Assembly (NCBI RefSeq): GCF_017094505.1
Contig: NZ_CP064787.1
Span: forward strand, 682,001 to 746,000
DNA: 64,000 nt
DNA from: Halapricum desulfuricans
GTDB taxonomy: Archaea; Halobacteriota; Halobacteria; Halobacteriales; Haloarculaceae
Direction: 5' to 3'
How positions within the stretch are numbered: position 1 is the stretch's first letter; the number at the start of each line of letters is the position of its first letter. The notes under the pieces are model-generated. The model saw nothing but the letters and a program-made list of their open reading frames with translations. It was not told the origin of the DNA and searched no databases. Position numbers and translations under genes: made by a program. This document shows, piece after piece, positions 1 through 64,000 of the stretch.

Positions 1-971
1 TGACTCCCCTCGACGAACGGCAGCGACACTTTCCCGGCCTCGATTCGTCCGCCGTCGTCGGTTTCGATAGCTGTCGGTTCGCCCGCGACGACCGCGAAGG
101 CGATCGGCTTGCCGAGCGTCGGACTCTCCAGCGCGCGCGTCACAGTCCCGATCGGGGCTCGATCGCCGGAGACGGTTGCGCCGGGATCGGGTACGGCGTC
201 GGGGGCGAGTCCGACCAGCTGCCGCCCGCCTTCGTCGCCGTGCCGGGTGAGCACCGGCGGAGCGTTACCGTCTAGCTCCGTCTCGAGCAGCGGCGTCCCG
301 GCCTCGAGCGTCAGCGACTCCCAGGTCCGATAGCCGAAGGGCGCGGCGTTGAGCCCCCGGTTGACCAGCGTGTCGAACACGCGCTCGGCGTCGTCGACCC
401 CGCAGACGACCTCGTAGCCCGCCTCGCCCGTCGGAGCGTCGCTCGCGATGACTGTCACGCCCTCGTCGCCCATCGACCCCCGAACGAACGTGTGGGCCGG
501 CTCCGGCGCGCCGCCGCCGGTCGAGAGGACGCTCGCAACCTTCTCGGTGGCCTGACTGCCGTGGACGCCGAAGACCGCCAGTTCGCCGGTCAGATCGGTG
601 CTCTCGACCCCCGAATTCGGGAGCGCGCGGTCGAACCAGTCACCGCGGCCGGGCGCGAGCAGGGCCAGCAGTCGATCGCCGCCGTTGTAGACGTGCGCGT
701 CGGCGACGATCGCCCCGTCGTCGAGGACGAACCCGTAACAGCCCTCGCCGTCCGATCGCGGGACGTCGGCGGTAGTCGCGCGCTCGACGGCCGCGATTCT
801 GTCGGGGCCAGTCACCGCCCGGATATCGTAGCCCAGCTCGATCACGCCCGCGACGTTGCGCACCGCCCGGTGAGTCCGTTCCGGGCGGCCGTAGTCGGCG
901 ACGACTCGCCTGCCCTCGACCGATCGGAACGTCGCCCCGTGGTCCTCGTGGACGCCCTCGATGACGCTCAT
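1..971 (-). CDS. GcvT/YgfZ-like folate-binding protein, 3' end outside window
   Basis: Read on the minus strand from the ATG at 971, the frame stays open to base 1, giving at least 323 residues with no stop, so the C-terminus is missing. The order of elements fits the aminomethyltransferase (GcvT) / YgfZ fold: an N-terminal stretch resembling YGRPERTHRAV, then VFGVHGSQATEKV, then a GEAGYEVVC segment of the kind that binds folate in this family, and a C-terminal barrel-like segment. GcvT acts in glycine cleavage. YgfZ relatives assist Fe-S cluster maintenance. No glycine-cleavage partner is visible nearby, so the YgfZ-like role is as likely. It is divergent from the zinc-ribbon gene. Confidence 0.8.
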   Translation of the reverse strand, partial: MSVIEGVHEDHGATFRSVEGRRVVADYGRPERTHRAVRNVAGVIELGYDIRAVTGPDRIAAVERATTADVPRSDGEGCYGFVLDDGAIVADAHVYNGGDRLLALLAPGRGDWFDRALPNSGVESTDLTGELAVFGVHGSQATEKVASVLSTGGGAPEPAHTFVRGSMGDEGVTVIASDAPTGEAGYEVVCGVDDAERVFDTLVNRGLNAAPFGYRTWESLTLEAGTPLLETELDGNAPPVLTRHGDEGGRQLVGLAPDAVPDPGATVSGDRAPIGTVTRALESPTLGKPIAFAVVAGEPTAIETDDGGRIEAGKVSLPFVEGS

Positions 972-1102
972 GCCGGACGATGGAGCGGCGTCGAAAAGAA
1001 GGTTCGCAGACGCGAGCACTGATGAGTTACTGCGGGGATCGAGACGCTCGCCGGCGAAGGAGACAGTGTTAACACTCCCGGACGTTGAAGTACGATCGGA
1101 CT

Positions 1103-1636
1103 GTGACACGCTCACGAAAGCGGCCATGGCTCGCGGCTGCGCTCTCGCTTCTGTACCCGGGAGTCGGGCACCTGTACCTCCGGGAGTGGTTTCGAGCCCT
1201 GCTGTGGCTTGTGCTCGTCTTCGCGGCGTCGTACGTGTTCGTGCCGGTCGAGGCGACACCTGAGACACTCAGCGTCTCGGCGATTGTGGAGGCGAGTCAG
1301 GCTGTCCCGACGTACGGGATGGTCGCGATGCTGGCGCTGACGTTGCTCAGTATGGGCGATGCGTACGTGCTGGCGCGGCGACTGAACGCGAGCCAGTCGC
1401 GCGGACCGCAGGCGACGCTCTCAATCGGGAACAGGGGCGACGACCGCACCGCGGGCTTCGACCTGCCGGAGGAACTGCAGACGATCAGTCGATCGGGTGA
1501 CGACCCAGACGACGAGCGACAACCGGGAGCGACACAGACGGCCACTCCCAGTCGCTGTCCGTCCTGCGGGCGCGAGATCGACGACCCGGAACTGGACTTC
1601 TGTCCGTGGTGCGCCGAACCGTTCGACGACGAGTGA
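1103..1636 (+). CDS. Membrane protein with C-terminal zinc ribbon
   Basis: The protein begins with a basic segment and a hydrophobic hairpin (SLLYPGVGHLYLREW, then a long apolar helix), followed by another membrane segment. A polar linker leads to a C-terminal zinc ribbon with CPSC and CPWC knuckles. The layout matches a widespread haloarchaeal family of small membrane proteins of unknown function. I chose the GTG at 1103 because the family usually starts just before the RKRPW segment. A TTG at 1085 would add six residues. Function is unknown; anchoring a zinc-ribbon interaction module at the membrane is inference. Confidence 0.75.
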   Translation: MTRSRKRPWLAAALSLLYPGVGHLYLREWFRALLWLVLVFAASYVFVPVEATPETLSVSAIVEASQAVPTYGMVAMLALTLLSMGDAYVLARRLNASQSRGPQATLSIGNRGDDRTAGFDLPEELQTISRSGDDPDDERQPGATQTATPSRCPSCGREIDDPELDFCPWCAEPFDDE

Positions 1637-1668
1637 CGTGGTGCGCCGAGCCGTTCGACGACGGATAG

Positions 1669-2916
1669 TCACTGTTCCGTGCTCGGCTCACCGAATCGGG
1701 CCTGAACGGCCGTCTCGAAGGGGCCGGAGTACTGCATGAGCGTCGTCCCGATCACGGCCATGACCAGCACGTACCCCACCGCGAAGGCGCTGATGCGCTC
1801 TCCGACCGACTGCGGGATCGTGCCGGCCGCGACCCCAGAGACGGCGAGCGTCGCGATGATGAGCGAGAACTCGCCGCGCGTGGTCATCGCGAGGGCGGTC
1901 CGCGCGGAGCGGCGCGCGTCGAGATCGAACGCGCGACCTCCCAGATAGCCGCTGAGGACCTTCGTGGGCGTCGTCGCCAGGACGGCGACCGCGATCAGTC
2001 CCGCGGCCCCGGCGACCGCGAGCGGGTCGGTCACCAGCCCGATCCAGAAGAAAAACACCGCTGCGAACAGGTCACGGAGCGGTTCGAGCAGCTCCTCGAT
2101 CTGCAGGACGTGCCCGGTCGAAGCGAGCGCCATCCCGACGAAAAACGCCGCGACGGCCTCGCTGACCCCCAGCGCCAGCGCCGTCCCGGCGACCAGCACG
2201 GCGAGCCCGACGGCACGGAGCACGATGAACTCGTGGGAGTCGGTCGCGAAGAGCCGCTCGAAGGCCGGCGTCCCGAACTGGACGGCGACCACCAGTACGA
2301 CGAGAAACGCGAGCGCGATTCCGACTGACCGCGCGGCCTGGGTCGGGTCACCGCCGCCGAGCACGAGCGCGCCGGCCACGGCAAGATAGACGGCGATCAG
2401 CAGGTCCTCGTAGACGAGCGTCCCGAGGATCGGCTCGGCCTCGTCGTTGGCGATCCAGCCCAGATCGATCAGCGACTTCGTGATGATCGCCGACGAGGAG
2501 ATGTAGACGATCCCGGCGACGAGAAACGCCGGCAGGGCCGACCCGAAAAAGAGCCACCCCAGCGCGAGCCCCGCGGGGAAATTAATCAGGAAGTCGATCG
2601 TCCCGGCGGAGCCGATCTGTGTGCGCCGAGCCAGCAGTCGATCGAGGTTGAACTCCAGCCCGAGGAAAAACAGCAGGAAGACGATCCCCAGCTCCGCACT
2701 GAGCTCGACGAACTCCGTCTCGGCGACATAGATTTCGGCCGGCAACGCGATCCCCCAGAGTTCGGCCGGCAGGTCGAGGCGGCCGACGACGAACTCGCTC
2801 GCGACCATCCCGATCACGATGTAAAAGGGGATGACCGACTGGCCGAGCCGGTCGGCCAGCCAGCCGACGGCCGCGATCGAGGCGAACATCAGCCCGACTT
2901 CGAGCAGACTGGCCAC
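1669..2916 (-). CDS. CPA2-type cation:proton antiporter, membrane subunit
   Basis: The 415-residue protein is hydrophobic almost throughout, with about a dozen predicted membrane segments, and reads as a Na+/H+ exchanger-like protein of the CPA2 (KefB/KhtU) class. It ends soon after the membrane domain and carries no TrkA-N domain, so it needs a separate regulatory partner. That partner lies directly upstream at 2946-3431. The start is a GTG at 2916; an ATG a few codons in is possible. The pair probably exports K+ or Na+ in exchange for protons, which matters for a salt-in organism. The exact ion cannot be read from sequence. Confidence 0.88.
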   Translation of the reverse strand: MASLLEVGLMFASIAAVGWLADRLGQSVIPFYIVIGMVASEFVVGRLDLPAELWGIALPAEIYVAETEFVELSAELGIVFLLFFLGLEFNLDRLLARRTQIGSAGTIDFLINFPAGLALGWLFFGSALPAFLVAGIVYISSSAIITKSLIDLGWIANDEAEPILGTLVYEDLLIAVYLAVAGALVLGGGDPTQAARSVGIALAFLVVLVVAVQFGTPAFERLFATDSHEFIVLRAVGLAVLVAGTALALGVSEAVAAFFVGMALASTGHVLQIEELLEPLRDLFAAVFFFWIGLVTDPLAVAGAAGLIAVAVLATTPTKVLSGYLGGRAFDLDARRSARTALAMTTRGEFSLIIATLAVSGVAAGTIPQSVGERISAFAVGYVLVMAVIGTTLMQYSGPFETAVQARFGEPSTEQ

Positions 2917-2945
2917 GCGAGATCACCCGCTGTTCCGTCCCGCGC

Positions 2946-3431
2946 TCATGTGTCACCGGCCAGCAACCGCTCGAAGGCCTCGCAGTTCTCGCTCGTTCCG
3001 GTGACGACGACGGTGTCGCCTTCCAGGAGTTCGGTCTCCGGACCGGGACTCTCGACGGTCTCGCCGCCGCGCTCGATCGCGACGACGCTCACGCCCGTCT
3101 TCCGGCCGACGTGTGCGTCTCCGATCGTCGTCCCCGCCAGCGGCGAGCCGGGCTGGATCTCGTACCACTCCAGCAAGATTCCGCCGGGGAGGGTCGTCTC
3201 TCGCTTCTCGGCCTCGACCGGCTGGAAGTACGCCCCCTCGAGGATCGTCCCGACGGTCCGCGCGAGGTCGTCGGACAGTTCGAACAGCTTCTGTGAATCG
3301 GTATCCGCGTCCGGGCGCTTGAAGACCTCCCGTTTGCCGGTGTTGTGCGTGACGATCACGAGTTGCTCCCCGTCGAGTTCGACGACGTGTTTCTTTCCCA
3401 CGCCGGGGAGTTCGCTCTCTTCGACGGTCAT
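2946..3431 (-). CDS. TrkA-C (KhtT-like) regulatory subunit of the antiporter
   Basis: This 161-residue soluble protein has an N-terminal domain that starts MTVEESELPGVGKK, followed by a TrkA-C (RCK-C) domain with the typical PGSPLAGTTIGD and LLEGDTVVVTG segments. Proteins of this layout (KhtT) gate a partner antiporter by binding a nucleotide or ion. The ATG at 3431 matches the conserved family start; the longer open frame upstream lacks family similarity. It is the first gene of a two-gene minus-strand operon, with 29 bases before the antiporter. Confidence 0.85.
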   Translation of the reverse strand: MTVEESELPGVGKKHVVELDGEQLVIVTHNTGKREVFKRPDADTDSQKLFELSDDLARTVGTILEGAYFQPVEAEKRETTLPGGILLEWYEIQPGSPLAGTTIGDAHVGRKTGVSVVAIERGGETVESPGPETELLEGDTVVVTGTSENCEAFERLLAGDT

Positions 3432-3531
3432 GGCTAGAGGCGTGGGGAAGTCAGCATAAAAAGACCCGGTCAACAACAGGACCGTCACCACCAGTGCGAC
3501 TGGCGTGATCGGGCTCACATGTGGTCGGGCC

Positions 3532-3545
3532 AAATAAAGATATAT
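3532..3545 (+). promoter_or_regulatory. TATA-like box before the LOV kinase
   Basis: An A/T-rich box (AAATAAAGATATAT) lies about 25 bases before the ATG at 3563, the spacing of a haloarchaeal TATA element for a leaderless transcript. This supports 3563 as the start over the upstream GTG at 3521. Confidence 0.5.
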
Positions 3546-3562
3546 CAGCAGTATACGCGAAC

Positions 3563-5761
3563 ATGCACACAATGGCTTCAGAAGCCGGCGAGGGGTATAT
3601 CTCTACGCTCGTCGTCACGGCCGACCGGGAGTTCGCCGCCACATGTCAGACTCAGCTCCCCTCACATGCCGATATCGACGTCACGATCGTCGAAACGGTC
3701 GGAAAAGCGATCGACGTCATCATCTCTCGTGACCGCCTCGACTGTATCATCAGCGACCACGACCTCCCGGACACCGACGGGATCGCGTTTCTCGAGGTCG
3801 TCAGAGCCCAGACACCAACGCTCCCGTTCGTCCTCTTTACCAGCCACGGGAGCGAGCAGGTCGCCAGTCGGGCGATTTCGGCCGACGTCACGGAGTATCT
3901 GATCAAGGAATCGCACGCCGATCAATGGGAACGTCTCGCGTCGCTGATCGAAGACGCCGTCGCCTATCACCGGAAGCACGGTGACCTCGTTGATCCCAGG
4001 ACTCGAGCACAGACACTTCTCGACGCGGTAGATGACGGGATCGTCGTGCTCAGGGACGGGCACGTCGAATACATAAACAGCCCGGGGACGGAGCTCATCG
4101 CAGCGAAGTCCCGGTCGTCGCTGATCGGGCAGGCCATTGGGGACATACTCGACGTCGAAGACAGTCGTTCGCTGTCCGATATCCTTGCTGTCATCCGACG
4201 ACGAGACCGATCGTTCGATCGTTTCAAAGCCCAGCTGGAGCGACGAGACGGGACGGTGTTGTCGGCCGAGATTACGGTTACAGCGGCTGAATGGACAGGG
4301 TCAGCCGCGACGATCCTGGTCGTTCGCGACGTCAGTGAACACGAGGAGCGCGAGCAGGACCTGTGGTTGAAGAACCGAGCGATGGACAACGCCCCCATCG
4401 GCATGACCATCGCTGACGCGGACAATCCGGACAGCCCGCTCATCTACGTCAACAAGCAATTCGAACAGCTAACAGGCTATTCGAAGGACGAAGTGCTGGG
4501 AGCCAATTGTCGCTTCCTGCAAGGCGTGGACACCGATCCAGCGGCGGTCCGGGAAATGCGCGACGCGATCGACGCTCGGGAGTCGGTCCGCGCCCAGATA
4601 CGCAACTATCGGAAAGACGGGACCGAATTCTGGAACCGGGTGACACTCGCCCCGATTCGAGCGACCGGCGGAGACGTGACCCACTACATCGGCTTTCAGG
4701 AGGACATCACCGAACAGGTCGTTCGTGAACGGCGACTGCGACAGTACGAATACGCGATCGAAAGTGCGAGCGACCTGATCGCGGCCGTCGACAAAGACTA
4801 CCAGTTCCTGTTCGCCAACCAGGCCTACCGTGACTTCTACGACCTCGATACGGACGAGGTGACGGACAAGACACTGCCGGAAGTCGTCGACACTGAGACG
4901 TGGGAGACGATTCAACCGTACGTCGATCGGAATTTCGTCGGCGAGCCGATTCAGTTCGAAATGACACGCTCGCGGCCCGATCAACCGACCCGAACGTTCG
5001 ACATCAGATATCACCCACTCGAGCAAGTGAACGAGGAGACCGTCGGAGCGATGGCGACGATGCGGGACATCACTGGCCAGCGAGAGCGTGAACGTCAGCT
5101 CGCGTCACTCGACAGGATGCTCCGGCACAACCTCCACAACGAACTGAACGTCATTACGGGACACGCAGAGATGATCGCTGAACGAACGTCCGGCGACGTC
5201 GCGGGGTGGGCCGGAGTCATCGATCGAGTCGCCGATCGCATCCTCGAACAGGTGGACAAGGAACGCGAAGTCGTCGACTTCCTCTCACAGCCGTCGACAC
5301 CGGCGGCGATCGACGTCAGCGAGACGGTCGACAGTGTGGTCGATCGGCTGGAGACGCGCCACCCGGACGCCGAAATCTCCGACAACGTGCCCGGTGATCT
5401 GCAGGTGCTGACACTGCCCGAACTCGAACGAGCACTCGAAGAACTGGTCGAAAACGCCGTCGTTCACAACGACAGAGCGCCGATCACGGTTGCGGTGTCT
5501 GCCGCCACCAGCGAAACGGCGGTGACGCTCACCGTCGAGGACAACGGCCCCGGCATCCCGGACGAGGAGCGGCGCGTGATTGTCGACGATGCGGACATCG
5601 AACCGCTGTTGCACAGCAACGGAATGGGGCTGTGGCTCGTCAAGCGAATCGTCACTCGCGCCGGTGGCACGATCCAGTTCGATACCGGCGACACTGGCGG
5701 AAGTCGCGTGACGCTCGTCGTCCCTCGGGGAGAGCCAAACAGCCGCACACGACGAGGGTGA
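3563..5761 (+). CDS. Sensor histidine kinase: receiver, PAS, LOV, PAS, kinase
   Basis: The 732-residue soluble protein starts with a receiver domain whose likely phosphoacceptor is D65 (motif SDHDLPDTDG). A PAS domain follows, then a second PAS domain with the LOV signature GANCRFLQG and its flavin-reactive cysteine at C316. Other LOV marks are present: the NYRKDG and FWN segments and a glutamine in IGFQEDIT. A third PAS domain leads to the kinase core, with H522 in MLRHNLHNEL, an N-box VENAVVHN, and ATP-lid boxes EDNGPGIP and GMGLWLVK. LOV domains bind flavin and sense blue light. Output probably goes to another regulator, as no DNA-binding domain is present. The ATG at 3572 is another possible start. 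Confidence 0.88.
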   Translation: MHTMASEAGEGYISTLVVTADREFAATCQTQLPSHADIDVTIVETVGKAIDVIISRDRLDCIISDHDLPDTDGIAFLEVVRAQTPTLPFVLFTSHGSEQVASRAISADVTEYLIKESHADQWERLASLIEDAVAYHRKHGDLVDPRTRAQTLLDAVDDGIVVLRDGHVEYINSPGTELIAAKSRSSLIGQAIGDILDVEDSRSLSDILAVIRRRDRSFDRFKAQLERRDGTVLSAEITVTAAEWTGSAATILVVRDVSEHEEREQDLWLKNRAMDNAPIGMTIADADNPDSPLIYVNKQFEQLTGYSKDEVLGANCRFLQGVDTDPAAVREMRDAIDARESVRAQIRNYRKDGTEFWNRVTLAPIRATGGDVTHYIGFQEDITEQVVRERRLRQYEYAIESASDLIAAVDKDYQFLFANQAYRDFYDLDTDEVTDKTLPEVVDTETWETIQPYVDRNFVGEPIQFEMTRSRPDQPTRTFDIRYHPLEQVNEETVGAMATMRDITGQRERERQLASLDRMLRHNLHNELNVITGHAEMIAERTSGDVAGWAGVIDRVADRILEQVDKEREVVDFLSQPSTPAAIDVSETVDSVVDRLETRHPDAEISDNVPGDLQVLTLPELERALEELVENAVVHNDRAPITVAVSAATSETAVTLTVEDNGPGIPDEERRVIVDDADIEPLLHSNGMGLWLVKRIVTRAGGTIQFDTGDTGGSRVTLVVPRGEPNSRTRRG

Positions 5762-5796
5762 GCGGTCGGCCCACAGTGAGTGTCGACGGAAGCGGT

Positions 5797-6972
5797 TCAC
5801 TTCTCGATGATCGACTCCTCGACGGCCTCGCCGAAGTGTCTGGCCGTGTCCTCGTAGTAGAGCGCGATCTCGTCGCCGACCTCGAGATCGGTCACGGCTT
5901 TCCGGCCCTCGCGGGTGCGGACCTTGATCGTCTCGGCGTTCTGCAGTAGCGTCTCGACGCGGTCGGTCTCGCCGTCCTCGCGCTGGAGTTCGGCCTGGAT
6001 TCGGAACATCGGCCGTTTCTCGATCTTTGCCCGGCCGACGATCGCCTCGCGGGTGTGGCCCTCGCTGTCGACGACCTGCACCTCGTCGCCGCTCTGCAGT
6101 TCCGAGAGGTACTTCGTGCCGCCGTCGGGGGTCCGGACGTAGGCGTGGACCGCGCCGGCGTTGACTCTAAAGGGTCGGGAGGCGACGTACGGCGACTCGG
6201 CGGTCTCGGCGTGGACGAAGAACAGGCCGCGGGACATCGAGCCGACGAGCATCCCCTCGTCGTGGTCCATCAGGTTCGCCGTGTCGATACAGACCCGGTC
6301 CGCGGAGCCGGTCTGCTCGACGGCCGTGACCTCGGCGTACTGCAGCGCCAGGGTCTCGCGGCCGGCCTCGTCGCGGACCTCGACGGTCCTGCGTATCTCG
6401 TCGGGGTCGTCGGTGTCCAGCAGGACGCCGTCCGCGCCGATCTCGAGGGTCTCGTAGGCGGTTCGGGCGTCCTCTGCGGTCTGGACGCCCGCGATGAGGT
6501 GCGTCTCCTCGCCGACGCGGGCGATGAGGTTCTCCAGCGGAATGATCTGCCAGTCCTCGCCGACGACGATCGTGTAATCGGCCTCCGCGGCGACCGCCTC
6601 GGCGAAGGCCTCGTAGTTCTCGTCGAAGATGCGGACGTACCCGCCATCGGCACCGCTGTTCGCCCGGAGCGCCGACAGGTCGGCCGAGCCCGAGAAGTCC
6701 GCCGGCAGGTCGACCGTGCCGTCGCCCTCGCCGTCCTTGCCGACGATCGTCGCGTCGGGCGCGGGTTCCTCGCCCTCGGCTTCCATCACCTGCACGTCGC
6801 CGTGAGCGAACGCCGCGACGTCGACCGCGCCGAGTTCGCGGACTCGCTCGACGTCGTGTTCGTCCACAAGCACCCAGTCGACGCCGGCCTCGAGTCCGGC
6901 GGTGATCCGTCGCTTGCGCGCCTCCCAGTCGCCGACCTCGCTGTCGGCCTTGAGCCAGACTGTCCGTGTCAT
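5797..6972 (-). CDS. aroB': 3-dehydroquinate synthase II (archaeal AroB')
   Basis: The 391-residue protein starts MTRTVWLKADSEVGDWEARK and matches the archaeal DHQ synthase II family along its full length. Recognisable blocks are GADGVLLDTDDP, the DEGMLVGSMSRGLFFVHAET segment and the C-terminal SELQSGDEVQVVD. In archaea without the usual DAHP route, it makes 3-dehydroquinate from 2-amino-3,7-dideoxy-D-threo-hept-6-ulosonate to feed aromatic amino acid synthesis. The ATG at 6972 is the family start; the open frame runs further upstream, into the divergent gene. No other shikimate gene is in the window. It converges with the LOV kinase gene, 35 bases apart. Confidence 0.93.
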   Translation of the reverse strand: MTRTVWLKADSEVGDWEARKRRITAGLEAGVDWVLVDEHDVERVRELGAVDVAAFAHGDVQVMEAEGEEPAPDATIVGKDGEGDGTVDLPADFSGSADLSALRANSGADGGYVRIFDENYEAFAEAVAAEADYTIVVGEDWQIIPLENLIARVGEETHLIAGVQTAEDARTAYETLEIGADGVLLDTDDPDEIRRTVEVRDEAGRETLALQYAEVTAVEQTGSADRVCIDTANLMDHDEGMLVGSMSRGLFFVHAETAESPYVASRPFRVNAGAVHAYVRTPDGGTKYLSELQSGDEVQVVDSEGHTREAIVGRAKIEKRPMFRIQAELQREDGETDRVETLLQNAETIKVRTREGRKAVTDLEVGDEIALYYEDTARHFGEAVEESIIEK

Positions 6973-7103
6973 GTTCCAACGCTTGTAGGCGGGGCGCTTG
7001 AGACTGGCGGTTGGGTCGCGTTTCGCAGCGAAAAGCGTTGCAGTCCGGAACGCTCGCCCGAGACATCCACTAGTCTCAAGTCCGTCTGCCCCCACTGTCG
7101 GGT

Positions 7104-7748
7104 ATGACCGCCGACCCCTTCGAGGAGATCTCCCCACACGATTCGAAGTCGCTGTTCAAGCCGAAGGTCGTCTCGCTGGTCGTCACCGACAGCCCGGAGA
7201 CGGGGCCGAACGTCATGACGGCCTCGTGGTGGATGCTGGCCGGTTACAACCCGTTGCGCTACCAGCTGGCCGTCAGCCACAAGACCCACACTCACGAGAT
7301 CATCGAGGAGAGCGGCGAGTTCGTGCTGGCGGCCCCCTCGACCGGGATGATCGACGCGCTGGCGGTCGCCGGACAGGTCAGCGGCCGCGACGTCGACAAG
7401 ATCGAGTATCTGGATCTCGATACCGTCCCCGGCAAGCACGTCGACGTCCCGCTTTTGGCCGACGCGGTCGGCAACATCGAGTGTTCGGTCATCGACTCGT
7501 TCACCTTCGAGAACTGCACCTACTACTTCGCGGACGTCGAGACGGCGCACGTGACTCGCGGGGGACTCGACGGGCGGGTGCTGTCGCTCGACGACGCGGA
7601 CGTGCTCGCGTACATGGGCAGCGACTGGGACGAGGGCGACGAGGGGACGAAATCGCGCTATTACCTCGATCTGAGCGACGACGACGTGCGCCGGTACCCC
7701 GGCGACGCCGTTCACGAGGCGCTCCCCGATACGGAAAACTCCGAGTGA
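7104..7748 (+). CDS. Flavin reductase-like (FMN-binding split barrel) protein
   Basis: At 214 residues this matches the flavin reductase family. The N-terminal LVVTDSPETGPNVMTASWW segment is the typical flavin-binding strand, followed by LAVSHKTHTHEIIEESGEFVL and a late segment with the YYFADVE motif. Such proteins bind FMN and either reduce it with NAD(P)H or act as small oxidoreductases. The partner is unknown and no monooxygenase gene is adjacent. It is divergent from AroB', with 131 bases between the two starts. Confidence 0.85.
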   Translation: MTADPFEEISPHDSKSLFKPKVVSLVVTDSPETGPNVMTASWWMLAGYNPLRYQLAVSHKTHTHEIIEESGEFVLAAPSTGMIDALAVAGQVSGRDVDKIEYLDLDTVPGKHVDVPLLADAVGNIECSVIDSFTFENCTYYFADVETAHVTRGGLDGRVLSLDDADVLAYMGSDWDEGDEGTKSRYYLDLSDDDVRRYPGDAVHEALPDTENSE

Positions 7749-7880
7749 CCGTCTTGAAAGGCGCTACGGCCGGGAAGACGAGGGCCCCGACAGCGCTTTC
7801 CGAGCCCGCGGCGGCCGTCTTTAGGTGCCCGCAGCGACCGTCGTACGGCCGGGTAATCGCCGGTAGATTTATTCTGTCCG

Positions 7881-7893
7881 AATTATAATTATA
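7881..7893 (+). promoter_or_regulatory. TATA-like box before the small membrane protein gene
   Basis: A strongly A/T-rich box (AATTATAATTATA) in otherwise GC-rich DNA lies about 28 bases before the ATG at 7916, consistent with a leaderless promoter. Confidence 0.5.
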
Positions 7894-7915
7894 GAATGGT
7901 AGCGAGTCACACACC

Positions 7916-8194
7916 ATGCTCGTTTCAGGGCCACCGCTGTCAGCCGTCGTCGACGTCCTCACGCGGGCGGTCGTGGCAGGCAGTGGCATCGTCGGCACGG
8001 CGGCACTGTTGCTTTTCGTTCCGGTGTATGCGCTGCGCCTGCTGACGGCGGTGTTGATCGTCGGTGCCGCTGTACTCGCGCTGATGGTTCTTCAGTCGGT
8101 GCTGATCACGCTGTTCGCGCTCGCGGGCCTGCTCGCGCTCGCGTCGCTACCGGTGTCGGTCGAGCGGACTACATCGAAGGCGCTCGAACAGTGA
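7916..8194 (+). CDS. Small hydrophobic membrane protein
   Basis: This 92-residue protein has two or three predicted membrane helices: one from about residue 20 to 40 and a long apolar stretch from about 42 to 80. A short charged tail ends in RTTSKALEQ. I recognise no family. A clear TATA-like box at the right distance supports expression. It converges with the copper chaperone gene, but no functional link is evident. Confidence 0.6.
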   Translation: MLVSGPPLSAVVDVLTRAVVAGSGIVGTAALLLFVPVYALRLLTAVLIVGAAVLALMVLQSVLITLFALAGLLALASLPVSVERTTSKALEQ

Positions 8195-8270
8195 GCGTTC
8201 CACTGCTCGCGCCGGGAGTGCAGAACAGCGGCGAAGCGTCGATTATCAGCAGGACGACAGCGTGAAGCCG

Positions 8271-8468
8271 TTACGCAGACGCCTCGTAGCCGGCGTCGGC
8301 GACTGCCGCGACCAGTTCGGCGGTGTCGGCCGAGCCGTCGACCTCGGCGACGTCGGCTTCGTGGTCGGCCGACGCACCGGTCACGCCGTCGACGCCTTCC
8401 AGGGCCTCAACGACGGCCTGCTCGCAGTGTTCACAGCTCATCCCTTCGACGGTGAGTGTCAGACTCAT
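8271..8468 (-). CDS. Heavy-metal-associated (CopZ-like) metallochaperone
   Basis: This 65-residue protein is a single HMA domain. It starts MSLTLTVEGMSCEHCEQAV, with the GMSCxxC metal site close to the N-terminus and a C-terminal DAGYEAS. Such proteins bind Cu(I) through the two cysteines and pass it to a copper ATPase. It is divergent from the Lrp-TRASH regulator gene, which is followed by the CopA gene, so the three form a copper-handling cluster. Confidence 0.9.
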   Translation of the reverse strand: MSLTLTVEGMSCEHCEQAVVEALEGVDGVTGASADHEADVAEVDGSADTAELVAAVADAGYEASA

Positions 8469-8597
8469 TGCGAGTGAACGTACGTGCTGGTAGTCTTTTG
8501 CGATTGTCCCTTCGAGACGAAAGTTGACGGTCCGATACAGTTTCGAGTCGAAAGTAGCGTCCGGCAGATACTCCCGTCCGAAGGACGTAACGGTCGT

Positions 8598-9179
8598 ATG
8601 CGCCAGCTGGACGAGACGGACCTGGAGATCCTGTCGCTGCTCGCGGAGGACGCCCGCCGGCCCTACAGCGAGATCGGCGAGGAAGTCGGCCTGTCCGGGC
8701 CGGCGGTCTCCGATCGAGTCACGCGACTGCAGGAGGCGGGGATCATCCGCAACTTCACGATCGACGTCGACCGCTCGGAACTGCGGGCCGGGGTGCCGGT
8801 GTTGATCCGACTCGAGACGACGGCGATCGACCGGCTCCGGGACCGACTGCGCGAGGCCGACCCGGTCGAGCACGTGTTCGTCACCGCCGAGGGCGAGATC
8901 TGGTTTTACGCCCGCGCCGAGGCCCGGAACGTCCGCACGTGGGTCAAGTCGCTGCTGGGTGAGGCCGAGGCCACCTACACCGTCACGCTGGTCGAGGAGG
9001 CGGAGTGGACGCCGTCGATCGACGGGTTGGAGTTCGCGCTCACCTGCGCCGAGTGCGGCAATACGGTCGACGCCGAGGGCGAGACGGCTCGGATCGACGA
9101 GGAGGTCTATCACTTCTGCTGTCCGTCCTGTCTCGATCGCTTCCGAAGCCGGTATCAGCGGCTCGAAGAGAGCGCGTAG
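8598..9179 (+). CDS. Lrp/AsnC-type regulator with TRASH metal-binding domain
   Basis: The protein (193 residues) opens with an Lrp/AsnC-type winged helix (MRQLDETDLEILSLLAEDAR) and a dimerisation region. It ends in a TRASH-like zinc-ribbon with cysteines in TCAECG and HFCCPSC. TRASH domains bind metals, so it probably senses copper and controls the flanking chaperone and ATPase genes. The ATG at 8598 fits the family N-terminus; the open frame runs further upstream without similarity. It lies 107 bases before copA on the same strand. Confidence 0.88.
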   Translation: MRQLDETDLEILSLLAEDARRPYSEIGEEVGLSGPAVSDRVTRLQEAGIIRNFTIDVDRSELRAGVPVLIRLETTAIDRLRDRLREADPVEHVFVTAEGEIWFYARAEARNVRTWVKSLLGEAEATYTVTLVEEAEWTPSIDGLEFALTCAECGNTVDAEGETARIDEEVYHFCCPSCLDRFRSRYQRLEESA

Positions 9180-9286
9180 GGCCGCGTGCTGACCACCGCT
9201 TTAGAATCGAAAGCATGGGCAGGCAGCGAGCCCCGGTCTCGAAGCAACAAACCGCCTAAGCGAGGGGGCCGTAGGTACAGGTAGCC

Positions 9287-11920
9287 ATGAGTACGCGAAC
9301 GACACAGCTCGACATCACGGGGATGTCCTGTGCCAACTGTTCGGGGACGGTACAGGACGCCCTGGAGTCGCTTTCGGGCGTCGAGTCGGCGACGGTCAAC
9401 TACGCGACCGACGAGGGATCGGTCACGTACGACCCCGACCGGGTTTCGCTCGCCGAGATCTACGAGACGATTGAGGAGGCCGGCTACGGCGTGGTCTCGG
9501 AGACGGTGACGGTCGGGATCTCGGACATGTCCTGTGCCAACTGCGCGCAGGCCAACGCGACCGCCCTCGAGGCGACGCCGGGCGTCCTCAGCGCGGAGGT
9601 CAACTACGCGACCGACGAGGCGCAGGTGACCTACAACCCGGCCGAGGCGAGCCGGGAGGACTTCTACGACGCGATCGAGGAGGCCGGCTACGAGCCCGTT
9701 CGCGAGCAGACCGGGGATGACGACTCGACGGACGCTCGCGACGCCGCCCGGGACGCCGAGATCCGCCGACAGCGCAACCTCACGCTGTTCGGGGCGGCGC
9801 TGACGACGCCGTTCCTGCTGTTCATGCTCGATCGCTTCCTGCTCGGCGGGGGCGTCTTCCCCGAGGCGATTCTGGGCGTCGAGATCGGGTGGGTCGAGTT
9901 CCTGCTGGCGACGCCCGTGCAGGTCGTGCTCGGCCGGCAGTTCTACAGGAACTCCTACAAGGCGATCGTGACCAACGGCCAGGCCAACATGGACGTGCTG
10001 ATCGCGCTGGGTTCCTCGACGGCCTATCTCTACTCCATCGCGTCGCTGACGGGCCTGATCGCGGGCGGGCTCTACTTCGACACGGCGGCGTTCATCCTGG
10101 TGTTCATCACCCTGGGCAACTACCTCGAGGCCCGCTCGAAGGGACAGGCCAGCGACGCGCTCCGGAAACTCCTGGAGATGGAAGCCGAGACGGCGACGAT
10201 CATCGCCGGCGACGGGACCGAACGGGAAGTCCCGCTGGAGGACGTCGCAGTCGGCGACCTGATGAAGGTCCGACCGGGCGAGCGAATTCCGACTGACGGC
10301 ACCGTCGTGGACGGACAGAGCGCGGTCGACGAGTCGATGGTCACCGGCGAGAGCGTCCCCGTCGAGAAGAGCGAGGGCGACGAGGTCGTCGGCTCGACGA
10401 TCAACGAGAACGGCGTCCTCACCGTACAGGCCACCAAGGTCGGGGCCGACACGGCGCTCCAGCAGATCGTCCAGACGGTCAAGGAGGCCCAGTCGCGCCA
10501 GCCCGAGATCCAGAACCTGGCCGACCGCATCTCGGCGTACTTCGTGCCCGCGGTCATCGCGAACGCCCTGCTGTGGGGGACGGTCTGGTTCCTGTTCCCC
10601 GAGGCGCTGGCGGGCTTCGTCGATTCGCTGCCGCTGTGGGGGCTGGTCGCCGGCGGGCCGGGCGTCGCCGGCGGGGGCGTCTCGATCTTCGAGTTCGCCG
10701 TCATCGTGTTCGCCTCCGCGGTGCTGATCGCCTGTCCCTGCGCGCTGGGGCTTGCGACGCCAGCGGCGACGATGGTCGGCACGGCGATCGGCGCGCGAAA
10801 CGGCGTCCTGTTCAAGGGCGGTGACGTCCTCGAGCGCGCCAAGGACGTCGACACGGTCGTCTTCGACAAGACCGGAACGCTCACCGAGGGCGAGATGGAG
10901 TTGACCGACGTGATCGCGCTCGATTCGGTCGGCGACGCTGTCGCTGACGGCGGCGAACCGCCGGTCGCGGGCAGCGAGGGCGAACCGGCAGCCGACGGCG
11001 GGGCGCTCACGACCCGCGAACGGATCGACGAGACGGAACTGCTCCGGCTGGCGGCGACCGCCGAGCACGGAAGCGAACACCCCCTCGCACAGGCGATCGT
11101 CGAGGGCGCACGCGAGCGCGGGATCGAGGTCGGCGACCCCGAGGCGTTCGAGAACGTCCCCGGGCAGGGGATCCGGGCGACCGTCGACGGCGGGGAGGTG
11201 CTGGTCGGCAACCGGAAACTGCTGCGCGAGAACGGCATCGACCCCTCGCCGGCCGCCGACACGATGGAGCGACTGGAAAGCGAGGGCAAGACGGCGATGC
11301 TAGTCGCCTACGAAGGTGAGCTCGCTGGCGTCGTCGCCGACGCCGACACGGTCAAACCGAGCGCGAAAGAGGCCGTGAGCGCCCTTCAAAAGCGGGGCAT
11401 CGACGTGATGATGATCACCGGCGACAACGAGCGGACCGCCCGGGCGGTCGCCGAGCGGGTCGGGATCGACCCCGACAACGTCCGGGCGGAGGTCCTGCCC
11501 GAGGACAAGTCCGACGCCGTCGAAGCGATTCAGGACGAGGGACGACAGGCGATGATGGTCGGCGACGGTGTCAACGACGCGCCGGCGCTGGCGGTCGCCT
11601 ACGTCGGGACGGCCATCGGTTCGGGCACGGACGTCGCCATCGAGGCGGCGGACGTGACGCTGATGAGAGACGACCCGATGGACGTGCTCAAGGCCATCCG
11701 GGTCTCGGACGCGACGCTGCAGAAGATCAAGCAGAACCTGCTGTGGGCGCTGGGGTACAACACGCTGATGATCCCGCTTGCGTCGCTGGGGCTGCTCCAG
11801 CCGGTGCTGGCGGCCGCGGCGATGGCCTTCTCCAGCGTCTCGGTGCTGACCAACAGCCTGCTGTTCCGGGCGTACACCCCCGACCGGGACTACAGGCTAC
11901 TGGGTCGGCTGCGGCCGTGA
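9287..11920 (+). CDS. copA: Copper-translocating P1B-type ATPase
   Basis: The 877-residue membrane ATPase has two N-terminal HMA domains (CxxC at C15/C18 and C83/C86) and the translocation motif CPC at 483-485. The phosphorylated aspartate is D527 in DKTGTL, and the TGDN and [10 protein letters not shown] hinge motifs are present. A CPC motif with two HMA domains indicates Cu(I) (or Ag(I)) transport, most likely export. An insertion rich in Gly, Glu and Ala (about residues 545-575) separates parts of the nucleotide-binding domain. Context with a metallochaperone and a TRASH regulator supports the assignment. Confidence 0.95.
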
Positions 11921-11940
11921 CAGAAGCATCGCGGGCGGGC

Positions 11941-12170
11941 GGATACGACGGATCGCGGCGGGACCGGACCGCTGGCGAACGACTACGACGGATCGTGGCG
12001 AAACCGGACCGCTGGCGAACGACTACGACGGATCGTGGCGGAACCGGACCGCTGGCGAACGACTACGACGGATCGTGGCGGAACCGGACCGCTGGCGAAC
12101 GACTACGACGGATCGTGGCGAAACCGGACCGCTGGCGAACGACTACGACGGATCGTGGCGGAACCGGACC
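11941..12170. repeat. 40-bp tandem repeat array derived from a gene tail
   Basis: Five full 40-bp units begin at 11941, 11981, 12021, 12061 and 12101, with a sixth partial unit from 12141. The first is slightly diverged; the others differ only at a position or two (GAAAC or GGAAC). The final unit overlaps the last codons and stop of the acetyltransferase gene at 12143. Each unit therefore copies, on the minus strand, a coding tail ending RFRHDPS plus a stop and about 14 bases beyond it. The array fills the space between convergent genes. Confidence 0.9.
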
Positions 12171-12529
12171 GTCGGCGTCCCGTCGAAGGTCGGGCCGGTC
12201 CCGTCGCGTTCGAACCCCGCTTCTTCGACCGCTTGCCGGACCGTGTCGTTCGATTCGGGGACCAGCAACTCGACGGCCATGCCCTCACCCGCGGCGAAGC
12301 TCATCGGTTCCTCGAGCAGTCGCATGCACGCGTCGGACGTGCCTTCGAGTTGCGTGACGTGGACGGTCCGCTCGCGGGCGTCGAAGCTCACGAATCCGGA
12401 GATCGCCTCGTCGGACTCGGCGACCCGGACCGTCCGGTCGTGGATCAGGTTGCGCATGACGTCCCGCGGTGCGTCGGTCAACTCTGCCAGCCGTCCGGCG
12501 TCGGCCTCGACGGCGTCGCGAACCTGCAT
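12143..12529 (-). CDS. GNAT-like N-acetyltransferase
   Basis: The protein (128 residues) looks like a short GNAT acetyltransferase. It starts MQVRDAVEADAGRLAEL, has the central SDEAISGFVSFDARERTVHVTQL strands, and a late MAVELLVPESN region with VRQAVEEAGF. The usual acetyl-CoA loop (Q/RxxGxG/A) is poorly conserved, so activity is uncertain. I chose the ATG at 12529 because a TATA-like box lies about 28 bases upstream; the open frame continues 21 codons further. Its last codons form the source unit of the adjoining 40-bp repeat array. Confidence 0.7.
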   Translation of the reverse strand: MQVRDAVEADAGRLAELTDAPRDVMRNLIHDRTVRVAESDEAISGFVSFDARERTVHVTQLEGTSDACMRLLEEPMSFAAGEGMAVELLVPESNDTVRQAVEEAGFERDGTGPTFDGTPTVRFRHDPS

Positions 12530-12551
12530 ATCCGGTTCGTCGGTCGCCTCG

Positions 12552-12561
12552 TACTTATACT
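12552..12561 (-). promoter_or_regulatory. TATA-like box before the acetyltransferase gene
   Basis: Read on the minus strand, the box AGTATAAGTA lies about 28 bases before the ATG at 12529, the spacing of a leaderless haloarchaeal promoter. Confidence 0.45.
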
Positions 12562-12693
12562 GTCTGTTGTCAGCATATCTCACGATACCCATGTACCGAG
12601 GGCGCAGACTGCGAGACGCGAATGAACACAGTTATTCCCGGCGACGGGATATGGCGGGGTAATGAGTCACGCACACACGACGCAGGTGATGGC

Positions 12694-13872
12694 ATGCGCG
12701 TAGTCACGAAGTTCGGCGGGACGAGCCTCGGGAACGGCGAGCGGATCAACCGGGCGGCGGACTCGATCGCCAAGGCGGTCGAGCAGGGCCACGAGATCGC
12801 AGTCGTCGCTTCGGCGATGGGGAACACGACCGACGAACTCCTCGAGGAGATCGAGTTCGACGCCGACGAGGCCGACAGGGCACAGATCGTCTCGATGGGC
12901 GAGCGGACGTCCGTCCGGATGCTCAAGGCGGCGCTTGCGGCCCGCGGCATCGAAGCGATCTTCCTGGAGCCGGGCAGCGATCAGTGGCCGATCATCACCG
13001 ACGAGCACGGCGAGGTCGACGTCGAAGAGACGACACGCCGAGCACACGCGCTGGCCGGACAGCTGGGCGACGTCGTCCCGGTCATCACGGGCTTTCTCGC
13101 GGAGGACCACCAGGGCAACGTCACGACGCTCGGCCGCGGCGGCAGCGACACGACGGCCGTGATGCTCGGCAAGTACATGGACGCCGACGAGGTCGTCATC
13201 GTCACCGACGTCGAGGGCGTCATGACCGGCGACCCCCGCGTCGTCGAGGGCGCGCGCAACGTCGGCGAGATCACCGTCGACGAACTCCAGAGCCTCTCGT
13301 TTCGAGGGGCCGAAGTGGTCGCTCCGTCGTCGCTGTCCTACAAGGACGCCGACCTCTCGGTCCGGGTCGTCCACTACCAGCACGACGATCTGCTGGCCGG
13401 CGGCACCTCGATCGAGGGCCAGTTCGAGAGTCTGATCGACCTCGAGGAGACGAAACTGGCCTGTGTCACGATCGCTGGCCGTGCGATCCGAAACAGCCCG
13501 GGCATCCTCGGCGAGCTCGCTTCCTGTCTGGGTGACGCCGACATCAACATCGACGCCAACTCCTCGGGGATGGATTCGATCACGTTCTACGTCGCCGACG
13601 ACGACGCCGACGAGGCCGAAGCGCTGCTGCACGACGAGGTCGTCGACGACGAGACCCTCTCGTCGGTGACTGTCGAAGAGGACGTCGCCGTCGTCCGAGT
13701 CACCGGCGGGGAGTTCCCCAACGAGACCGATTCGGTCAAGCGCATTATCGACCCCATTGCGAACGCCCACATCGACATCTACGACGTCATCACCTCCGCG
13801 ACGTCGGTGTCGGTGTTCGTCCCCTGGGAGGACCGCGAGCAGGCCCTCCAGCTGGTCCAGAAAGAGTTTTGA
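12694..13872 (+). CDS. lysC: Aspartate kinase
   Basis: The 392-residue enzyme starts MRVVTKFGGTSLGNGERI, carrying the KFGGTS substrate motif. The LGRGGSDTTAV and DVEGVMTGDPR blocks of the amino-acid kinase fold follow, with two C-terminal ACT domains (from about residues 255 and 330). It phosphorylates aspartate to open the lysine, threonine and methionine routes, and the ACT domains usually give feedback control. The ATG at 12694 fits the family start; the frame continues upstream without similarity. No other gene of the pathway is adjacent. Confidence 0.95.
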   Translation: MRVVTKFGGTSLGNGERINRAADSIAKAVEQGHEIAVVASAMGNTTDELLEEIEFDADEADRAQIVSMGERTSVRMLKAALAARGIEAIFLEPGSDQWPIITDEHGEVDVEETTRRAHALAGQLGDVVPVITGFLAEDHQGNVTTLGRGGSDTTAVMLGKYMDADEVVIVTDVEGVMTGDPRVVEGARNVGEITVDELQSLSFRGAEVVAPSSLSYKDADLSVRVVHYQHDDLLAGGTSIEGQFESLIDLEETKLACVTIAGRAIRNSPGILGELASCLGDADINIDANSSGMDSITFYVADDDADEAEALLHDEVVDDETLSSVTVEEDVAVVRVTGGEFPNETDSVKRIIDPIANAHIDIYDVITSATSVSVFVPWEDREQALQLVQKEF

Positions 13873-13949
13873 AACCGCCGGATCGACCGCAGTCGACGGC
13901 GATCCGTCCGGTGCGCACATTCAAGTCGGATGACGGGGCAATCGCGGGT

Positions 13950-15194
13950 ATGCTCGCGATCGCCGGATCGAAAGGCGGCTGTGGAAAGACGACGACCACG
14001 CTCGGGGTAGCCGGCGCGTTCGCCCGCGCGGAGACGCCGGCGCTCGCGATCGACGCCGACCGACAGATGCCCGACCTCCACGTGACGGCGGGCGTCGATC
14101 GCGAACCGACACTGGCGTCGCTCGAGGACGCGGACGCCGGGGCGATCGCCCAGCCGGTGTCCGGACTGCCCGGCGTGAGCGTCCTCCCGGGGCCGAAGCC
14201 GGCCGAGTCGGTGAACGTACAGCGCGCGCTCGAACACCTCGACAGCGGGGACTCGCAGGTGCTGGTCGACTGTCCGTCGGGGACGGGACCTGACCTGACC
14301 GATCCGCTGGCCGCCGCCGACGCGGTCGTGGTCGTCACGACCGACAGCGGACAGAGCATCGCCGACGCAGAGACGACCGTCGAGGTCGCCGATCGGCTGG
14401 GCGTGCCCGTCGCCGGTGCGATCGTGACGATGGCTGACGACCGCGACGCAGCCGAAGCGCGACTCGACGTGCCGGTACTGGCGACGGTACCGGAATCGGA
14501 GTCTCCGCTGGCGGACGAGGCGGTTCATGCCGCCTACGACAGTGCAGTCGAGCGACTGCGCACGGTCGAAACGGACGACCCCGATCCGATCGACCCCGCC
14601 GGGACCCGGATGGCGACCGGCGTCGAGTCGATCGACCGGCAGCTCGGGGGCGGACTGCCGCCCGGATCGATCGCCGCCGTCGTCGGCGAACCGGACGGCC
14701 ACGCCGAATCGTTGCTCCATCGGCTGACGACCGCGCGCGGGACGCTGTATCTCTCGACCGACCGGCCCGCCCGGCTCGTCCGGACGGCGATGTCCGCAGA
14801 CGGCGGGCCGACCGGAAGTCCGGCAATGCGGACGGTCGGCGCGGACCCGCTCGAGGACGCGACCGGGCTGCTCGCGGACCTCCCCGACGGAGCGAACTTC
14901 GTCGTCGATCCCGCGGACGTGCTGGAAGCACACGACCGGGACGCCTATCTCGAGTTCCTGCGGACGCTCAAGGATCGCATGCTCGAAACGGACGGTATCG
15001 CCGTACTGCACTGTCTCGAGGGTGAGCAGCGACCGGCGAATCGCGGCGTGACCGAACGCGTCGCGGACGCCGTCCTCGCGGTGAGCGCAGTCCGGGACGG
15101 CACGGCGCTCGAAGCGCGTGCGACCGTCCGGAAGTTCCGCCCGGACCCGTCCGCTCGCGGGACGGTGGCCGTCGACGCCGGCGAGCGATCGTGA
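13950..15194 (+). CDS. MinD/ParA-like ATPase fused to a degenerate RecA/KaiC-like domain
   Basis: The first 200 or so residues form a ParA/MinD ATPase with a deviant Walker A motif GSKGGCGKT (residues 6-14) and a DCPSGTGPDLTDPL block. After a linker, residues from about 218 on resemble a RecA/KaiC domain: GVESIDRQLGGGLPPGSI, then GEPDGHAES where a Walker A loop should be. This second P-loop lacks the lysine and glycine pattern, so it probably does not bind ATP normally. MinD-like proteins sit at the membrane or position machinery; the partner here is unknown. It is downstream of the aspartate kinase on the same strand. Confidence 0.8.
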   Translation: MLAIAGSKGGCGKTTTTLGVAGAFARAETPALAIDADRQMPDLHVTAGVDREPTLASLEDADAGAIAQPVSGLPGVSVLPGPKPAESVNVQRALEHLDSGDSQVLVDCPSGTGPDLTDPLAAADAVVVVTTDSGQSIADAETTVEVADRLGVPVAGAIVTMADDRDAAEARLDVPVLATVPESESPLADEAVHAAYDSAVERLRTVETDDPDPIDPAGTRMATGVESIDRQLGGGLPPGSIAAVVGEPDGHAESLLHRLTTARGTLYLSTDRPARLVRTAMSADGGPTGSPAMRTVGADPLEDATGLLADLPDGANFVVDPADVLEAHDRDAYLEFLRTLKDRMLETDGIAVLHCLEGEQRPANRGVTERVADAVLAVSAVRDGTALEARATVRKFRPDPSARGTVAVDAGERS

Positions 15195-15195
15195 C

Positions 15196-15254
15196 GGCCG
15201 CGGCGGACACGCGGAGTCGGAGCAATACTGATCGGCCGCGGCGGACACGCGGAG
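15196..15254. repeat. Direct repeat of a 21-base GC-rich word
   Basis: The word GGCCGCGGCGGACACGCGGAG occurs at 15196-15216 and again at 15234-15254, directly after the MinD-like gene. The 38-base spacing suggests a small tandem duplication. No function is apparent. Confidence 0.7.
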
Positions 15255-15325
15255 CTGTCCCGATCAGCCGCGGGGACGAGTGACCGGCCCGGGAGTTTTT
15301 TCGCGTGTCCGCCCGGATATCGGAC

Positions 15326-16303
15326 ATGGAGTACACGACGCTGGGTTCGACCGGGATCGAGGTCAGCCGCATCGCGCTGGGCTGTATGAGCTTCGGGACG
15401 CCCGAGTGGCGCGAGTGGGTGCTCGACGAGTCCGAGAGCCGGGAGATCATCGAGCGGGCGATCGATCTGGGAATCAACTTCTTCGACACCGCCAACATGT
15501 ACTCGCTCGGGGAAAGCGAGCGCATCCTCGGGAACGTCCTCGAAGGCTACGACCGCGACGAACAGGTCGTCGCCACGAAGGTCTACTTCCAGATGGACGA
15601 GGACGACCCCAACTCACAGGGCCTCTCCCGGAAGGCGATCGAACAGGAGCTGTCGAACTCGCTGGACCGGCTCGGGATGGACACCGTCGACCTCTACCAG
15701 ATCCACCGTTGGGACGGGGATACGCCCATCGAGACGACACTGCAAGCGCTTGACGACGCCGTCCGCCGCGGGCGGGTCCGCCACGTCGGAGCCTCCTCGA
15801 TGTGGGCCTACCAGTTCGCCGAATCGCTGCACGCGAGCGACCGGCTCGGCCTGGAGCGCTTCCGGACGATGCAGAACCACTACAACCTCCTCTATCGGGA
15901 GGAGGAACGCGAGATGCTGCCGCTCTGTGACCGGGAGGGGATCGGTGTCTTGCCCTGGAGCCCGCTTGCGCGCGGCTATCTCGCCCGCCCGCACGACGAG
16001 TTCGACGTGACGACCCGGGGCCAGACCGACGATCACGCCCGCAACCACCCCTACTTCGAGGGTGGCGGCCGCGAGATCAACGAACGCGTCGCCGAACTCG
16101 CCGCCGAGAAGGGCGTGACGATGGCCCAGATCGCGCTGGCTTGGCTACTGCATCAGGACGTCGTCGACGCGCCGATCGTCGGGACGACCAGCGTCGAACA
16201 CCTCGAGGACGCCGTCGAGGCGCTGGAGATCGACCTGACCGCAAGCGAACAGGCCTACCTCGAAGAACCCTACGAGCCGGTGCCCGTTTCGGGCCACGAG
16301 TAA
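15326..16303 (+). CDS. Aldo/keto reductase
   Basis: This 325-residue protein is a full-length aldo/keto reductase. It starts MEYTTLGSTGIEVSRIALG, has the active-site DTANMYSLGESERILG (Asp and Tyr), a lysine in ATKVYF, and histidine in QIHRWD, together the catalytic tetrad. The C-terminal LLHQDVVDAPIVGTTSVEHLEDAV segment binds NADP(H). The substrate cannot be told from sequence. The ATG at 15326 is the usual family start, seven codons into the open frame. Confidence 0.92.
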   Translation: MEYTTLGSTGIEVSRIALGCMSFGTPEWREWVLDESESREIIERAIDLGINFFDTANMYSLGESERILGNVLEGYDRDEQVVATKVYFQMDEDDPNSQGLSRKAIEQELSNSLDRLGMDTVDLYQIHRWDGDTPIETTLQALDDAVRRGRVRHVGASSMWAYQFAESLHASDRLGLERFRTMQNHYNLLYREEEREMLPLCDREGIGVLPWSPLARGYLARPHDEFDVTTRGQTDDHARNHPYFEGGGREINERVAELAAEKGVTMAQIALAWLLHQDVVDAPIVGTTSVEHLEDAVEALEIDLTASEQAYLEEPYEPVPVSGHE

Positions 16304-16378
16304 CGGGCGAGTGGTGAGATCGGCACGGGAAACAGGTTCGATCCGACCGTACAAACCGATCCAGCCCGTAGTGGTGAC

Positions 16379-17095
16379 ATGTCGAACGCTGACCGAGGGT
16401 CGCGGCAGCTGCTGTCGATGCGCTGGCGAGACGCCGTCTTCGCCCACTGGCCGGTCGAGCCCGAGGTGATCGAGCCGACACTCCCCGAGGGGCTGGCGGT
16501 CGATACCGGCCCGGACGGGCGAGCGTGGCTGAGCGTCGTCGGGTTCGTCATGGCGGACATCCGTCCGCGGTTCTCGCCGATCGGGCGGTCGTTTCCGGAG
16601 CTTAACCTCCGGACCTACGTCCGCCACGGCGACGCGACCGGGGTGTACTTCTACAATCTCGACGCCGACGATCGGCTGAGCGTTGCGCTCGCCCGGCGGC
16701 TGTTCAAACTGCCCTATTACCGCGCGGAGATGCGAGTCACCGAACGCGAGGACGGGATCCGGTTCCGGAGCTACCGGACCCACGAGGGCGTCGAGACCGC
16801 GGCCTTCGACGCGACGATCGAACCGCAAGGCGCGCCAGAGCCGGTCGAGCCGGGGTCGCTCGCGGCGTTTCTGGTCGAGAACTACCGGTTTTTCGTCGCC
16901 GGCGACGGGACGCTCTACGAGGGGACGATTTCCCACGAGCCGTGGGCGGTCGCGCCGGCGGAACTGACGATTCGGGAGAATACGCTGTTCTCGGCCGCGG
17001 GATTCGACCGACCGGCGGGTGAACCGCTCGTGCAGTACGCGCCCGGTGAAGCGGTCACGGCCGGGCGGATCAGGCGCGTCGAACCCAGATTATAA
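16379..17095 (+). CDS. DUF2071 (YqjF-like) protein
   Basis: The 238-residue protein begins with a LLSMRWRDAVFAHWPVEPEV segment and carries RTYVRHGDATGVYFYNLDAD and LPYYRAEMRV, which match the DUF2071/YqjF family throughout. The family is soluble and its biochemical role is not established. It lies between an aldo/keto reductase gene and the bPH2 genes, all on the same strand, without overlap. Confidence 0.85.
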   Translation: MSNADRGSRQLLSMRWRDAVFAHWPVEPEVIEPTLPEGLAVDTGPDGRAWLSVVGFVMADIRPRFSPIGRSFPELNLRTYVRHGDATGVYFYNLDADDRLSVALARRLFKLPYYRAEMRVTEREDGIRFRSYRTHEGVETAAFDATIEPQGAPEPVEPGSLAAFLVENYRFFVAGDGTLYEGTISHEPWAVAPAELTIRENTLFSAAGFDRPAGEPLVQYAPGEAVTAGRIRRVEPRL

Positions 17096-17121
17096 GCCCC
17101 GGACGGACGCAGGGACCGACA

Positions 17122-17790
17122 ATGGACGACGAGCCAGCCGACGGGTCCGAGGAGTCGAGTGTCGGGACATCCGACCCCGATCAGCGCTCGCAAGAACAGT
17201 CCGACGACACGGACGCGCGTGAGCGCTCACCCGAAGCCGATCGGAGCGCGAGCGGACCGGCCGAGGACGCCGGAGCCGACGCGGACAGCGAAGCAAGTGA
17301 GGCCGATCCGAGCGCGTACACGACTGACGTGCGGACGCTCGACCCGCGCGTTCGCTGGCTGTGGGTCGGACGGGCGCTCGTCGTCGCGCTGATCCTCGGT
17401 GCCATCGCGACCGCCGGCGCGCTCGCGGCCCTGCCGCAATGGCCGTGGATCGGCCCCGCCGTGTTCGTGCTCGTCGCCACGCTCGGGGTCGGACACGCAC
17501 TGTTGCTCTATCGCTCCTGGTCCTACGAGATCCGCGAGGACTCGATGCTTCTCGACAGGGGAGTTATAACGCGCATCCGGACGGTCGTCCCGTACGTTCG
17601 CGTCCAGCACATCGACACGAGTCGGGGGCCGATCGAGCGGGCCGTCGGGCTCTCGTCGCTGGTCGTCTACACCGCCGGTTCGCGGGGTGCCGACGTGACG
17701 ATTCCCGGGCTGCGGCCGCGGGAGGCGACCGACTTGCAGACGCGACTGAAGGCACTGGCGATCGAGTCCGAGGGCGAGGACGCCGTCTGA
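17122..17790 (+). CDS. bPH2-domain membrane protein (YdbS-like)
   Basis: The 222-residue protein opens with about 65 acidic, low-complexity residues. Two membrane helices follow (VALILGAIATAGALAAL and WIGPAVFVLVATLGV), then a bPH2 (bacterial PH-like) domain whose core reads SWSYEIREDSMLLDRGVITRI and ends in a TAGSRGADVTIPGLRP strand. It is homologous to YdbS. Only two bases separate it from the larger bPH2 gene downstream, so the two very likely act together at the membrane. The function of such pairs is not established. Confidence 0.85.
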   Translation: MDDEPADGSEESSVGTSDPDQRSQEQSDDTDARERSPEADRSASGPAEDAGADADSEASEADPSAYTTDVRTLDPRVRWLWVGRALVVALILGAIATAGALAALPQWPWIGPAVFVLVATLGVGHALLLYRSWSYEIREDSMLLDRGVITRIRTVVPYVRVQHIDTSRGPIERAVGLSSLVVYTAGSRGADVTIPGLRPREATDLQTRLKALAIESEGEDAV

Positions 17791-17792
17791 CC

Positions 17793-19322
17793 ATGCAACT
17801 GGACCCACTCTCGATCCCCTACCGGGCGGTCGAAAGCGGCCTGCAGGCCATCGTCGGTATCGCGATCGCGGGCATCGCCGGGGCCGGGTCGGTGGGCGGC
17901 CCAGAGGGGCTTGCGATCTTCGGCGTCGTGTTGGTCGTCGGGATCGCGCTCTCGATCGGCTGGCAGGTCGCCTACTACCGGCGCTTCGAGTACCGGCTGA
18001 CCGAGGACACCTTCGACATCGACTCGGGCGTGCTCTCCCGTCGGGAACGAGAGATTCCCTACGGCCGGATCCAGAACGTCGACATCCGCCAGAACGTGCT
18101 CCAGCGGGCGCTCGGGATCGCCGAGGTCCGGCTCGAGACCGCGGGCGGCGGCCAGACCGAAGCTCAACTGCGATACGTCGACCTCGATAGTGCCCGCCAC
18201 GTCCAGGAGGAAGTCAGTCGCCGCAAGCGCGGCGAGCGCGACGGGTACGGCGACGAGGAGACGGCAGCGACTGATCAGGGGGAGACGCTGTTCGAACTCG
18301 ACGACCGGGAGCTGGTGATCCTCGGGGTCGTCTCGATGGACCTGCGCCTGCTGTCGATCATCGCCGTGCCGCTGTCGTTCGTCGGGCCGTCGGTGCTCGC
18401 CGACGTCGCGCCGACAGCAGCCGCGTCGATCGCCGTCGTCGTGCTCGGGGTCGTCGCGCTCGTCGTCGCCTCGGCGCTTTTCAGCGCCGCGCTGTCGATG
18501 GCCCGGTACTACGGGTTCGTCCTCACCGATCGCGGCGAGGAGTACCGCTACGAGCGGGGGCTGCTCCAGCGGTTCAGCGGCTCGATCCCCAAGGACAAGG
18601 TCCAGACGATCACGCTCACCGAGAACGTCATCGCGCGCCGGCTCGGCTACGCCAGCCTCTCGATCGAGACGGCGGGCTACGGCGGAGCTAGCCAGGAATC
18701 GACGGGATCGCAGTCGGCGATTCCGATCGCCGAGCGCGACCACGCGGTCGCACTCGCCGGGCGGATCGAGGACTTCGAGTCGCTGTCGTTCGAGCGGCCA
18801 CCGAAACGCGCCCGGGAGCGCTACGCCGTCCGCTACGCGCTCGTGCTGGCGGCGCTGATCGCGATCGCGTACGGGGTCGTCCGGCTGACGGCGCTGTCGT
18901 TCCCGTGGTACGCGCTGGTCGGTGGCGTCGCGCTCGTCCCCGTCGCGGCCCACCTCAAGTGGCGCCACCGCGGGTATCGCCTCGAGGACGACTACGTCAT
19001 CACGCGCAACGGCTTCTGGTCGCGCCGGATCACGATCGTCCCGATCTACCGGATCCAGACGCTGGTCACCGCCGAGACGGTCTTCCAGCGGCGTCGCGAT
19101 CTGGCGACGCTGGTCGTCGATACCGCCGGCACGTACAGCCTCGTCGGCGAGGACTCCAAGGCCGTCGACATCGACGTCGAGACGGCCGACCGGCTCCGCC
19201 GCGAGCTGGCCGACGACCTGCAGGAGGCCGTCGTCGAGTATCGCCGTCAGCGCGACCGCGGTAGCGTCACCGTCTCGAGCGAGCGCGTCCCGGAGGACGC
19301 GAACGCCGGTTCGGCCGGCTAG
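17793..19322 (+). CDS. Large bPH2 membrane protein (YdbT-like)
   Basis: The 509-residue protein contains three bPH2-like modules interleaved with membrane helix pairs. Module cores read FEYRLTEDTFDIDSGVLSR, GEEYRYERGLLQRF and GYRLEDDYVITRNGF, each followed by a PYGRIQNVDI- or PIYRIQTLV-type strand. This is the YdbT arrangement. The start at 17793 follows the upstream stop by two bases, indicating an operon with the YdbS-like gene. Such pairs are widespread in bacteria and archaea, and their role is unknown. Confidence 0.87.
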   Translation: MQLDPLSIPYRAVESGLQAIVGIAIAGIAGAGSVGGPEGLAIFGVVLVVGIALSIGWQVAYYRRFEYRLTEDTFDIDSGVLSRREREIPYGRIQNVDIRQNVLQRALGIAEVRLETAGGGQTEAQLRYVDLDSARHVQEEVSRRKRGERDGYGDEETAATDQGETLFELDDRELVILGVVSMDLRLLSIIAVPLSFVGPSVLADVAPTAAASIAVVVLGVVALVVASALFSAALSMARYYGFVLTDRGEEYRYERGLLQRFSGSIPKDKVQTITLTENVIARRLGYASLSIETAGYGGASQESTGSQSAIPIAERDHAVALAGRIEDFESLSFERPPKRARERYAVRYALVLAALIAIAYGVVRLTALSFPWYALVGGVALVPVAAHLKWRHRGYRLEDDYVITRNGFWSRRITIVPIYRIQTLVTAETVFQRRRDLATLVVDTAGTYSLVGEDSKAVDIDVETADRLRRELADDLQEAVVEYRRQRDRGSVTVSSERVPEDANAGSAG

Positions 19323-19354
19323 CGCTTTTGTCTCCGGGCCGCGACAGTACCGTC

Positions 19355-19783
19355 ATGCTCGTGCGTGAACTGATGACGGCTGCCGTGGTCACCTGTGACG
19401 AGCATGCGACGCTCAGCGCCGCAGTCGGGAAGTTACTCGAACACGGGGTCGGCTCGGTCGTCCTCACCAGCGACGGGGGCAACCCGACGGGGATCGTCAC
19501 CGAAACCGACGCCCTGCGCGCGGCCTATCGCACGGACCGGCCGCTCTCTGAGATCCGGGTGGCGGACCTCTCACACGGGTCGGTCATCACCGCCTCGCCC
19601 GACGAGACAGTCCAGCGCGTCGCCCGCCGGATGGCGACCGAGGGCGTCAAGAAGGTCCCCGTCATGGACGGCGTCGACCTGCTGGGGATCGTCACGCTGA
19701 CCGACATCGTCTGGCACCTCTCGGACATCCGCTCGGAAGCCGCCGAAGTCGCCGAGAGGGGCTCCGAATGGGGACCGAAGTGA
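19355..19783 (+). CDS. CBS-pair domain protein
   Basis: The 142-residue protein consists of two CBS domains. The first starts LVRELMTAAVVTCDEHATLS and the second contains SPDETVQRVARRMATEGVKKVPVMD. CBS pairs bind adenosine nucleotides and modulate attached or partner proteins; this one stands alone. The start is the ATG at 19355, nine codons into the open frame. The gene ends just before a strong palindrome shared with the convergent HAD gene. Confidence 0.9.
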   Translation: MLVRELMTAAVVTCDEHATLSAAVGKLLEHGVGSVVLTSDGGNPTGIVTETDALRAAYRTDRPLSEIRVADLSHGSVITASPDETVQRVARRMATEGVKKVPVMDGVDLLGIVTLTDIVWHLSDIRSEAAEVAERGSEWGPK

Positions 19784-19799
19784 CGGATCTGCCCGTCTC

Positions 19800-19879
19800 A
19801 TACTGCCGGCTGTAACAAACTGAAGGAATTCGCCACCCCGGGGTGGCGAATATCTTTACGAACTTACAGCCGGCAGTAT
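19800..19879. repeat. 80-bp nested palindrome between convergent genes
   Basis: Two perfect 16-base outer arms (ATACTGCCGGCTGTAA at 19800-19815 and its complement at 19864-19879) surround a perfect 24-base inner palindrome at 19828-19851. The two spacers are both exactly 12 bases. The far arm overlaps the stop codon of the HAD gene at its last base. The site can fold into one long hairpin or a cruciform. It could be a bidirectional terminator or a site bound by a protein. Confidence 0.9.
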
Positions 19880-20553
19880 CAGAAAACCGTCGTCAGTTCC
19901 GTCGGGGATTCGAAGCGATAGTCGGGCACGTGCGTCGGATCGGCCGGTGGATCGAGGTCGTGTTCGTCCGGGATCCAGCAAGCAGTCAGTCCGGCGCGTT
20001 TCGCGCCGACCACGTCCGCCCGGTAGTCGTTGCCGACGTACAGGGCGCTGTCGGCCGGCGCGTCGAGTTCGGCCAGCGCCGTCTCGAACGGCGCGGGGCT
20101 GGGCTTGGGTTCGGTCCGATCGGCCGCGTAAACGATCGTCTCGAAGGCGTCGGCGATCCCCAGCGTCTCGAGTTTCGCGCGCTGGGTGTCCCGGGTCCCG
20201 TTCGTGACGAGTCCGACCCGCGCGCGCTGACGGGCGCGCTGTAGCGCTTGTCTTGCGCCCGGTCGCCACTCGACGGCGGTGGGATCGCGCAACTCGACGG
20301 TCGCCGCCGCGAGCGCCTCGGCGTCGATCGGCCCCGCGTCGGCACGCGCCCCGACGCGTTCGAAGACCTGCCGGAAGAACTCCCGGTCGGTGTCGGCGTC
20401 GGTGACCGCCGTCGCGGCCGCCCGGACCTCCTCGGGCGTACAGAACGGCTCGACGCCGGCCCGAGAGAAGGCCTCGGCGTGGAGTTTCCGGTCGTCCTGT
20501 GTCGAGCGACAGAGCGTGCTGTCGAGGTCGAACAGGACGGTATCGGGCGTCAT
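19879..20553 (-). CDS. HAD-family hydrolase
   Basis: The 224-residue enzyme has the HAD motifs in order: FDLDSTLCRS (nucleophile aspartate), a TNGTRDTQRAKLE block (motif II), a lysine in EPKPSPAPFE (motif III), and VGNDYRADVVGAKRAG (motif IV). A cap domain lies between motifs I and II. It is likely a phosphatase with unknown substrate. I chose the ATG at 20553 (MTPDTVLFDLD) because the catalytic strand follows at once; the open frame extends 31 codons upstream without similarity. Confidence 0.9.
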   Translation of the reverse strand: MTPDTVLFDLDSTLCRSTQDDRKLHAEAFSRAGVEPFCTPEEVRAAATAVTDADTDREFFRQVFERVGARADAGPIDAEALAAATVELRDPTAVEWRPGARQALQRARQRARVGLVTNGTRDTQRAKLETLGIADAFETIVYAADRTEPKPSPAPFETALAELDAPADSALYVGNDYRADVVGAKRAGLTACWIPDEHDLDPPADPTHVPDYRFESPTELTTVF

Positions 20554-20819
20554 CGGCTGAGTGTAGGCGATCCACGGTACAAGAACGTCCGGATCGAGAC
20601 GGATGCAGTCGTTGTCATGGGTGATGCAAAATCGCATGTGGCGCAACAGGGAGAACCTGTACTGACGGGTACGGCAACTGGAGACATTTCTCTATTTTCG
20701 AAGTTCGGACATTTCGCGGACGCGATCGTCGCAATGCTCGAATCGCGTCGTGTCGCCAGTCAGTCAGCGACTCTCCAACAGCCGATCGAGTCAATCCCGA
20801 AAGTCCGTGAGTGTGCAGA

Positions 20820-21206
20820 TCAGGTATAGACGTCGTTGAACTCGCGCTCACGACGCATCAGCTCCTCGACGCCGTACTCGAGGATGTCACGCCCCATCGC
20901 TGTCGGCCGATAGTACGTGTAGAACCCCCGGCTGTCAGCGGTTCGTCGCTGGCGCTTGTCGACGAGTCCGACATCGACCAGTTCGTCAAGGTGATAGTGG
21001 AAGTTGTGGGATTCGACGTCGACCGCGGCCTTGAGATCGGCGGCACTCAGTTCGTCGTTGGCAACGAGCGTGCGCAGGATCCGAAATCGTGTCTTGTGGC
21101 CGATCGCCTGTTGCATCTCGAGATACTCATCGAGCGTCAGCCCACTCTCCTCCGGGAGCGGTGGCTCCGGCCGGCGAACGCCGTCCGAGCGATCGGGTTC
21201 GGACAT
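20820..21206 (-). CDS. Winged-helix (ArsR-like) transcriptional regulator
   Basis: This 128-residue protein has a winged helix from about residue 30: HKTRFRILRTLVANDELSAADLKAAV, then the recognition segment ESHNFHYHLDELVDVGLVDKRQ. A Tyr-rich beta-wing and an effector-like tail follow. It is divergent from the deoxyribosyltransferase-like gene at 21318 with 111 bases between, so it may regulate both. The 266 bases to the HAD gene start contain no gene that I can support. Confidence 0.85.
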   Translation of the reverse strand: MSEPDRSDGVRRPEPPLPEESGLTLDEYLEMQQAIGHKTRFRILRTLVANDELSAADLKAAVDVESHNFHYHLDELVDVGLVDKRQRRTADSRGFYTYYRPTAMGRDILEYGVEELMRREREFNDVYT

Positions 21207-21282
21207 CTGGGCTCTCCTCAGTTCGAACGTCGGGGGCTACGCACTTAGTCGTTCTCGACTAGAGTATTCCTGAGAACACCGA

Positions 21283-21293
21283 TATTTATATAC
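21283..21293 (+). promoter_or_regulatory. TATA-like box in a divergent intergenic region
   Basis: An A/T run (TATTTATATAC) lies about 30 bases before the ATG at 21318, between the divergent regulator and the downstream gene. Confidence 0.45.
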
Positions 21294-21317
21294 TGTCGTT
21301 CCGAATCGGCGATCCGA

Positions 21318-21986
21318 ATGCGACAGCGGATCATCGACACCCTCCCTCGTGGCGTCGGTGAGTCGGACGCACTCGATCCGGTCAGGCGAGAGCAGTTTCT
21401 CGTCTATCTGATGGGGCCCTACCGGACGTTCGATGTCGACGCCCTGTTGCCGGCAGACGCTGACATCGAAACCGATGCCCCGTCGTTTGCGACGTGGGAC
21501 GAGGAGAGCGGCGAGTACGCCGAAGACGAGGTCTTGCGCCTGCTGCAGGAGACGCGAGATTGTCTCCGCGACCGAGGGTTCAACGCGTTTCTCGCGATCG
21601 ACGTCGGGATTCCCCTCGAAGAGATGGACGCCGCGACACAGAGTATCGCGTTTGCGCGGGCGAGCAACGCAGTGGTCTTCGTGGCCCCGCAGGTCGGCGA
21701 CAACCTCGGCGTCGGGATCGAGATTGGGAGCGTTCTCGAGGACCTCATGTCGACAGCGGGCATGCAGGAGCAGGCGGCCGACGCGACCCCGCCAGAACGC
21801 GCGCGCCGAGTCATGGTTGCGACTGAACCGTCCGTTCGAAGTGCGATGCTCGGGGCGATTCACCCTCGCTGGGACGCCAGCGTCCGGACGTTTACCGGCG
21901 CTACGGACTGCTGTCGGCTCTGCGCGCAGTTCTGCACCCACATCCAGAACGAGGAGCTGTACGGGTCGCTCGATCGCCTCGACTGA
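21318..21986 (+). CDS. Haloarchaeal protein with nucleoside deoxyribosyltransferase-like motifs
   Basis: The 222-residue protein starts with RQRIIDTLPRGVGESDALDP and contains YLMGPYRTFD, a late AIDVGIPLEEMD stretch, ASNAVVFVAPQVGDNLGVGIEIG, and a Cys-rich end (CCRLCAQFC). The GPYR and G.GIEIG motifs resemble the nucleoside 2-deoxyribosyltransferase fold, where an Asp/Glu pair acts on the sugar, but other catalytic residues are not obvious. It is divergent from a winged-helix regulator. The role is unassigned. Confidence 0.65.
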   Translation: MRQRIIDTLPRGVGESDALDPVRREQFLVYLMGPYRTFDVDALLPADADIETDAPSFATWDEESGEYAEDEVLRLLQETRDCLRDRGFNAFLAIDVGIPLEEMDAATQSIAFARASNAVVFVAPQVGDNLGVGIEIGSVLEDLMSTAGMQEQAADATPPERARRVMVATEPSVRSAMLGAIHPRWDASVRTFTGATDCCRLCAQFCTHIQNEELYGSLDRLD

Positions 21987-22113
21987 TCTGACAGCGTTTC
22001 AACAAGCTCCGGCAACGCCTGGGAGGCGGCCGGACTCCCGTCAGAGCGAACAGAGGCACGGCAGCCCCACAGCGAAAGGACTTCGGTACTACATTGTGAT
22101 AGGGCAGATATCA

Positions 22114-23328
22114 ATGTCCAGCTACGGAGCGGCCGCCGTCGGGGCCGGCCCCCAGGCCGACGCCGAGATCGACCTCGGTTCGGGTGCCGTCTACCAGTAT
22201 TATCACACGCCCTGGACGGAGATACGGGCGTCGCTCGGCGCCGTCGCCGCGGCCGGCTACGACGCGATTCAGGTCCCGCCGGCCCAGCGGAGCAAACGCA
22301 CCTGGTCGGACCCGGAGCCGCGGGGCTATCAGCCGATCGATCACCTCGATTTCGACAGCGCCTTCGGGACCGAATCGGCGTACCGGGAGATGGTCGAGAC
22401 GGCCCACGAACACGGGCTCGCCGTCATCGCCGACGCGGTCGTCAACCACATGGCCGAGGGGGTCGATTTCGAGACGTTCCCACATTTTAGCTGGGGCGAC
22501 TTCCGTCACGAGGGGCCGATCAGGGACGACGAGGACGACTGGGAACTGCAGTACCGCGACCTCGAGGGATTGCCGGACCTCCGCCAGGAGTCGGCTCACG
22601 TCCGGGACGTGCTGGAGGCGTACGTCGACAAGTACGCCGAGCTGGGCGTCGACGGGGTTCGCTGGGACGCGGTCAAGCACGTTCAGGCGCCGTTCTTCCG
22701 GGACTACGCGAACCCATGGGCGGCCGAACGTGGCCTCTTCACCGTCGGAGAGGTGCTGCACGGCTCGGTCTCGTACTGTGAGACGTACCTCGAGACGGGC
22801 ATGACGGTCATGGACTATCCGCTCTATTTCACGATGCGCGAGGATGCGTTCCACCGAGACGGCGATTTCAACGCCCTGGAGGGGGCTGGCCTCGTGAACC
22901 GACACCCGGGCCGATCGATGACGTTCGTCTCAAATCACGACAGCCCACCGCCGGAGTACGAGGCGCTGGCACACGCCTTCATCCTCACGTATCAGGGGTA
23001 TCCGCGCGTGTACAGCAAGCGCTTCGACGTCGGGGACGAGACGATCTCGAATCTGCTATCGATCCGGCGGCGTTTCGCCGCGGGGCCGGCGCTGACGCGC
23101 CATCTCGACGCTGCCTGTTACGTGTTCGAACGCGAAGGGAACCTGCTGGTCGGACTCAACCGCGCTGACGACCGCCGTTCCGTCACGGTGGACACGTCCT
23201 GGGAGGCGACCACGCTGCGGGACTACGCCGACACCGGACAGGAGATCACGACCGACGCCGACGGGAGCGTCACGCTGTCGGTCCCGCCAGTCGACTGGGT
23301 GTGTTACGCGCCGACGACCTCGTCCTGA
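22114..23328 (+). CDS. GH13-family glycosidase (alpha-amylase-like), cytoplasmic
   Basis: The 404-residue enzyme has the GH13 regions in order: DAVVNH (residues 107-112), GVRWDAVKH with nucleophile D185, GEVLHG with acid/base E213, and VSNHDS with D276. It has no signal peptide or starch-binding domain and is short for the family. It is thus probably an intracellular alpha-glucan hydrolase or related enzyme. The start at ATG 22114 fits; the open frame upstream is unrelated. Specificity cannot be read from the sequence. Confidence 0.9.
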   Translation: MSSYGAAAVGAGPQADAEIDLGSGAVYQYYHTPWTEIRASLGAVAAAGYDAIQVPPAQRSKRTWSDPEPRGYQPIDHLDFDSAFGTESAYREMVETAHEHGLAVIADAVVNHMAEGVDFETFPHFSWGDFRHEGPIRDDEDDWELQYRDLEGLPDLRQESAHVRDVLEAYVDKYAELGVDGVRWDAVKHVQAPFFRDYANPWAAERGLFTVGEVLHGSVSYCETYLETGMTVMDYPLYFTMREDAFHRDGDFNALEGAGLVNRHPGRSMTFVSNHDSPPPEYEALAHAFILTYQGYPRVYSKRFDVGDETISNLLSIRRRFAAGPALTRHLDAACYVFEREGNLLVGLNRADDRRSVTVDTSWEATTLRDYADTGQEITTDADGSVTLSVPPVDWVCYAPTTSS

Positions 23329-23443
23329 TCGTGGCTGTCGATCTCCGTGCCGACTCCTGCACGTGACCCTGTGATCGCCTTCGAATCGGGAACGAACGGG
23401 TGCTAGGTCCACCAGAATGGCTGGAAGGCGTTCATCATGACAC

Positions 23444-25348
23444 TCACTCCCCGTCGTAGTGCGGGTAGTGTTCTGCGACGTGTTCGGCCGTGAGACGTCC
23501 TTCTTCGAGGTCCCGGGCGATAGCCGCCGGCGACCTGTCCTCAGGCGATCCGAACCCGCCGCCACCGGGCGTGCGGACGCTCACGAGGTCGCCGCCGCTC
23601 AGTTCGAGCGTCGTCTTGCTGTCGAGGTGGCGCTCCTCGTCGTCGATGACGACGCGGTCCTCACCGGCGGCTCCGGGTTGCCCACCGTCGAGGCCGTACG
23701 GGCGGTTGCGACGGCGGTCACTCAACAGGGAGAACGACGCGCCGTGATCGAGCACGCGGATGTCTCGACGGATGCCCAGACCGCCCCGGAACTCCCCTGC
23801 GCCGCCGGTATCGGGCCGGAGTGCGTAGCGCTCGACCCGGAGCGGATAGGCGAGTTCCAGCGCCTCGATCGGCGTATTCTGCGTGTTCGTCATGTGGGCG
23901 TGGACGCCATCGACGCCGTCACGCTCGGGGCGTGCGCCGTATCCGCCGCCGATCGTCTCGTAGAACGTGTACGGGTCGGCGAGTGACGAGTCCGCACTCC
24001 CGAAGGTGACGTTGTTCATCGACCCGTTGGCTGCGGCGGCCATGGGACGGACGCCAGCCTTTGCCATCGCCCCGAGGACGGTGTCGACGATCCGCTGAGA
24101 GGTCTCCAGGTTGCCGCCGACGACGGCCGCCGGCTTGCGAGCGTTGACGACAGTCCCCTCGGGTGCCGATACCGAGAACGGTCGATAGCATCCCTGATTG
24201 GGCGGGACGTCGGGGTCGGTCACCGTCCGGAGTGCGTAGTACGTGGCGCTTGTCGTGACAGCGATGGGGGCGTTGACCGCGCCGGCGACCTGTGCGGCCG
24301 AGCCCGCGAAGTCCACCGCGACCGACGAGCCATCGACGGTGACCGTCGCCCGGATCGTGACGTTTTCGGCTCCCGCGCCGTCGCTGTCGAGGGCGTCGGC
24401 GAACTCGTAGACGCCGTCGGCGAGGTCGCGAACCTCCTCGCGCATCCGCCGTTCGCTGTAGTCGAGGATCCGATCGGCCGCCGCCTCGACGGTCTCGCGG
24501 CCGTGTTTCTCGATCAGCGCTTCGAACCGCTTGCGACCGGTCTCGTTCGCGGCCTGCTGGGCCCTGAGATCCCCCTCGCGTTCGTCCGGCGTGCGGACGT
24601 TCTCGGTCAGCAGATCGAGCACGCCGTCGACGACCTCGCCGCGCTCGAACAGTTTGACCGGCGGGATCTGGATCCCCTCGGCGAAGACGCTCGTGGCGTC
24701 GGCAGACACGCTCCCCGCCAGGCTACCCCCGACGTCCGCGTGATGCGCGCGGTTCGCGACGAACGCGACCAGTGTACCGTCCACGAACACCGGGCTGACG
24801 AAGGTGATGTCGGGCAGGTGTGCCCCGCCGCTGAACGGGGAGTTGTGTATCACCGTGTCGCCGGGTTCGAACGCCCCCTCGAAGGTCTCGACGACCGTCC
24901 GCACTGAGTGCGGCATCGCGCCCAGGTGGACGGGGATGTTCTCGGCCTGAGCGAGCATCCGCCCTCGTGCGTCGAAGACTGCCGAGGAGGCGTCCTTTCG
25001 CTCCTTTATGTTCGGCGAATAGCTCGTCCGGATGAGGTTCGCACTCATCTCCTCTGCGACCGTCGCGAAGGCGTTCCGGAGCACCTCCAGGGTCACGGGG
25101 TCGACGTCTCCCCCGTCCGTGGCCGCGTTTCCGCCGGTCGTCGTGTCGCCTACCGGGTCGGTCGATGGGTGATTGCTATCCGTCTGGTGACGGTCGGATC
25201 CGTCGTCCGAGACGTCGTCTCCGTGGAGGCTGTCGTCGACGTTGTCCGTCTGGTGGCTGTCGTTGATGTCGTCCGTCTGGTGGCTGTCGTCGACGTCGTC
25301 CGTCCGGTGGCTGTCGTCGACGTCGTCTCTCTGACTGTTGTCGGTCAT
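23444..25348 (-). CDS. hyuB: Hydantoinase/oxoprolinase beta subunit
   Basis: The 634-residue protein has the HyuB core from about residue 85 (DPVTLEVLRNAF, then SYSPNIKERKDASSAVF, and HNSPFSGGAHLPDITFV). A polar head comes before it, built from 10-residue repeats such as DDVDDSHQTD. HyuB partners HyuA to hydrolyse cyclic amides with ATP. The ATG at 25348 overlaps the HyuA stop by four bases (ATGA), so the repeat head is probably translated. The late AYPLRVERYALRPDTGGAGEFRGG segment is also typical. Confidence 0.9.
   Translation of the reverse strand: MTDNSQRDDVDDSHRTDDVDDSHQTDDINDSHQTDNVDDSLHGDDVSDDGSDRHQTDSNHPSTDPVGDTTTGGNAATDGGDVDPVTLEVLRNAFATVAEEMSANLIRTSYSPNIKERKDASSAVFDARGRMLAQAENIPVHLGAMPHSVRTVVETFEGAFEPGDTVIHNSPFSGGAHLPDITFVSPVFVDGTLVAFVANRAHHADVGGSLAGSVSADATSVFAEGIQIPPVKLFERGEVVDGVLDLLTENVRTPDEREGDLRAQQAANETGRKRFEALIEKHGRETVEAAADRILDYSERRMREEVRDLADGVYEFADALDSDGAGAENVTIRATVTVDGSSVAVDFAGSAAQVAGAVNAPIAVTTSATYYALRTVTDPDVPPNQGCYRPFSVSAPEGTVVNARKPAAVVGGNLETSQRIVDTVLGAMAKAGVRPMAAAANGSMNNVTFGSADSSLADPYTFYETIGGGYGARPERDGVDGVHAHMTNTQNTPIEALELAYPLRVERYALRPDTGGAGEFRGGLGIRRDIRVLDHGASFSLLSDRRRNRPYGLDGGQPGAAGEDRVVIDDEERHLDSKTTLELSGGDLVSVRTPGGGGFGSPEDRSPAAIARDLEEGRLTAEHVAEHYPHYDGE
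25180..25340 (-). repeat. 30-bp in-frame tandem repeats at the start of hyuB
   Basis: Between 25180 and 25340 the sequence repeats with a period of 30 bases, giving decapeptides like VDDSHQTDDV. Copies are imperfect. It codes for a hydrophilic, Asp-rich head, not for a domain. Confidence 0.8.
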
Positions 25349-27375
25349 GCTTTCCCCGTGGTGATGACGAGCGTGCCGCGGTCGTCGACCGAGACTGACT
25401 GTCCCGGGTGCACGACAGTCGTCGATTCGGCGGCCTGTACCACCGCAGGCCCGTCGAACTCACCGCTGGGTGGCAGGCGACCGTGCTCGTAGACCGTAAC
25501 CTCGCGTTCCTCGTCGCCGAACTGAACCGACCGCTCGCCCAGGACGGCGTCCCGGACGGTCCCCTCGGCGCCGGTTCGGACGTCGATCGACGGGATCTCT
25601 CCGATCGCCCGGAGGCGGACGTTCACGAGTTCGACCCGTTCGTCGGGGTTCGCGTGGCCGTACTGGGTCTCGTGTTCCGCGTGGAATCGATCGGCCGCGG
25701 CCGAGAGCGTCTCCTCGGACGGTTCGCCCTCGATCGAGACGTTCAGCGAGTACGATTGCCCCGCATACCGGAGGTCCAGCGACCGCTCGAACCGCATCGA
25801 CGCCTCGTCGATCCCGTCCGCCGCGAGCGTCTCTGTCCCTTCGGCGACGAGTTCGGCGAACCGGTCGCGGAGCTCGCCAGCGGTCACGTCGGCCAGCGGT
25901 TCGACGACGGACGTCACGTAGGCGTGTTCGAGATCGGACGCCAGCAGCCCGAGCCCCGACAGGACGCCCGCGAGACGCGGGACGAGAACTGTCGGAATCG
26001 ACAGCTCTTCTGCGAGCCGGGGCGCGTGAAGCGGTCCGGCACCGCCGAACGCGACCAGCGCGAACGATCGCGGGTCATACCCCTGTTCGACGCTCACGAC
26101 ACGCAGTGCCCGTTCCATGTTCGCGCGAGTTACCTCGAGGACGCCCCGCGCCGCGTCGCGAACTGACTGTCCCAGCTCGTCGGCGATCCCGCGTTCGATG
26201 GCTTCCCGGGCCGCGTCGACGTCCACCGAGAGGTCGCCACCGAGCGGGTACTCGGGATGAATCCGACCGAGGACGACGTGTGCGTCAGTCACCGTCGGCC
26301 GCGTGCCGCCCCGGCCGTAGGCCGCGGGTCCGGGATCGGCACCGGCCGACCGAGGACCGACCCGGAGTGCACCACCGGCGTCGATCCAGGCGATCGAACC
26401 GCCGCCGGCGCCGATCGTGTGGATGTCGATCGTCGGGACGCCGAGGGGATAGCCCGCGATCTCCCAGTCGGTCGAGCGCGACGGTTCGCCGCCGCCGACC
26501 AGGCTGACGTCGGTGCTCGTCCCGCCCATGTCCATCGTGATGACGTCCTCGTATCCGGCTTCGTCGGCGAGATACTGGGCACCCTGGACGCCCGCAGCAG
26601 GGCCCGAGAGGACGGTGTTGACGGGTTTCTCGCGGGCCGTGCGGACGCTCATGAGACCGCCGTGTGACTGCATGACGGCCCACTGTTCGTCGATGCCGAT
26701 CGATCGCGTCCTGTCGGACAGTCGGCCGAGATACGCGTCGAGTCGCGGTTTCAGCGCGGCGTTGAGCGCCGTGGTCGACGTGCGTTCGTACTCACGAAAC
26801 TCGGGCAGCACTGCCGACGAGAGCGCGATGGCGACGTCGTCGTCGTGCTCGCGCAGTCCCTCGCGGATCGCTCGCTCGTGGACTGGGTTGCGAAAGGCAA
26901 ACAGCGTCGAGACCGCGACCGCGTCGACGTCCGGGAGTCGATCTGCGAGTTCGGCCACCTCCGAGTCGCGCAGTGGCTCGACGACGTTCCCCTCGGGGCC
27001 GATCCGTTCCGAGACGGTCAGTCGGCGGTCCCGCGGGACGAGTGGGGGCGGCCGCTCGAAATCGAGATCGTAGAGGTCCGGTCGGTCCTGTCGTCCGATT
27101 TCGAGCACGTCGCGGAACCCGTCGGTCGTGACGAGCGCGGTCGGCGGGAGGTCGTCCTCGAGGACGGCGTTGGTCGCGACAGTGGTCCCGTGACCGAGGA
27201 ATTCGGCACCGGCCACGTCGATCCCGTCGTCACGGGCCCGTGAGAGCCCGTCGACGACGCCGTCGTCCGGCTGCGCCGGCGTGCTCGGGGTTTTCACTCC
27301 CCTGAGGCGTCCCTCGTCGTCGACGATCACGACGTCAGTGAAGGTGCCGCCGACGTCGACGCCGATGCGAGTCAT
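25345..27375 (-). CDS. hyuA: Hydantoinase/oxoprolinase alpha subunit
   Basis: The 676-residue protein is full length for HyuA. It starts MTRIGVDVGGTFTDVVIVDD, the N-terminal phosphate loop. HGTTVATNAVLE follows, then DMGGTSTDVSLVGGGEP, and a C-terminal glycine-rich domain with AFGGAGPLHAPRLAEEL. With HyuB it forms an ATP-dependent hydrolase of hydantoins, oxoproline or related cyclic amides. The stop overlaps the HyuB start, so the two are translationally coupled. The substrate cannot be assigned. Confidence 0.93.
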   Translation of the reverse strand: MTRIGVDVGGTFTDVVIVDDEGRLRGVKTPSTPAQPDDGVVDGLSRARDDGIDVAGAEFLGHGTTVATNAVLEDDLPPTALVTTDGFRDVLEIGRQDRPDLYDLDFERPPPLVPRDRRLTVSERIGPEGNVVEPLRDSEVAELADRLPDVDAVAVSTLFAFRNPVHERAIREGLREHDDDVAIALSSAVLPEFREYERTSTTALNAALKPRLDAYLGRLSDRTRSIGIDEQWAVMQSHGGLMSVRTAREKPVNTVLSGPAAGVQGAQYLADEAGYEDVITMDMGGTSTDVSLVGGGEPSRSTDWEIAGYPLGVPTIDIHTIGAGGGSIAWIDAGGALRVGPRSAGADPGPAAYGRGGTRPTVTDAHVVLGRIHPEYPLGGDLSVDVDAAREAIERGIADELGQSVRDAARGVLEVTRANMERALRVVSVEQGYDPRSFALVAFGGAGPLHAPRLAEELSIPTVLVPRLAGVLSGLGLLASDLEHAYVTSVVEPLADVTAGELRDRFAELVAEGTETLAADGIDEASMRFERSLDLRYAGQSYSLNVSIEGEPSEETLSAAADRFHAEHETQYGHANPDERVELVNVRLRAIGEIPSIDVRTGAEGTVRDAVLGERSVQFGDEEREVTVYEHGRLPPSGEFDGPAVVQAAESTTVVHPGQSVSVDDRGTLVITTGKA

Positions 27376-27920
27376 TGGTCGGCGCCTCTCCTCCGGTGGA
27401 CCGAGACCGCCCGCCCGGAGCGCGACCCGTCTCGCCGGCCGGTCACGTGTCGGTCAACGGCTGGTTCGCACGGAACGTTCTGTGTCGCGGTTGATCGCTT
27501 GTATATCATGTGTCGGTCGTATCCGGGCCGCCGGTCGCCGGAGGGCGCCCGGTCGCGTGCGGCAAGTGGGGACGTCAACCAGGCGAATCGACGCCCCACC
27601 GGGAGCGGCGGTCGCCCGATGTGTTATGCGGATTGTCTCTCCCGTATCGACCGCGAGGGGGTCGGAGCGGGTCAATGATCCGCGTCAGTAGGTACTGCCT
27701 GGAGAGTCAGGCACTTCATACTGCCGGCCATGCCCGTCCTCGGCCTATGCACCGCGTCTGGCACTCGCATGTCGATAGAGAGATCCGCCGAAGACGCCGA
27801 CTGTCAGGAACGCGGCCTGCACTGCCCAGGCGTTGGGGCCGACCGTCCTGCGAACGGCGCGAGCGCCGCAAGGAGATGACGAGAACCTCCGGTTCTCGAA
27901 CCACTCGAGCCCGGGGCGAT
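27376..27920. other. 545-bp intergenic region with two hairpins
   Basis: No coding frame is convincing here. It holds a hairpin with arms TGCCTG and CAGGCA (27696-27713), then the word TCATACTGCCGGC at 27716-27728 that also starts the 80-bp palindrome at 19798, and a second hairpin at 27880-27898. The region provides the hyuA promoter side and the end of the UDP-glucose dehydrogenase gene. Confidence 0.6.
27880..27898 (-). terminator. Hairpin downstream of the UDP-glucose dehydrogenase gene
   Basis: A perfect 8-base stem (CGAGAACC / GGTTCTCG) with a 3-base loop lies 22 bases after the stop of the minus-strand gene. No T-run follows on that strand, so it may be a stability or termination hairpin. 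Confidence 0.35.
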
Positions 27921-29219
27921 TCACCAGGTAAGGCCCTCGTAGGTGATCCCGTCGCGGCGCTCGATGACGCGCCGGCCGTCGATCACGACCGGGTCGGCCA
28001 TCGCGTCGAACTCGGTGTGCAGGGCGGCGAACTCGTCCCAGTCAGTGACGACCATCGCGGCGTGGGCGTCCGCGAGCGCGTCGGCCGCGCTGTCAGCGTA
28101 CTCGATACCGGGGAACTCCTCGCGCATGTTCTCGGTCGCGACCGGGTCATAGCCGACCACGTCGGCCCCGCGGTCCTGGAGACCCTCGATGATCGGGACC
28201 GCACGCGTATACCGGATATCGTCGGTCCCGGGTTTGAACGCCAGCCCCAGCACGGCGACGCGCTTGCCCTCGACATCGGCGTGGTCGTCCAGCAGGTCGA
28301 GCATGCGTTCGGGCTGGCGGTCGTTGACTGCGACCGCCGCGTCGAGCAGGACGGGATCGTAATCGCGGTCACGGGCTGCGTGTCTGATCGCATTCATATC
28401 TTTCGGGAAACACGAGCCGCCCCAGCCGACGCCGCTACGCAGGAAGTGCTCGTCGATGCGGTGATCCAGCGCGATCGCGTCGGCCACCTCGTAGGCGTCG
28501 ACGCCGTACTCCTTGCAGACGTTGCCGATCTCGTTGATCAGGCTGATCTTCGTCGCGAGGAACGCGTTGTTGGCGTACTTGATCATCTCGGCCTCCTTGA
28601 TCCCGGTCTCGACGATCGCAGGCTCGCCGTCGGCGGCCTCGACCAGCGGGTCGTAGACGCGATCGAGCGTCTCCCGGGCGGCGTCGCTCTCGGCGCCATA
28701 GACGATCTTGTCGGGATCGCGGAAGTCGCCCAGCGCGAACCCCTCGCGGAGGAACTCGGGGTTCATCGCGACGTGGAACCCCTCGCCGGCGGTCTTGCCG
28801 GCGGCGTCTTCGACGATCGGTGTGACGACGTCCTCGGTCGTGCCGGGAATGACCGTGCTCTTGACGACGACCAGGTGCTCGTCGTCCTTCTCGGCGATCG
28901 CCTCGCCGAGGGACTGCGCGCCGGCTTTCATCGCCGACAGGTCGATCCCGCCGTCGGCCTCGGACGGCGTCGGCAACGCGAGGAAGGTCACGTCGGACTC
29001 GCGCACGTCGGCGTAGTCCGTGGTCGCGACGAGCGCGTCCCCGCCGTGATCGGCGATCAACTCGTCGAGGCCAGGTTCGTGGATCGGAGCCTCGCCGGCG
29101 TTGATCGCCTCGACGACGTCCTCGTCGATGTCGACGTTCGTGACCGTGTGTCCGAGTTCCGCGAACCATGCAGCGATTGTCGTGCCGATGTAGCCGCTGC
29201 CGACGACGCTGACGTGCAT
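27921..29219 (-). CDS. aglM: UDP-glucose 6-dehydrogenase (AglM-like)
   Basis: The 432-residue enzyme starts with a [12 protein letters not shown] Rossmann motif. It carries [11 protein letters not shown], the catalytic cysteine C270 in [12 protein letters not shown], and a C-terminal NAD-binding half. It oxidises UDP-glucose to UDP-glucuronate for glycan synthesis. It is divergent from the nucleotidyltransferase gene at 29561, which may supply its substrate, with a structured 340-base gap between them. A TATA-like TTTTAAAG lies at 29273-29280. Confidence 0.93.
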
Positions 29220-29340
29220 TGTATTCGGTCGGTTCGCTCGCCCCGGATTTGACGGTTTCCGTTCGGTGTTGGTTTTAAAGGTACGTATGAATGAGAGGCC
29301 GCGTTCAGAGGTGGACTCAAGATCGGTGAGACCGCTCTGA

Positions 29341-29480
29341 AAGCCCTCGCCAGTTCCGGTCCCGCGACTCGCTGCGCGCTTCGGGCGCTACGCGCCCTGC
29401 AGTGCTTGCTTCGTCGGGGTTCCCGGAACTGACTCGCCCTTTCATTCCACCAGGATTCGGTTTCTTGGCCGGTGAGAGGG
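29341..29480. other. Structured intergenic segment with inverted repeats
   Basis: In the gap between the two divergent sugar-nucleotide genes, CAGTTCCGG at 29351-29359 pairs with CCGGAACTG at 29423-29431, and a GC-rich imperfect hairpin (GCGCGCTTCGGGCGCTACGCGC) lies between. It resembles a folded RNA or a short mobile remnant. No ORF is supported. Confidence 0.4.
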
Positions 29481-29560
29481 CTCTTCTCGGACCGTCTGTG
29501 GCCCTCGAAAAACGGGACGACCCAAAGTCTCAAGGCCGGACAGAGAGATACCCAGACACA

Positions 29561-30313
29561 ATGAAAGCCGTCGTGCTGGCCGCAGGCGAGGGAACGCGTC
29601 TCAGGCCGCTCACCGAGGACACGCCCAAGGCCATGGTCGAAGTGAACGGGAAACCGTTGCTGACCCACTGTTTCGAGCAATTGCTCGATCTCGGGACGGA
29701 CCTCGAGGAGTTCGTCGTCGTCGTTGGCTATCGCAAGCAGGATATCATCGAGCACTACGACGACGAGTTTCGCGGCGTCCCGATCACCTACACTCACCAG
29801 CGCGAACAGAAGGGGCTGGCTCACGCGCTGTTGACCGCCGAGGAGCACGTCGACGACGACTTCATGCTCATGCTCGGGGACAACGTCTTCCGGGCCAACC
29901 TCGGAGACGTCGTCCGTCGCCAGCAGGAACATCGGACCGACGCGGCGTTTCTCGTCGAGGAAGTGCCCTACGAGGAGGCCGGCCGGTATGGGGTGTGTGA
30001 CACGAACGACTACGGCGAGATCGTCGAGGTGGTCGAAAAGCCAGAGGACCCGCCATCGAACCTCGTGATGACCGGGTTCTACACGTTTTCACCCGCGATC
30101 TTCCACGCCGCCAAGCTCGTCCAGCCCTCGAACCGGGGCGAGTACGAGTTGAGCGAGGCCGTCGACCTGCTGATCCGCAGCGGCCGGACGATCGACGCCA
30201 TCCGCATGGACGGCTGGCGCGTCGACGTCGGCTACCCCGAAGACCGCGAAGAGGCCGAACAGCGCCTCTCGGCGGAAACGGAGGCCGACGTCGATTCGGC
30301 TGCCTCTTCCTGA
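29561..30313 (+). CDS. aglF: Sugar-1-phosphate nucleotidyltransferase (AglF-like)
   Basis: The 250-residue protein starts MKAVVLAAGEGTRLRPLTED, with the nucleotide-binding signature and the PKAMVEVNGKP segment. It carries LMLGDNVFR (metal-binding Asp) and ends soon after GWRVDVGYPED. It fits the UTP/dTTP-glucose-1-phosphate nucleotidyltransferase family and likely makes the UDP-sugar used by the neighbouring dehydrogenase. The ATG at 29561 is preceded by a cytosine/adenine-rich stretch. The base specificity is inferred. Confidence 0.9.
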   Translation: MKAVVLAAGEGTRLRPLTEDTPKAMVEVNGKPLLTHCFEQLLDLGTDLEEFVVVVGYRKQDIIEHYDDEFRGVPITYTHQREQKGLAHALLTAEEHVDDDFMLMLGDNVFRANLGDVVRRQQEHRTDAAFLVEEVPYEEAGRYGVCDTNDYGEIVEVVEKPEDPPSNLVMTGFYTFSPAIFHAAKLVQPSNRGEYELSEAVDLLIRSGRTIDAIRMDGWRVDVGYPEDREEAEQRLSAETEADVDSAASS

Positions 30314-30349
30314 CGAACAGATCCCGTCGAGCTGTGTCGAAGCGACTCG

Positions 30350-31333
30350 CTACGCGCGAACGAGCGGTTCGTACCACTCGCGGTTGTCTCGATACCACTC
30401 GATGAACTTCGCGACGCCCTCGCGGATCGTGTGAGACGGCTCGTAGCCCAGCAGTTCCTGTGCACGAGTCGTGTCGGCGTGGGTGTGTTCGGCGTCGGCG
30501 TCGTGGCGCTCCTCGTAGACTAACTCAAGTTCAGGGGAGAGCTGGTCGCGGATCTCCTCGGCGAGCGTCCGGATCTCGATGTTGTCCGTCGAGCCGATGT
30601 TCAATACCTGGCCGTCCGCGGCGTCGGTATCCAGCAGCGTGACGTTCGCGTCGACGACGTCGTCGATGTAGGTGAAGTCCCGGGTCTGGGTGCCGTCGCC
30701 GTAGACGATCGGCGGCTCGTCGTTCATACACCGGGAGACGAAATTCGAGATGGCCATGTTCGGTCGCATCCGTGGCCCGTAGACCGTGAAGTATCGCAGC
30801 GCGACCGCCGGCAAATCGTAGACCTCGCTGTAGGCCATCGCGTAGCGCTCGGCGGCCAGTTTCGAGGCCCCGTACGGTGAGACCGGCGTCGTCGGGTGGG
30901 TCTCCTCATAGGGCAGTGATCGGGGAACGCCGTAGACAGACGAGGAAGAGGCCATGACGAACCGTTCGATGCCGCTGTCCCGGCAGGCGTCCAGCAGGTT
31001 CAGCGTGCCGTCGACGTTGACCGCGTCGTACTTCCGCGGGTTCTCGACGCTCGGGCGGACGCCCGCCTGGGCTGCCTGATGGTAGACGTAGTCGGCTTCG
31101 CTTACCAGGTCCGAGACGAGCTCGGCGTTCCGGACATCGCCCTCGACGAACTCGTAACTGCCGTCGCCGGTCTCGGCCGCGTCGCGCGCGGTCTCGATGT
31201 TGTGGCGTTTGATGTCCAGATCGTAGAACGGATCGAGGTTGTCCAGGACGACCACGTCGTGGCCGTCGGCGACGAACCGCTCGGCGAGGTGCCCGCCGAT
31301 GAAGCCCGCGCCACCGGTGACGAGTACGTGCAT
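30350..31333 (-). CDS. NAD-dependent nucleotide-sugar epimerase/dehydratase
   Basis: The 327-residue protein starts MHVLVTGGAGFIGGHLAERF (Rossmann TGGAGFIGG). It holds YHQAAQAGVRPSVENP, the catalytic SSSSVYG and YGASKLAAE motifs, and VYGPRMRPNMAI. It acts on a nucleotide sugar, likely UDP-glucuronate or UDP-glucose, as a 4-epimerase or dehydratase. It converges with the nucleotidyltransferase gene. Its 5' flank has a diverged second copy near 32320-32430. Confidence 0.9.
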   Translation of the reverse strand: MHVLVTGGAGFIGGHLAERFVADGHDVVVLDNLDPFYDLDIKRHNIETARDAAETGDGSYEFVEGDVRNAELVSDLVSEADYVYHQAAQAGVRPSVENPRKYDAVNVDGTLNLLDACRDSGIERFVMASSSSVYGVPRSLPYEETHPTTPVSPYGASKLAAERYAMAYSEVYDLPAVALRYFTVYGPRMRPNMAISNFVSRCMNDEPPIVYGDGTQTRDFTYIDDVVDANVTLLDTDAADGQVLNIGSTDNIEIRTLAEEIRDQLSPELELVYEERHDADAEHTHADTTRAQELLGYEPSHTIREGVAKFIEWYRDNREWYEPLVRA

Positions 31334-31406
31334 GTCTGTGGGTGGATGTGGGGGAGGGCAAAAAGGCGTCGTGTCTCTGCTGGGCGAGCGGATTGGAGTC
31401 GCAGGT

Positions 31407-31488
31407 GAGACACCCCACCGTGTCGAGTGTTCGTATGTGAGGAAGTGGCCGATACCGCACAGACACCCCACCGTGTCGAATGTTCTGG
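31407..31488 (+). repeat. Two copies of the 53-bp origin-like repeat
   Basis: The core ACACCCCACCGTGTCGA occurs at 31410 and at 31463, 53 bases apart, each followed by (A/G)TGTTC. Between them is a spacer containing AGTGGCCGATACCGCAC. The same unit recurs three times at 32427-32555 and inverted at 35545-35689. The copies lie just upstream of the epimerase gene. Confidence 0.9.
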
Positions 31489-31496
31489 CACAAATT

Positions 31497-31862
31497 TCAC
31501 TCGAGGAGATCACGCCACTGATCGAGCCAGACACGTTCACCGGCCAGCTCCTCTGGAGAGTAAAATTCGAGGATCCGCTCGATCAAGCGTACCGCGTCTG
31601 CCGGTGCTTCCCGCAGGAACACCGGATCGGTATAGATGACGATTCCAGCGTGATCGACTGCGTTGCTGAATTCGCTTGTAAAATCTTTCTTATCATTCGT
31701 GATGAAGATGTGGTCGTTTGCTGCACAATATTCGAGAAGGTCTCGATCGTTCGTTCCTTCGCCAAACTCGGCAGTGGCCGTTCGGACGGGATAGCCATTG
31801 GAGCGCACCGACGTTACAAACACACTAGGAACGTGCTCGTCGGCAAGAAACGACACCGTCAC
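31497..31862 (-). CDS. DUF5615/PIN-like toxin of a toxin-antitoxin pair
   Basis: The protein (121 residues) starts MTVSFLADEHVPSVFV, where the acidic LADEH lies in the place of a PIN-type active-site Asp/Glu. It contains ITNDKKDF and ends in a short helical tail. This matches the DUF5615 PIN-like family, ribonuclease-type toxins. Its start overlaps the preceding DUF433 stop by four bases (ATGA). The pair sits between origin-like repeats, where it would stabilise a replicon. Confidence 0.85.
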   Translation of the reverse strand: MTVSFLADEHVPSVFVTSVRSNGYPVRTATAEFGEGTNDRDLLEYCAANDHIFITNDKKDFTSEFSNAVDHAGIVIYTDPVFLREAPADAVRLIERILEFYSPEELAGERVWLDQWRDLLE

Positions 31863-32137
31863 TGGACTAGTTCGGGGGGTTGCAGCGCGTCTGTCGCAAG
31901 TGTCGATTCGGTTTCGGATCGCTCCTGCCGAAGGGTGCGCATCTCTTCGACGTGTTCGTAGTAGTACGCGAGCGCGGTGTAGATATCGCCCAGCGATCGG
32001 TCGAGCTGATCGGCCACATCGGCCGGCGAATAGCCCCCCTCCACGACCAACTCGTAGACGTCAATCACACCGACTCTTGAGCCCTCGATCCGGGGTTCTC
32101 CCCCGAGGACGTCGTCCGTCCGAACAATACTGCTCAT
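31859..32137 (-). CDS. DUF433 antitoxin-like protein
   Basis: At 92 residues this matches DUF433: SSIVRTDDVLGGEPRIEGSR, then GVIDVYELVVEGGYSPADVADQLDRS, which reads as a helix-turn-helix, and YYYEHVEEM. Antitoxins of this family bind the DUF5615 toxin and their own promoter. A TATA-like TATTTAAA at 32163-32170 lies about 29 bases before the ATG, so the pair has its own promoter. Confidence 0.85.
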   Translation of the reverse strand: MSSIVRTDDVLGGEPRIEGSRVGVIDVYELVVEGGYSPADVADQLDRSLGDIYTALAYYYEHVEEMRTLRQERSETESTLATDALQPPELVQ

Positions 32138-32162
32138 CGTGACTAGTGATTGTCCGTGTCGC

Positions 32163-32170
32163 TATTTAAA
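32163..32170 (-). promoter_or_regulatory. TATA-like box of the toxin-antitoxin operon
   Basis: On the minus strand, TTTAAATA lies about 29 bases before the DUF433 start at 32137. The antitoxin probably represses this promoter. Confidence 0.45.
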
Positions 32171-32247
32171 CGTTCGTCGGGGGGTGTCATCGATGCGCTG
32201 CTGGCCAATCCGGTGTCTTCTTGGTCAGGGACGGATTGTCGGCGTAT

Positions 32248-32361
32248 ATGCGCATTCTTCGGGTTGCCCAGAAACTCTATCCCGAGGTCCCCGGCGGCGG
32301 GACCTATCACGTCCACGCGATGAAGCCCGCACAGCCGTGGGGAACACCTGCCTGCGAGTAG
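32248..32361 (+). pseudogene. 5' fragment of a GT4 glycosyltransferase gene
   Basis: The frame from the ATG at 32248 reads MRILRVAQKLYPEVPGGGTY and HVHAM, the standard start of haloarchaeal GT4 glycosyltransferases. It then changes to unrelated codons (KPAQPWGTPACE) and stops at 32361 after 37 codons. The break is at about 32322, where sequence similar to the epimerase start begins on the other strand. So only the first 25 codons of the glycosyltransferase remain. Confidence 0.7.
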
Positions 32362-32430
32362 GTGACAGGGGCGAGGAGCGTTGTGTCTCTTCCCATCAAG
32401 CAGATGAGGATCGAAACCGCGGGTGAGAAC
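32322..32430 (-). pseudogene. Degraded copy of an epimerase 5' end and leader
   Basis: On the minus strand this reads HGCAGFIA, like the TGGAGFIG start of the intact epimerase. The bases that follow match the flank of that gene (a GCGTTGTGTCTCT block and a CGCGGGTGAGA block). The order is the same as at 31300-31411: gene start, leader, then the 53-bp repeats. It is a diverged duplicate without a usable gene. Confidence 0.45.
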
Positions 32431-32555
32431 CCCACTGTGTCGAATGTTCGTACATAAGTGAGTGGCCGATACTTCACAGACACCCCACCGTGTCGAATGT
32501 TTGTATATACGTGAGTGGCCGATGCCACACAGACACCCCCACTGTGTCGAATGTT
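32427..32555 (+). repeat. Three copies of the 53-bp origin-like repeat
   Basis: Copies of CACCCCAC(C/T)GTGTCGAATGTT lie with the CGAATGTT word at 32441, 32494 and 32548, spaced by 53 and 54 bases. Each is joined by a GAGTGGCCGAT spacer. The last copy has one extra C. They precede the orc1 start by about 190 bases. Confidence 0.9.
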
Positions 32556-32822
32556 TTCTTGCATTGTCAGCACCTCTAACGCTGAAGTAACCACAATTCG
32601 AGCCAATTTGGATCTTCTCAGACCGCGTCAAGCGCTCTGAGTACCGTCTCGTTACCCCACCGGAGGTCAGATCATCCAATACATACGACACACTTGACTC
32701 GGTGGTTTTATGATTGCTGAGATTTCAAATAGAAATATCGAATGACGACATTCAGTCGTGACAATGAGATATTCCGCGACGAAGAGATGCTACGGGAAGA
32801 TTACGGATAATCGAGGAGAAAG

Positions 32823-32842
32823 CCTCGCGCTTCAGCGCGGGG
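32823..32842 (+). repeat. Left-end hairpin of the TnpB element
   Basis: CCTCGCGCTTCAGCGCGGGG folds into an 8-bp stem with one G-T pair and a TTCA loop. The identical 20 bases occur at the right end. Such subterminal hairpins are the recognition structures of TnpA in this family. Confidence 0.75.
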
Positions 32843-32900
32843 ATGAATCCGACGCGACATTCAATAAACCACCAGACAGAGCCTCCTTGTAATCCATACG

Positions 32901-32916
32901 TTTATATTAATATATA
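32901..32916 (+). promoter_or_regulatory. TATA-like promoter of tnpB
   Basis: A run TTTATATTAATATATA lies about 20 bases before the GTG start of tnpB, fitting a leaderless transcript. Confidence 0.5.
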
Positions 32917-32930
32917 CTGTATCTTGACGT

Positions 32931-34331
32931 GTGAGCGACCGGCCGCAACGAACGAACACGTACACTGCCGAGCCGGTCAGTGACCGGTATCGGGAGTGCC
33001 TGTTCGACTGGCTGGCCGCACACGCCCCACTTTGGAACCAAATCACCTACCGTCGCCGTCAACAATACTTCGACGAAAACGGTGATGTCTGGGACGCCGA
33101 GTACACCGACCTCTACGAACAGTACGCCCCAATCCTCGGCAAAGCGACCTGCCAGCAAATCGCCCGGAAAAACAGCGAAGCCTGGCGCAGCCACTTCGAG
33201 TTGCTTTCGCAATATCGAGATGGATCGAATCACGCTGTGACGGAGCAACCGTCACCACCCGGGTATTGGGGCAATCGTGACGAGGGCTACGACTTGCACG
33301 GCCTCGTTCGGAACGATCTCTACACATTCGACTGGAATGAGAAAACGAGTACACTCGAATTCGGCGTCGGTGATGTCCTCGAAGAGCGCTATGATTTCGA
33401 GCACAACGAACGCGTGACGCTCGAAGTGCGTGGTAATCCACACTGGCGTGGCGACGACAGTCGATTGGAGCTCATCTACGATGAGCACGCTGCGAGGCTT
33501 CGTGTCCAGCACCCAGTCCGCATTCAGTCAGACGATCTCCGTGAACAGCGGCAGGCTGCATTCACTCATACACTCGATTCCGAGAACACGACCCACTCAG
33601 CAGCTATCGACGTCGGCGCAAACAACACCCTAGCGGTCGTCACCGAAGATGGCGACACCGCCGTCTACCACGCTCGCCCGGAATTTGACCGGTTCCAGCA
33701 ACAGTCCGAGCGAATCGCAACACTCCAATCGGAACTCCCGGACGACCAGTACACCAGCAACCAGATTCGACGCGTGTACGACGAGCGGTCACGACAGCGT
33801 GATCATAGCCGCGATGCCGCGGTCAAACACGCCGCTGAGTGGCTCCTCGAACGGAACGTTGACACAGTGTACGTCGGTGATTTGACCGGCGTACTAGAGA
33901 CGCACTGGTCGGCTACCGTGAACGAGAAGACCCACGCGTTCTGGTCACATCGGCAACTCGTTGACCGAATCACACTCACACTCGGTGATGTCGGTATCAC
34001 GGTGATGGAGACTGATGAATACGATTCAAGTAGTGAGTGTCCCGAGTGTGGGAGCGACGACGTCGTTCGGGATGGCGACGAGTTCCAGTGTCAGGGTTGT
34101 GGGTTGAATGCTCATAGTGACGTGGCGGGGGCGTGGAATATGTTGCAGTCTGAAGTTGGGCCGATGGCTCGGCCTGCTGCCCTGTCTGCTGAACGCGGCA
34201 GGGACGCACCCACGGATGGGGCGTACTGGCAGTGGAATGACCACAACTGGACACCCGCCGATTGTGGGAAACAGTCGTGGTCGCTCGACCAACCCAGCCA
34301 CAGTGAACCCGCAAGTTCACAGCCGGGGTAA
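32931..34331 (+). CDS. tnpB: TnpB RNA-guided nuclease-like protein
   Basis: The 466-residue protein matches haloarchaeal TnpB (IS1341 type). RuvC-I is AIDVGANNTLAVV with D227, the zinc ribbon has C370, C373, C387 and C390, and RuvC-III is HSDVAGAWNM with D397. In RuvC-II, TnpB usually has Glu in a VxEDL motif; here it reads VYVGDLTGV, so the glutamate is a glycine (G316) followed by Asp. It may be inactive or may use a displaced acidic residue. TnpB uses RNA from the element's right end as guide. The start is GTG at 32931. Confidence 0.9.
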   Translation: MSDRPQRTNTYTAEPVSDRYRECLFDWLAAHAPLWNQITYRRRQQYFDENGDVWDAEYTDLYEQYAPILGKATCQQIARKNSEAWRSHFELLSQYRDGSNHAVTEQPSPPGYWGNRDEGYDLHGLVRNDLYTFDWNEKTSTLEFGVGDVLEERYDFEHNERVTLEVRGNPHWRGDDSRLELIYDEHAARLRVQHPVRIQSDDLREQRQAAFTHTLDSENTTHSAAIDVGANNTLAVVTEDGDTAVYHARPEFDRFQQQSERIATLQSELPDDQYTSNQIRRVYDERSRQRDHSRDAAVKHAAEWLLERNVDTVYVGDLTGVLETHWSATVNEKTHAFWSHRQLVDRITLTLGDVGITVMETDEYDSSSECPECGSDDVVRDGDEFQCQGCGLNAHSDVAGAWNMLQSEVGPMARPAALSAERGRDAPTDGAYWQWNDHNWTPADCGKQSWSLDQPSHSEPASSQPG

Positions 34332-34390
34332 TCGTCTGACTGGATTACCCACGGAGGAATCCTCGCGCTTCAGCGCGGGGAGGAAGTCAA
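34332..34390 (+). ncRNA. Predicted 3' part of the TnpB guide RNA (reRNA/omegaRNA) scaffold
   Basis: After the tnpB stop, the sequence has GGATTACCCACGGAGGAAT, then the hairpin CCTCGCGCTTCAGCGCGGGG at 34361-34380, and the right end AGGAAGTCAA. In this family the guide RNA overlaps the tnpB 3' end, ends in this scaffold, and continues into the flank as guide. The guide here would start CAGCCCGAATC in orc1. The 5' boundary is not visible. Confidence 0.55.
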
Positions 34391-35544
34391 CAGCCCGAAT
34401 CAATCACTGCACGGGAGGAGGAACTGGAGGCGTACAAGACTGCGCTTCAACCAGTCGTCAATGGGGCCCAGCCCCGGAACATCTTCCTGTATGGGAAGAC
34501 TGGTGTCGGAAAAACTGCCGTGTCACGGTATCTCCTCGAACGATTACGGCAGGACACGGCGCAATTCGATGACGTGAATCTCTCGGTCTACTGGCTCAAC
34601 TGTACGAACCTCTCATCATCGTATCAGGTTGCGGTCAATCTGGTCAATACGATCCGCCCGCCCGAGGAACGCATCAGCACGACTGGCTATCCACAGCAGC
34701 GCGTCTTCGATATCCTGTATGAAGAGTTGGAGGCGATCGGTGGCACGATTCTCCTCGTGTTTGATGAGATTGACCACATCGGGAGCGACGACGAGATCCT
34801 CTATGAACTGCCTCGGGCCCGGTCGAACGGCTATCTCGATTCAGCGAAGCCTGGCGTCATCGGGATCAGCAACGACTTCGGGTTCCGTGACGACTTGTCC
34901 CCGAAAGTAAAGGATACGCTCTGTGAGGAAGCGATTCACTTTCCGCCGTATGATGCGCCGGAACTCAAGGCGATTCTGCGCCAGCGCGCCGATGGGGCGC
35001 TCCACGAAGACGGTGCCGAGCAGGGGGTCATCCCGCTGTGTGCCGCACTCGCTGCGCAGGACACGGGGAGCGCTCGACAGGCACTGAAGCTTCTGTACAA
35101 GGCGGGTGAGCTCGCCCGAGCCGCCGGGGAATCGGCAATCACAGAGGACCACGTCCACGATGCGCGCTCAGAGCTTGAACAGAGTCAGATCGAACACGGA
35201 ATGCGGGAACTGACCCAACACGGCCATCTGTCGCTCGTGGCCGCACTGCAGCTCGCGCTTGACGAAGACACGCCGGCACGAGTCCGCGAGATCTATCCGC
35301 GGTATCGAACGCTCGCCGAACAGTCCTCAATCGATCCGCTCGTTCGTCGGCGGATGCACGACCATCTGGCTGATCTCGCCATGCTCGGTATTTTGGAACG
35401 GCACTCCCGAAACGAGGGACGCGCCGGCAGCCAGTACTACGAATACGAGTTCAACGTCGCTCTCGGACTCGTCTGCAAGGTCGTCAGTGAACTGGACAGT
35501 GTCGTGGTCCCCGACCGCGTCACCAGGCAGTTGTAGTCGGAGCA

Positions 35545-35689
35545 GAACACTTGACAGGGTGGGGTGTGAGTGTCGATGGAGAGCATATGCGGGTGGATCG
35601 TTGCTTACTCGATCGCTGTTTCAGGAGCGTTCTCGACAGTGAACACCCCGTTCGACCGCGGGAGAACATTCGACGCGGTGGGGTGTGAG
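35545..35689 (-). repeat. Two inverted copies of the origin-like repeat
   Basis: At 35545-35569 and 35664-35689 the repeat core occurs on the minus strand: TCACACCCCACCCTGTCAA and CTCACACCCCACCGCGTCGA, each with a following (A/G)TGTTC. They lie directly after the orc1 stop and face the upstream array. The 227 bases to the ABC gene hold nothing else I can support. Confidence 0.85.
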
Positions 35690-35916
35690 GGGCGCGAAAT
35701 TCGCGATCCACTGCGGTCCAGCGCGTTCCTGTTCGATCCTTTGGGAACACACGCTTGTGCGGCCGTCATGAAACGCTAGGCTCCCAGCGGCGAAACCGAT
35801 CATACTCGCTCGACCAGACGGACGTGGACGGGGGTTGACGAACGGATTGAGAGTGGCTTTCGTCGTCGATCGAAGGACCAACGAGTATAAACTCCGAGAG
35901 CAGAATCCATCTATCA

Positions 35917-37722
35917 ATGAGTGACACCGAGGACATCGGTCGGCGCGAGCAACTCCGGGCGCTGCTCCGGGTTGCCCGATACCGGCCGCGCCTCACCGCA
36001 CTGATCATCGTCGGTGGGATCTTCGCAGCGCTACTCGAGGGTGTCGGCCTCGGGTTCATCCTGCCGATCGTCGAGATCGTGCAATCGCCCGGCGACCCGG
36101 CCCAGCAGGCCGACGGCATCATGCTGGCGTTCGTTCGTGCTTACGAGTTCCTTGGAATTCCGTTTACACTGGGCTCGGTTATCGTCGGCGTGAGTGCCGT
36201 GCTGACCGTCCGGTGGACGCTGACGTTCTTCGTGCGGTGGATGCGGAGCGCGCTTTCGATTGATTATACGCGATATTTGCAGCGAGAGTCATTCGATCAC
36301 GCGCTCGACGCGCAGATTGAGTACTTCGATCAGGAGGGATCTGACGACATCCTGAACGCGATCGTTACGCAGGCAGAGTACGCGGGGCGGACAATTCGGT
36401 TCGTGATCAATCTTATAGAACAGGGATTCCTGACGTTGATGTACCTCCTAGTCGCGCTAGTAGTTGCACCATCTCTCACGCTCTTTGCACTGGTGTTCCT
36501 CGGCGGTATCGCCGTGTTGTTCCGCTACATTGTGGAGCCAGGGTACGCACTCGGTGATGAGGTAGCGGACGCGAACGAGCGCATTCAACAGGCTGCTCAG
36601 GCGGGGACACAGGGGATACGTGATACCAAGCTGTTCGGGCTGAAGAATGAACTCTTCGAGGACTTTACAGATGCGGTAAATCGGTACGCCAGTTCGAGTA
36701 TCAAGATGCGACGCAATGAGCAGGCGATCCAGAATTTTTACAATCTCCTGACTGCAGTATCGGTATTTGTGCTGATTTATGTTGCGCTCAGGTTCGCGAA
36801 CCTCTCACTCGGGGCACTTGGTGTATTCTTATTTTCAATGTTTCGACTGGGTCCAAAAGCAAGTTCCTTAAACTCAAAATTATATCGTATCGAAAATAAT
36901 ATTCCTCACCTAGTTCGTACACAAATTTTTATTGAGGATCTCAAACAGAACTCCGAGCCAAAACAAGGTTCAGAACCGGTACCCGAAGAGATCCAGACAG
37001 TGGAGTTCAACGATGTACATTTCTCATATACAGGGCAAGAAGATGAGGCACTTTCTGGTATTTCTTTCAAGCTCAGAAAAGGCGAATTCATCGGGTTCGT
37101 TGGTGAGTCTGGTGCTGGAAAATCAACTATTATAGCACTCCTAGCTAGGATGTATGAGCCAGACAGGGGAAGAATCCAAGCCAATCGATGTTCAATACAC
37201 AAGATGTCTATCAACGGATGGCGCGCACGCATTGCGGTGGTTCGCCAGGACCCATTTATTTTTAATAATACATTAAAATACAACCTGACTATTGGCCGGC
37301 GCAATGTGTCAAAAGAAAGGCTTGATAAGGTAGCCAGAATTGCCAAGATTAATGAGTTTTTTGATGAACTTCCGGATGGATATGAGACACAGCTTGGTGA
37401 CAATGGTGTTCGGCTGTCCGGTGGCCAGAGACAGCGTGTTTCACTTGCGAGGGCACTGTTAAAGGACGCAGATATTCTGGTACTCGATGAGGCCACAAGC
37501 AACTTAGATTCGAACTTAGAAAAGCAAGTAAAGTCATCTATTGAAAATATGGGGCAGGAATATACGATCGTCGGTATCGCACATCGACTTTCAACGGTCA
37601 AAAACGCTGATCGAATCTACTCAGTCAGTGATGGAGAGATTGTTGAGACAGGTCAACATTCTGAGTTGATTGATCAGAACGGCCCATATGCTGAACTCTA
37701 TACGATCCAATCGAAAGAGTGA
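35917..37722 (+). CDS. ABC transporter (fused membrane and ATPase domains), flippase-like
   Basis: The 601-residue protein has about six membrane helices (residues 25-320), then an ABC domain: Walker A GESGAGKST (about 395), signature LSGGQRQR, Walker B DILVLDEATS and H-loop AHRLST. It belongs to the MsbA/PglK class of half-transporters, which flip lipid-linked glycans. The first 800 bases are GC-rich like the surroundings, but from about 36800 on the DNA is AT-rich and A/T is favoured at third positions. The gene may be a recombinant. It precedes a GT2 gene. Confidence 0.88.
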   Translation: MSDTEDIGRREQLRALLRVARYRPRLTALIIVGGIFAALLEGVGLGFILPIVEIVQSPGDPAQQADGIMLAFVRAYEFLGIPFTLGSVIVGVSAVLTVRWTLTFFVRWMRSALSIDYTRYLQRESFDHALDAQIEYFDQEGSDDILNAIVTQAEYAGRTIRFVINLIEQGFLTLMYLLVALVVAPSLTLFALVFLGGIAVLFRYIVEPGYALGDEVADANERIQQAAQAGTQGIRDTKLFGLKNELFEDFTDAVNRYASSSIKMRRNEQAIQNFYNLLTAVSVFVLIYVALRFANLSLGALGVFLFSMFRLGPKASSLNSKLYRIENNIPHLVRTQIFIEDLKQNSEPKQGSEPVPEEIQTVEFNDVHFSYTGQEDEALSGISFKLRKGEFIGFVGESGAGKSTIIALLARMYEPDRGRIQANRCSIHKMSINGWRARIAVVRQDPFIFNNTLKYNLTIGRRNVSKERLDKVARIAKINEFFDELPDGYETQLGDNGVRLSGGQRQRVSLARALLKDADILVLDEATSNLDSNLEKQVKSSIENMGQEYTIVGIAHRLSTVKNADRIYSVSDGEIVETGQHSELIDQNGPYAELYTIQSKE

Positions 37723-37869
37723 GTTATATACTAGGAGGTATCCACCACTGTGTCTCAAGAACACCACCATTTCTGATAGAAATCGCAACTAATAAATTAT
37801 GAATAAGCTTAGAGCGGCGTGGGCTGAAAAAGCATATTAACCTGCCCGACTAGCCACTGACTGAGAGAG

Positions 37870-38736
37870 ATGAAAATATCTCTGGTGGTCCCTACATACA
37901 ATCGAATAAATTTTTTGGATAGTTTAATATCTTCTTTAGAGTGTGCAAATGAGGAGTTTGAGTTAATAATAGTTGATGATGCGTCAGACACAGAAGTAAA
38001 GAGGGTCGTCTCCAGGCATAAACTCGGAAAGTACGTTGCAGGCGAGGGGAAAGGAGCAATGTATGCAAGACAAAGGGGAGTAGAACATGCAGATGGCGAT
38101 ATTATTGGATTTCTGGAAGATGATATGACTGTTGATCCAAACTTTCTTAAGCCAATAATAAATTCATTCAAAAGAGGAGAGAATATAGTCCAATCAAGAT
38201 TAATTGAACAAGATAAAAGAATTACGGACTTCCCAAAAAGCATCTATAGATGGAACTTTGAACACAGTACAAATTTCAATGCAAAAAATAAAAAATATAT
38301 ATCTGTGTGCCAAGAGTCTGGTTTATTCGTCTCGGCGGAGATCTTAGATTCCTACCCAGTACTAAATTCTGACCTTGTCGGAGACTATGGATCTTCAATA
38401 GATTTTTCTTTGAGAGTTCGTTCATCGGGTAGAGATATCCTTTTCAATCCCAATTCTAAAATATATCATCACAAAGCTGAATTTGGAGGAACTATTGAAA
38501 TGAATGAGAAGTCAAGAGCGAGATCCGAAGAAGATATTCAGTGTTCTAACTTTTACAAGGAGTATTATCATAACCTGACATACATCCACTCAAAATATTT
38601 TAAAAGATATTTATTATTTTCAATTTTATATCATATAATCAAAATAATGGCACGAGCAATAAAATATCGTGAAGCACAATGTGTTTCAGTGTGTGTCACA
38701 GGCATGATTATTGGGCTAAATAAAGGGATAAGGTAG
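37870..38736 (+). CDS. GT2 family glycosyltransferase
   Basis: The 288-residue protein starts MKISLVVPTYNRINFLDSLI, a GT-A fold start, with LEDDMTVDPNFL as the metal-binding DxD-type motif and a GDYGSSIDFSLRVRSSG acceptor segment. It transfers a sugar from a nucleotide donor to a growing glycan. The gene is AT-rich, unlike most of the window, and its C-terminus is basic and hydrophobic, suggesting membrane contact. Confidence 0.85.
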   Translation: MKISLVVPTYNRINFLDSLISSLECANEEFELIIVDDASDTEVKRVVSRHKLGKYVAGEGKGAMYARQRGVEHADGDIIGFLEDDMTVDPNFLKPIINSFKRGENIVQSRLIEQDKRITDFPKSIYRWNFEHSTNFNAKNKKYISVCQESGLFVSAEILDSYPVLNSDLVGDYGSSIDFSLRVRSSGRDILFNPNSKIYHHKAEFGGTIEMNEKSRARSEEDIQCSNFYKEYYHNLTYIHSKYFKRYLLFSILYHIIKIMARAIKYREAQCVSVCVTGMIIGLNKGIR

Positions 38737-39063
38737 AATTGAGACGCAAGTGCAGCTCACAAAGGCCTTCGAGGAGAGATCAGAGATGTTCAAAAGCGCT
38801 GTCTTATATATAGTTAAAATTCATAAGTATCAAATTTTGTGTAGTATATTTATTTACCAAAGGTCTGGCCGAGACGTACAGCCAGTATTGCTCGTTACCA
38901 AGCAAATCACAGTTTCGTCACTGTGAGCAATCTGAAGCGGTTCCAGCATCCGAATTAACTACCAACACCATCCAGATAAGGTCAAAGCGAACTCACAAAT
39001 TCAGAGTCAAGCCTACCGTAAGTTCCCAGATATTATATAAGTGCATTCGCTCTTCTATAGGGC
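38737..39063. other. AT-rich gap between convergent genes
   Basis: The 327 bases hold no supported gene, RNA or obvious repeat. The A/T content is as high as in the flanking genes. Confidence 0.5.
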
Positions 39064-40371
39064 TTAACGGTATCCCAGGTCTTTTAGCTGGGCAATAGTT
39101 CCTTCACTGATATTTTTCCCACCACTAGTTTCGCAATAATCTATATTTAATTTATTAATTACATTTGAAATTGTTTGATTGCTACTTTCTGCTTGCTGGG
39201 TGGCTTCCTCCTTTCCTTCATAGTTTTGGAACAAATACCCTCCGTCTGAAAGTGTAACTCCCTGCCTCGAGCGATCCCATTTAGATAATTCTTTCTCAGT
39301 CATATTTGATTCTAAGAGCTGCTTCCGGAATGCCTCCGCAAGTCCATTACACTCTGTCAAATAATGCTCTTCGGAAGACTCATTCAATAAATCTTTTCCT
39401 CGAGATTCTTTGGTAATCCCAGCTAAATTCAGAATTGTCGGATATATTTCTAATAAACTACGGTTAGGGGACTCATTCCTATTTTTTAACTCAGGTCCAC
39501 TAATACATAATGGGACATGGACCAATTCTGGCGGGACACCCAACATATGTCTGATTAAATTATTTCTTTCACCAAATAGCTCACCATGATCAGAAAGAGT
39601 GAATATGTAGTCAAAATCTCTAGCCAAAGTATTGTATATTTTTTTATACTGTTTTGATAGGAATTTTATAGAATTTGTATAAGCTTCTTTTTGCGCTGTT
39701 ATCTCTCTAGAGCTGTAGCCACCCATTCTCTCGGATATAGATGGCTCTTGATACCCCACCGTTTGGAATTCCTTAGGTGGCGTATAGGGAGCATGCGCAT
39801 CCATGATATTTATGTAGAGGAATTCATTCTCCGAGAAGTCTATTCTTTTGAGTATATTTTGTACTTCGATACTACTATAGATATTGTTTAATTTCAAATC
39901 AATCCCAAATTTTAGCGATTTAGCTGTATTCGAGTCGGACCTAATACATTTATACATCAATTGTATATCACGAGACAGACCAGATCTCGTTGATTTTCGT
40001 ATTTCTGAAGCCCAATCAAATATTTCTGGCCTAGATGATCGAGTTCGTCCCGCCCGATAGAAAGAATCAAAACCGCGGTCAAAATTAAACTCGGGTGAAA
40101 CAAGCGGATTTGCACTAATGGCCGTAGTTCGGAATCCGTGAGAAGTCAGTATTTCAGCAATTGTCCGTCTATCTGTGGCCAAATCTTTGGATCTAGAATT
40201 AACTCCTAATTCGCTAGGATATAATCCGCAGAACATCGCCGCATGTGCGGTCGAGGTGAATCGCCCTGGAGACCAAACATTTTCGAACTTAATTCCTGGT
40301 AACCAATCGAAATACTCATCAAATGAATCCTTTCGAAGCGTGTCTAAGGTGACTATTGCGATGTTCGTCAT
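39064..40371 (-). CDS. Sulfatase-like (alkaline phosphatase superfamily) protein
   Basis: The 435-residue protein starts MTNIAIVTLDTLRKDSFDEY (metal-binding Asp) and carries a LSDHGELFGE metal motif and an ATDRRTIAEILTSHGF segment. The nucleophile region reads SPGRFTSTAHAAMFCGLYP, where a canonical sulfatase would have C/S-x-P-x-R with a formylglycine precursor. The nearest fit is a Ser/Thr, so it may be a phosphotransferase or phosphodiesterase instead. It has no signal peptide. The gene is AT-rich and within the glycan cluster. Confidence 0.8.
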   Translation of the reverse strand: MTNIAIVTLDTLRKDSFDEYFDWLPGIKFENVWSPGRFTSTAHAAMFCGLYPSELGVNSRSKDLATDRRTIAEILTSHGFRTTAISANPLVSPEFNFDRGFDSFYRAGRTRSSRPEIFDWASEIRKSTRSGLSRDIQLMYKCIRSDSNTAKSLKFGIDLKLNNIYSSIEVQNILKRIDFSENEFLYINIMDAHAPYTPPKEFQTVGYQEPSISERMGGYSSREITAQKEAYTNSIKFLSKQYKKIYNTLARDFDYIFTLSDHGELFGERNNLIRHMLGVPPELVHVPLCISGPELKNRNESPNRSLLEIYPTILNLAGITKESRGKDLLNESSEEHYLTECNGLAEAFRKQLLESNMTEKELSKWDRSRQGVTLSDGGYLFQNYEGKEEATQQAESSNQTISNVINKLNIDYCETSGGKNISEGTIAQLKDLGYR

Positions 40372-40420
40372 AGCTACAAAACTGGGTTGGACGGTGAAAT
40401 AGCTTTATTCTAGCCGATAT

Positions 40421-41551
40421 TCACTTATCAGCATCAGAATCACCATTCACTTTGTAGATGCGGGCTGTCTCTTTTGCGAACCGTCTCCAGTCGAACCGCG
40501 ATGATCGTTCCGTTTCGAGGCCCGTTTCAGCGAGTCTACGCATCAGATTAGATGACGAGACAATCTCGCCGAGTGCATCTGCGAGCGCGATCGGCGTGTT
40601 CTCAGACAGCACATAGCCGTCTACACGATGTTCGATGACGTCAGTGAAATACGTGAGGGGGGACGTGACGACTGCAGTCTCGAACGCCCGGGCGAGGTGG
40701 ACGGCACCACTGGTGGTTCCCGATCGATACGGGAGGACCACCACGTCCGCGTGATGGAAGTAGTCCGAGATCGCTTCGTCGGGAATGTATCCCCTATCGA
40801 CATACGTCCGTGGCTGTGACTCGATTCGCTGGACGTATTCCGTAGCATCATCCGCGATAGCCCCCACGATCCAGGTCGTGAACGACGCGTCGACCTGTGT
40901 CACTGCGTCTGCAAAGATGTCGATACCCTTGTGATATTTCGGCCCGAAAAACAGAACCACGGGTCCGGTATCGATCGGAAGCGGCGGGTCGACGTCCGGG
41001 TCGAGATGCTCTCGAAAGAAGAGATAGTTCCCGTGTGGCAGGACTGTCGTTGCCGTTTCGACGCCGCTGGACTGGAGGTCGCTTCTGACGTCTTCGGAGT
41101 GGACGATCAGGTGATCACACGTTCGGAGGTGGAGATAGGCAGTTCGCCTCTCGGCACGCGACACGTCCCGCAATCGTTCAGCCGTCACTTCGTGCACTGT
41201 CCGAACGACACGAATTCCTGTGAGCTTCCCCAGAAGCGTCAGCCCATACGTGTGATACTGGTTCCGGAAGACCGTGTTGAAGTGAACGACATCAGGACGA
41301 GAGACGAGCAAGTAAGCCAGAAAGTGAACGTGGTAAAACAACGTAGCGAGGATATTCAACGAACGCGTTCGCCGAGTTGTCGTCGCCAGAGGGCGCATCG
41401 AATCCGAGCCAGGGAACTCGGCTGCTTCGTCTTCGTCAATGTAGAACGTATCGACCGTGAGGTCCTCCACCCCGCCGAGCCCCCCAAGCAGGTTCTGCGC
41501 GTAGTGGTAGTGCCCCATCTTCAATCCGTTAGTTATGTAACAGACCCGCAT
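40421..41551 (-). CDS. GT4 family glycosyltransferase
   Basis: The 376-residue protein starts MRVCYITNGLKMGHYHYAQN and has the two-Rossmann GT-B layout. Recognisable parts are a VVRTVHEVTAER block in the first half and a FFGPKYHKGIDIFADAV segment and LPYRSGTTSGAVHLARAFE in the donor half, where the E-x7-E-like pair normally lies. It transfers a sugar in the cytoplasm. I chose the ATG at 41551; a GTG at 41575 is possible. Confidence 0.85.
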   Translation of the reverse strand: MRVCYITNGLKMGHYHYAQNLLGGLGGVEDLTVDTFYIDEDEAAEFPGSDSMRPLATTTRRTRSLNILATLFYHVHFLAYLLVSRPDVVHFNTVFRNQYHTYGLTLLGKLTGIRVVRTVHEVTAERLRDVSRAERRTAYLHLRTCDHLIVHSEDVRSDLQSSGVETATTVLPHGNYLFFREHLDPDVDPPLPIDTGPVVLFFGPKYHKGIDIFADAVTQVDASFTTWIVGAIADDATEYVQRIESQPRTYVDRGYIPDEAISDYFHHADVVVLPYRSGTTSGAVHLARAFETAVVTSPLTYFTDVIEHRVDGYVLSENTPIALADALGEIVSSSNLMRRLAETGLETERSSRFDWRRFAKETARIYKVNGDSDADK

Positions 41552-41642
41552 CGTTCGTGAGTTCTCCTTGCGCACAAGGTCATTAAAGCCTGCTCAATAT
41601 CAAGAGAGGTCATATCGAACTTGGACATTAAATATGTGACTT

Positions 41643-42728
41643 TCAAATTCTACTGTTCGGAACGTTTTGTTCGACTACCTCCAGAAACTCTTTGACCAGT
41701 CGCTCTCGAGAGTAGTGTTCCGCAACGCGCTCGCGACCGGCTGTCCCGTATGTGGCCCGCATCTCGTAATCGGTACTCAACTCGAGGATGTCGTCCACGA
41801 AAGCGTCCGTTGAGGACGGCTCTTCGAGCATTCCGGTCTCACCCGGCACGACGGTCTCGGTGATCCCGCCGACGGCACTCCCGACGACCGGCAGCCCGGC
41901 GGCCATCGCTTCGACGACTGTGACACAGAGCCCCTCCCGGACAGAGGGCTGAAAGTAGACGTCGAGACCGCTCAGGAAATGCGGGACGCTGTCGACGAAC
42001 CCTTCGAGCGTGACGTTGTCGATCGACTCGGCCCGTATCCGTTTCTCAAGTTCGTCACGTTGAGGCCCTTCGCCGGCGATTCGGAACTCGAGCGGTTCGT
42101 TTTGCAACGACGCAGCCACATCGAGAACGGCGTGCATGTTCTTCTGCGCTGCCAGCCGCCCGACGGTCCCGACCGTGACGGTGTCCCGGGGACCGTGCGA
42201 GACCGGCTCGTACTCGTCGAGATCGATTCCCGCTATCGGCACGCGATGAACTTTCTCGGGAGGTACTCCCGATTCGACAGCACCCGTCACGGCCGCCTCC
42301 GAGTCCGCCAGCACAGTCGTGTCGAGAGTGGACAGGAGGCCGAACAGTCGCTGCCGAAGAGAACTGTCGAGACGTTCGTTGTGTTGCCAGCTCAATATTA
42401 CGGGAACCCGGCGGAGCGTCCCGAGTACACGCCCGACCTGAGTGGCGTGATAGAGCGACGTGACGAGCACGTCCGTCCCGGAGAGCTCTCGCCAGACGGT
42501 CCACAGCCGAGTTGCGTCGCGTGGCGAGTCCATCCCGAGATCGATCACCGTTACGTGATCGGGAAGCAGATCGACGATTCCCCCGCCACGAGTCGCAAGC
42601 CCAATGACCGTGACGTCGAAGCGGTTGGGCGATAGACCCGAGAACAGGCGAGCCATACCCCGTTCCGCACCGCCGACGCCGAGCGTGTTGATCAGATACG
42701 TGATCCGGATTGGCTCCTCAGAGGCCAT
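41643..42728 (-). CDS. GT4 family glycosyltransferase
   Basis: The 361-residue GT-B protein has the INTLGVGGAERGMARLF start, GRLAAQKNMHAVLDV, and a catalytic SVREGLCVTVVEAMAAGLPVV segment with the E-x7-E pair. It adds a sugar from a nucleotide donor. The gene follows another GT4 gene on the same strand with 91 bases between them, so the two probably act in one pathway. Confidence 0.9.
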   Translation of the reverse strand: MASEEPIRITYLINTLGVGGAERGMARLFSGLSPNRFDVTVIGLATRGGGIVDLLPDHVTVIDLGMDSPRDATRLWTVWRELSGTDVLVTSLYHATQVGRVLGTLRRVPVILSWQHNERLDSSLRQRLFGLLSTLDTTVLADSEAAVTGAVESGVPPEKVHRVPIAGIDLDEYEPVSHGPRDTVTVGTVGRLAAQKNMHAVLDVAASLQNEPLEFRIAGEGPQRDELEKRIRAESIDNVTLEGFVDSVPHFLSGLDVYFQPSVREGLCVTVVEAMAAGLPVVGSAVGGITETVVPGETGMLEEPSSTDAFVDDILELSTDYEMRATYGTAGRERVAEHYSRERLVKEFLEVVEQNVPNSRI

Positions 42729-42888
42729 CGAGTATGCATCTGCGGCCGTCTGTGAAAAAACACACCGCTTGAGGTCGCGTTTTCACGCTACCCGTGCCGG
42801 AACGGCAAAGGAAACGGATCCTTTCCGCGGGTGGACCGGCACCTATTTTTGACGGCTCGCGCTACGACTGCGTACCGTTCCCATCACG

Positions 42889-44511
42889 ATGACGGACAAC
42901 ACTGTACTCTGTATCGGCCTCGACGCCGCCTGCTTCGAGCAGATCACCCCGCTGGTGGAGCAGGGCGATATGCCGAACCTCGAACGTTTGCTCGATCAGG
43001 GCGTCTCGGGTCCGCTGGTGACGACGACTCCACCCTGGACGCCGTCAGCCTGGCCGTCTATCACCACGGGGACGACGCCCTGGACCCACGGTATCTACGA
43101 TTTCTACGACCACACGGGCGAGCAACCACAGCTGGTCAGCGCCAGAGACCTGCACGTCCCGTATCTCTGGGACTATCTCGACGCGGCCGGAGAGACGCCG
43201 ATCGTCGTCAACGTGCCCGTGACACACCCGATCTACCGGATGTCCGGAAGCGTCGTTCCGGGGTATCTCGCTCCCGAGGGAAGCGACGTGCTGATCGACG
43301 GCGAGCCGTCCCCCCAGTCGACGCTCGCCGAGGACTACCGGATCTACGCTCGGAAGACCGACACTCGCGAGGAAACGATCGCGGAGAACGAACGGCTGGT
43401 CGAGTCGCGGGTGACGGTGGCCGAGACGCTCGCTGACCGCCACGACTGGTCGTTCATGATGGTCCAGTTCCAGCGGACCGACGCGATCTTCCACACGATG
43501 GGCCACGACAGCGACGCCGTCCGACGCGTGTACCGAGCGGTCGATCGGGCGATCGGCAGGTTGCTTGCGCTCGTCGATGACGACGCGACGGTCATCGTCG
43601 TCTCCGACCACGGGATCCACGAGTACGAACGCACGTTCCGGTGTAACACCTGGCTCCGGGACCGGGGACAGCTACAGACCGCTGCCGAATCGGAACGACA
43701 CTCGTGGGGCGAAACGACGAAGCCGACAGCCGACGGGACGGACGGAGCGCCTTCGACCGTCGATCGGCTCCTCGGGGCCTCGCTGACGGCGCTTCGTCGC
43801 GTCGGTCTCACGCCCCAGCGCGCCGATAAGGCGCTGTCAGTGGTCGGGCTGGCGGAGCCGATCCGGCGGCTGCTCCCCGACGAACTAATTCTCAACGCCG
43901 CGGATCACGTCGACTGGTCGGCTTCGGAGGCGTACTGTCGGTCCGTCTCGTCGCTCGGCATCCGCTGCAACGTCGACGGGCGCGACCCGGACGGCGTGAT
44001 CCCGGCCGAGCAGTTCGAAGAGGTGCGCGAGGAACTGATCAGCGCACTCCGAGCGGTCAGGGCACCCGACGGCGAGCCGGTGTTCGAAACAGTCTACGAC
44101 AGACACGACCGCCACGGGAGCGACGTTCCGAACGAGCGCTCCGCCCCGGACATCGTGTTTCGGCCGAACCGCATGGCGTGGAAGGTAACCGACGTGGTTC
44201 GAGAGCCGGTCTTCGAGGAAACCGACGAGTTCAGCCACACCTACGAGGGACTGTTCGTCGCGACAGGGCCGTCGATCGATCCGGCCGACGATGTCGAACT
44301 GGACGCGACCGCGGTCGCACCGCTTGTCCTGCAGTCGTTCGGATACCGGCCCGCTCCAGTGATGGACGGAACCGTACCACCGAAAATTCGCAATGCGACG
44401 GCGCTCACTCAGGTCCCGGAACCCGGAGAGCACTCCTATCTGTCGGGAGCAGTCGGCGACGACGCAGGGACAGTGACAGATCGACTGGAGCAACTGGGAT
44501 ACCTCGAGTAG
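42889..44511 (+). CDS. Type I phosphodiesterase/nucleotide pyrophosphatase-like protein
   Basis: The 540-residue protein starts with VLCIGLDAACFEQITPL and a metal-binding Asp. The likely nucleophile region is PPWTPSAWPSITTGTTPWTHGIYDF (Thr/Ser), and VVSDHGIHEYERTF and EFSHTYEGLFVATG add further metal ligands. This is the alkaline phosphatase superfamily, which includes phosphodiesterases and phosphotransferases. It has no signal peptide. In a glycan cluster it may edit a phosphorylated glycan or a nucleotide sugar. Confidence 0.85.
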   Translation: MTDNTVLCIGLDAACFEQITPLVEQGDMPNLERLLDQGVSGPLVTTTPPWTPSAWPSITTGTTPWTHGIYDFYDHTGEQPQLVSARDLHVPYLWDYLDAAGETPIVVNVPVTHPIYRMSGSVVPGYLAPEGSDVLIDGEPSPQSTLAEDYRIYARKTDTREETIAENERLVESRVTVAETLADRHDWSFMMVQFQRTDAIFHTMGHDSDAVRRVYRAVDRAIGRLLALVDDDATVIVVSDHGIHEYERTFRCNTWLRDRGQLQTAAESERHSWGETTKPTADGTDGAPSTVDRLLGASLTALRRVGLTPQRADKALSVVGLAEPIRRLLPDELILNAADHVDWSASEAYCRSVSSLGIRCNVDGRDPDGVIPAEQFEEVREELISALRAVRAPDGEPVFETVYDRHDRHGSDVPNERSAPDIVFRPNRMAWKVTDVVREPVFEETDEFSHTYEGLFVATGPSIDPADDVELDATAVAPLVLQSFGYRPAPVMDGTVPPKIRNATALTQVPEPGEHSYLSGAVGDDAGTVTDRLEQLGYLE

Positions 44512-44642
44512 TCCGTCCCGATCGTCCGATATCGCTCGATCGAACCGGCAGGTCGCCACGGCAGGGGCCAAACCAGTCCTTATATGCGTCGAGGAGAAAC
44601 CGGAGGACAGTTGACGTGAAGAAACTATCAGACGAAAGATAA

Positions 44643-45809
44643 GTGTTTCAAGAGATGGCCACGAGACAGAGACAGGGTTTCGTTGTCTTCGTCGTCGCGT
44701 TGTTCGTGCGGGCCGTCGCGGCAGTCGTCACGACCCTCACGACGCTCAATCCGGATTCGACAGCCGACGCCGTTGCGTTCGCCAGAGTCGCAAATACCGT
44801 CGCGGAGCACCTCGCGCAGGGGCGGCTGACGACGCCGGGCGAGGGATACATCTACGACCTCTGGGGATCGTTTCTCGCCCCGTTCTGGCTGTTGCCGGGG
44901 CCGAGCGGGTTGTACGCACGCCTCGGGAACGCGCTGCTCGCCGCGTTCGCCATCTATAACGTCTATCTCATCGCCCGAACGTATCACTCCCATCGGGCTG
45001 GCGTACTCGCTGCTCTGCCGATGATCTTCTACCCGAGCTTCGTCGCCGTCCATAGCACGGTGTTGCGCGAGGCGATCGTCCTGTTCGGAATTACGACGGC
45101 AGCCCGCCTGGTAGTCGTTTCGTCCCGGTACTACTCTCGTCGGCTCACGTATCCGCTCGCCGGCGTCACACTGTATATGGCCTACATCATGCGAACAGAC
45201 AACGGTATCATATACGCAGCAGCGATCGTGGCGGCGCTCGCAACCCACGCAGTCATGCGGACATCGAACCCGGGCCGAGTGGTTGGGATCGGGACCGGAC
45301 TTTCAGTGGTGGGGTTCGTTCTCGCGTTGCCACTTGTTCGGGACGCCGTTGAACAACTAGCCAGAATCCGCAACGTCAGGGCGTTCGGTCGGGCCGTGTA
45401 CTTGCCCGACGTCGTTCCCCGGACCGTGCTCGAGTTGCTGGCGTTTAGCTGGATTGGGGCCGCGTACTTCCTGTACGCGCCGTTCCCGTGGATGATCGAG
45501 ACCGTTCCGGATGTCCTGGTCAGTATCGAGGGTGTCGTCAGCATCGGATTCACGGTCGCGGGCGTGTGGGGCGTGCGCTGGCTGGCACAGCGGGAGCTCC
45601 CGATAACTGTCGGGCTCTTGGTCGGGTTGCTCGTCGCGGTAACGCTGTACGGAGTCGGAACAGCCAACTACGGGACTGGTATGCGACACCGCCAGATGTT
45701 CCTCTGGGTCGTGTTCCTCTTCGGTGCGATCGGTCTGGCTGAGCGGATTGCGTTCAGGATACCGACACTGCGGCACCGCGAAAGTACACGGCCGTCACGA
45801 CTTGACTGA
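44643..45809 (+). CDS. Multi-spanning membrane protein, GT39-like
   Basis: The 388-residue protein has roughly ten membrane segments. An early loop reads TLNPDSTADAVAFARVANTV, where conserved aspartates of GT-C enzymes often lie, followed by YIYDLWGSFLAPFW. This resembles glycosyltransferases of the PMT/GT39 type that use lipid-linked sugars. Specific motifs are weak. The start at 44643 (a TTG?) may instead be the ATG four codons on at 44655 (MATRQRQGF). Confidence 0.7.
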   Translation: MFQEMATRQRQGFVVFVVALFVRAVAAVVTTLTTLNPDSTADAVAFARVANTVAEHLAQGRLTTPGEGYIYDLWGSFLAPFWLLPGPSGLYARLGNALLAAFAIYNVYLIARTYHSHRAGVLAALPMIFYPSFVAVHSTVLREAIVLFGITTAARLVVVSSRYYSRRLTYPLAGVTLYMAYIMRTDNGIIYAAAIVAALATHAVMRTSNPGRVVGIGTGLSVVGFVLALPLVRDAVEQLARIRNVRAFGRAVYLPDVVPRTVLELLAFSWIGAAYFLYAPFPWMIETVPDVLVSIEGVVSIGFTVAGVWGVRWLAQRELPITVGLLVGLLVAVTLYGVGTANYGTGMRHRQMFLWVVFLFGAIGLAERIAFRIPTLRHRESTRPSRLD

Positions 45810-45831
45810 CCGGATCTGAGCAGGACAGGCG

Positions 45832-46968
45832 TCAGCGTCCAGTATGTACACGGGACGCCGACAGCAGCGATTCGTACAGGTCGGTCGTCGCGTCGACCAT
45901 CGCTTCGACGGAGAACCGGGTCGCTCGTTCGGAGCCGCGCCGGCCGAAGCGCTCGCGCAGTTGCGGGTCGGCGAGCAGTTCGTTCAGCCGATCGGCGAGC
46001 GCAGCGTCGTCACCAGGTGGAATCAGATAGCCGGACTCGCCGTGCTCGACCTGCTTGGGGATTCCGGCGATGTCCGTCGCGACGACCGGAAGCCCGGCGG
46101 CCATCGCTTCGGTGATGACGCGCGGCGTCCCCTCGCGGAACGACGGCAACACGAGTACGTCGCTGGCTGCGAGCACGCGCGGCACGTCGTCCCGGTAGCC
46201 GGTGAGAAAAACGCGATCGGAGAAACCACGCGTTTCGATGTCGCTTTCGAGTGTGTCGGCCAGCGGCCCGTCACCGACGAGACAGACCGACGCCTCCTGA
46301 CGGATATCGGCTACAGCATCGAGCAGGACGTCGAACCCTTTCCCGTCGGCGAGCCGGCCGATCATAACAACACGCGGGCGCTCACCTGGGAGGTCCTCCG
46401 CCGGAGACGCGTCTCGGAACGGCTCGAGGTCGACCCCGCTGGGGATCGTCGCGTACTGATCGAGCGTGCCGATCCCCCGATCGAGGTACGCTTCGGCCAT
46501 GACGTCCGCGTTCGTGACGATCTGATCAGTGTGGCGTGCGGCGAGACGCTCACACGCGAGTACGAACCGGTTCAGCAGGGCGTTGCGGTCGTCAGCGAAC
46601 GGAACTCCGTGGACCGTGTGAACGACGACCGGAACGTCGGCGATAGCGGCGGCGAACCGCCCGATGATGCCTGCCTCCGTGCTGTTGGTGTGGACGATAT
46701 CGAAGTCGTTTCGACGGAGATATTGGGCGACGGAGAAGACGGCTGGCACCGCTGTGACGGGGTTGTAATGGCGGACCAGCGGGAATACCTCCGTCGTGAC
46801 GCCCTCGCGTTCGAGACGTTCGACCTGAGAATCGTGATAGAACGCCCCGTGTCCGACAGTGACGTCGTACTTGTCCAGGTGACGAACGGTCTCGATGAGG
46901 TGTGCCTCGGCACCGCCGTCGAGCAGCCGCGTGATGAACTGAAACACGCGAGGACGGTGTACGGTCAT
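45832..46968 (-). CDS. GT4 family glycosyltransferase
   Basis: The 378-residue GT-B protein starts with FQFITRLLDGGAEAHLIETV, has HTNSTEAGIIGRFAAA and HTVHGVPF, and in the donor half IGRLADGKGFDVLLDAV and SFREGTPRVITEAMAAGLPVV with the E-x7-E pair. It likely extends the glycan from a nucleotide sugar. It converges with the upstream membrane protein gene. Confidence 0.9.
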   Translation of the reverse strand: MTVHRPRVFQFITRLLDGGAEAHLIETVRHLDKYDVTVGHGAFYHDSQVERLEREGVTTEVFPLVRHYNPVTAVPAVFSVAQYLRRNDFDIVHTNSTEAGIIGRFAAAIADVPVVVHTVHGVPFADDRNALLNRFVLACERLAARHTDQIVTNADVMAEAYLDRGIGTLDQYATIPSGVDLEPFRDASPAEDLPGERPRVVMIGRLADGKGFDVLLDAVADIRQEASVCLVGDGPLADTLESDIETRGFSDRVFLTGYRDDVPRVLAASDVLVLPSFREGTPRVITEAMAAGLPVVATDIAGIPKQVEHGESGYLIPPGDDAALADRLNELLADPQLRERFGRRGSERATRFSVEAMVDATTDLYESLLSASRVHTGR

Positions 46969-47106
46969 CGATCGATCGGCGGGCGGCCGTCAGTTTGACC
47001 GACGTTACAGACCATACTACAGTGGTTTCGCTCTCCAACCTGAAGGTATTTAATTTGATCGACAGCCGTCACACCGGAGCGGTCGTGCCTCGCTTCAGGA
47101 GACGAC

Positions 47107-48276
47107 ATGGCGATCGATAGGATTTTTCTCTACCCGTTTCAGCATCCACGTATGAATCCTTTGCGGCGTGAGCGACGGTTGGCCCCGCTGTTCGTTTTCG
47201 TCGTTGCTCTTCTGGCACGCACCGCGTACTGGCTCTACAGAGGAACAGCCGTCGGAGCCGACACGAGCGGCTATCTCCGCGCCTGTGAGGTACTGGCGAC
47301 AGAGGGGCCTATTGCGTTCGCGTTCGGTCACAAGGGAATACTGTACAGTGGATTCACGATACCGCTGTGCGGTGTTCTCTCGATCCCAGGAGCGACGTTC
47401 GGTCTGTGGGTCGCGTTCCAGATCCTGCTCGCCTCCTTCGGGAGCGTCCTGATCTACAAAATCGGAACGGAGCTCGTAGACCGCCAGACGGGAATACTGT
47501 CCGGACTCGCAATGGCAGTCCTCTGGGACACGTTCCAGTGGGACGTGTACGTCCTGAGCGATTCACTGTTCACGTTCGGAATGGTCCTCGCTCTGGGTGC
47601 ACTCGCCTGGCACCATCGCGAGGGCACGATAGCGTCACGAGTGGCAGTGTTCGCTACGATGGGCTACCTCCTCATCTCTCGACCACATGGCTTCCCGATA
47701 GTCATGGGATGGGTCCTGTACGATCTCCTTCCCAGGGGCGACCAGCGACGACTGGGGCTGTTTTCGACCCGGTGGATTCCGTTGCTCGGTGGAACGAGTG
47801 TCGTCGCGGTCATCCCGTACGCCGTTCAGCGGTACAACCTCTTGGACGTCTGGCAGTCCGGAGAACTCATCATCTACGAGTCTGAGTATGCCTATCCGTA
47901 CGTGTCTGAAGCGACCGGTGGGACTGTCGGATTTGTACTGTCGAACCTGCATCACCTCCTCGTCATGGGGATTCTCAAGACAGGACTCTTTTTCATCCCT
48001 GCCTTGCCCCGGCATTCAGCCATACATATCGGGATCAATCTGGTCACGTATCTGCCGATAACGGCGATCGGGTTCGTTGGCCTCGCCCGCGCCTGGAAGA
48101 ACGATTTCCACCTCTTTCGCATGTGGGCAACCCCTGTTATCGTGCTGATCGGGATTACGGCGGTCACGTTCGTTTCGTGGGATCTTCGGTATCGGGCAGC
48201 ACTCGGCCCCGCGTTTGCGCTGGCATTCGGTTACGCAGTCGCGACGATTCTGCCGTTGGGTGATACGGACGACTAG
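47107..48276 (+). CDS. Multi-spanning membrane protein, GT-C-like
   Basis: The 389-residue protein has about nine membrane helices. Near the N-terminus RGTAVGADTSGYLRACEVL has an Asp in the place of the GT-C catalytic pair. It also has GHKGILYSGFTIPL and a late SWDLRYRAALGPAFAL helix start. It resembles lipid-dependent glycosyltransferases but lacks a strong family match. The ATG at 47152 (MNPLRRERR) is an alternative start. Confidence 0.68.
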   Translation: MAIDRIFLYPFQHPRMNPLRRERRLAPLFVFVVALLARTAYWLYRGTAVGADTSGYLRACEVLATEGPIAFAFGHKGILYSGFTIPLCGVLSIPGATFGLWVAFQILLASFGSVLIYKIGTELVDRQTGILSGLAMAVLWDTFQWDVYVLSDSLFTFGMVLALGALAWHHREGTIASRVAVFATMGYLLISRPHGFPIVMGWVLYDLLPRGDQRRLGLFSTRWIPLLGGTSVVAVIPYAVQRYNLLDVWQSGELIIYESEYAYPYVSEATGGTVGFVLSNLHHLLVMGILKTGLFFIPALPRHSAIHIGINLVTYLPITAIGFVGLARAWKNDFHLFRMWATPVIVLIGITAVTFVSWDLRYRAALGPAFALAFGYAVATILPLGDTDD

Positions 48277-48414
48277 GAAATCACGGCTCTCGACTCTCGA
48301 TTGCAGTCGCTCGTGCCGTTAGATCAGCAGACGAAGAGACAACTGACCGTATCGAACCACCGAGCATTGTGCGAGAAACAAAATATACCACATGTCGGGC
48401 CGACGCTGCACACA

Positions 48415-49326
48415 ATGAAGACGGATCTCACTGGCCGAACAATACTGATCACTGGTGGTGCCGGATTCATCGGCAGCCACATCGCCGACACCCTCACCAC
48501 AGACAACGACGTCACCGTCCTCGACGATCTCTCCTCGGGCTCACGCGAGAACGTCCCGGACGACGCAACGTTCATCGAAGGCGACGTCCGGGACGACGAC
48601 ACACTCAAAAACGCGGCAGCAGACGCGGACCTGATCTTCCACGAGGCCGCGATCGTCAGCGTCGAGCAATCGATCGACCAGCCCCAGCGCTGCCAGGACG
48701 TCAACCTCGGCGGGACACTCGCCGTCCTCGAGACAGCACGCCGGGAAGACGCCCGCGTCGTCTTCGCCTCCAGCGCCGCGATCTACGGCGAGCCCACGGT
48801 GGTCCCGATCGACGAGGCCGAGCCGACGGCACCCGCCTCACCGTACGGGATCGACAAATGCGGGGCCGACCAGTACGTTCGCACCTATCACGACCTCTAC
48901 GGGCTCGAGACGGTCGCACTCCGGTATTTCAACGTTTACGGGCCCGGACAGACCGGCGGCGACTACAGCGGCGTGATCAGCATCTTCCGCGAGCAAGCCC
49001 GGAATGGAGACCCGATCACCGTCGACGGCGACGGCTCGCAGACGCGGGATTTCGTCCACGTCGAGGACGTCGTCCGCGCGAACCTCCTCGCCGCGACCAC
49101 GGACGCCGTCGGGACCGCCTACAACATCGGCACGGGCACGGAGATGTCGATCCAGACGCTCGCCGAGACCGTCCAGTCGATCGCGGACACCGACTCGCCG
49201 ATCGTCCACGGCGAGCCCCGGCCCGGCGACATCGACCGCAGCTGTGCCGACGTGACGCGTGCCCGGAAGCAACTCGGTTACAAGCCGGAGATATCCCTCG
49301 GAGAAGGGCTGCGAACGCTGTTCTGA
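48415..49326 (+). CDS. NAD-dependent epimerase (UDP-glucose 4-epimerase-like)
   Basis: The 303-residue protein starts MKTDLTGRTILITGGAGFIG, has FHEAAIVSVEQSIDQP, the catalytic SSAAIYGEPTV and PYGIDKCGADQYVRTY motifs, and VYGPGQTGGDYSGVISIF. It probably interconverts UDP-glucose and UDP-galactose or the N-acetyl forms. The ATG at 48415 suits the family; the frame runs further up. It converges with the sugar transferase gene. Confidence 0.9.
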   Translation: MKTDLTGRTILITGGAGFIGSHIADTLTTDNDVTVLDDLSSGSRENVPDDATFIEGDVRDDDTLKNAAADADLIFHEAAIVSVEQSIDQPQRCQDVNLGGTLAVLETARREDARVVFASSAAIYGEPTVVPIDEAEPTAPASPYGIDKCGADQYVRTYHDLYGLETVALRYFNVYGPGQTGGDYSGVISIFREQARNGDPITVDGDGSQTRDFVHVEDVVRANLLAATTDAVGTAYNIGTGTEMSIQTLAETVQSIADTDSPIVHGEPRPGDIDRSCADVTRARKQLGYKPEISLGEGLRTLF

Positions 49327-49348
49327 GCGTTCAAGAAACAGCGGAGTC

Positions 49349-50806
49349 TCACTCTCCGCGCTTCAGCACGGTCTCCACTACGTCGCCAAGCACCTTCCAG
49401 ATCTGCCGAATGACGATCGCGACGTCGACCCGGAACGACTGCCGTCGAATGTACTCCACGTCGTAGCGGAGCTTCTGTTCCGGTTCGTGGCCCGTCACGT
49501 CGTTGATCTGGGCCAGTCCAGTCAATCCAGGCCGGACGAACCAGCGACGACGCCAGTCCGTGACGCCTTCCTCGCGTTCGATATCCTCGTCGAGTTCCGG
49601 ACGCTCGGGACGCGGCCCGACGACGCTCATGTCGCCGACGAGAATCGACCACAGCTGCGGGATCTCGTCGAGGTGGGTTTTGCGCAGGACGCGCCCGACA
49701 CGAGTCACCCGCGGGTCGCGCCCGCCGGCGTCCTCTTCGCTCAGTTTCACGCCGGTCTTGGATTCCGCGTCCTGAACCATACTCCGGAACTTGTACACGG
49801 TGAAAGTCTCGCCGAACTCCGCGGTCCGCTCCTGGCTGTAGAAGACGGGACCGGGACTGTCCAGTTTGATCGCCACGGCGATCACGGCCAGCAACGGAGA
49901 CGCCACCAGCAGTCCGAATCCGGCGAACGCGATATCGAAGACGCGCTTGACAACCCGATCCTGCCAGTCCCAGGGCTCGACGTCGATGTCGAGGATCTCC
50001 TGGCCGGGCGTGTCCGCAACCAAGACAGTGTCGGCCTTCTCGCGGTGGATCTTCGCGTCGACGCCGAACTCGTGGCAGGTCGCGAGCACGCCGAAGAACT
50101 CCTCGCGATCGGTCTCGTTGAACGCGAAGACAGCCGTGTCGACGTCCTTGTTGACGATGATCGACTCGAGCCGGGAGAGCCCGCCGAGATACGGGATTTC
50201 GACCTCGCCTGCCGGCTGCTCGCGAACGAGCCCGGCACCGTCGGCGACGGCCGGCCCTGCGTCGTCGCCGTTCCCGGAGTACGGCGTCGGCGGCGCGACG
50301 TAGCCGACGACGGGCGCGTCAATGGCGGACGTGATACGGCTGATCTCGACGGGATCGTCGCCGATGATGAGCGCGCGCTCGGGCCCGTCGGTCGGACGGT
50401 GACGGATCGCCACGAGCCACAGCGGGATCGCGACCGCCAGCAGCCCGAACGTGACCAGCAGCGTCGCCCGGGGAACGCGCGAGGAGTGATCGAAATAGCC
50501 GACCGTCGCCAGCGCCAGCCCGGCCACGAAGACGCGCCGTTCGGCCCGGAAGATCGTGTTCAAGATCCGACGCGGCCGGGGCTTGTACAGCGGAGCGAGC
50601 AACGCCGTCACGACGCCCGTCACGAGGACAAGCCGAAACAGCAGGTCCTCGCCAGTCAACACCGCCGGCCGCAGCCGCTCGACGACCGGGACCGTCGACA
50701 CCACGACGTTCTGGACGCCCTCGGTGTTGGCCACGAGCACCGCCGCGACTGTGAGCAACGCCACACCAGCCCCGCTCACGATCCGATACCGGTGGCCGGT
50801 TACCAT
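49349..50806 (-). CDS. Polyprenyl glycosylphosphotransferase
   Basis: The 485-residue protein has five N-terminal membrane helices, a cytoplasmic Rossmann-like part, and a C-terminal bacterial sugar transferase domain: [43 protein letters not shown] and [14 protein letters not shown]. It transfers a sugar-phosphate to a polyprenyl phosphate to begin a lipid-linked glycan. In archaea the lipid would be dolichyl phosphate, an inference. Confidence 0.92.
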
Positions 50807-50968
50807 CTGGACGAGTGTTACATCGAACCTACAATAAAACCATCCGTTTGGACGCCGGTTTTTCTCTCGTGCGATCGATTGAAATACGAATTTGAATATG
50901 AAAGAATAGATGGTTATCGTATCCGTGTCACCAGACCCCGACGCGTCGAAGAGGCCGAGCGTCCGCGA
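50807..50968. other. Intergenic region after the UppP gene
   Basis: The 162 bases upstream of the polyprenyl transferase start contain an A/T-rich patch near 50870-50920 that may hold its promoter. No gene is supported. Confidence 0.4.
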
Positions 50969-51841
50969 TCAGTACTCGGGCGACACAAACAGGCCGACGA
51001 CCGATTCTACGGCACTCAGGAACCCATCGGGGTCGACCAGGATCCCGCCCACGATTGCAAGCGAGCCGAGCGCGAGACACACACCCCAGAAGGAGACGCG
51101 CTCGACGAGGCGCATGAGCGCGTCGATCGTCGCGTAGCCGACGGTCGCGGCCGCGCCGAGCGCGACCGCCGCGGCAAGCAGCGTTACCTCGCCGAGACCG
51201 GTGTCCGCGAACGCGAGCAGCCCGCCGCCGACCGCGGCCGGAATCGACAGCAGAAATGACAGCCGGAACGAGGTCGGGCCGTCATACCCGCGCAACAGCA
51301 ACGCGCCGGCGGTCACGCCCGACCGGGAGACGCCGGGCAGGATCGCGAGTCCCTGCAGCGCGCCGACCAGCACCGCATCGGGCCCGCGGGGCTTGGCCCG
51401 TACCTCGCCTTCGACAGAACCGGAGAGGAGCTGGAAGAGCCCGGTCGCCACGAGCAACACGCCGACGAGCACGACGAGCGTGCCGCCCGTGACCGACGAG
51501 ACCACCGCGTCCAGCGTCGCATACGCTGCAAGCCCGACGACCCCGGAGACCAGCGTCCCGGCCGCGAGAAACGTGACCAGCGCCTGTTCGCCCTCGAAAG
51601 CCCGGCCCGGCCGCCAGGCCGGCACCAGTTCGAGCACGTCACGCAACTCGTGGCGGTAGTAGACCGTCGCCGACAGCGCCGTCCCCAGGTGCAAAAAGAG
51701 TGCGAACGCGACGGCGTCGTCCGGCGAGCGTCCGAGCGCCGACAGCGCGATCGCGAGGTTGCCTTCGCTTGAGATCGGGAGCCACTCGAAGATCCCCTGG
51801 AGCGTGCCGACGACGAGCGCCACGACGATCGACCAGTCCAT
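50969..51841 (-). CDS. uppP: Undecaprenyl-diphosphatase-like protein
   Basis: The 290-residue membrane protein has the UppP motifs TLQGIFEWLPISSEGN (acidic/Gln motif) and LPGVSRSG (catalytic Arg/Ser motif), each repeated in inverted-topology halves. It dephosphorylates a polyprenyl diphosphate to recycle the lipid carrier. In this setting the carrier would be used by the polyprenyl glycosylphosphotransferase. Confidence 0.92.
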   Translation of the reverse strand: MDWSIVVALVVGTLQGIFEWLPISSEGNLAIALSALGRSPDDAVAFALFLHLGTALSATVYYRHELRDVLELVPAWRPGRAFEGEQALVTFLAAGTLVSGVVGLAAYATLDAVVSSVTGGTLVVLVGVLLVATGLFQLLSGSVEGEVRAKPRGPDAVLVGALQGLAILPGVSRSGVTAGALLLRGYDGPTSFRLSFLLSIPAAVGGGLLAFADTGLGEVTLLAAAVALGAAATVGYATIDALMRLVERVSFWGVCLALGSLAIVGGILVDPDGFLSAVESVVGLFVSPEY

Positions 51842-52188
51842 GTCTACAGCCGATAGGCGGACCGGAATGGGTGTTCCGGTTCGACTGCTGGGGCCTATCC
51901 GTCCAAGAAGAGTCCGAGAGACCGTTCTTCAGGGAGCCCAGCGACACCGATACAGAGATCGCAGCAGCCCAAAACCCTAGACGGTACAGAGGCTCCACCA
52001 CGCCACCCGCGTAGCGTGATCGACCAGCCACCGGGGCGGGAATGAAAGGGGCCGCGGTCTCGACGACGGCAGCCGACGCAAGGACCGCAGCGGGCGAGGA
52101 CCGCAGCGAGGCTCCCGAGTCGAGGCCGCGGGGGCTTTCAGGCTGTTCCGAGCACCCGCAAGATCGTCATCAAAAGTTCCGCAGACGA
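51842..52188. other. Intergenic gap, no gene recognised
   Basis: No supported frame, hairpin or repeat was seen in these 347 bases. A short GC-rich direct repeat (GACCGCAGC) occurs near 52082-52106. Confidence 0.4.
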
Positions 52189-52995
52189 CTACGAATCGGA
52201 GGTATCGTCCGACGACGGAGACGTACCCGAGGTCTCGTCCCCCCGGGAACGCTCGGCAGGTCGGCCCTCAGAGTCGTCAGATTCCCCGATCCCGCGCTCG
52301 CGAGACACCTGTTCACCAGGCGGTTCGGGCGGTTCGAGCGCCGCGATAACCAACTGGACCGGCCGGGACGCCCGCAACTCCGACCAGGGACGATCGACGC
52401 GCGCCCCGGCGAGCAACGCGACCGCGCTGCCGAGACGCAGCCAGACCCCGCCGGCCGAGAGCGTCCCGCCGGCCACGCTCGCCGCAGTCACACCGAGCAG
52501 CGCGAACAGCCCGGACAGGCTCGCGTACCGGACCGGCGCGTCGGCGAACCGCTCTCGCGCCCGCTCGAGCGACCGCCACGCGGTCGACGTCCGACGCCCG
52601 CCCACGAACAGGCCGATCGCCGCGTCGATCGCGATCAGGAACGGACGGACCGTCACCGTCTCCCGAAGGTCGATGACGATCACCTCCGGCTCGGGCTCGG
52701 CCGTCAGCCACCGATAGAGCCACGACGACCGCACCCAGCGCTCGACCGCCGACAGGCCCGACAGCGTACGCGATCCGCTCACAGTCGAGCTGAGTCGGCG
52801 ACTGACCCGTCCACCGAACCGCCGAAGCGTCGATCCCGCCAGCCACGATCGGGCGACGCGAGGCAGTGTGGTCGCCCCGTCCCGGACGAGCGCGGTCAGC
52901 CCCGCCACGACGCCGGATCCGGACGCGAGCCGGTCGAGTCCCTGCCTGACCCGGGAGGCGGACAGCGCTCGGTCGATACGGTCATCGACGCTCAT
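52189..52995 (-). CDS. Membrane protein of unknown function
   Basis: The 268-residue protein has a basic N-terminal half (LASGSGVVAGLTALV; RRFGGRVSRRLSS), two or three membrane helices (FLIAIDAAIGLFVGG; YASLSGLFALLGVTAASVAG), and an acidic, disordered tail. I recognise no family. Its start directly follows the stop of the DUF4330 gene, so it is the last gene of an operon that starts with the STT3-like gene or with DUF4330. Confidence 0.7.
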   Translation of the reverse strand: MSVDDRIDRALSASRVRQGLDRLASGSGVVAGLTALVRDGATTLPRVARSWLAGSTLRRFGGRVSRRLSSTVSGSRTLSGLSAVERWVRSSWLYRWLTAEPEPEVIVIDLRETVTVRPFLIAIDAAIGLFVGGRRTSTAWRSLERARERFADAPVRYASLSGLFALLGVTAASVAGGTLSAGGVWLRLGSAVALLAGARVDRPWSELRASRPVQLVIAALEPPEPPGEQVSRERGIGESDDSEGRPAERSRGDETSGTSPSSDDTSDS

Positions 52996-54108
52996 CTAGA
53001 TGTCCGTCACCGTGCCCCGGACAGTGATCGTCCCGAAGTCGAGCGTGATCGTATCGCCTTCCTTGAGCGACTGAGCGTGGAACTGATAGCCGCTTGCCGT
53101 CTCTCGGACGGTCGCGTCGACAGTGAGGTAGACGTCCTCGTTGCGCGGGTGGGTCCGCTCGTAGATATTCCCGTCGTCGCTGGTGAGGATCACCGTCGCA
53201 GGTTCGGTCCGCTTGTCGACGATCTCGGCCGTCGGCTCGTCCATCGACTCTTCGACCATCCCGACCTCGATCCCGTCGGCGAACTCGGGGTCGACGTTCT
53301 CGACTTTCACGGAGATCGTCTCGGTGGTCACCGAGCCGTTCGGGACATAGGCGTCGCGTCCGATGACTTCCCCGGAGAGTTCGTATCTATCGGTTTCGAA
53401 CGGGATCGTCGAGCCGAGCGCGGCGCGATCGCCCCCGAAGTACGCGCCGGACTCGCGCGTCACCGTCTCCAGATCCAGCCCGAGGAGGACCCGACGCGTG
53501 CTGTCATTGCTGGTCGGGTAGACGTTCGCCGCTTGGACAGTGGCGATCGACCGGCCAGCGAGATTAAAAGTGTCGTCGATATCAATCGCATTCGCAACCG
53601 TGTTCGAGACGGTCGTCCTGAGAACAACCGCTGTTGTGTCGCTCCCGAGCACTACACCCTCAGTGTCGAGTCGGGTGATCGTCCCGTTCGCAGTGTACTC
53701 ATCCGTCTCGAGCGTGAACGCGCCACCCTGCCTGACGCCGTCACCGAGATAACGGAACGAGTTGCCGTCCTCAGCGAGCGAGCCGTTGATGCGAACCCGT
53801 GCAGTCACAGAGACATTCGAGCCACTGGCAGGCCCGACGTAGACGTCGGTCACGGTGACGTCAGACGAGCTCGTCACGTCACCGGCGGAGATCTGCTCGG
53901 CGACGAACGGCCGCTGCTCGCCGAGATCGATCGTCGCGTATCGCTCGGCCGTCTCCAGGGGGGCGTCCTGTTCGGCCGTCTCCGTAGATGCGAACGGATT
54001 GAGCAACGCGACACCGGCGATCAGAACCGCGAGAACCAGGAGTACGACCAGCGCGTCGATGACGTTGACGACGCCGAACAGTCTCCCCTCGTCGTCGATC
54101 AACGCCAC
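52996..54108 (-). CDS. DUF4330 membrane-anchored protein
   Basis: The 370-residue protein starts MALIDDEGRLFGVVNVIDAL, the typical DUF4330 opening, and has one N-terminal membrane helix (VVLLVLAVLIAGVALL). The rest is predicted extracellular beta-structure. The family's role is unknown. It has four Thr/Ser-rich, possibly glycosylated regions. It lies between the STT3-like gene (93 bases) and a membrane protein gene. Confidence 0.85.
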   Translation of the reverse strand: MALIDDEGRLFGVVNVIDALVVLLVLAVLIAGVALLNPFASTETAEQDAPLETAERYATIDLGEQRPFVAEQISAGDVTSSSDVTVTDVYVGPASGSNVSVTARVRINGSLAEDGNSFRYLGDGVRQGGAFTLETDEYTANGTITRLDTEGVVLGSDTTAVVLRTTVSNTVANAIDIDDTFNLAGRSIATVQAANVYPTSNDSTRRVLLGLDLETVTRESGAYFGGDRAALGSTIPFETDRYELSGEVIGRDAYVPNGSVTTETISVKVENVDPEFADGIEVGMVEESMDEPTAEIVDKRTEPATVILTSDDGNIYERTHPRNEDVYLTVDATVRETASGYQFHAQSLKEGDTITLDFGTITVRGTVTDI

Positions 54109-54200
54109 GATCGACCACCGTCCAGATACATACAGTGTGGTTCCCAGTGTCGATGTAAAAGATTACGATAACGCTATGTCACGTGAGGCGTCGTCCACGG

Positions 54201-57143
54201 TCACTCCAGTCCGAACAGCGCCGAGATATCCGACCGGGCGCCCTCGTAGAGCCGGACGTCCTCGAGTCGACCCGCATACCCGTGACGCGACGGCGTCGAG
54301 TATCGGTTCCCGAACCGCACTGACTCGCCCCACTCGAGCGATCCGACGGAAACGCCGTCCCGCGCGACGCGTTCCCCGTCGACGTAGATCGTCCGCGTCT
54401 CTCCATCGAACGTGACCGCAACGTGGGTCCATTCGTCGGTCGCCACACCGCTGCCGACGACCCGGCCGCCGCCAACGCCGGGCAATCGAAAGCTGATCCG
54501 GCCGTTCTGCTCGAAGATCAGGACGCTGCCGTTTTCCGCCCGGACGACGTCCCGGTAGTCGTTCTCCCCGGAAACGTCGAGCGCCGTCGGAGACGCCCAG
54601 AGACCGAGCGTAAACTCCTGGAGCGAGTCGATCGGAGCCTCGACATACTCCTCGGCCTGGCCCTCGAAGGACAGTGCCGCCCCTTCGCGACCGTCAGCCC
54701 ACTCTGCCCCGTGGACGCGGCCGTGGTGGCCACCTGCGCGGTCGTAGGCCCACTCACCGGATCCCTCGTCGAACGGCCAGCGCGCGTACGCATCACCGTT
54801 GAACGCGGATCGGAGCCGTCCTTCCCGAACGTCCGCGGCCGAGACCTCCACCGTGCCGTCCGGGACGTCGTACGTCCCGGGCAGCGGGATCGTGGCCTGA
54901 TAGACGCCGTGTTCGCCAGTCGAGACGTTCAACCCGACCGATCGCGTTCGCCCGCCGATCTCGGCGTCGCCCTCGATGCGCACGTCCTCCGCCGCCGATG
55001 CTGGCCCCGTCACACGCGCACCCGGAACCAGCGTGTACACCCGCCGGGAGTCGTCGTCGCTCGCCCACACGGCCCGGTAGTGATCGGTCTCGAGCCCCAG
55101 GTTCTCGCCCCAGAGTCGCTCGTAGATCGTCCGGCCGCCGGCGTCGATCGGCAAGCCACGTCCCGTCGCGACGAACCCCACCCGATCACCCAATCGCTCG
55201 TACCACTCTGTCCCGTCGGTCGAGGTGACGAAGTCCTCGTAGTTCGACTGGGCGTACCCGTAACTCCGGGACTCGCCGTTGACGAACCAGTTGTACACCC
55301 GGTTGCGTCCCCAGCGACTGAACACGTAGTTGTCGGGATACTCCCAGTCCTGCTCGTCGGCGTACTCGCGCATGAACGCGGCCGCCTCGTAGATCGAATC
55401 GTCGATCGTCACTTGGGAGTGTTTGATCGGCGTCATCGCGGTCCCGAGACTGCCGACGCCCAGTCCGAGGCCGGCCGTGTACAGCGCCTCGCGGCGCTCG
55501 GGCCACTCGAGGTCGTCCGGTCGCGATTCGCCGTCCGACTGGCGTGGATCGCTTCCGTCCGCACCGAACAGCGTCGGATAGTCCGTCAGGTCGACCCAGG
55601 CGGCCACGTGGACGAACCCGAGACCGCCGAAGACGGCGACGAAAATCGCGAGTTGCCCGGCGAAGCGAGCCTGCACGATCCCGAGTGCGAGAAAGACCCA
55701 GGCGTAGACCGACGCTGCCAGCAGTGCCGGATCGTGGCGGCGATAGCACCGCCAGCTCGCCCACGCCAGATACGGCACAGCGAGAAAGAGCGCGAACCCG
55801 AACAGGAAGACCGGGCCGACGAGGCTGCCGACCTGCCCGGAGACGATCGACGTCGTCTCGGCGATCCCCTCGGTCGTCAGCAGGAAGTCGATCCCCTCGG
55901 TCAGCTGTTCCGACAGCGACGGTAACAGCGCCCATACCGCGAGCACGCCGGCGACCAGCCCGCCGGCTTCGGCACCGACGAGTGGTCGCACGCCGACGTC
56001 AAACCGCTCTGTGGCCGCCCCCAGCGCCAGCGCCCCGACCGTGCCGGCGAGCAACAGCCCCGGAACGGCCGCGACTTCGGTCGAATGCCACCCGAACGCG
56101 CGGTGTGCGCCGGCGACGAACGTTGCGCCGAGCGCGAGTCCGGCGACCAGCCCCGCCCCCTCGCGAATCGGCGAGCGGCCGGCACGTACCCACGACGGGA
56201 CGACCAGTCCCACGTAGACCGCAAGCGGGACGAGCAACAGCGGCCCGGCGTCCCAGGCGAGCGTCTGCCCGGCGACGCCGACGCCCAGCGCGAGCGCCCA
56301 GAGCCACGTCACCCGGTCGCGAAGATCGTGATCGGCGAGCGACACCACCGCCAGCGCCGTCAGCGCGAGCCAGGGGTAGTCGAAGGCGTGATGATCGGCG
56401 AACCCGAGCCCAGTCCGGAAGGCGTGGCCAGGCATAATCGCCAGCAGCGCCACGGCGGCGATCCCGACCCGCCGGTCGTCCGTCACCCGGACGGTCAGCA
56501 CGTACACCAGCAGTGCGGTCACGACCGCCGAGGCGACCGGATACCACGCCAGCACGTGGTCCGCGGCCCCGCCGAACAGTTCCGAGACCCACCACAGCGT
56601 CGCGACGAACAGCGGCTCGCCGTGCTCGATCCCGCCCGGAAGTTCCGACAGCGTCGAGAGGTCCAGCACGCCGCCGCTGTCGGCCAGCAGCTGACGGACG
56701 AGATACCGGTAGGCGTAGGGGTCGTTGCCCGAGAGGACGACGTCACCGCCCTGGAAGACAGAGGAATACGGCAGCACGCGAAAGAGCACGACGAGCGCGA
56801 GCGCACCGCCGAGTCCGATCGCAGTCACGCGATCGACGTCCGGAAGCGAAAGCGCCGGCCCGTCGGGCAACGAAAGCGACGAATCGTCGGACGTGTCATC
56901 TTCGACCGCGTCCGGATCCAGCACCGCCTCGACGGCCGCCCGGTCGCGGAGCCGGTACTCGCCGTCGGTTTTCTCGACGATTCCCCGGGAGACCAGTTCG
57001 CCGAACGTCCCCGAGTCGAACGGGACGTCCTCGAACGTCCAGGTGTCGTGCTCGGCGTCGACGGCCAGCAGACCTTTCAGGCGATCTTCGAGGTCGGGCC
57101 TGTCCTCGAGAAGCGACTCGGTCGCCGCCCGCACGTCAGTCAT
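54201..57143 (-). CDS. STT3/AglB-like membrane protein with N-terminal winged-helix-like and C-terminal LamG domains
   Basis: The 980-residue protein opens with about 75 residues that resemble a winged helix (GTFGELVSRGIVEKTDGEYR). About 12 membrane helices follow (120-530), with STT3 landmarks GNDPYAYRYLVRQL and FADHHAFDYPW. In the extracellular part, a WWDxG motif is expected, but the matching place reads FSRWGRNRVYNWFVNG. A LamG-like domain (GLWASP, EWTHVAVTFDGETRTIYVDG) ends the protein. STT3/AglB transfers a glycan from dolichol to Asn. Here activity is uncertain. Confidence 0.8.
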   Translation of the reverse strand: MTDVRAATESLLEDRPDLEDRLKGLLAVDAEHDTWTFEDVPFDSGTFGELVSRGIVEKTDGEYRLRDRAAVEAVLDPDAVEDDTSDDSSLSLPDGPALSLPDVDRVTAIGLGGALALVVLFRVLPYSSVFQGGDVVLSGNDPYAYRYLVRQLLADSGGVLDLSTLSELPGGIEHGEPLFVATLWWVSELFGGAADHVLAWYPVASAVVTALLVYVLTVRVTDDRRVGIAAVALLAIMPGHAFRTGLGFADHHAFDYPWLALTALAVVSLADHDLRDRVTWLWALALGVGVAGQTLAWDAGPLLLVPLAVYVGLVVPSWVRAGRSPIREGAGLVAGLALGATFVAGAHRAFGWHSTEVAAVPGLLLAGTVGALALGAATERFDVGVRPLVGAEAGGLVAGVLAVWALLPSLSEQLTEGIDFLLTTEGIAETTSIVSGQVGSLVGPVFLFGFALFLAVPYLAWASWRCYRRHDPALLAASVYAWVFLALGIVQARFAGQLAIFVAVFGGLGFVHVAAWVDLTDYPTLFGADGSDPRQSDGESRPDDLEWPERREALYTAGLGLGVGSLGTAMTPIKHSQVTIDDSIYEAAAFMREYADEQDWEYPDNYVFSRWGRNRVYNWFVNGESRSYGYAQSNYEDFVTSTDGTEWYERLGDRVGFVATGRGLPIDAGGRTIYERLWGENLGLETDHYRAVWASDDDSRRVYTLVPGARVTGPASAAEDVRIEGDAEIGGRTRSVGLNVSTGEHGVYQATIPLPGTYDVPDGTVEVSAADVREGRLRSAFNGDAYARWPFDEGSGEWAYDRAGGHHGRVHGAEWADGREGAALSFEGQAEEYVEAPIDSLQEFTLGLWASPTALDVSGENDYRDVVRAENGSVLIFEQNGRISFRLPGVGGGRVVGSGVATDEWTHVAVTFDGETRTIYVDGERVARDGVSVGSLEWGESVRFGNRYSTPSRHGYAGRLEDVRLYEGARSDISALFGLE

Positions 57144-57590
57144 AGTTGTGCAGCGCGGAACCCCACGACTTCAGTCGTGGGGGGAAGCGCGTCGGATGCG
57201 CTGCCGACCACCGCGCTCTGGCCGGCGACGGTTTCGCTATCGGTACATTTAGGCCGGTTGAGTCCGTATATAACTCCGGACTCCGAGGCGGCCAAAACGG
57301 ACGCCCCGGAGGGGCCGCCGTAGGCCGGCCCCGAACAGCGGGACGCCGACGACGCCGCTCCGACCGCCGGTATGGCGGCCTGAAGTGTCCGAGTCCACGC
57401 TGAATTAAAGCGGTGTGTTGACGCCAGCGCCCCTCGCCGGATAAAGCCCGGCGAGAGTACGTGCGACCGAACAGAACAGTTCGGTCGCACAGAACCACGG
57501 TGTCGTGCAACCCGCCCATGACGGCTGACGAAGCGAAGGCGGAAACCTCCACGGGGAAAGCCCTTGACTTTAGTCATGGGTAGCTTACAT
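57144..57590 (-). mobile_element. IS200/IS605-like remnant next to the STT3-like gene
   Basis: Two hairpins typical of haloarchaeal IS605-family ends lie 380 bases apart: CCCCACGACTTCAGTCGTGGGG at 57161-57182 and CCCTTGACTTTAGTCATGGG at 57561-57580. The DNA between carries no transposase. The last hairpin lies only 18 bases from the STT3-like ATG. The open frame across it looks non-coding. A non-autonomous element is the best fit, without proof. Confidence 0.5.
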
Positions 57591-57924
57591 GCTCACTCCA
57601 CCGTGGAACGCGCTTAAAAGCACAGGTTCCATCGATCCAATGGCCCAATATTTGACACTGGCCGTGTGTCGTCCCCGAGCGCGCCTACGGTCAACTGCCT
57701 CGGGGTCAAGCCTCAAGGTATCCGCCTTGATTCTTGATGAAGTTGTGACGGCAGACTTCGAAGCAGGCAATCCGGATGCTCGTCGCGTCAACCGTGGCGT
57801 CGAACACGAGATCTTCGATGTCGTCACGATCGAGACCGCTGTCGTGCCTGCAGCGACAAAGCAACAGCAGTGACGTAGACGCTTCTGCCCTCGTCTACGC
57901 CAACGCACACGATGGCATCTCGCC

Positions 57925-58266
57925 GTGAGAGATGAGACGTACGCTCGTGACATTGCAGCGGCCGAGGGTATCACAACTAGGAGGATGGCATACATTGTAC
58001 GCAGACTCACACAACAGGGATCGATCCGTGTCAAGGAAGGCCGCGCCGTGATCGATGCGATGACCGATGAGGGATGGTATTGCGCACCGAACGTCTATCG
58101 GCAGAGCAGGGCGAGAACCCCGGTGGTCGGGGTTGTTCACGCGATAATTCTACAAAAGCTCGATTCGCTCGCCGAACAGAGATTGACCACAAACCCAAAC
58201 ACTGGAGCCGATTATGACTCGCATGTAATGAGATCGACGACAAATGCTCTCCGCATAATGGCCTGA
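57925..58266 (+). CDS. Hypothetical protein, weak winged-helix-like start
   Basis: From a GTG at 57925 the frame has 113 residues. The first 45 (ARDIAAAEGITTRRMAYIVR, then QQGSIRVKEGRAVI) resemble a winged helix, while the remainder is unlike anything I recognise. It may be a worn-down regulator in accessory DNA. No neighbour supports a role. Confidence 0.35.
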   Translation: MRDETYARDIAAAEGITTRRMAYIVRRLTQQGSIRVKEGRAVIDAMTDEGWYCAPNVYRQSRARTPVVGVVHAIILQKLDSLAEQRLTTNPNTGADYDSHVMRSTTNALRIMA

Positions 58267-59340
58267 ATCACCGCTAGTACACTCCAAAAGAGAGAGAAAA
58301 GAGAACTAGGAAAGAGTGGCGAATCAATTCGAACCAGTGATAGAACGGGTGAGCAGGCAGAAATATCGAGAATCGCTGCGGCGACGCATGGCGTCATGGA
58401 GCGGATATCCAGACGTATCGTGTTCATAATCGAGTTCCGTCTAGTGGTTCCAGCAGTCACGACACGGCACTCACGAGCAAGAATCTGAAACATCACGCTG
58501 TAGCGGATGGCTAGCGAATGCGTCCGAGTACGACGCAAACGGAAGGAGTATACTCCCAATCTGTTGGAGCCAGCAATCTGCAGACACAGATGCAGTCTTG
58601 GGGTTTTCGCAACTGAGATTGCTCCATCAAACGTGTAGCATTGTCACTGTTGAGGATCAGACCGGTGGCGTGAACGGACCACCAGTGAACAGCAATCCAG
58701 AACGGACACGACACCCGACGACACCTTCTCCCGGCTGGATAGACCTAGTTGGCCGCAAGGACCATACCAAACAGTTTCTTCCGGAGCGCGAACCCGATTA
58801 TGAGGGTTCATAGGGATTGGCAAAAGAGCCCATATTCGAGCCGAATGCTCCCTCATCGCTGTCAGAACCGTGTTACCGATACATGGCGCGTGTCTCGCAC
58901 CGAACCCAACACGAGCGAGGCAAAGGTGCACCTGAAGAGAGAGGGTTCGAGTAGGCGAATAGTAACTGTCTTGTCTGAATCTTGTGCACGTCAGACGCGC
59001 TACTGCGTCTGGATTGTTTAGGAGAATTAAGCACATTCTAAGGCTCAGAGATGTGTTTCGACTGGACAGTTAGGAAAATCCTACTCCGAACACCGGGACG
59101 GAGGCACCCTCTGTGTCGGTCAGGCCAATTTCAACACATCTGGAATCTGCTACGTTGGAACGTCTGAGAACTTCCAGTCATCATTATCAGTTACAGCTTC
59201 CACACGCCTCTCGACGGTTTCTCGTCGATGGAGGCCAAGCGGCGCCATCGACCGCACCTCCGTGTTCTCTGGAGGAGAGTAGCTCTGCGAGCTCTGGACG
59301 TGCTGTTCAGCCACGAGAGAGAAGATAGCAGCGGTGATAG
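58267..59340. other. About 1.07 kb without a recognised gene
   Basis: Short frames here lack family signs and codon bias, and both strands have them. The region lies between a putative fragment and the HerA-like gene and may hold decayed DNA. No tRNA-like fold or att-like repeat was found by eye. Confidence 0.5.
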
Positions 59341-62300
59341 CTAACCCCCATCGTGCGGTGTCTCAATACGGTCTCTGAGCCAGTCGACCGGATAGATCGC
59401 GGTGAGTCCGGGTGTGTCGATCCGGAACTGCTGGGGCGGGGTTGTCTCGGCGTATGTTTTCTCGACACGGGCAATGCCGTCTGGCGGATCGTTAAGCGCG
59501 GCCAAGACGGCGTGTCCATCGGCCTGTTTCGTGACGATCCAGATGGCATCCTCGGGATTGCACGCCGCCATCTTATCGAAGTCAGCCGGGATGGCTTCGC
59601 TGGCATCGTGATTGATGCGCTCGGCTTCGATCGCGACGACGACTGAGCCCTCGGCATCGAGACCAGCGACGTCGAGACGGCGGTTGTTGTAGACGTCAGT
59701 CGCGTCGTCGATGGCGTCGCTGTCATGTCCCATCGCAAGCGAGGCCGGGGCGGTCGTCGTGTCCTCCCCATCGAGTTCGTAATAGGGGACGACTTCGGTC
59801 ACGGCCGACTCCGGGTCATTGACATAGTGTGCCTCGAGGTACTGTCGACCGACCTCGACAGCGAGCACGTGCAGGCTCGATTCATCAAGATCGCCCTGTC
59901 CATGGCCGAAATCAACGCCCTGGCGATAGCCTTCACCGATGACGCGCCGACCTGCCGAGGTGACCGAGTAGATCCGATGGGGGTAATCCGTATCGTGGCG
60001 CAGCAAGTCAGCTTCAAGGAGGTCTTCGATAGCATCCGGATCGATCCCGACGTACTCCTGGAGCCGGAGCATCGAATCACGGAGGAGATCGTATCCCGGC
60101 GCCGCGTAGCGAAGCTGCTGTGCGTTGTACACCACTTGTAGAAACATGAGGTGGGTATCACTCCAGTCGCTCGCCTCACGCTCGTCCGGGGAGAGCTTGA
60201 GATTGAGGTCACAGACGGGGACGTCATCCGGCTCGGTCTCGTCAAGCGCCGAACAGCACTCGATAGCTCGTATCATACCGTCGTTCGAGGGATCGTAGCG
60301 GCTATCACAGCCAGTACAGCGCAGTGCATGCGTCGCCCCGTCGTATTCGACGGTCGGCGGGAGGCGTCGGGTGTGAGGAAGCGCACTGTCCACCCGGATC
60401 ACGCTGGGATTACTTTCTTCAGTCTCGTCATCAGCAGCACTCGGCACGGAAACGGTCAGGCCAGCTGTCTCGAGCGTGTGCGTTTCGACGCGCTGTATCG
60501 CCGCTTCGAGGGCGTCTTGCTCCTGTGTGGTGAGTGGTCGCGATCCCTCGGGATGACCAGGTGGGAGGGGTACTGATCGGAGGACGAACGGCCGCGGTTC
60601 GGGATCATCGAATGCAGCGGGGAGCGAACAGAGCCATTGGCCACGGCGCAGCGCTCGCAAGCGATGGCCGACATCGACAGCGGGCATCTCGTCAGTCGCC
60701 ATGCGTTCGGCCAGACCATGATCGACCGGGACGTTGCCCGTGAGGATCGTCGAGACGTTGTTCAATACCTCTTCATAGGCCGTCGCGTCGCCCTCGCGCA
60801 ACTGGGCGGGAAACTGCATGGCGAGCGTGATCGCACAGTCGAAGCCCCGCGATTGGGCAAGCAATCGCTTCAGCAGCTGAGAGACGGCGATCGAAGCGGC
60901 CTCTTCGATAGTGACGGTGACGAGTGGCTGTGTCACAGATTTCTCTGCAGCCTCGGCGACGCGCTTGCGCCGACGAAGGGCACTCCAGAGGTTCGAGAGG
61001 ATGACCAGCGAGAGCACGCGCTGGGCTTCACTCCGAAGACCGCCCGTGTCGAAGATGATGACGACGTCTTCGTTCAGATACGCTGCGATATCGAAGTGAG
61101 GATCGCTTGCCGATGGATCGGGGCTGGTGTGTTGGGCAGTGGTCGATCGATCGATATCAGGGACGTGATTAAAGATACGGGCGAGACGCTGATCAACTGG
61201 AATTTTTTCGAGCCTGTTGGCCACGCCGGCCATGATCTCGTCGAAGGTTCGCGCTCGGTTGGCAACGAGACCGCCAAGCATGCGTTCGAGGTCGTCATCC
61301 GAGACGGCGGGGGCAGACTGGCGCTCGTGCATGCGCCGCGCCTCGCCGTGAAGCTCGCGATGGGAGAACGCATCGTCACCGTTGATCGGGTCGAACATCG
61401 CCTTGACGAGATAGCGAATGACGTCCGGTGAGCGGACGGCCTGTTCGAAGCGATCGCGACCCATTAGCTGGGTGAGGATCTCGATGTAGTGGTCCGTCCG
61501 GTCTTCGACAGCTGTAGTTCGAGAGACGCCCGCAGCGAGATCCGGCCTGATATCGAAAAACGAGAACGCGGGCAGGACCGTCGCACAATCGAAATACAGG
61601 ACGTTCTCAAGGGTGCCATACCTCGCGAAATGTGCGCACAGATATTCGACCGGCATGCCATCGCCTTTCGGGTCGATCAGGATTGAGGCGCCGTCAGTGG
61701 CGTCGTGGTTGTCGAGGAGAGCATTCACCAAGGCAGTGGACTTGCCCGAGCCGGTCTTGCCGAACCACGCGGTATGGAGAGGCTGAAGCGACGGTGGGAG
61801 CCGCAAAGGTGAGTTCGTGGTCTCGCTCGTCGTTGGATGCCCGAGTGTCAACCCCGGGCCCTGATAGGCTGAGAGTTCGGTCGTCGGAGGTGGTGGAATC
61901 GTCGTTCGCTCGCCGGGTGTCACGGCCAGCGCACGCCTGGCGTCGGCTGTAAGTGCCGTTCCATCGAGGACACAGAAGCTAGCGACTTCTGTGGGATCGG
62001 CGACGATGTGCGTCGCTGGCTTCCACGGACGTCGGCTCCTCGGGACAGTGCGCTCACGGATCGCTTCGAGGAACGCCTCTGCAGCCGTACCCGTTCGCTT
62101 CGTCGCCTCGATCGCATACGAGGTATATCCGACGGCTGCGAATGCCGTTCCCAACGCGTCGATCCGGTCGTGGGCTTCCGTTTCCTCACTGGTCGATCGC
62201 GGGAGGGCCACCGCACGAAGGGTTACGTCGAAACAGCGGCGAGCGTCTTTCCGGGCCAGTTCCTCGAGTCGCTGGCGCTCACTCTCTGCGAGTTCGACAT

Positions 62301-62973
62301 GCTCAGGATCGGGCCGGCCGACCAGACTATTGATGAGCTTGCCTGAGAGCGAGTCTTGCTGGCGTTCGATATCGAGCCTGCGCTCGTCTGCCTCAAGCGT
62401 CCAGTCTGCACGCGGCTGGAGGAGACACTGAAAGACCATCGGCATATTCGACACAGCCATCGTTTCGACCACCGTCGACAGCGGAACGCGCCGATGCTCG
62501 TTTTCGTGCTCGCCTTCGAACGCCTCGAAGGGCGTCAGACACGTTTGCCAGTCTTTGCGGTGGTCGAGTTGGCGCTGAAAATCAAGGCCGACAGGCGTGG
62601 TCTGAGTGGCTGTGTGAAGGACGTGGTCGGGCGCTAGCGTCCGAGAGATATCGTAGCTATCGGGGAACAGCTCCTGGATGAGGTGTTCGAGCGATTCGTC
62701 TTTGGCATCATCGTCGACGCCGATATCGTAGTAGATCTCCTCGTCGACTTTCGTGAGGCGGATCTCGAGTGTGCTCGGCCGTGCTCGAAAGCGCCTGTCG
62801 GTGGATTGCAGCAGCGTGTGCAGGCGGCGAAATTGCGCCGCGACGGTCTCGGGATCGACCGTGGTTGTCGCTGGCTGAATTCGGATGACCGTTCGAGTGT
62901 CCGCAGCGACAGCCGGTAGATCTGCGGTCTCGCCTGGGGTAGGCATTGGTCTTCGCTCACGTGAAGAGATCAT
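59341..62973 (-). CDS. HerA/VirB4-like ATPase of an integrated element
   Basis: The 1210-residue protein has an N-terminal region without clear match (about 1-385), then the ATPase: Walker A FGKTGSGKST (near residue 400), ILIDPKGDGMPVEYL, Walker B DVVIIFDTGG, and a TVTIEEAAS block. A zinc knuckle-like CTGCDSRYDP lies near residue 880, and the C-terminal third may hold a nuclease or DNA-binding part. Relatives are found in haloarchaeal integrated or conjugative elements and move DNA. An ATG at 62946 (MPTPGE) is another possible start. Confidence 0.78.
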   Translation of the reverse strand: MISSRERRPMPTPGETADLPAVAADTRTVIRIQPATTTVDPETVAAQFRRLHTLLQSTDRRFRARPSTLEIRLTKVDEEIYYDIGVDDDAKDESLEHLIQELFPDSYDISRTLAPDHVLHTATQTTPVGLDFQRQLDHRKDWQTCLTPFEAFEGEHENEHRRVPLSTVVETMAVSNMPMVFQCLLQPRADWTLEADERRLDIERQQDSLSGKLINSLVGRPDPEHVELAESERQRLEELARKDARRCFDVTLRAVALPRSTSEETEAHDRIDALGTAFAAVGYTSYAIEATKRTGTAAEAFLEAIRERTVPRSRRPWKPATHIVADPTEVASFCVLDGTALTADARRALAVTPGERTTIPPPPTTELSAYQGPGLTLGHPTTSETTNSPLRLPPSLQPLHTAWFGKTGSGKSTALVNALLDNHDATDGASILIDPKGDGMPVEYLCAHFARYGTLENVLYFDCATVLPAFSFFDIRPDLAAGVSRTTAVEDRTDHYIEILTQLMGRDRFEQAVRSPDVIRYLVKAMFDPINGDDAFSHRELHGEARRMHERQSAPAVSDDDLERMLGGLVANRARTFDEIMAGVANRLEKIPVDQRLARIFNHVPDIDRSTTAQHTSPDPSASDPHFDIAAYLNEDVVIIFDTGGLRSEAQRVLSLVILSNLWSALRRRKRVAEAAEKSVTQPLVTVTIEEAASIAVSQLLKRLLAQSRGFDCAITLAMQFPAQLREGDATAYEEVLNNVSTILTGNVPVDHGLAERMATDEMPAVDVGHRLRALRRGQWLCSLPAAFDDPEPRPFVLRSVPLPPGHPEGSRPLTTQEQDALEAAIQRVETHTLETAGLTVSVPSAADDETEESNPSVIRVDSALPHTRRLPPTVEYDGATHALRCTGCDSRYDPSNDGMIRAIECCSALDETEPDDVPVCDLNLKLSPDEREASDWSDTHLMFLQVVYNAQQLRYAAPGYDLLRDSMLRLQEYVGIDPDAIEDLLEADLLRHDTDYPHRIYSVTSAGRRVIGEGYRQGVDFGHGQGDLDESSLHVLAVEVGRQYLEAHYVNDPESAVTEVVPYYELDGEDTTTAPASLAMGHDSDAIDDATDVYNNRRLDVAGLDAEGSVVVAIEAERINHDASEAIPADFDKMAACNPEDAIWIVTKQADGHAVLAALNDPPDGIARVEKTYAETTPPQQFRIDTPGLTAIYPVDWLRDRIETPHDGG

Positions 62974-63024
62974 AACTGCATCTATTGCAGCGATCGATAC
63001 AGACGAGCGTACCGTCGGTGTACA

Positions 63025-63771
63025 CTACGGAACGTGTGACAGTTGTTCTTCGAGTTCCTCGGTCGTCGTCCACGAAAAGCACTGATTCAAAGAGTCAAGA
63101 TGGACAAGTGAATCGGTTATCACGCCGCTATACGACGGCGTACGGCCGTCGAGTTCGGAGTCCAGGTACGAGTCGAGATCCTGTGTCGAAATATCTACTC
63201 CGTGGTCACGAGCGCATTCAGCGAGCGCCGCAAGCCTCTGATCAAGGTCATCAGCGTGATATGCTAGTTCGGTGGCCCGAGCAAGAACCCTGTCTTGTGT
63301 TGTGAGTAGGGACTCGTCATCGTAGTGCTCCTCCAGCGCCCGAGGGAAGAGATACGTGCGGTCAAGCAGCCACGGGCGTTCAACGCGCCCAAACTCAGCG
63401 ACTGCGCCACCAGTGTCGTGTTCGAGGATGAGCGGGATCGCATCTGCGTAGAGGGCATGGAGAAAGAACTTCACTTTGAGATCTGGAATGTCATCCGATA
63501 CGTGGAGGTCGGGTTGCGTAGCGAGGAGGTACGCGTAGGCATCGTAACGGTGGTTCAACACGTCAAGCGCTTCATCGAGTCGGTACTTGAACGGGGATTC
63601 GTAGCTTCCCAGAACGAAATACGTCGAATGCGGGCCGAACAGGTGTTCGTGACGTTCTCGCATATACGAGAGGATTCGTTCACTATCTACTGGGTCGAGT
63701 TCTAACCCGTAGAGAACGTCAGCCAGGATGAAATCCGTAAGTTCGTCAGTGGTCTCTGGTATCTTCGCCAT
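63025..63771 (-). CDS. Hypothetical protein of an integrated element
   Basis: The 248-residue protein is soluble and acidic. It starts MAKIPETTDELTDFILADVL and contains YRLDEALDVLNHRYDAYAY and ERPWLLDRTYLFPRAL. I recognise no family. It lies 51 bases before the HerA-like gene on the same strand, so the two may form an operon. It is divergent from the winged-helix gene at the edge. Confidence 0.65.
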   Translation of the reverse strand: MAKIPETTDELTDFILADVLYGLELDPVDSERILSYMRERHEHLFGPHSTYFVLGSYESPFKYRLDEALDVLNHRYDAYAYLLATQPDLHVSDDIPDLKVKFFLHALYADAIPLILEHDTGGAVAEFGRVERPWLLDRTYLFPRALEEHYDDESLLTTQDRVLARATELAYHADDLDQRLAALAECARDHGVDISTQDLDSYLDSELDGRTPSYSGVITDSLVHLDSLNQCFSWTTTEELEEQLSHVP

Positions 63772-63802
63772 ATTTACTAATATGGAAATACAGGCTTATA
63801 AC

Positions 63803-63838
63803 CACACTGGTTAAACTCATAGAAATCAATCCAGTGTG
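63803..63838. promoter_or_regulatory. Inverted repeat operator between divergent genes
   Basis: Arms CACACTGG (63803-63810) and CCAGTGTG (63831-63838) are perfect and 20 bases apart. They lie between divergent genes, one of which encodes a winged-helix protein. This suits a self-controlled operator. Confidence 0.45.
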
Positions 63839-63871
63839 TTTATGTGGGCTGCCACTGTATGTTCAGACACC

Positions 63872-64000
63872 ATGGCTGACATCTCTGCGCGCTCCAACTC
63901 CGACGGGGAGGAAAACCCGTTAGAACGGCAGCGGGAGTTGATGGCGTTGCTGTCGCAGGAAACCCGGCATAGCATCATCCAGGCACTCCTGGGGCATCCA
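63872..64000 (+). CDS. Winged-helix regulator, 3' end outside window
   Basis: The frame from the ATG at 63872 runs to the right edge with 43 codons. It reads RQRELMALLSQETRHSIIQA near the end, the first helices of a haloarchaeal winged-helix family in which the RELMALLSQETRH phrase is common. Regulation of the divergent ATPase operon is inference. Confidence 0.75.
   Translation, partial: MADISARSNSDGEENPLERQRELMALLSQETRHSIIQALLGHP

What the first reader, a model, noticed from the sequence alone, without database searches (positions are those of the whole stretch)
32742..35536. An orc1/cdc6 initiator gene is cut by a TnpB element with exact ends
The first 21 codons (32742-32804) and the remaining 381 codons plus stop (34391-35536) join in frame to a 402-aa Orc1/Cdc6 without other damage. 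The junction is TTAC at the left and TCAA at the right, with no target duplication. This is what IS608-like elements do, and it means that precise excision would restore the initiator.
Basis: partly seen in the sequence, partly recalled or inferred. Interest (0 to 1): 0.75.

Follow-up and report, generated by a model that had tools for sequence, protein, structure and literature searches.

The report
TnpB transposon inside an origin's initiator
In a salt-loving archaeon a small mobile element carrying an RNA-guided nuclease sits exactly inside the gene for the starter protein of one replication origin, so that origin is probably silenced while the element carries a guide that could cut any restored copy of the gene; each part is of a known kind, but the combination is a clean natural experiment.

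Summary
Joining 32804 to 34391 gives a 402-aa Orc1/Cdc6, and seven uninterrupted homologues read LREDYQP(E/D)SITARE straight across the join. The insert (32805-34390, 1,586 bp) is a TnpB-only IS200/IS605 element: relatives with an intact left end have TTAC before it, all 26 end in TCAA, and the IS608 guide tetranucleotides AAAG and GAAT are present.

A whole origin/initiator unit was hit, probably an acquired one beside polysaccharide genes. (2) The only TnpA in the assembly belongs to an element with different ends, so excision needs a TnpA from elsewhere. (3) The predicted guide (CAGCCCGAATCAATCA, TAM TTAC) matches the empty orc1, so TnpB would oppose restoration, if it cuts: this clade lacks the canonical RuvC-II glutamate and has an invariant Glu363 instead. 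The insertion looks recent.

A second, partial case at the same codon occurs in another genome, but a rough estimate puts that within chance. New member of a known kind; moderate interest.

The parts
32742..32804 (+). 5' part of orc1/cdc6 (codons 1-21, ...LREDY)
   Evidence: identical reading frame and residues in uninterrupted homologues
32801..32804 (+). TTAC: left cleavage site (CL) of the element and predicted TnpB TAM; codons of Asp20-Tyr21 (GAT TAC)
   Evidence: TTAC precedes the left end in 13 of 13 relatives with an alignable left end
32805..34390 (+). TnpB-only IS200/IS605 element, 1,586 bp
   Evidence: 97.6% identical over its whole length to an element on a 180,725-bp Halapricum desulfuricans plasmid with other flanks
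32819..32822 (+). AAAG, left guide (GL), at +15 to +18 of the element, directly 5' of the left hairpin
   Evidence: IS608 GL is AAAG (PMC5934647)
32823..32842 (+). left-end hairpin CCTCGCGC-TTCA-GCGCGGGG
   Evidence: sequence; present in relatives
32931..34331 (+). TnpB, 466 aa (OrfB_IS605 PF01385 and Cas12f1-like TNB PF07282)
   Evidence: Foldseek of an AF2 model matches Cas12f and TnpB complexes, E 7e-17 to 2e-10, global TM-scores low
34193..34390 (+). predicted omegaRNA scaffold overlapping the end of tnpB
   Evidence: Rfam sot0042 (34193-34381) and HgcC (34237-34403) at E 1e-3, both below gathering score; structure conserved in 26 relatives, terminal hairpin with 5 covarying pairs
34357..34360 (+). 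GAAT, right guide (GR), directly 5' of the right hairpin
   Evidence: invariant in 26 relatives; IS608 GR is GAAT
34361..34380 (+). right-end hairpin CCTCGCGC-TTCA-GCGCGGGG
34387..34390 (+). TCAA, right cleavage site and end of the element
   Evidence: 26 of 26 relatives
34391..34410 (+). predicted TnpB guide segment CAGCCCGAATCAATCACTGC = orc1 codons 22-28
   Evidence: position as in known omegaRNAs (inference); no other TTAC+guide site within 3 mismatches in the genome
34391..35536 (+). 3' part of orc1/cdc6 (codons 22-402 and stop): AAA ATPase, Cdc6 lid, winged helix
31411..31431 (+). ORB-like repeat, 1 mismatch to CACCCCACNGTGTCGAATGTT
31464..31484 (+). ORB-like repeat, exact
32428..32448 (+). 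ORB-like repeat, 1 mismatch
32481..32501 (+). ORB-like repeat, exact
32535..32555 (+). ORB-like repeat, 2 mismatches
35546..35566 (-). inverted ORB-like repeat, 3 mismatches
35665..35685 (-). inverted ORB-like repeat, 1 mismatch

Best explanation
An acquired orc1/cdc6-plus-ORB origin unit of a Halapricum chromosome was recently hit by a TnpB-only IS200/IS605 element. The single-strand transposition machinery (a TnpA from elsewhere) put the element 3' of the TTAC made by the Asp-Tyr codons 20-21, without duplication. The initiator lost its start and Walker A from one frame, so this origin should be silent unless another Orc1 can serve it, and the chromosome relies on its other origins. The omegaRNA made from the right end now carries orc1 codons 22-27 as guide, so TnpB should cut any chromosome copy (haloarchaea are polyploid) or incoming molecule that holds the empty TTAC|CAGCCCGAATCAATCA allele and have it refilled by recombination. 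Shown: the boundaries, the ends, the intact rest of orc1, the repeats, the homologues, the absence of a matching TnpA. Inferred: origin silence, omegaRNA processing, cutting of the empty allele.
For: Exact junction against uninterrupted homologues. TTAC/TCAA ends with AAAG/GAAT guides in all comparable relatives, matching the IS608 values in PMC5934647. Conserved, covarying right-end structure and weak Rfam matches to omegaRNA-type families (sotRNAs are described as omegaRNAs in PMC12558985). ORB-like repeats: 7 in the genome, all here, 0 in controls, in the same inverted layout at eight homologues and absent at the 60% paralogue. Haloarchaeal origins depend on the co-located cdc6 gene (PMC3936714). 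Acquired: no homologue of this subfamily in five genomes of the same genus, one on pR1SE2, polysaccharide or ABC-transporter neighbours at several homologues, as reported for acquired haloarchaeal origins (PMC3528665). Recent: terminal branch 0.10, like functional homologues (0.10-0.13), dN not raised, no other lesion.
Against: No reads or strains: fixation, transcription and cutting are untested. TnpB of this clade has Gly316 where canonical TnpB/Cas12f has the RuvC-II glutamate, so nuclease activity rests on the guess that the invariant Glu363 replaces it. The ORBs are identified by sequence only. No matching TnpA in this assembly.
Confidence: 0.8

Rival explanations
1. The element is a switch: precise excision restores the initiator in part of the population, so origin use is phase-variable.
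For: Excision at TTAC/TCAA would restore the exact frame; the orc1 sequence outside the insert is undamaged and not evolving faster.
Against: No TnpA with matching ends in the assembly; the guide would direct TnpB against the restored allele; absence of decay is equally expected from a recent insertion.
Confidence: 0.08
2. The insertion is inert: this clade's TnpB has lost nuclease activity (or acts as an RNA-guided repressor), and the element stays only because nothing removes it.
For: Canonical RuvC-II Glu is Gly in the whole clade; single copy in this genome apart from a 71% scar at 1339112.
Against: The clade is widespread (234 of 391 genomes at E<=1e-60 with the broader group) with intact frames, conserved ends and scaffold; RuvC-I Asp227, RuvC-III Asp397 and a clade-specific invariant Glu363 are kept, which fits a moved rather than a lost active site.
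Confidence: 0.2
3. The orc1 codon Asp-Tyr|Gln-Pro is a hot spot that these elements enter again and again, as homing elements use conserved genes.
For: In genome G300 another TnpB-type right end abuts an orc1 at the same codon, CAACCGGAAGAG = QPEE; the conserved DYQP can supply TTAC.
Against: Only 2 of 391 genomes. About 2.7 TCAA right ends per genome, one TTAC per about 1,300 strand-bases and one or two such TTAC sites in orc1 genes per genome give a rough expectation of a few tenths, so one further case is not beyond chance. The left half in G300 was not found. Clade members show no TTAC|C preference (4 of 27).
Confidence: 0.08
4. The interrupted frame is spliced or read around at RNA level (IStron-like), so the initiator is still made.
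For: Exact ends in frame; IStrons join TnpB elements with self-splicing introns (own knowledge).
Against: No intron family in an Rfam scan of 32000-36000 even at E<=1; stop codons in the insert and no start codon before Walker A downstream.
Confidence: 0.02

Closest known systems
IS608 (IS605 group of IS200/IS605; Helicobacter pylori)
   Same: TTAC left and TCAA right cleavage sites, AAAG and GAAT guides 5' of the end hairpins, no target duplication
   Different: No tnpA in the element; no preference for C after TTAC (4 of 27)
IS1341-type TnpB-only elements and their omegaRNAs (haloarchaeal sotRNAs, Rfam RF02656 sot0042; HgcC RF00062)
   Same: Lone tnpB with a right-end RNA that overlaps the gene's end; omegaRNAs with expression evidence in Halobacterium (PMC12558985)
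   Different: Rfam scores stay below the gathering cut-off; TnpB clade with Gly at the canonical RuvC-II Glu
TnpB-driven retention and gene drive of IS200/IS605 elements (PMC11870625)
   Same: Guide equals the flank of the insertion, so the empty allele is the target; a multicopy replicon setting is expected here too
   Different: Here the target is a replication initiator gene on a chromosome; activity untested
orc/cdc6-adjacent haloarchaeal origins, acquired and deficient or dormant ones (PMC3528665, PMC4595724)
   Same: orc1 with inverted ORB-like repeats, patchy distribution, polysaccharide-gene surroundings
   Different: Here the deficiency has a visible cause, an exact TnpB insertion in the initiator

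Membership tests
IS200/IS605 superfamily, IS608-type ends | insertion 3' of TTAC, right end TCAA, no target duplication | tested here: met
IS200/IS605 superfamily, IS608-type ends | subterminal hairpins with AAAG and GAAT guides at their 5' foot | tested here: met
IS200/IS605 superfamily, IS608-type ends | own Y1 TnpA (autonomous IS608) | tested here: not met
   only one Y1_Tnp in the genome, in another element with other ends; hence a TnpB-only (IS1341-type) member, not an autonomous IS608
IS200/IS605 superfamily, IS608-type ends | preference for C after TTAC | tested here: not met
   +1 base C in 4 of 27 copies; a preference of IS608 itself, not a defining feature of the superfamily
TnpB RNA-guided nucleases | OrfB/RuvC fold with TNB zinc ribbon | tested here: met
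TnpB RNA-guided nucleases | RuvC catalytic D-E-D at canonical places | tested here: inconclusive
   Asp227 and Asp397 kept, canonical Glu is Gly316 clade-wide, invariant Glu363 as possible substitute
TnpB RNA-guided nucleases | omegaRNA at the right end, guide from the flank | tested here: inconclusive
   structure conserved and covarying, Rfam matches below gathering score; no RNA data
TnpB RNA-guided nucleases | cleavage of a TAM-flanked target | not testable with these tools
   needs an assay
Orc1/Cdc6 initiators | AAA ATPase, Cdc6 lid, C-terminal winged helix, Walker A/B | tested here: met
   GKTGVGKTA and LLVFDEID in the joined frame
orc1-adjacent haloarchaeal replication origin | inverted ORB repeats on both sides of orc1 | tested here: met
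   (by sequence only)
orc1-adjacent haloarchaeal replication origin | replication initiates there | not testable with these tools
   GC skew of the 64-kb window shows no clear switch at 32-36 kb, which is not informative
IStron (TnpB with group I intron) | intron structure inside the element | tested here: not met

The most novel reading that the evidence does not exclude
The element works as a gene drive against one class of replication initiator: having destroyed the cell's own copy, it uses the orc1 guide to convert all chromosome copies and to cut incoming replicons with the same initiator allele, so a TnpB insertion becomes an incompatibility or plasmid-exclusion device directed at an origin family.
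Probability: 0.08. Interest if true: 0.7.

Novelty: new member of a known kind. Interest (0 to 1): 0.38.

Why it matters
It ties two lines of work that rarely meet: acquired, often dormant haloarchaeal origins, and TnpB retention. One locus offers an exact empty/filled comparison, an origin with a known cause of deficiency, and a predicted guide against a conserved initiator in a lineage whose studied members are polyploid, where spread of a TnpB element across chromosome copies can be measured. It also shows that a widespread haloarchaeal TnpB clade with exact, mobile-looking ends lacks the canonical RuvC-II glutamate.

Tried and rejected
Hot spot at DY|QP: found one further case (G300) but a rough expectation does not exclude chance; its left half was sought twice and not found. 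Viral contigs: no exact match to the orc1-plus-TCAA pattern, and three unexamined matches to a shorter one. Guide against the orc1 paralogue or other sites in the genome: no TTAC site within 3 mismatches; the paralogue has CTAC and 6 mismatches in 16. Guide against homologues of this subfamily: 1-5 mismatches in 16, nearly all at third codon positions, and TAM TTAC in only 5 of 9, so broad exclusion of this origin family is unlikely. IS608's TTAC|C preference as explanation of the site: not seen in the clade. The resident TnpA as mobiliser: its element has other ends. IStron: no intron. GC skew for origin activity: not informative. Literature for the moved RuvC-II glutamate: nothing found in the held library; my recollection that rearranged TnpB active sites have been described was not verified.

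Full report
What is there. The finding holds to the base. orc1/cdc6 begins at ATG 32742; codons 1-21 end in GAT TAC at 32804; the frame resumes with CAG CCC GAA at 34391 and runs to 35536. Joined, it is 402 aa without a stop. Six genome homologues and one on plasmid pR1SE2 are uninterrupted, 401-402 aa, 74-85% identical, with LREDYQP(E/D)SITARE across the join.

The insert. 32805-34390 (1,586 bp) holds one gene, tnpB (32931-34331, 466 aa; PF01385 and PF07282). Twenty-six related elements from 391 genomes of the class were compared. All end in GTCAA followed by unrelated DNA. All 13 whose left end aligns are preceded by TTAC; five more show TTAC by eye; the rest have lost the left end. AAAG stands at +15 to +18 before the left hairpin and GAAT 34 nt from the right end before the right hairpin. 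These are the IS608 cleavage sites (TTAC, TCAA) and guides (AAAG, GAAT) as given in PMC5934647. The right-end RNA structure is conserved; five pairs of the terminal hairpin change on both sides in 2 to 11 sequences each. The same hairpin is also the DNA substrate of TnpA, so this covariation does not by itself prove an RNA. Rfam's sot0042 and HgcC match there at E about 1e-3, below their gathering scores. The nearest copy (97.6% over 1,586 bp) lies on a 180,725-bp plasmid of Halapricum desulfuricans; a genome of the window's genus, G005, has a contig of the same length, so the window's genus is most probably Halapricum.

The target is an origin unit. CACCCCACNGTGTCGAATGTT-like repeats lie upstream on + (31411, 31464, 32428, 32481, 32535) and downstream on - (35546, 35665); none is expected by chance, and the whole genome has only these seven. 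The same repeats in the same inverted layout flank the homologues L016-L022 and pR1SE2, but not the 60% paralogue of the own genome. This is the anatomy of orc/cdc6-adjacent haloarchaeal origins (PMC3528665). In Haloarcula hispanica each origin depends on its co-located cdc6 (PMC3936714). Inference: this origin is silent unless another Orc1 reads its repeats. The main initiator near the start of the contig and others are present, so viability is no puzzle.

Acquired unit. None of five same-genus genomes holds a homologue of this subfamily. One lies on plasmid pR1SE2 of Halorubrum lacusprofundi next to an ABC transporter. The window's orc1 lies between sugar-nucleotide genes and an ABC transporter and glycosyltransferase; several homologues have an epimerase, nucleotidyltransferase or ABC-transporter gene within reach. 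PMC3528665 reports species-specific Haloarcula origins within acquired polysaccharide regions. The Haloarcula mannanilytica copy (L022) is itself broken by a TGA at codon 29 and a frameshift.

Age. The window's orc1 has a terminal branch of 0.10 against 0.10-0.13 for functional single-row homologues, no raised dN, and no other lesion. Synonymous sites are saturated, so this only says that decay has not begun.

How it most likely works. A TnpA from elsewhere inserted the element; the only Y1 TnpA in the assembly belongs to an element with different ends. TnpB with its right-end RNA would use orc1 codons 22-27 as guide and TTAC as TAM. No other site in the genome fits within three mismatches. 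Any empty allele would be cut and refilled from a filled copy; several haloarchaea are polyploid with efficient gene conversion between copies (PMC4056108, PMC8223754), and TnpB-driven spread through multicopy plasmids is described in PMC11870625.

A caution on the nuclease. Aligned with Cas12f and with other TnpBs, the clade has Gly316 where the RuvC-II glutamate belongs. Asp227 and Asp397 are invariant, and Glu363 is invariant in 30 of 30 clade members where five of six other TnpBs of this genome have Pro; the sixth (L003) also lacks the canonical Glu and also has a Glu there. A moved active site is the likelier reading, but it is inference.

Recurrence. In G300 another TnpB-type right end abuts a different orc1 at the same codon; 2 of 391 genomes in all. 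From about 2.7 TCAA right ends per genome and one TTAC per about 1,300 strand-bases, a few tenths of a case are expected by chance. I do not claim a hot spot.

Verdict.

Noticed in passing
window 32931-34331; L056-L084: TnpB clade with Gly at the canonical RuvC-II Glu and a clade-specific invariant Glu363; L003 of the same genome shows the same pair of changes. Possible rearranged active site in a widespread haloarchaeal TnpB group.
   Followed up: partly
L114/L126 (G300:C474:1-1600): Another orc1 whose 3' part directly follows a different TnpB right end (TCAA) at the same codon; the contig begins inside the element, the left half was not found.
   Followed up: partly
L022 (Haloarcula mannanilytica, NZ_BIXZ01000004.1), 3001-4207: The homologue of this orc1 carries TGA at codon 29 and a frameshift while its ORB-like repeats remain: a second, independently broken initiator of this family.
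   Followed up: partly
window 31497-32137 (-): DUF5615 (PIN-like) and DUF433 pair, probably a toxin-antitoxin module, between the outer and inner ORB-like repeats; a DUF433 gene also lies near two homologues (L018, L019).
   Followed up: partly
L002 (G000:C1:1339112-1339309): Remnant of the C-terminal end of a related TnpB (71% over 62 aa), probably the scar of an older element.
   Followed up: no
window 36001-40000: G+C falls to 37-48% over the ABC transporter and glycosyltransferase beside orc1, against 60-69% in most of the window: likely recent foreign DNA.
   Followed up: no
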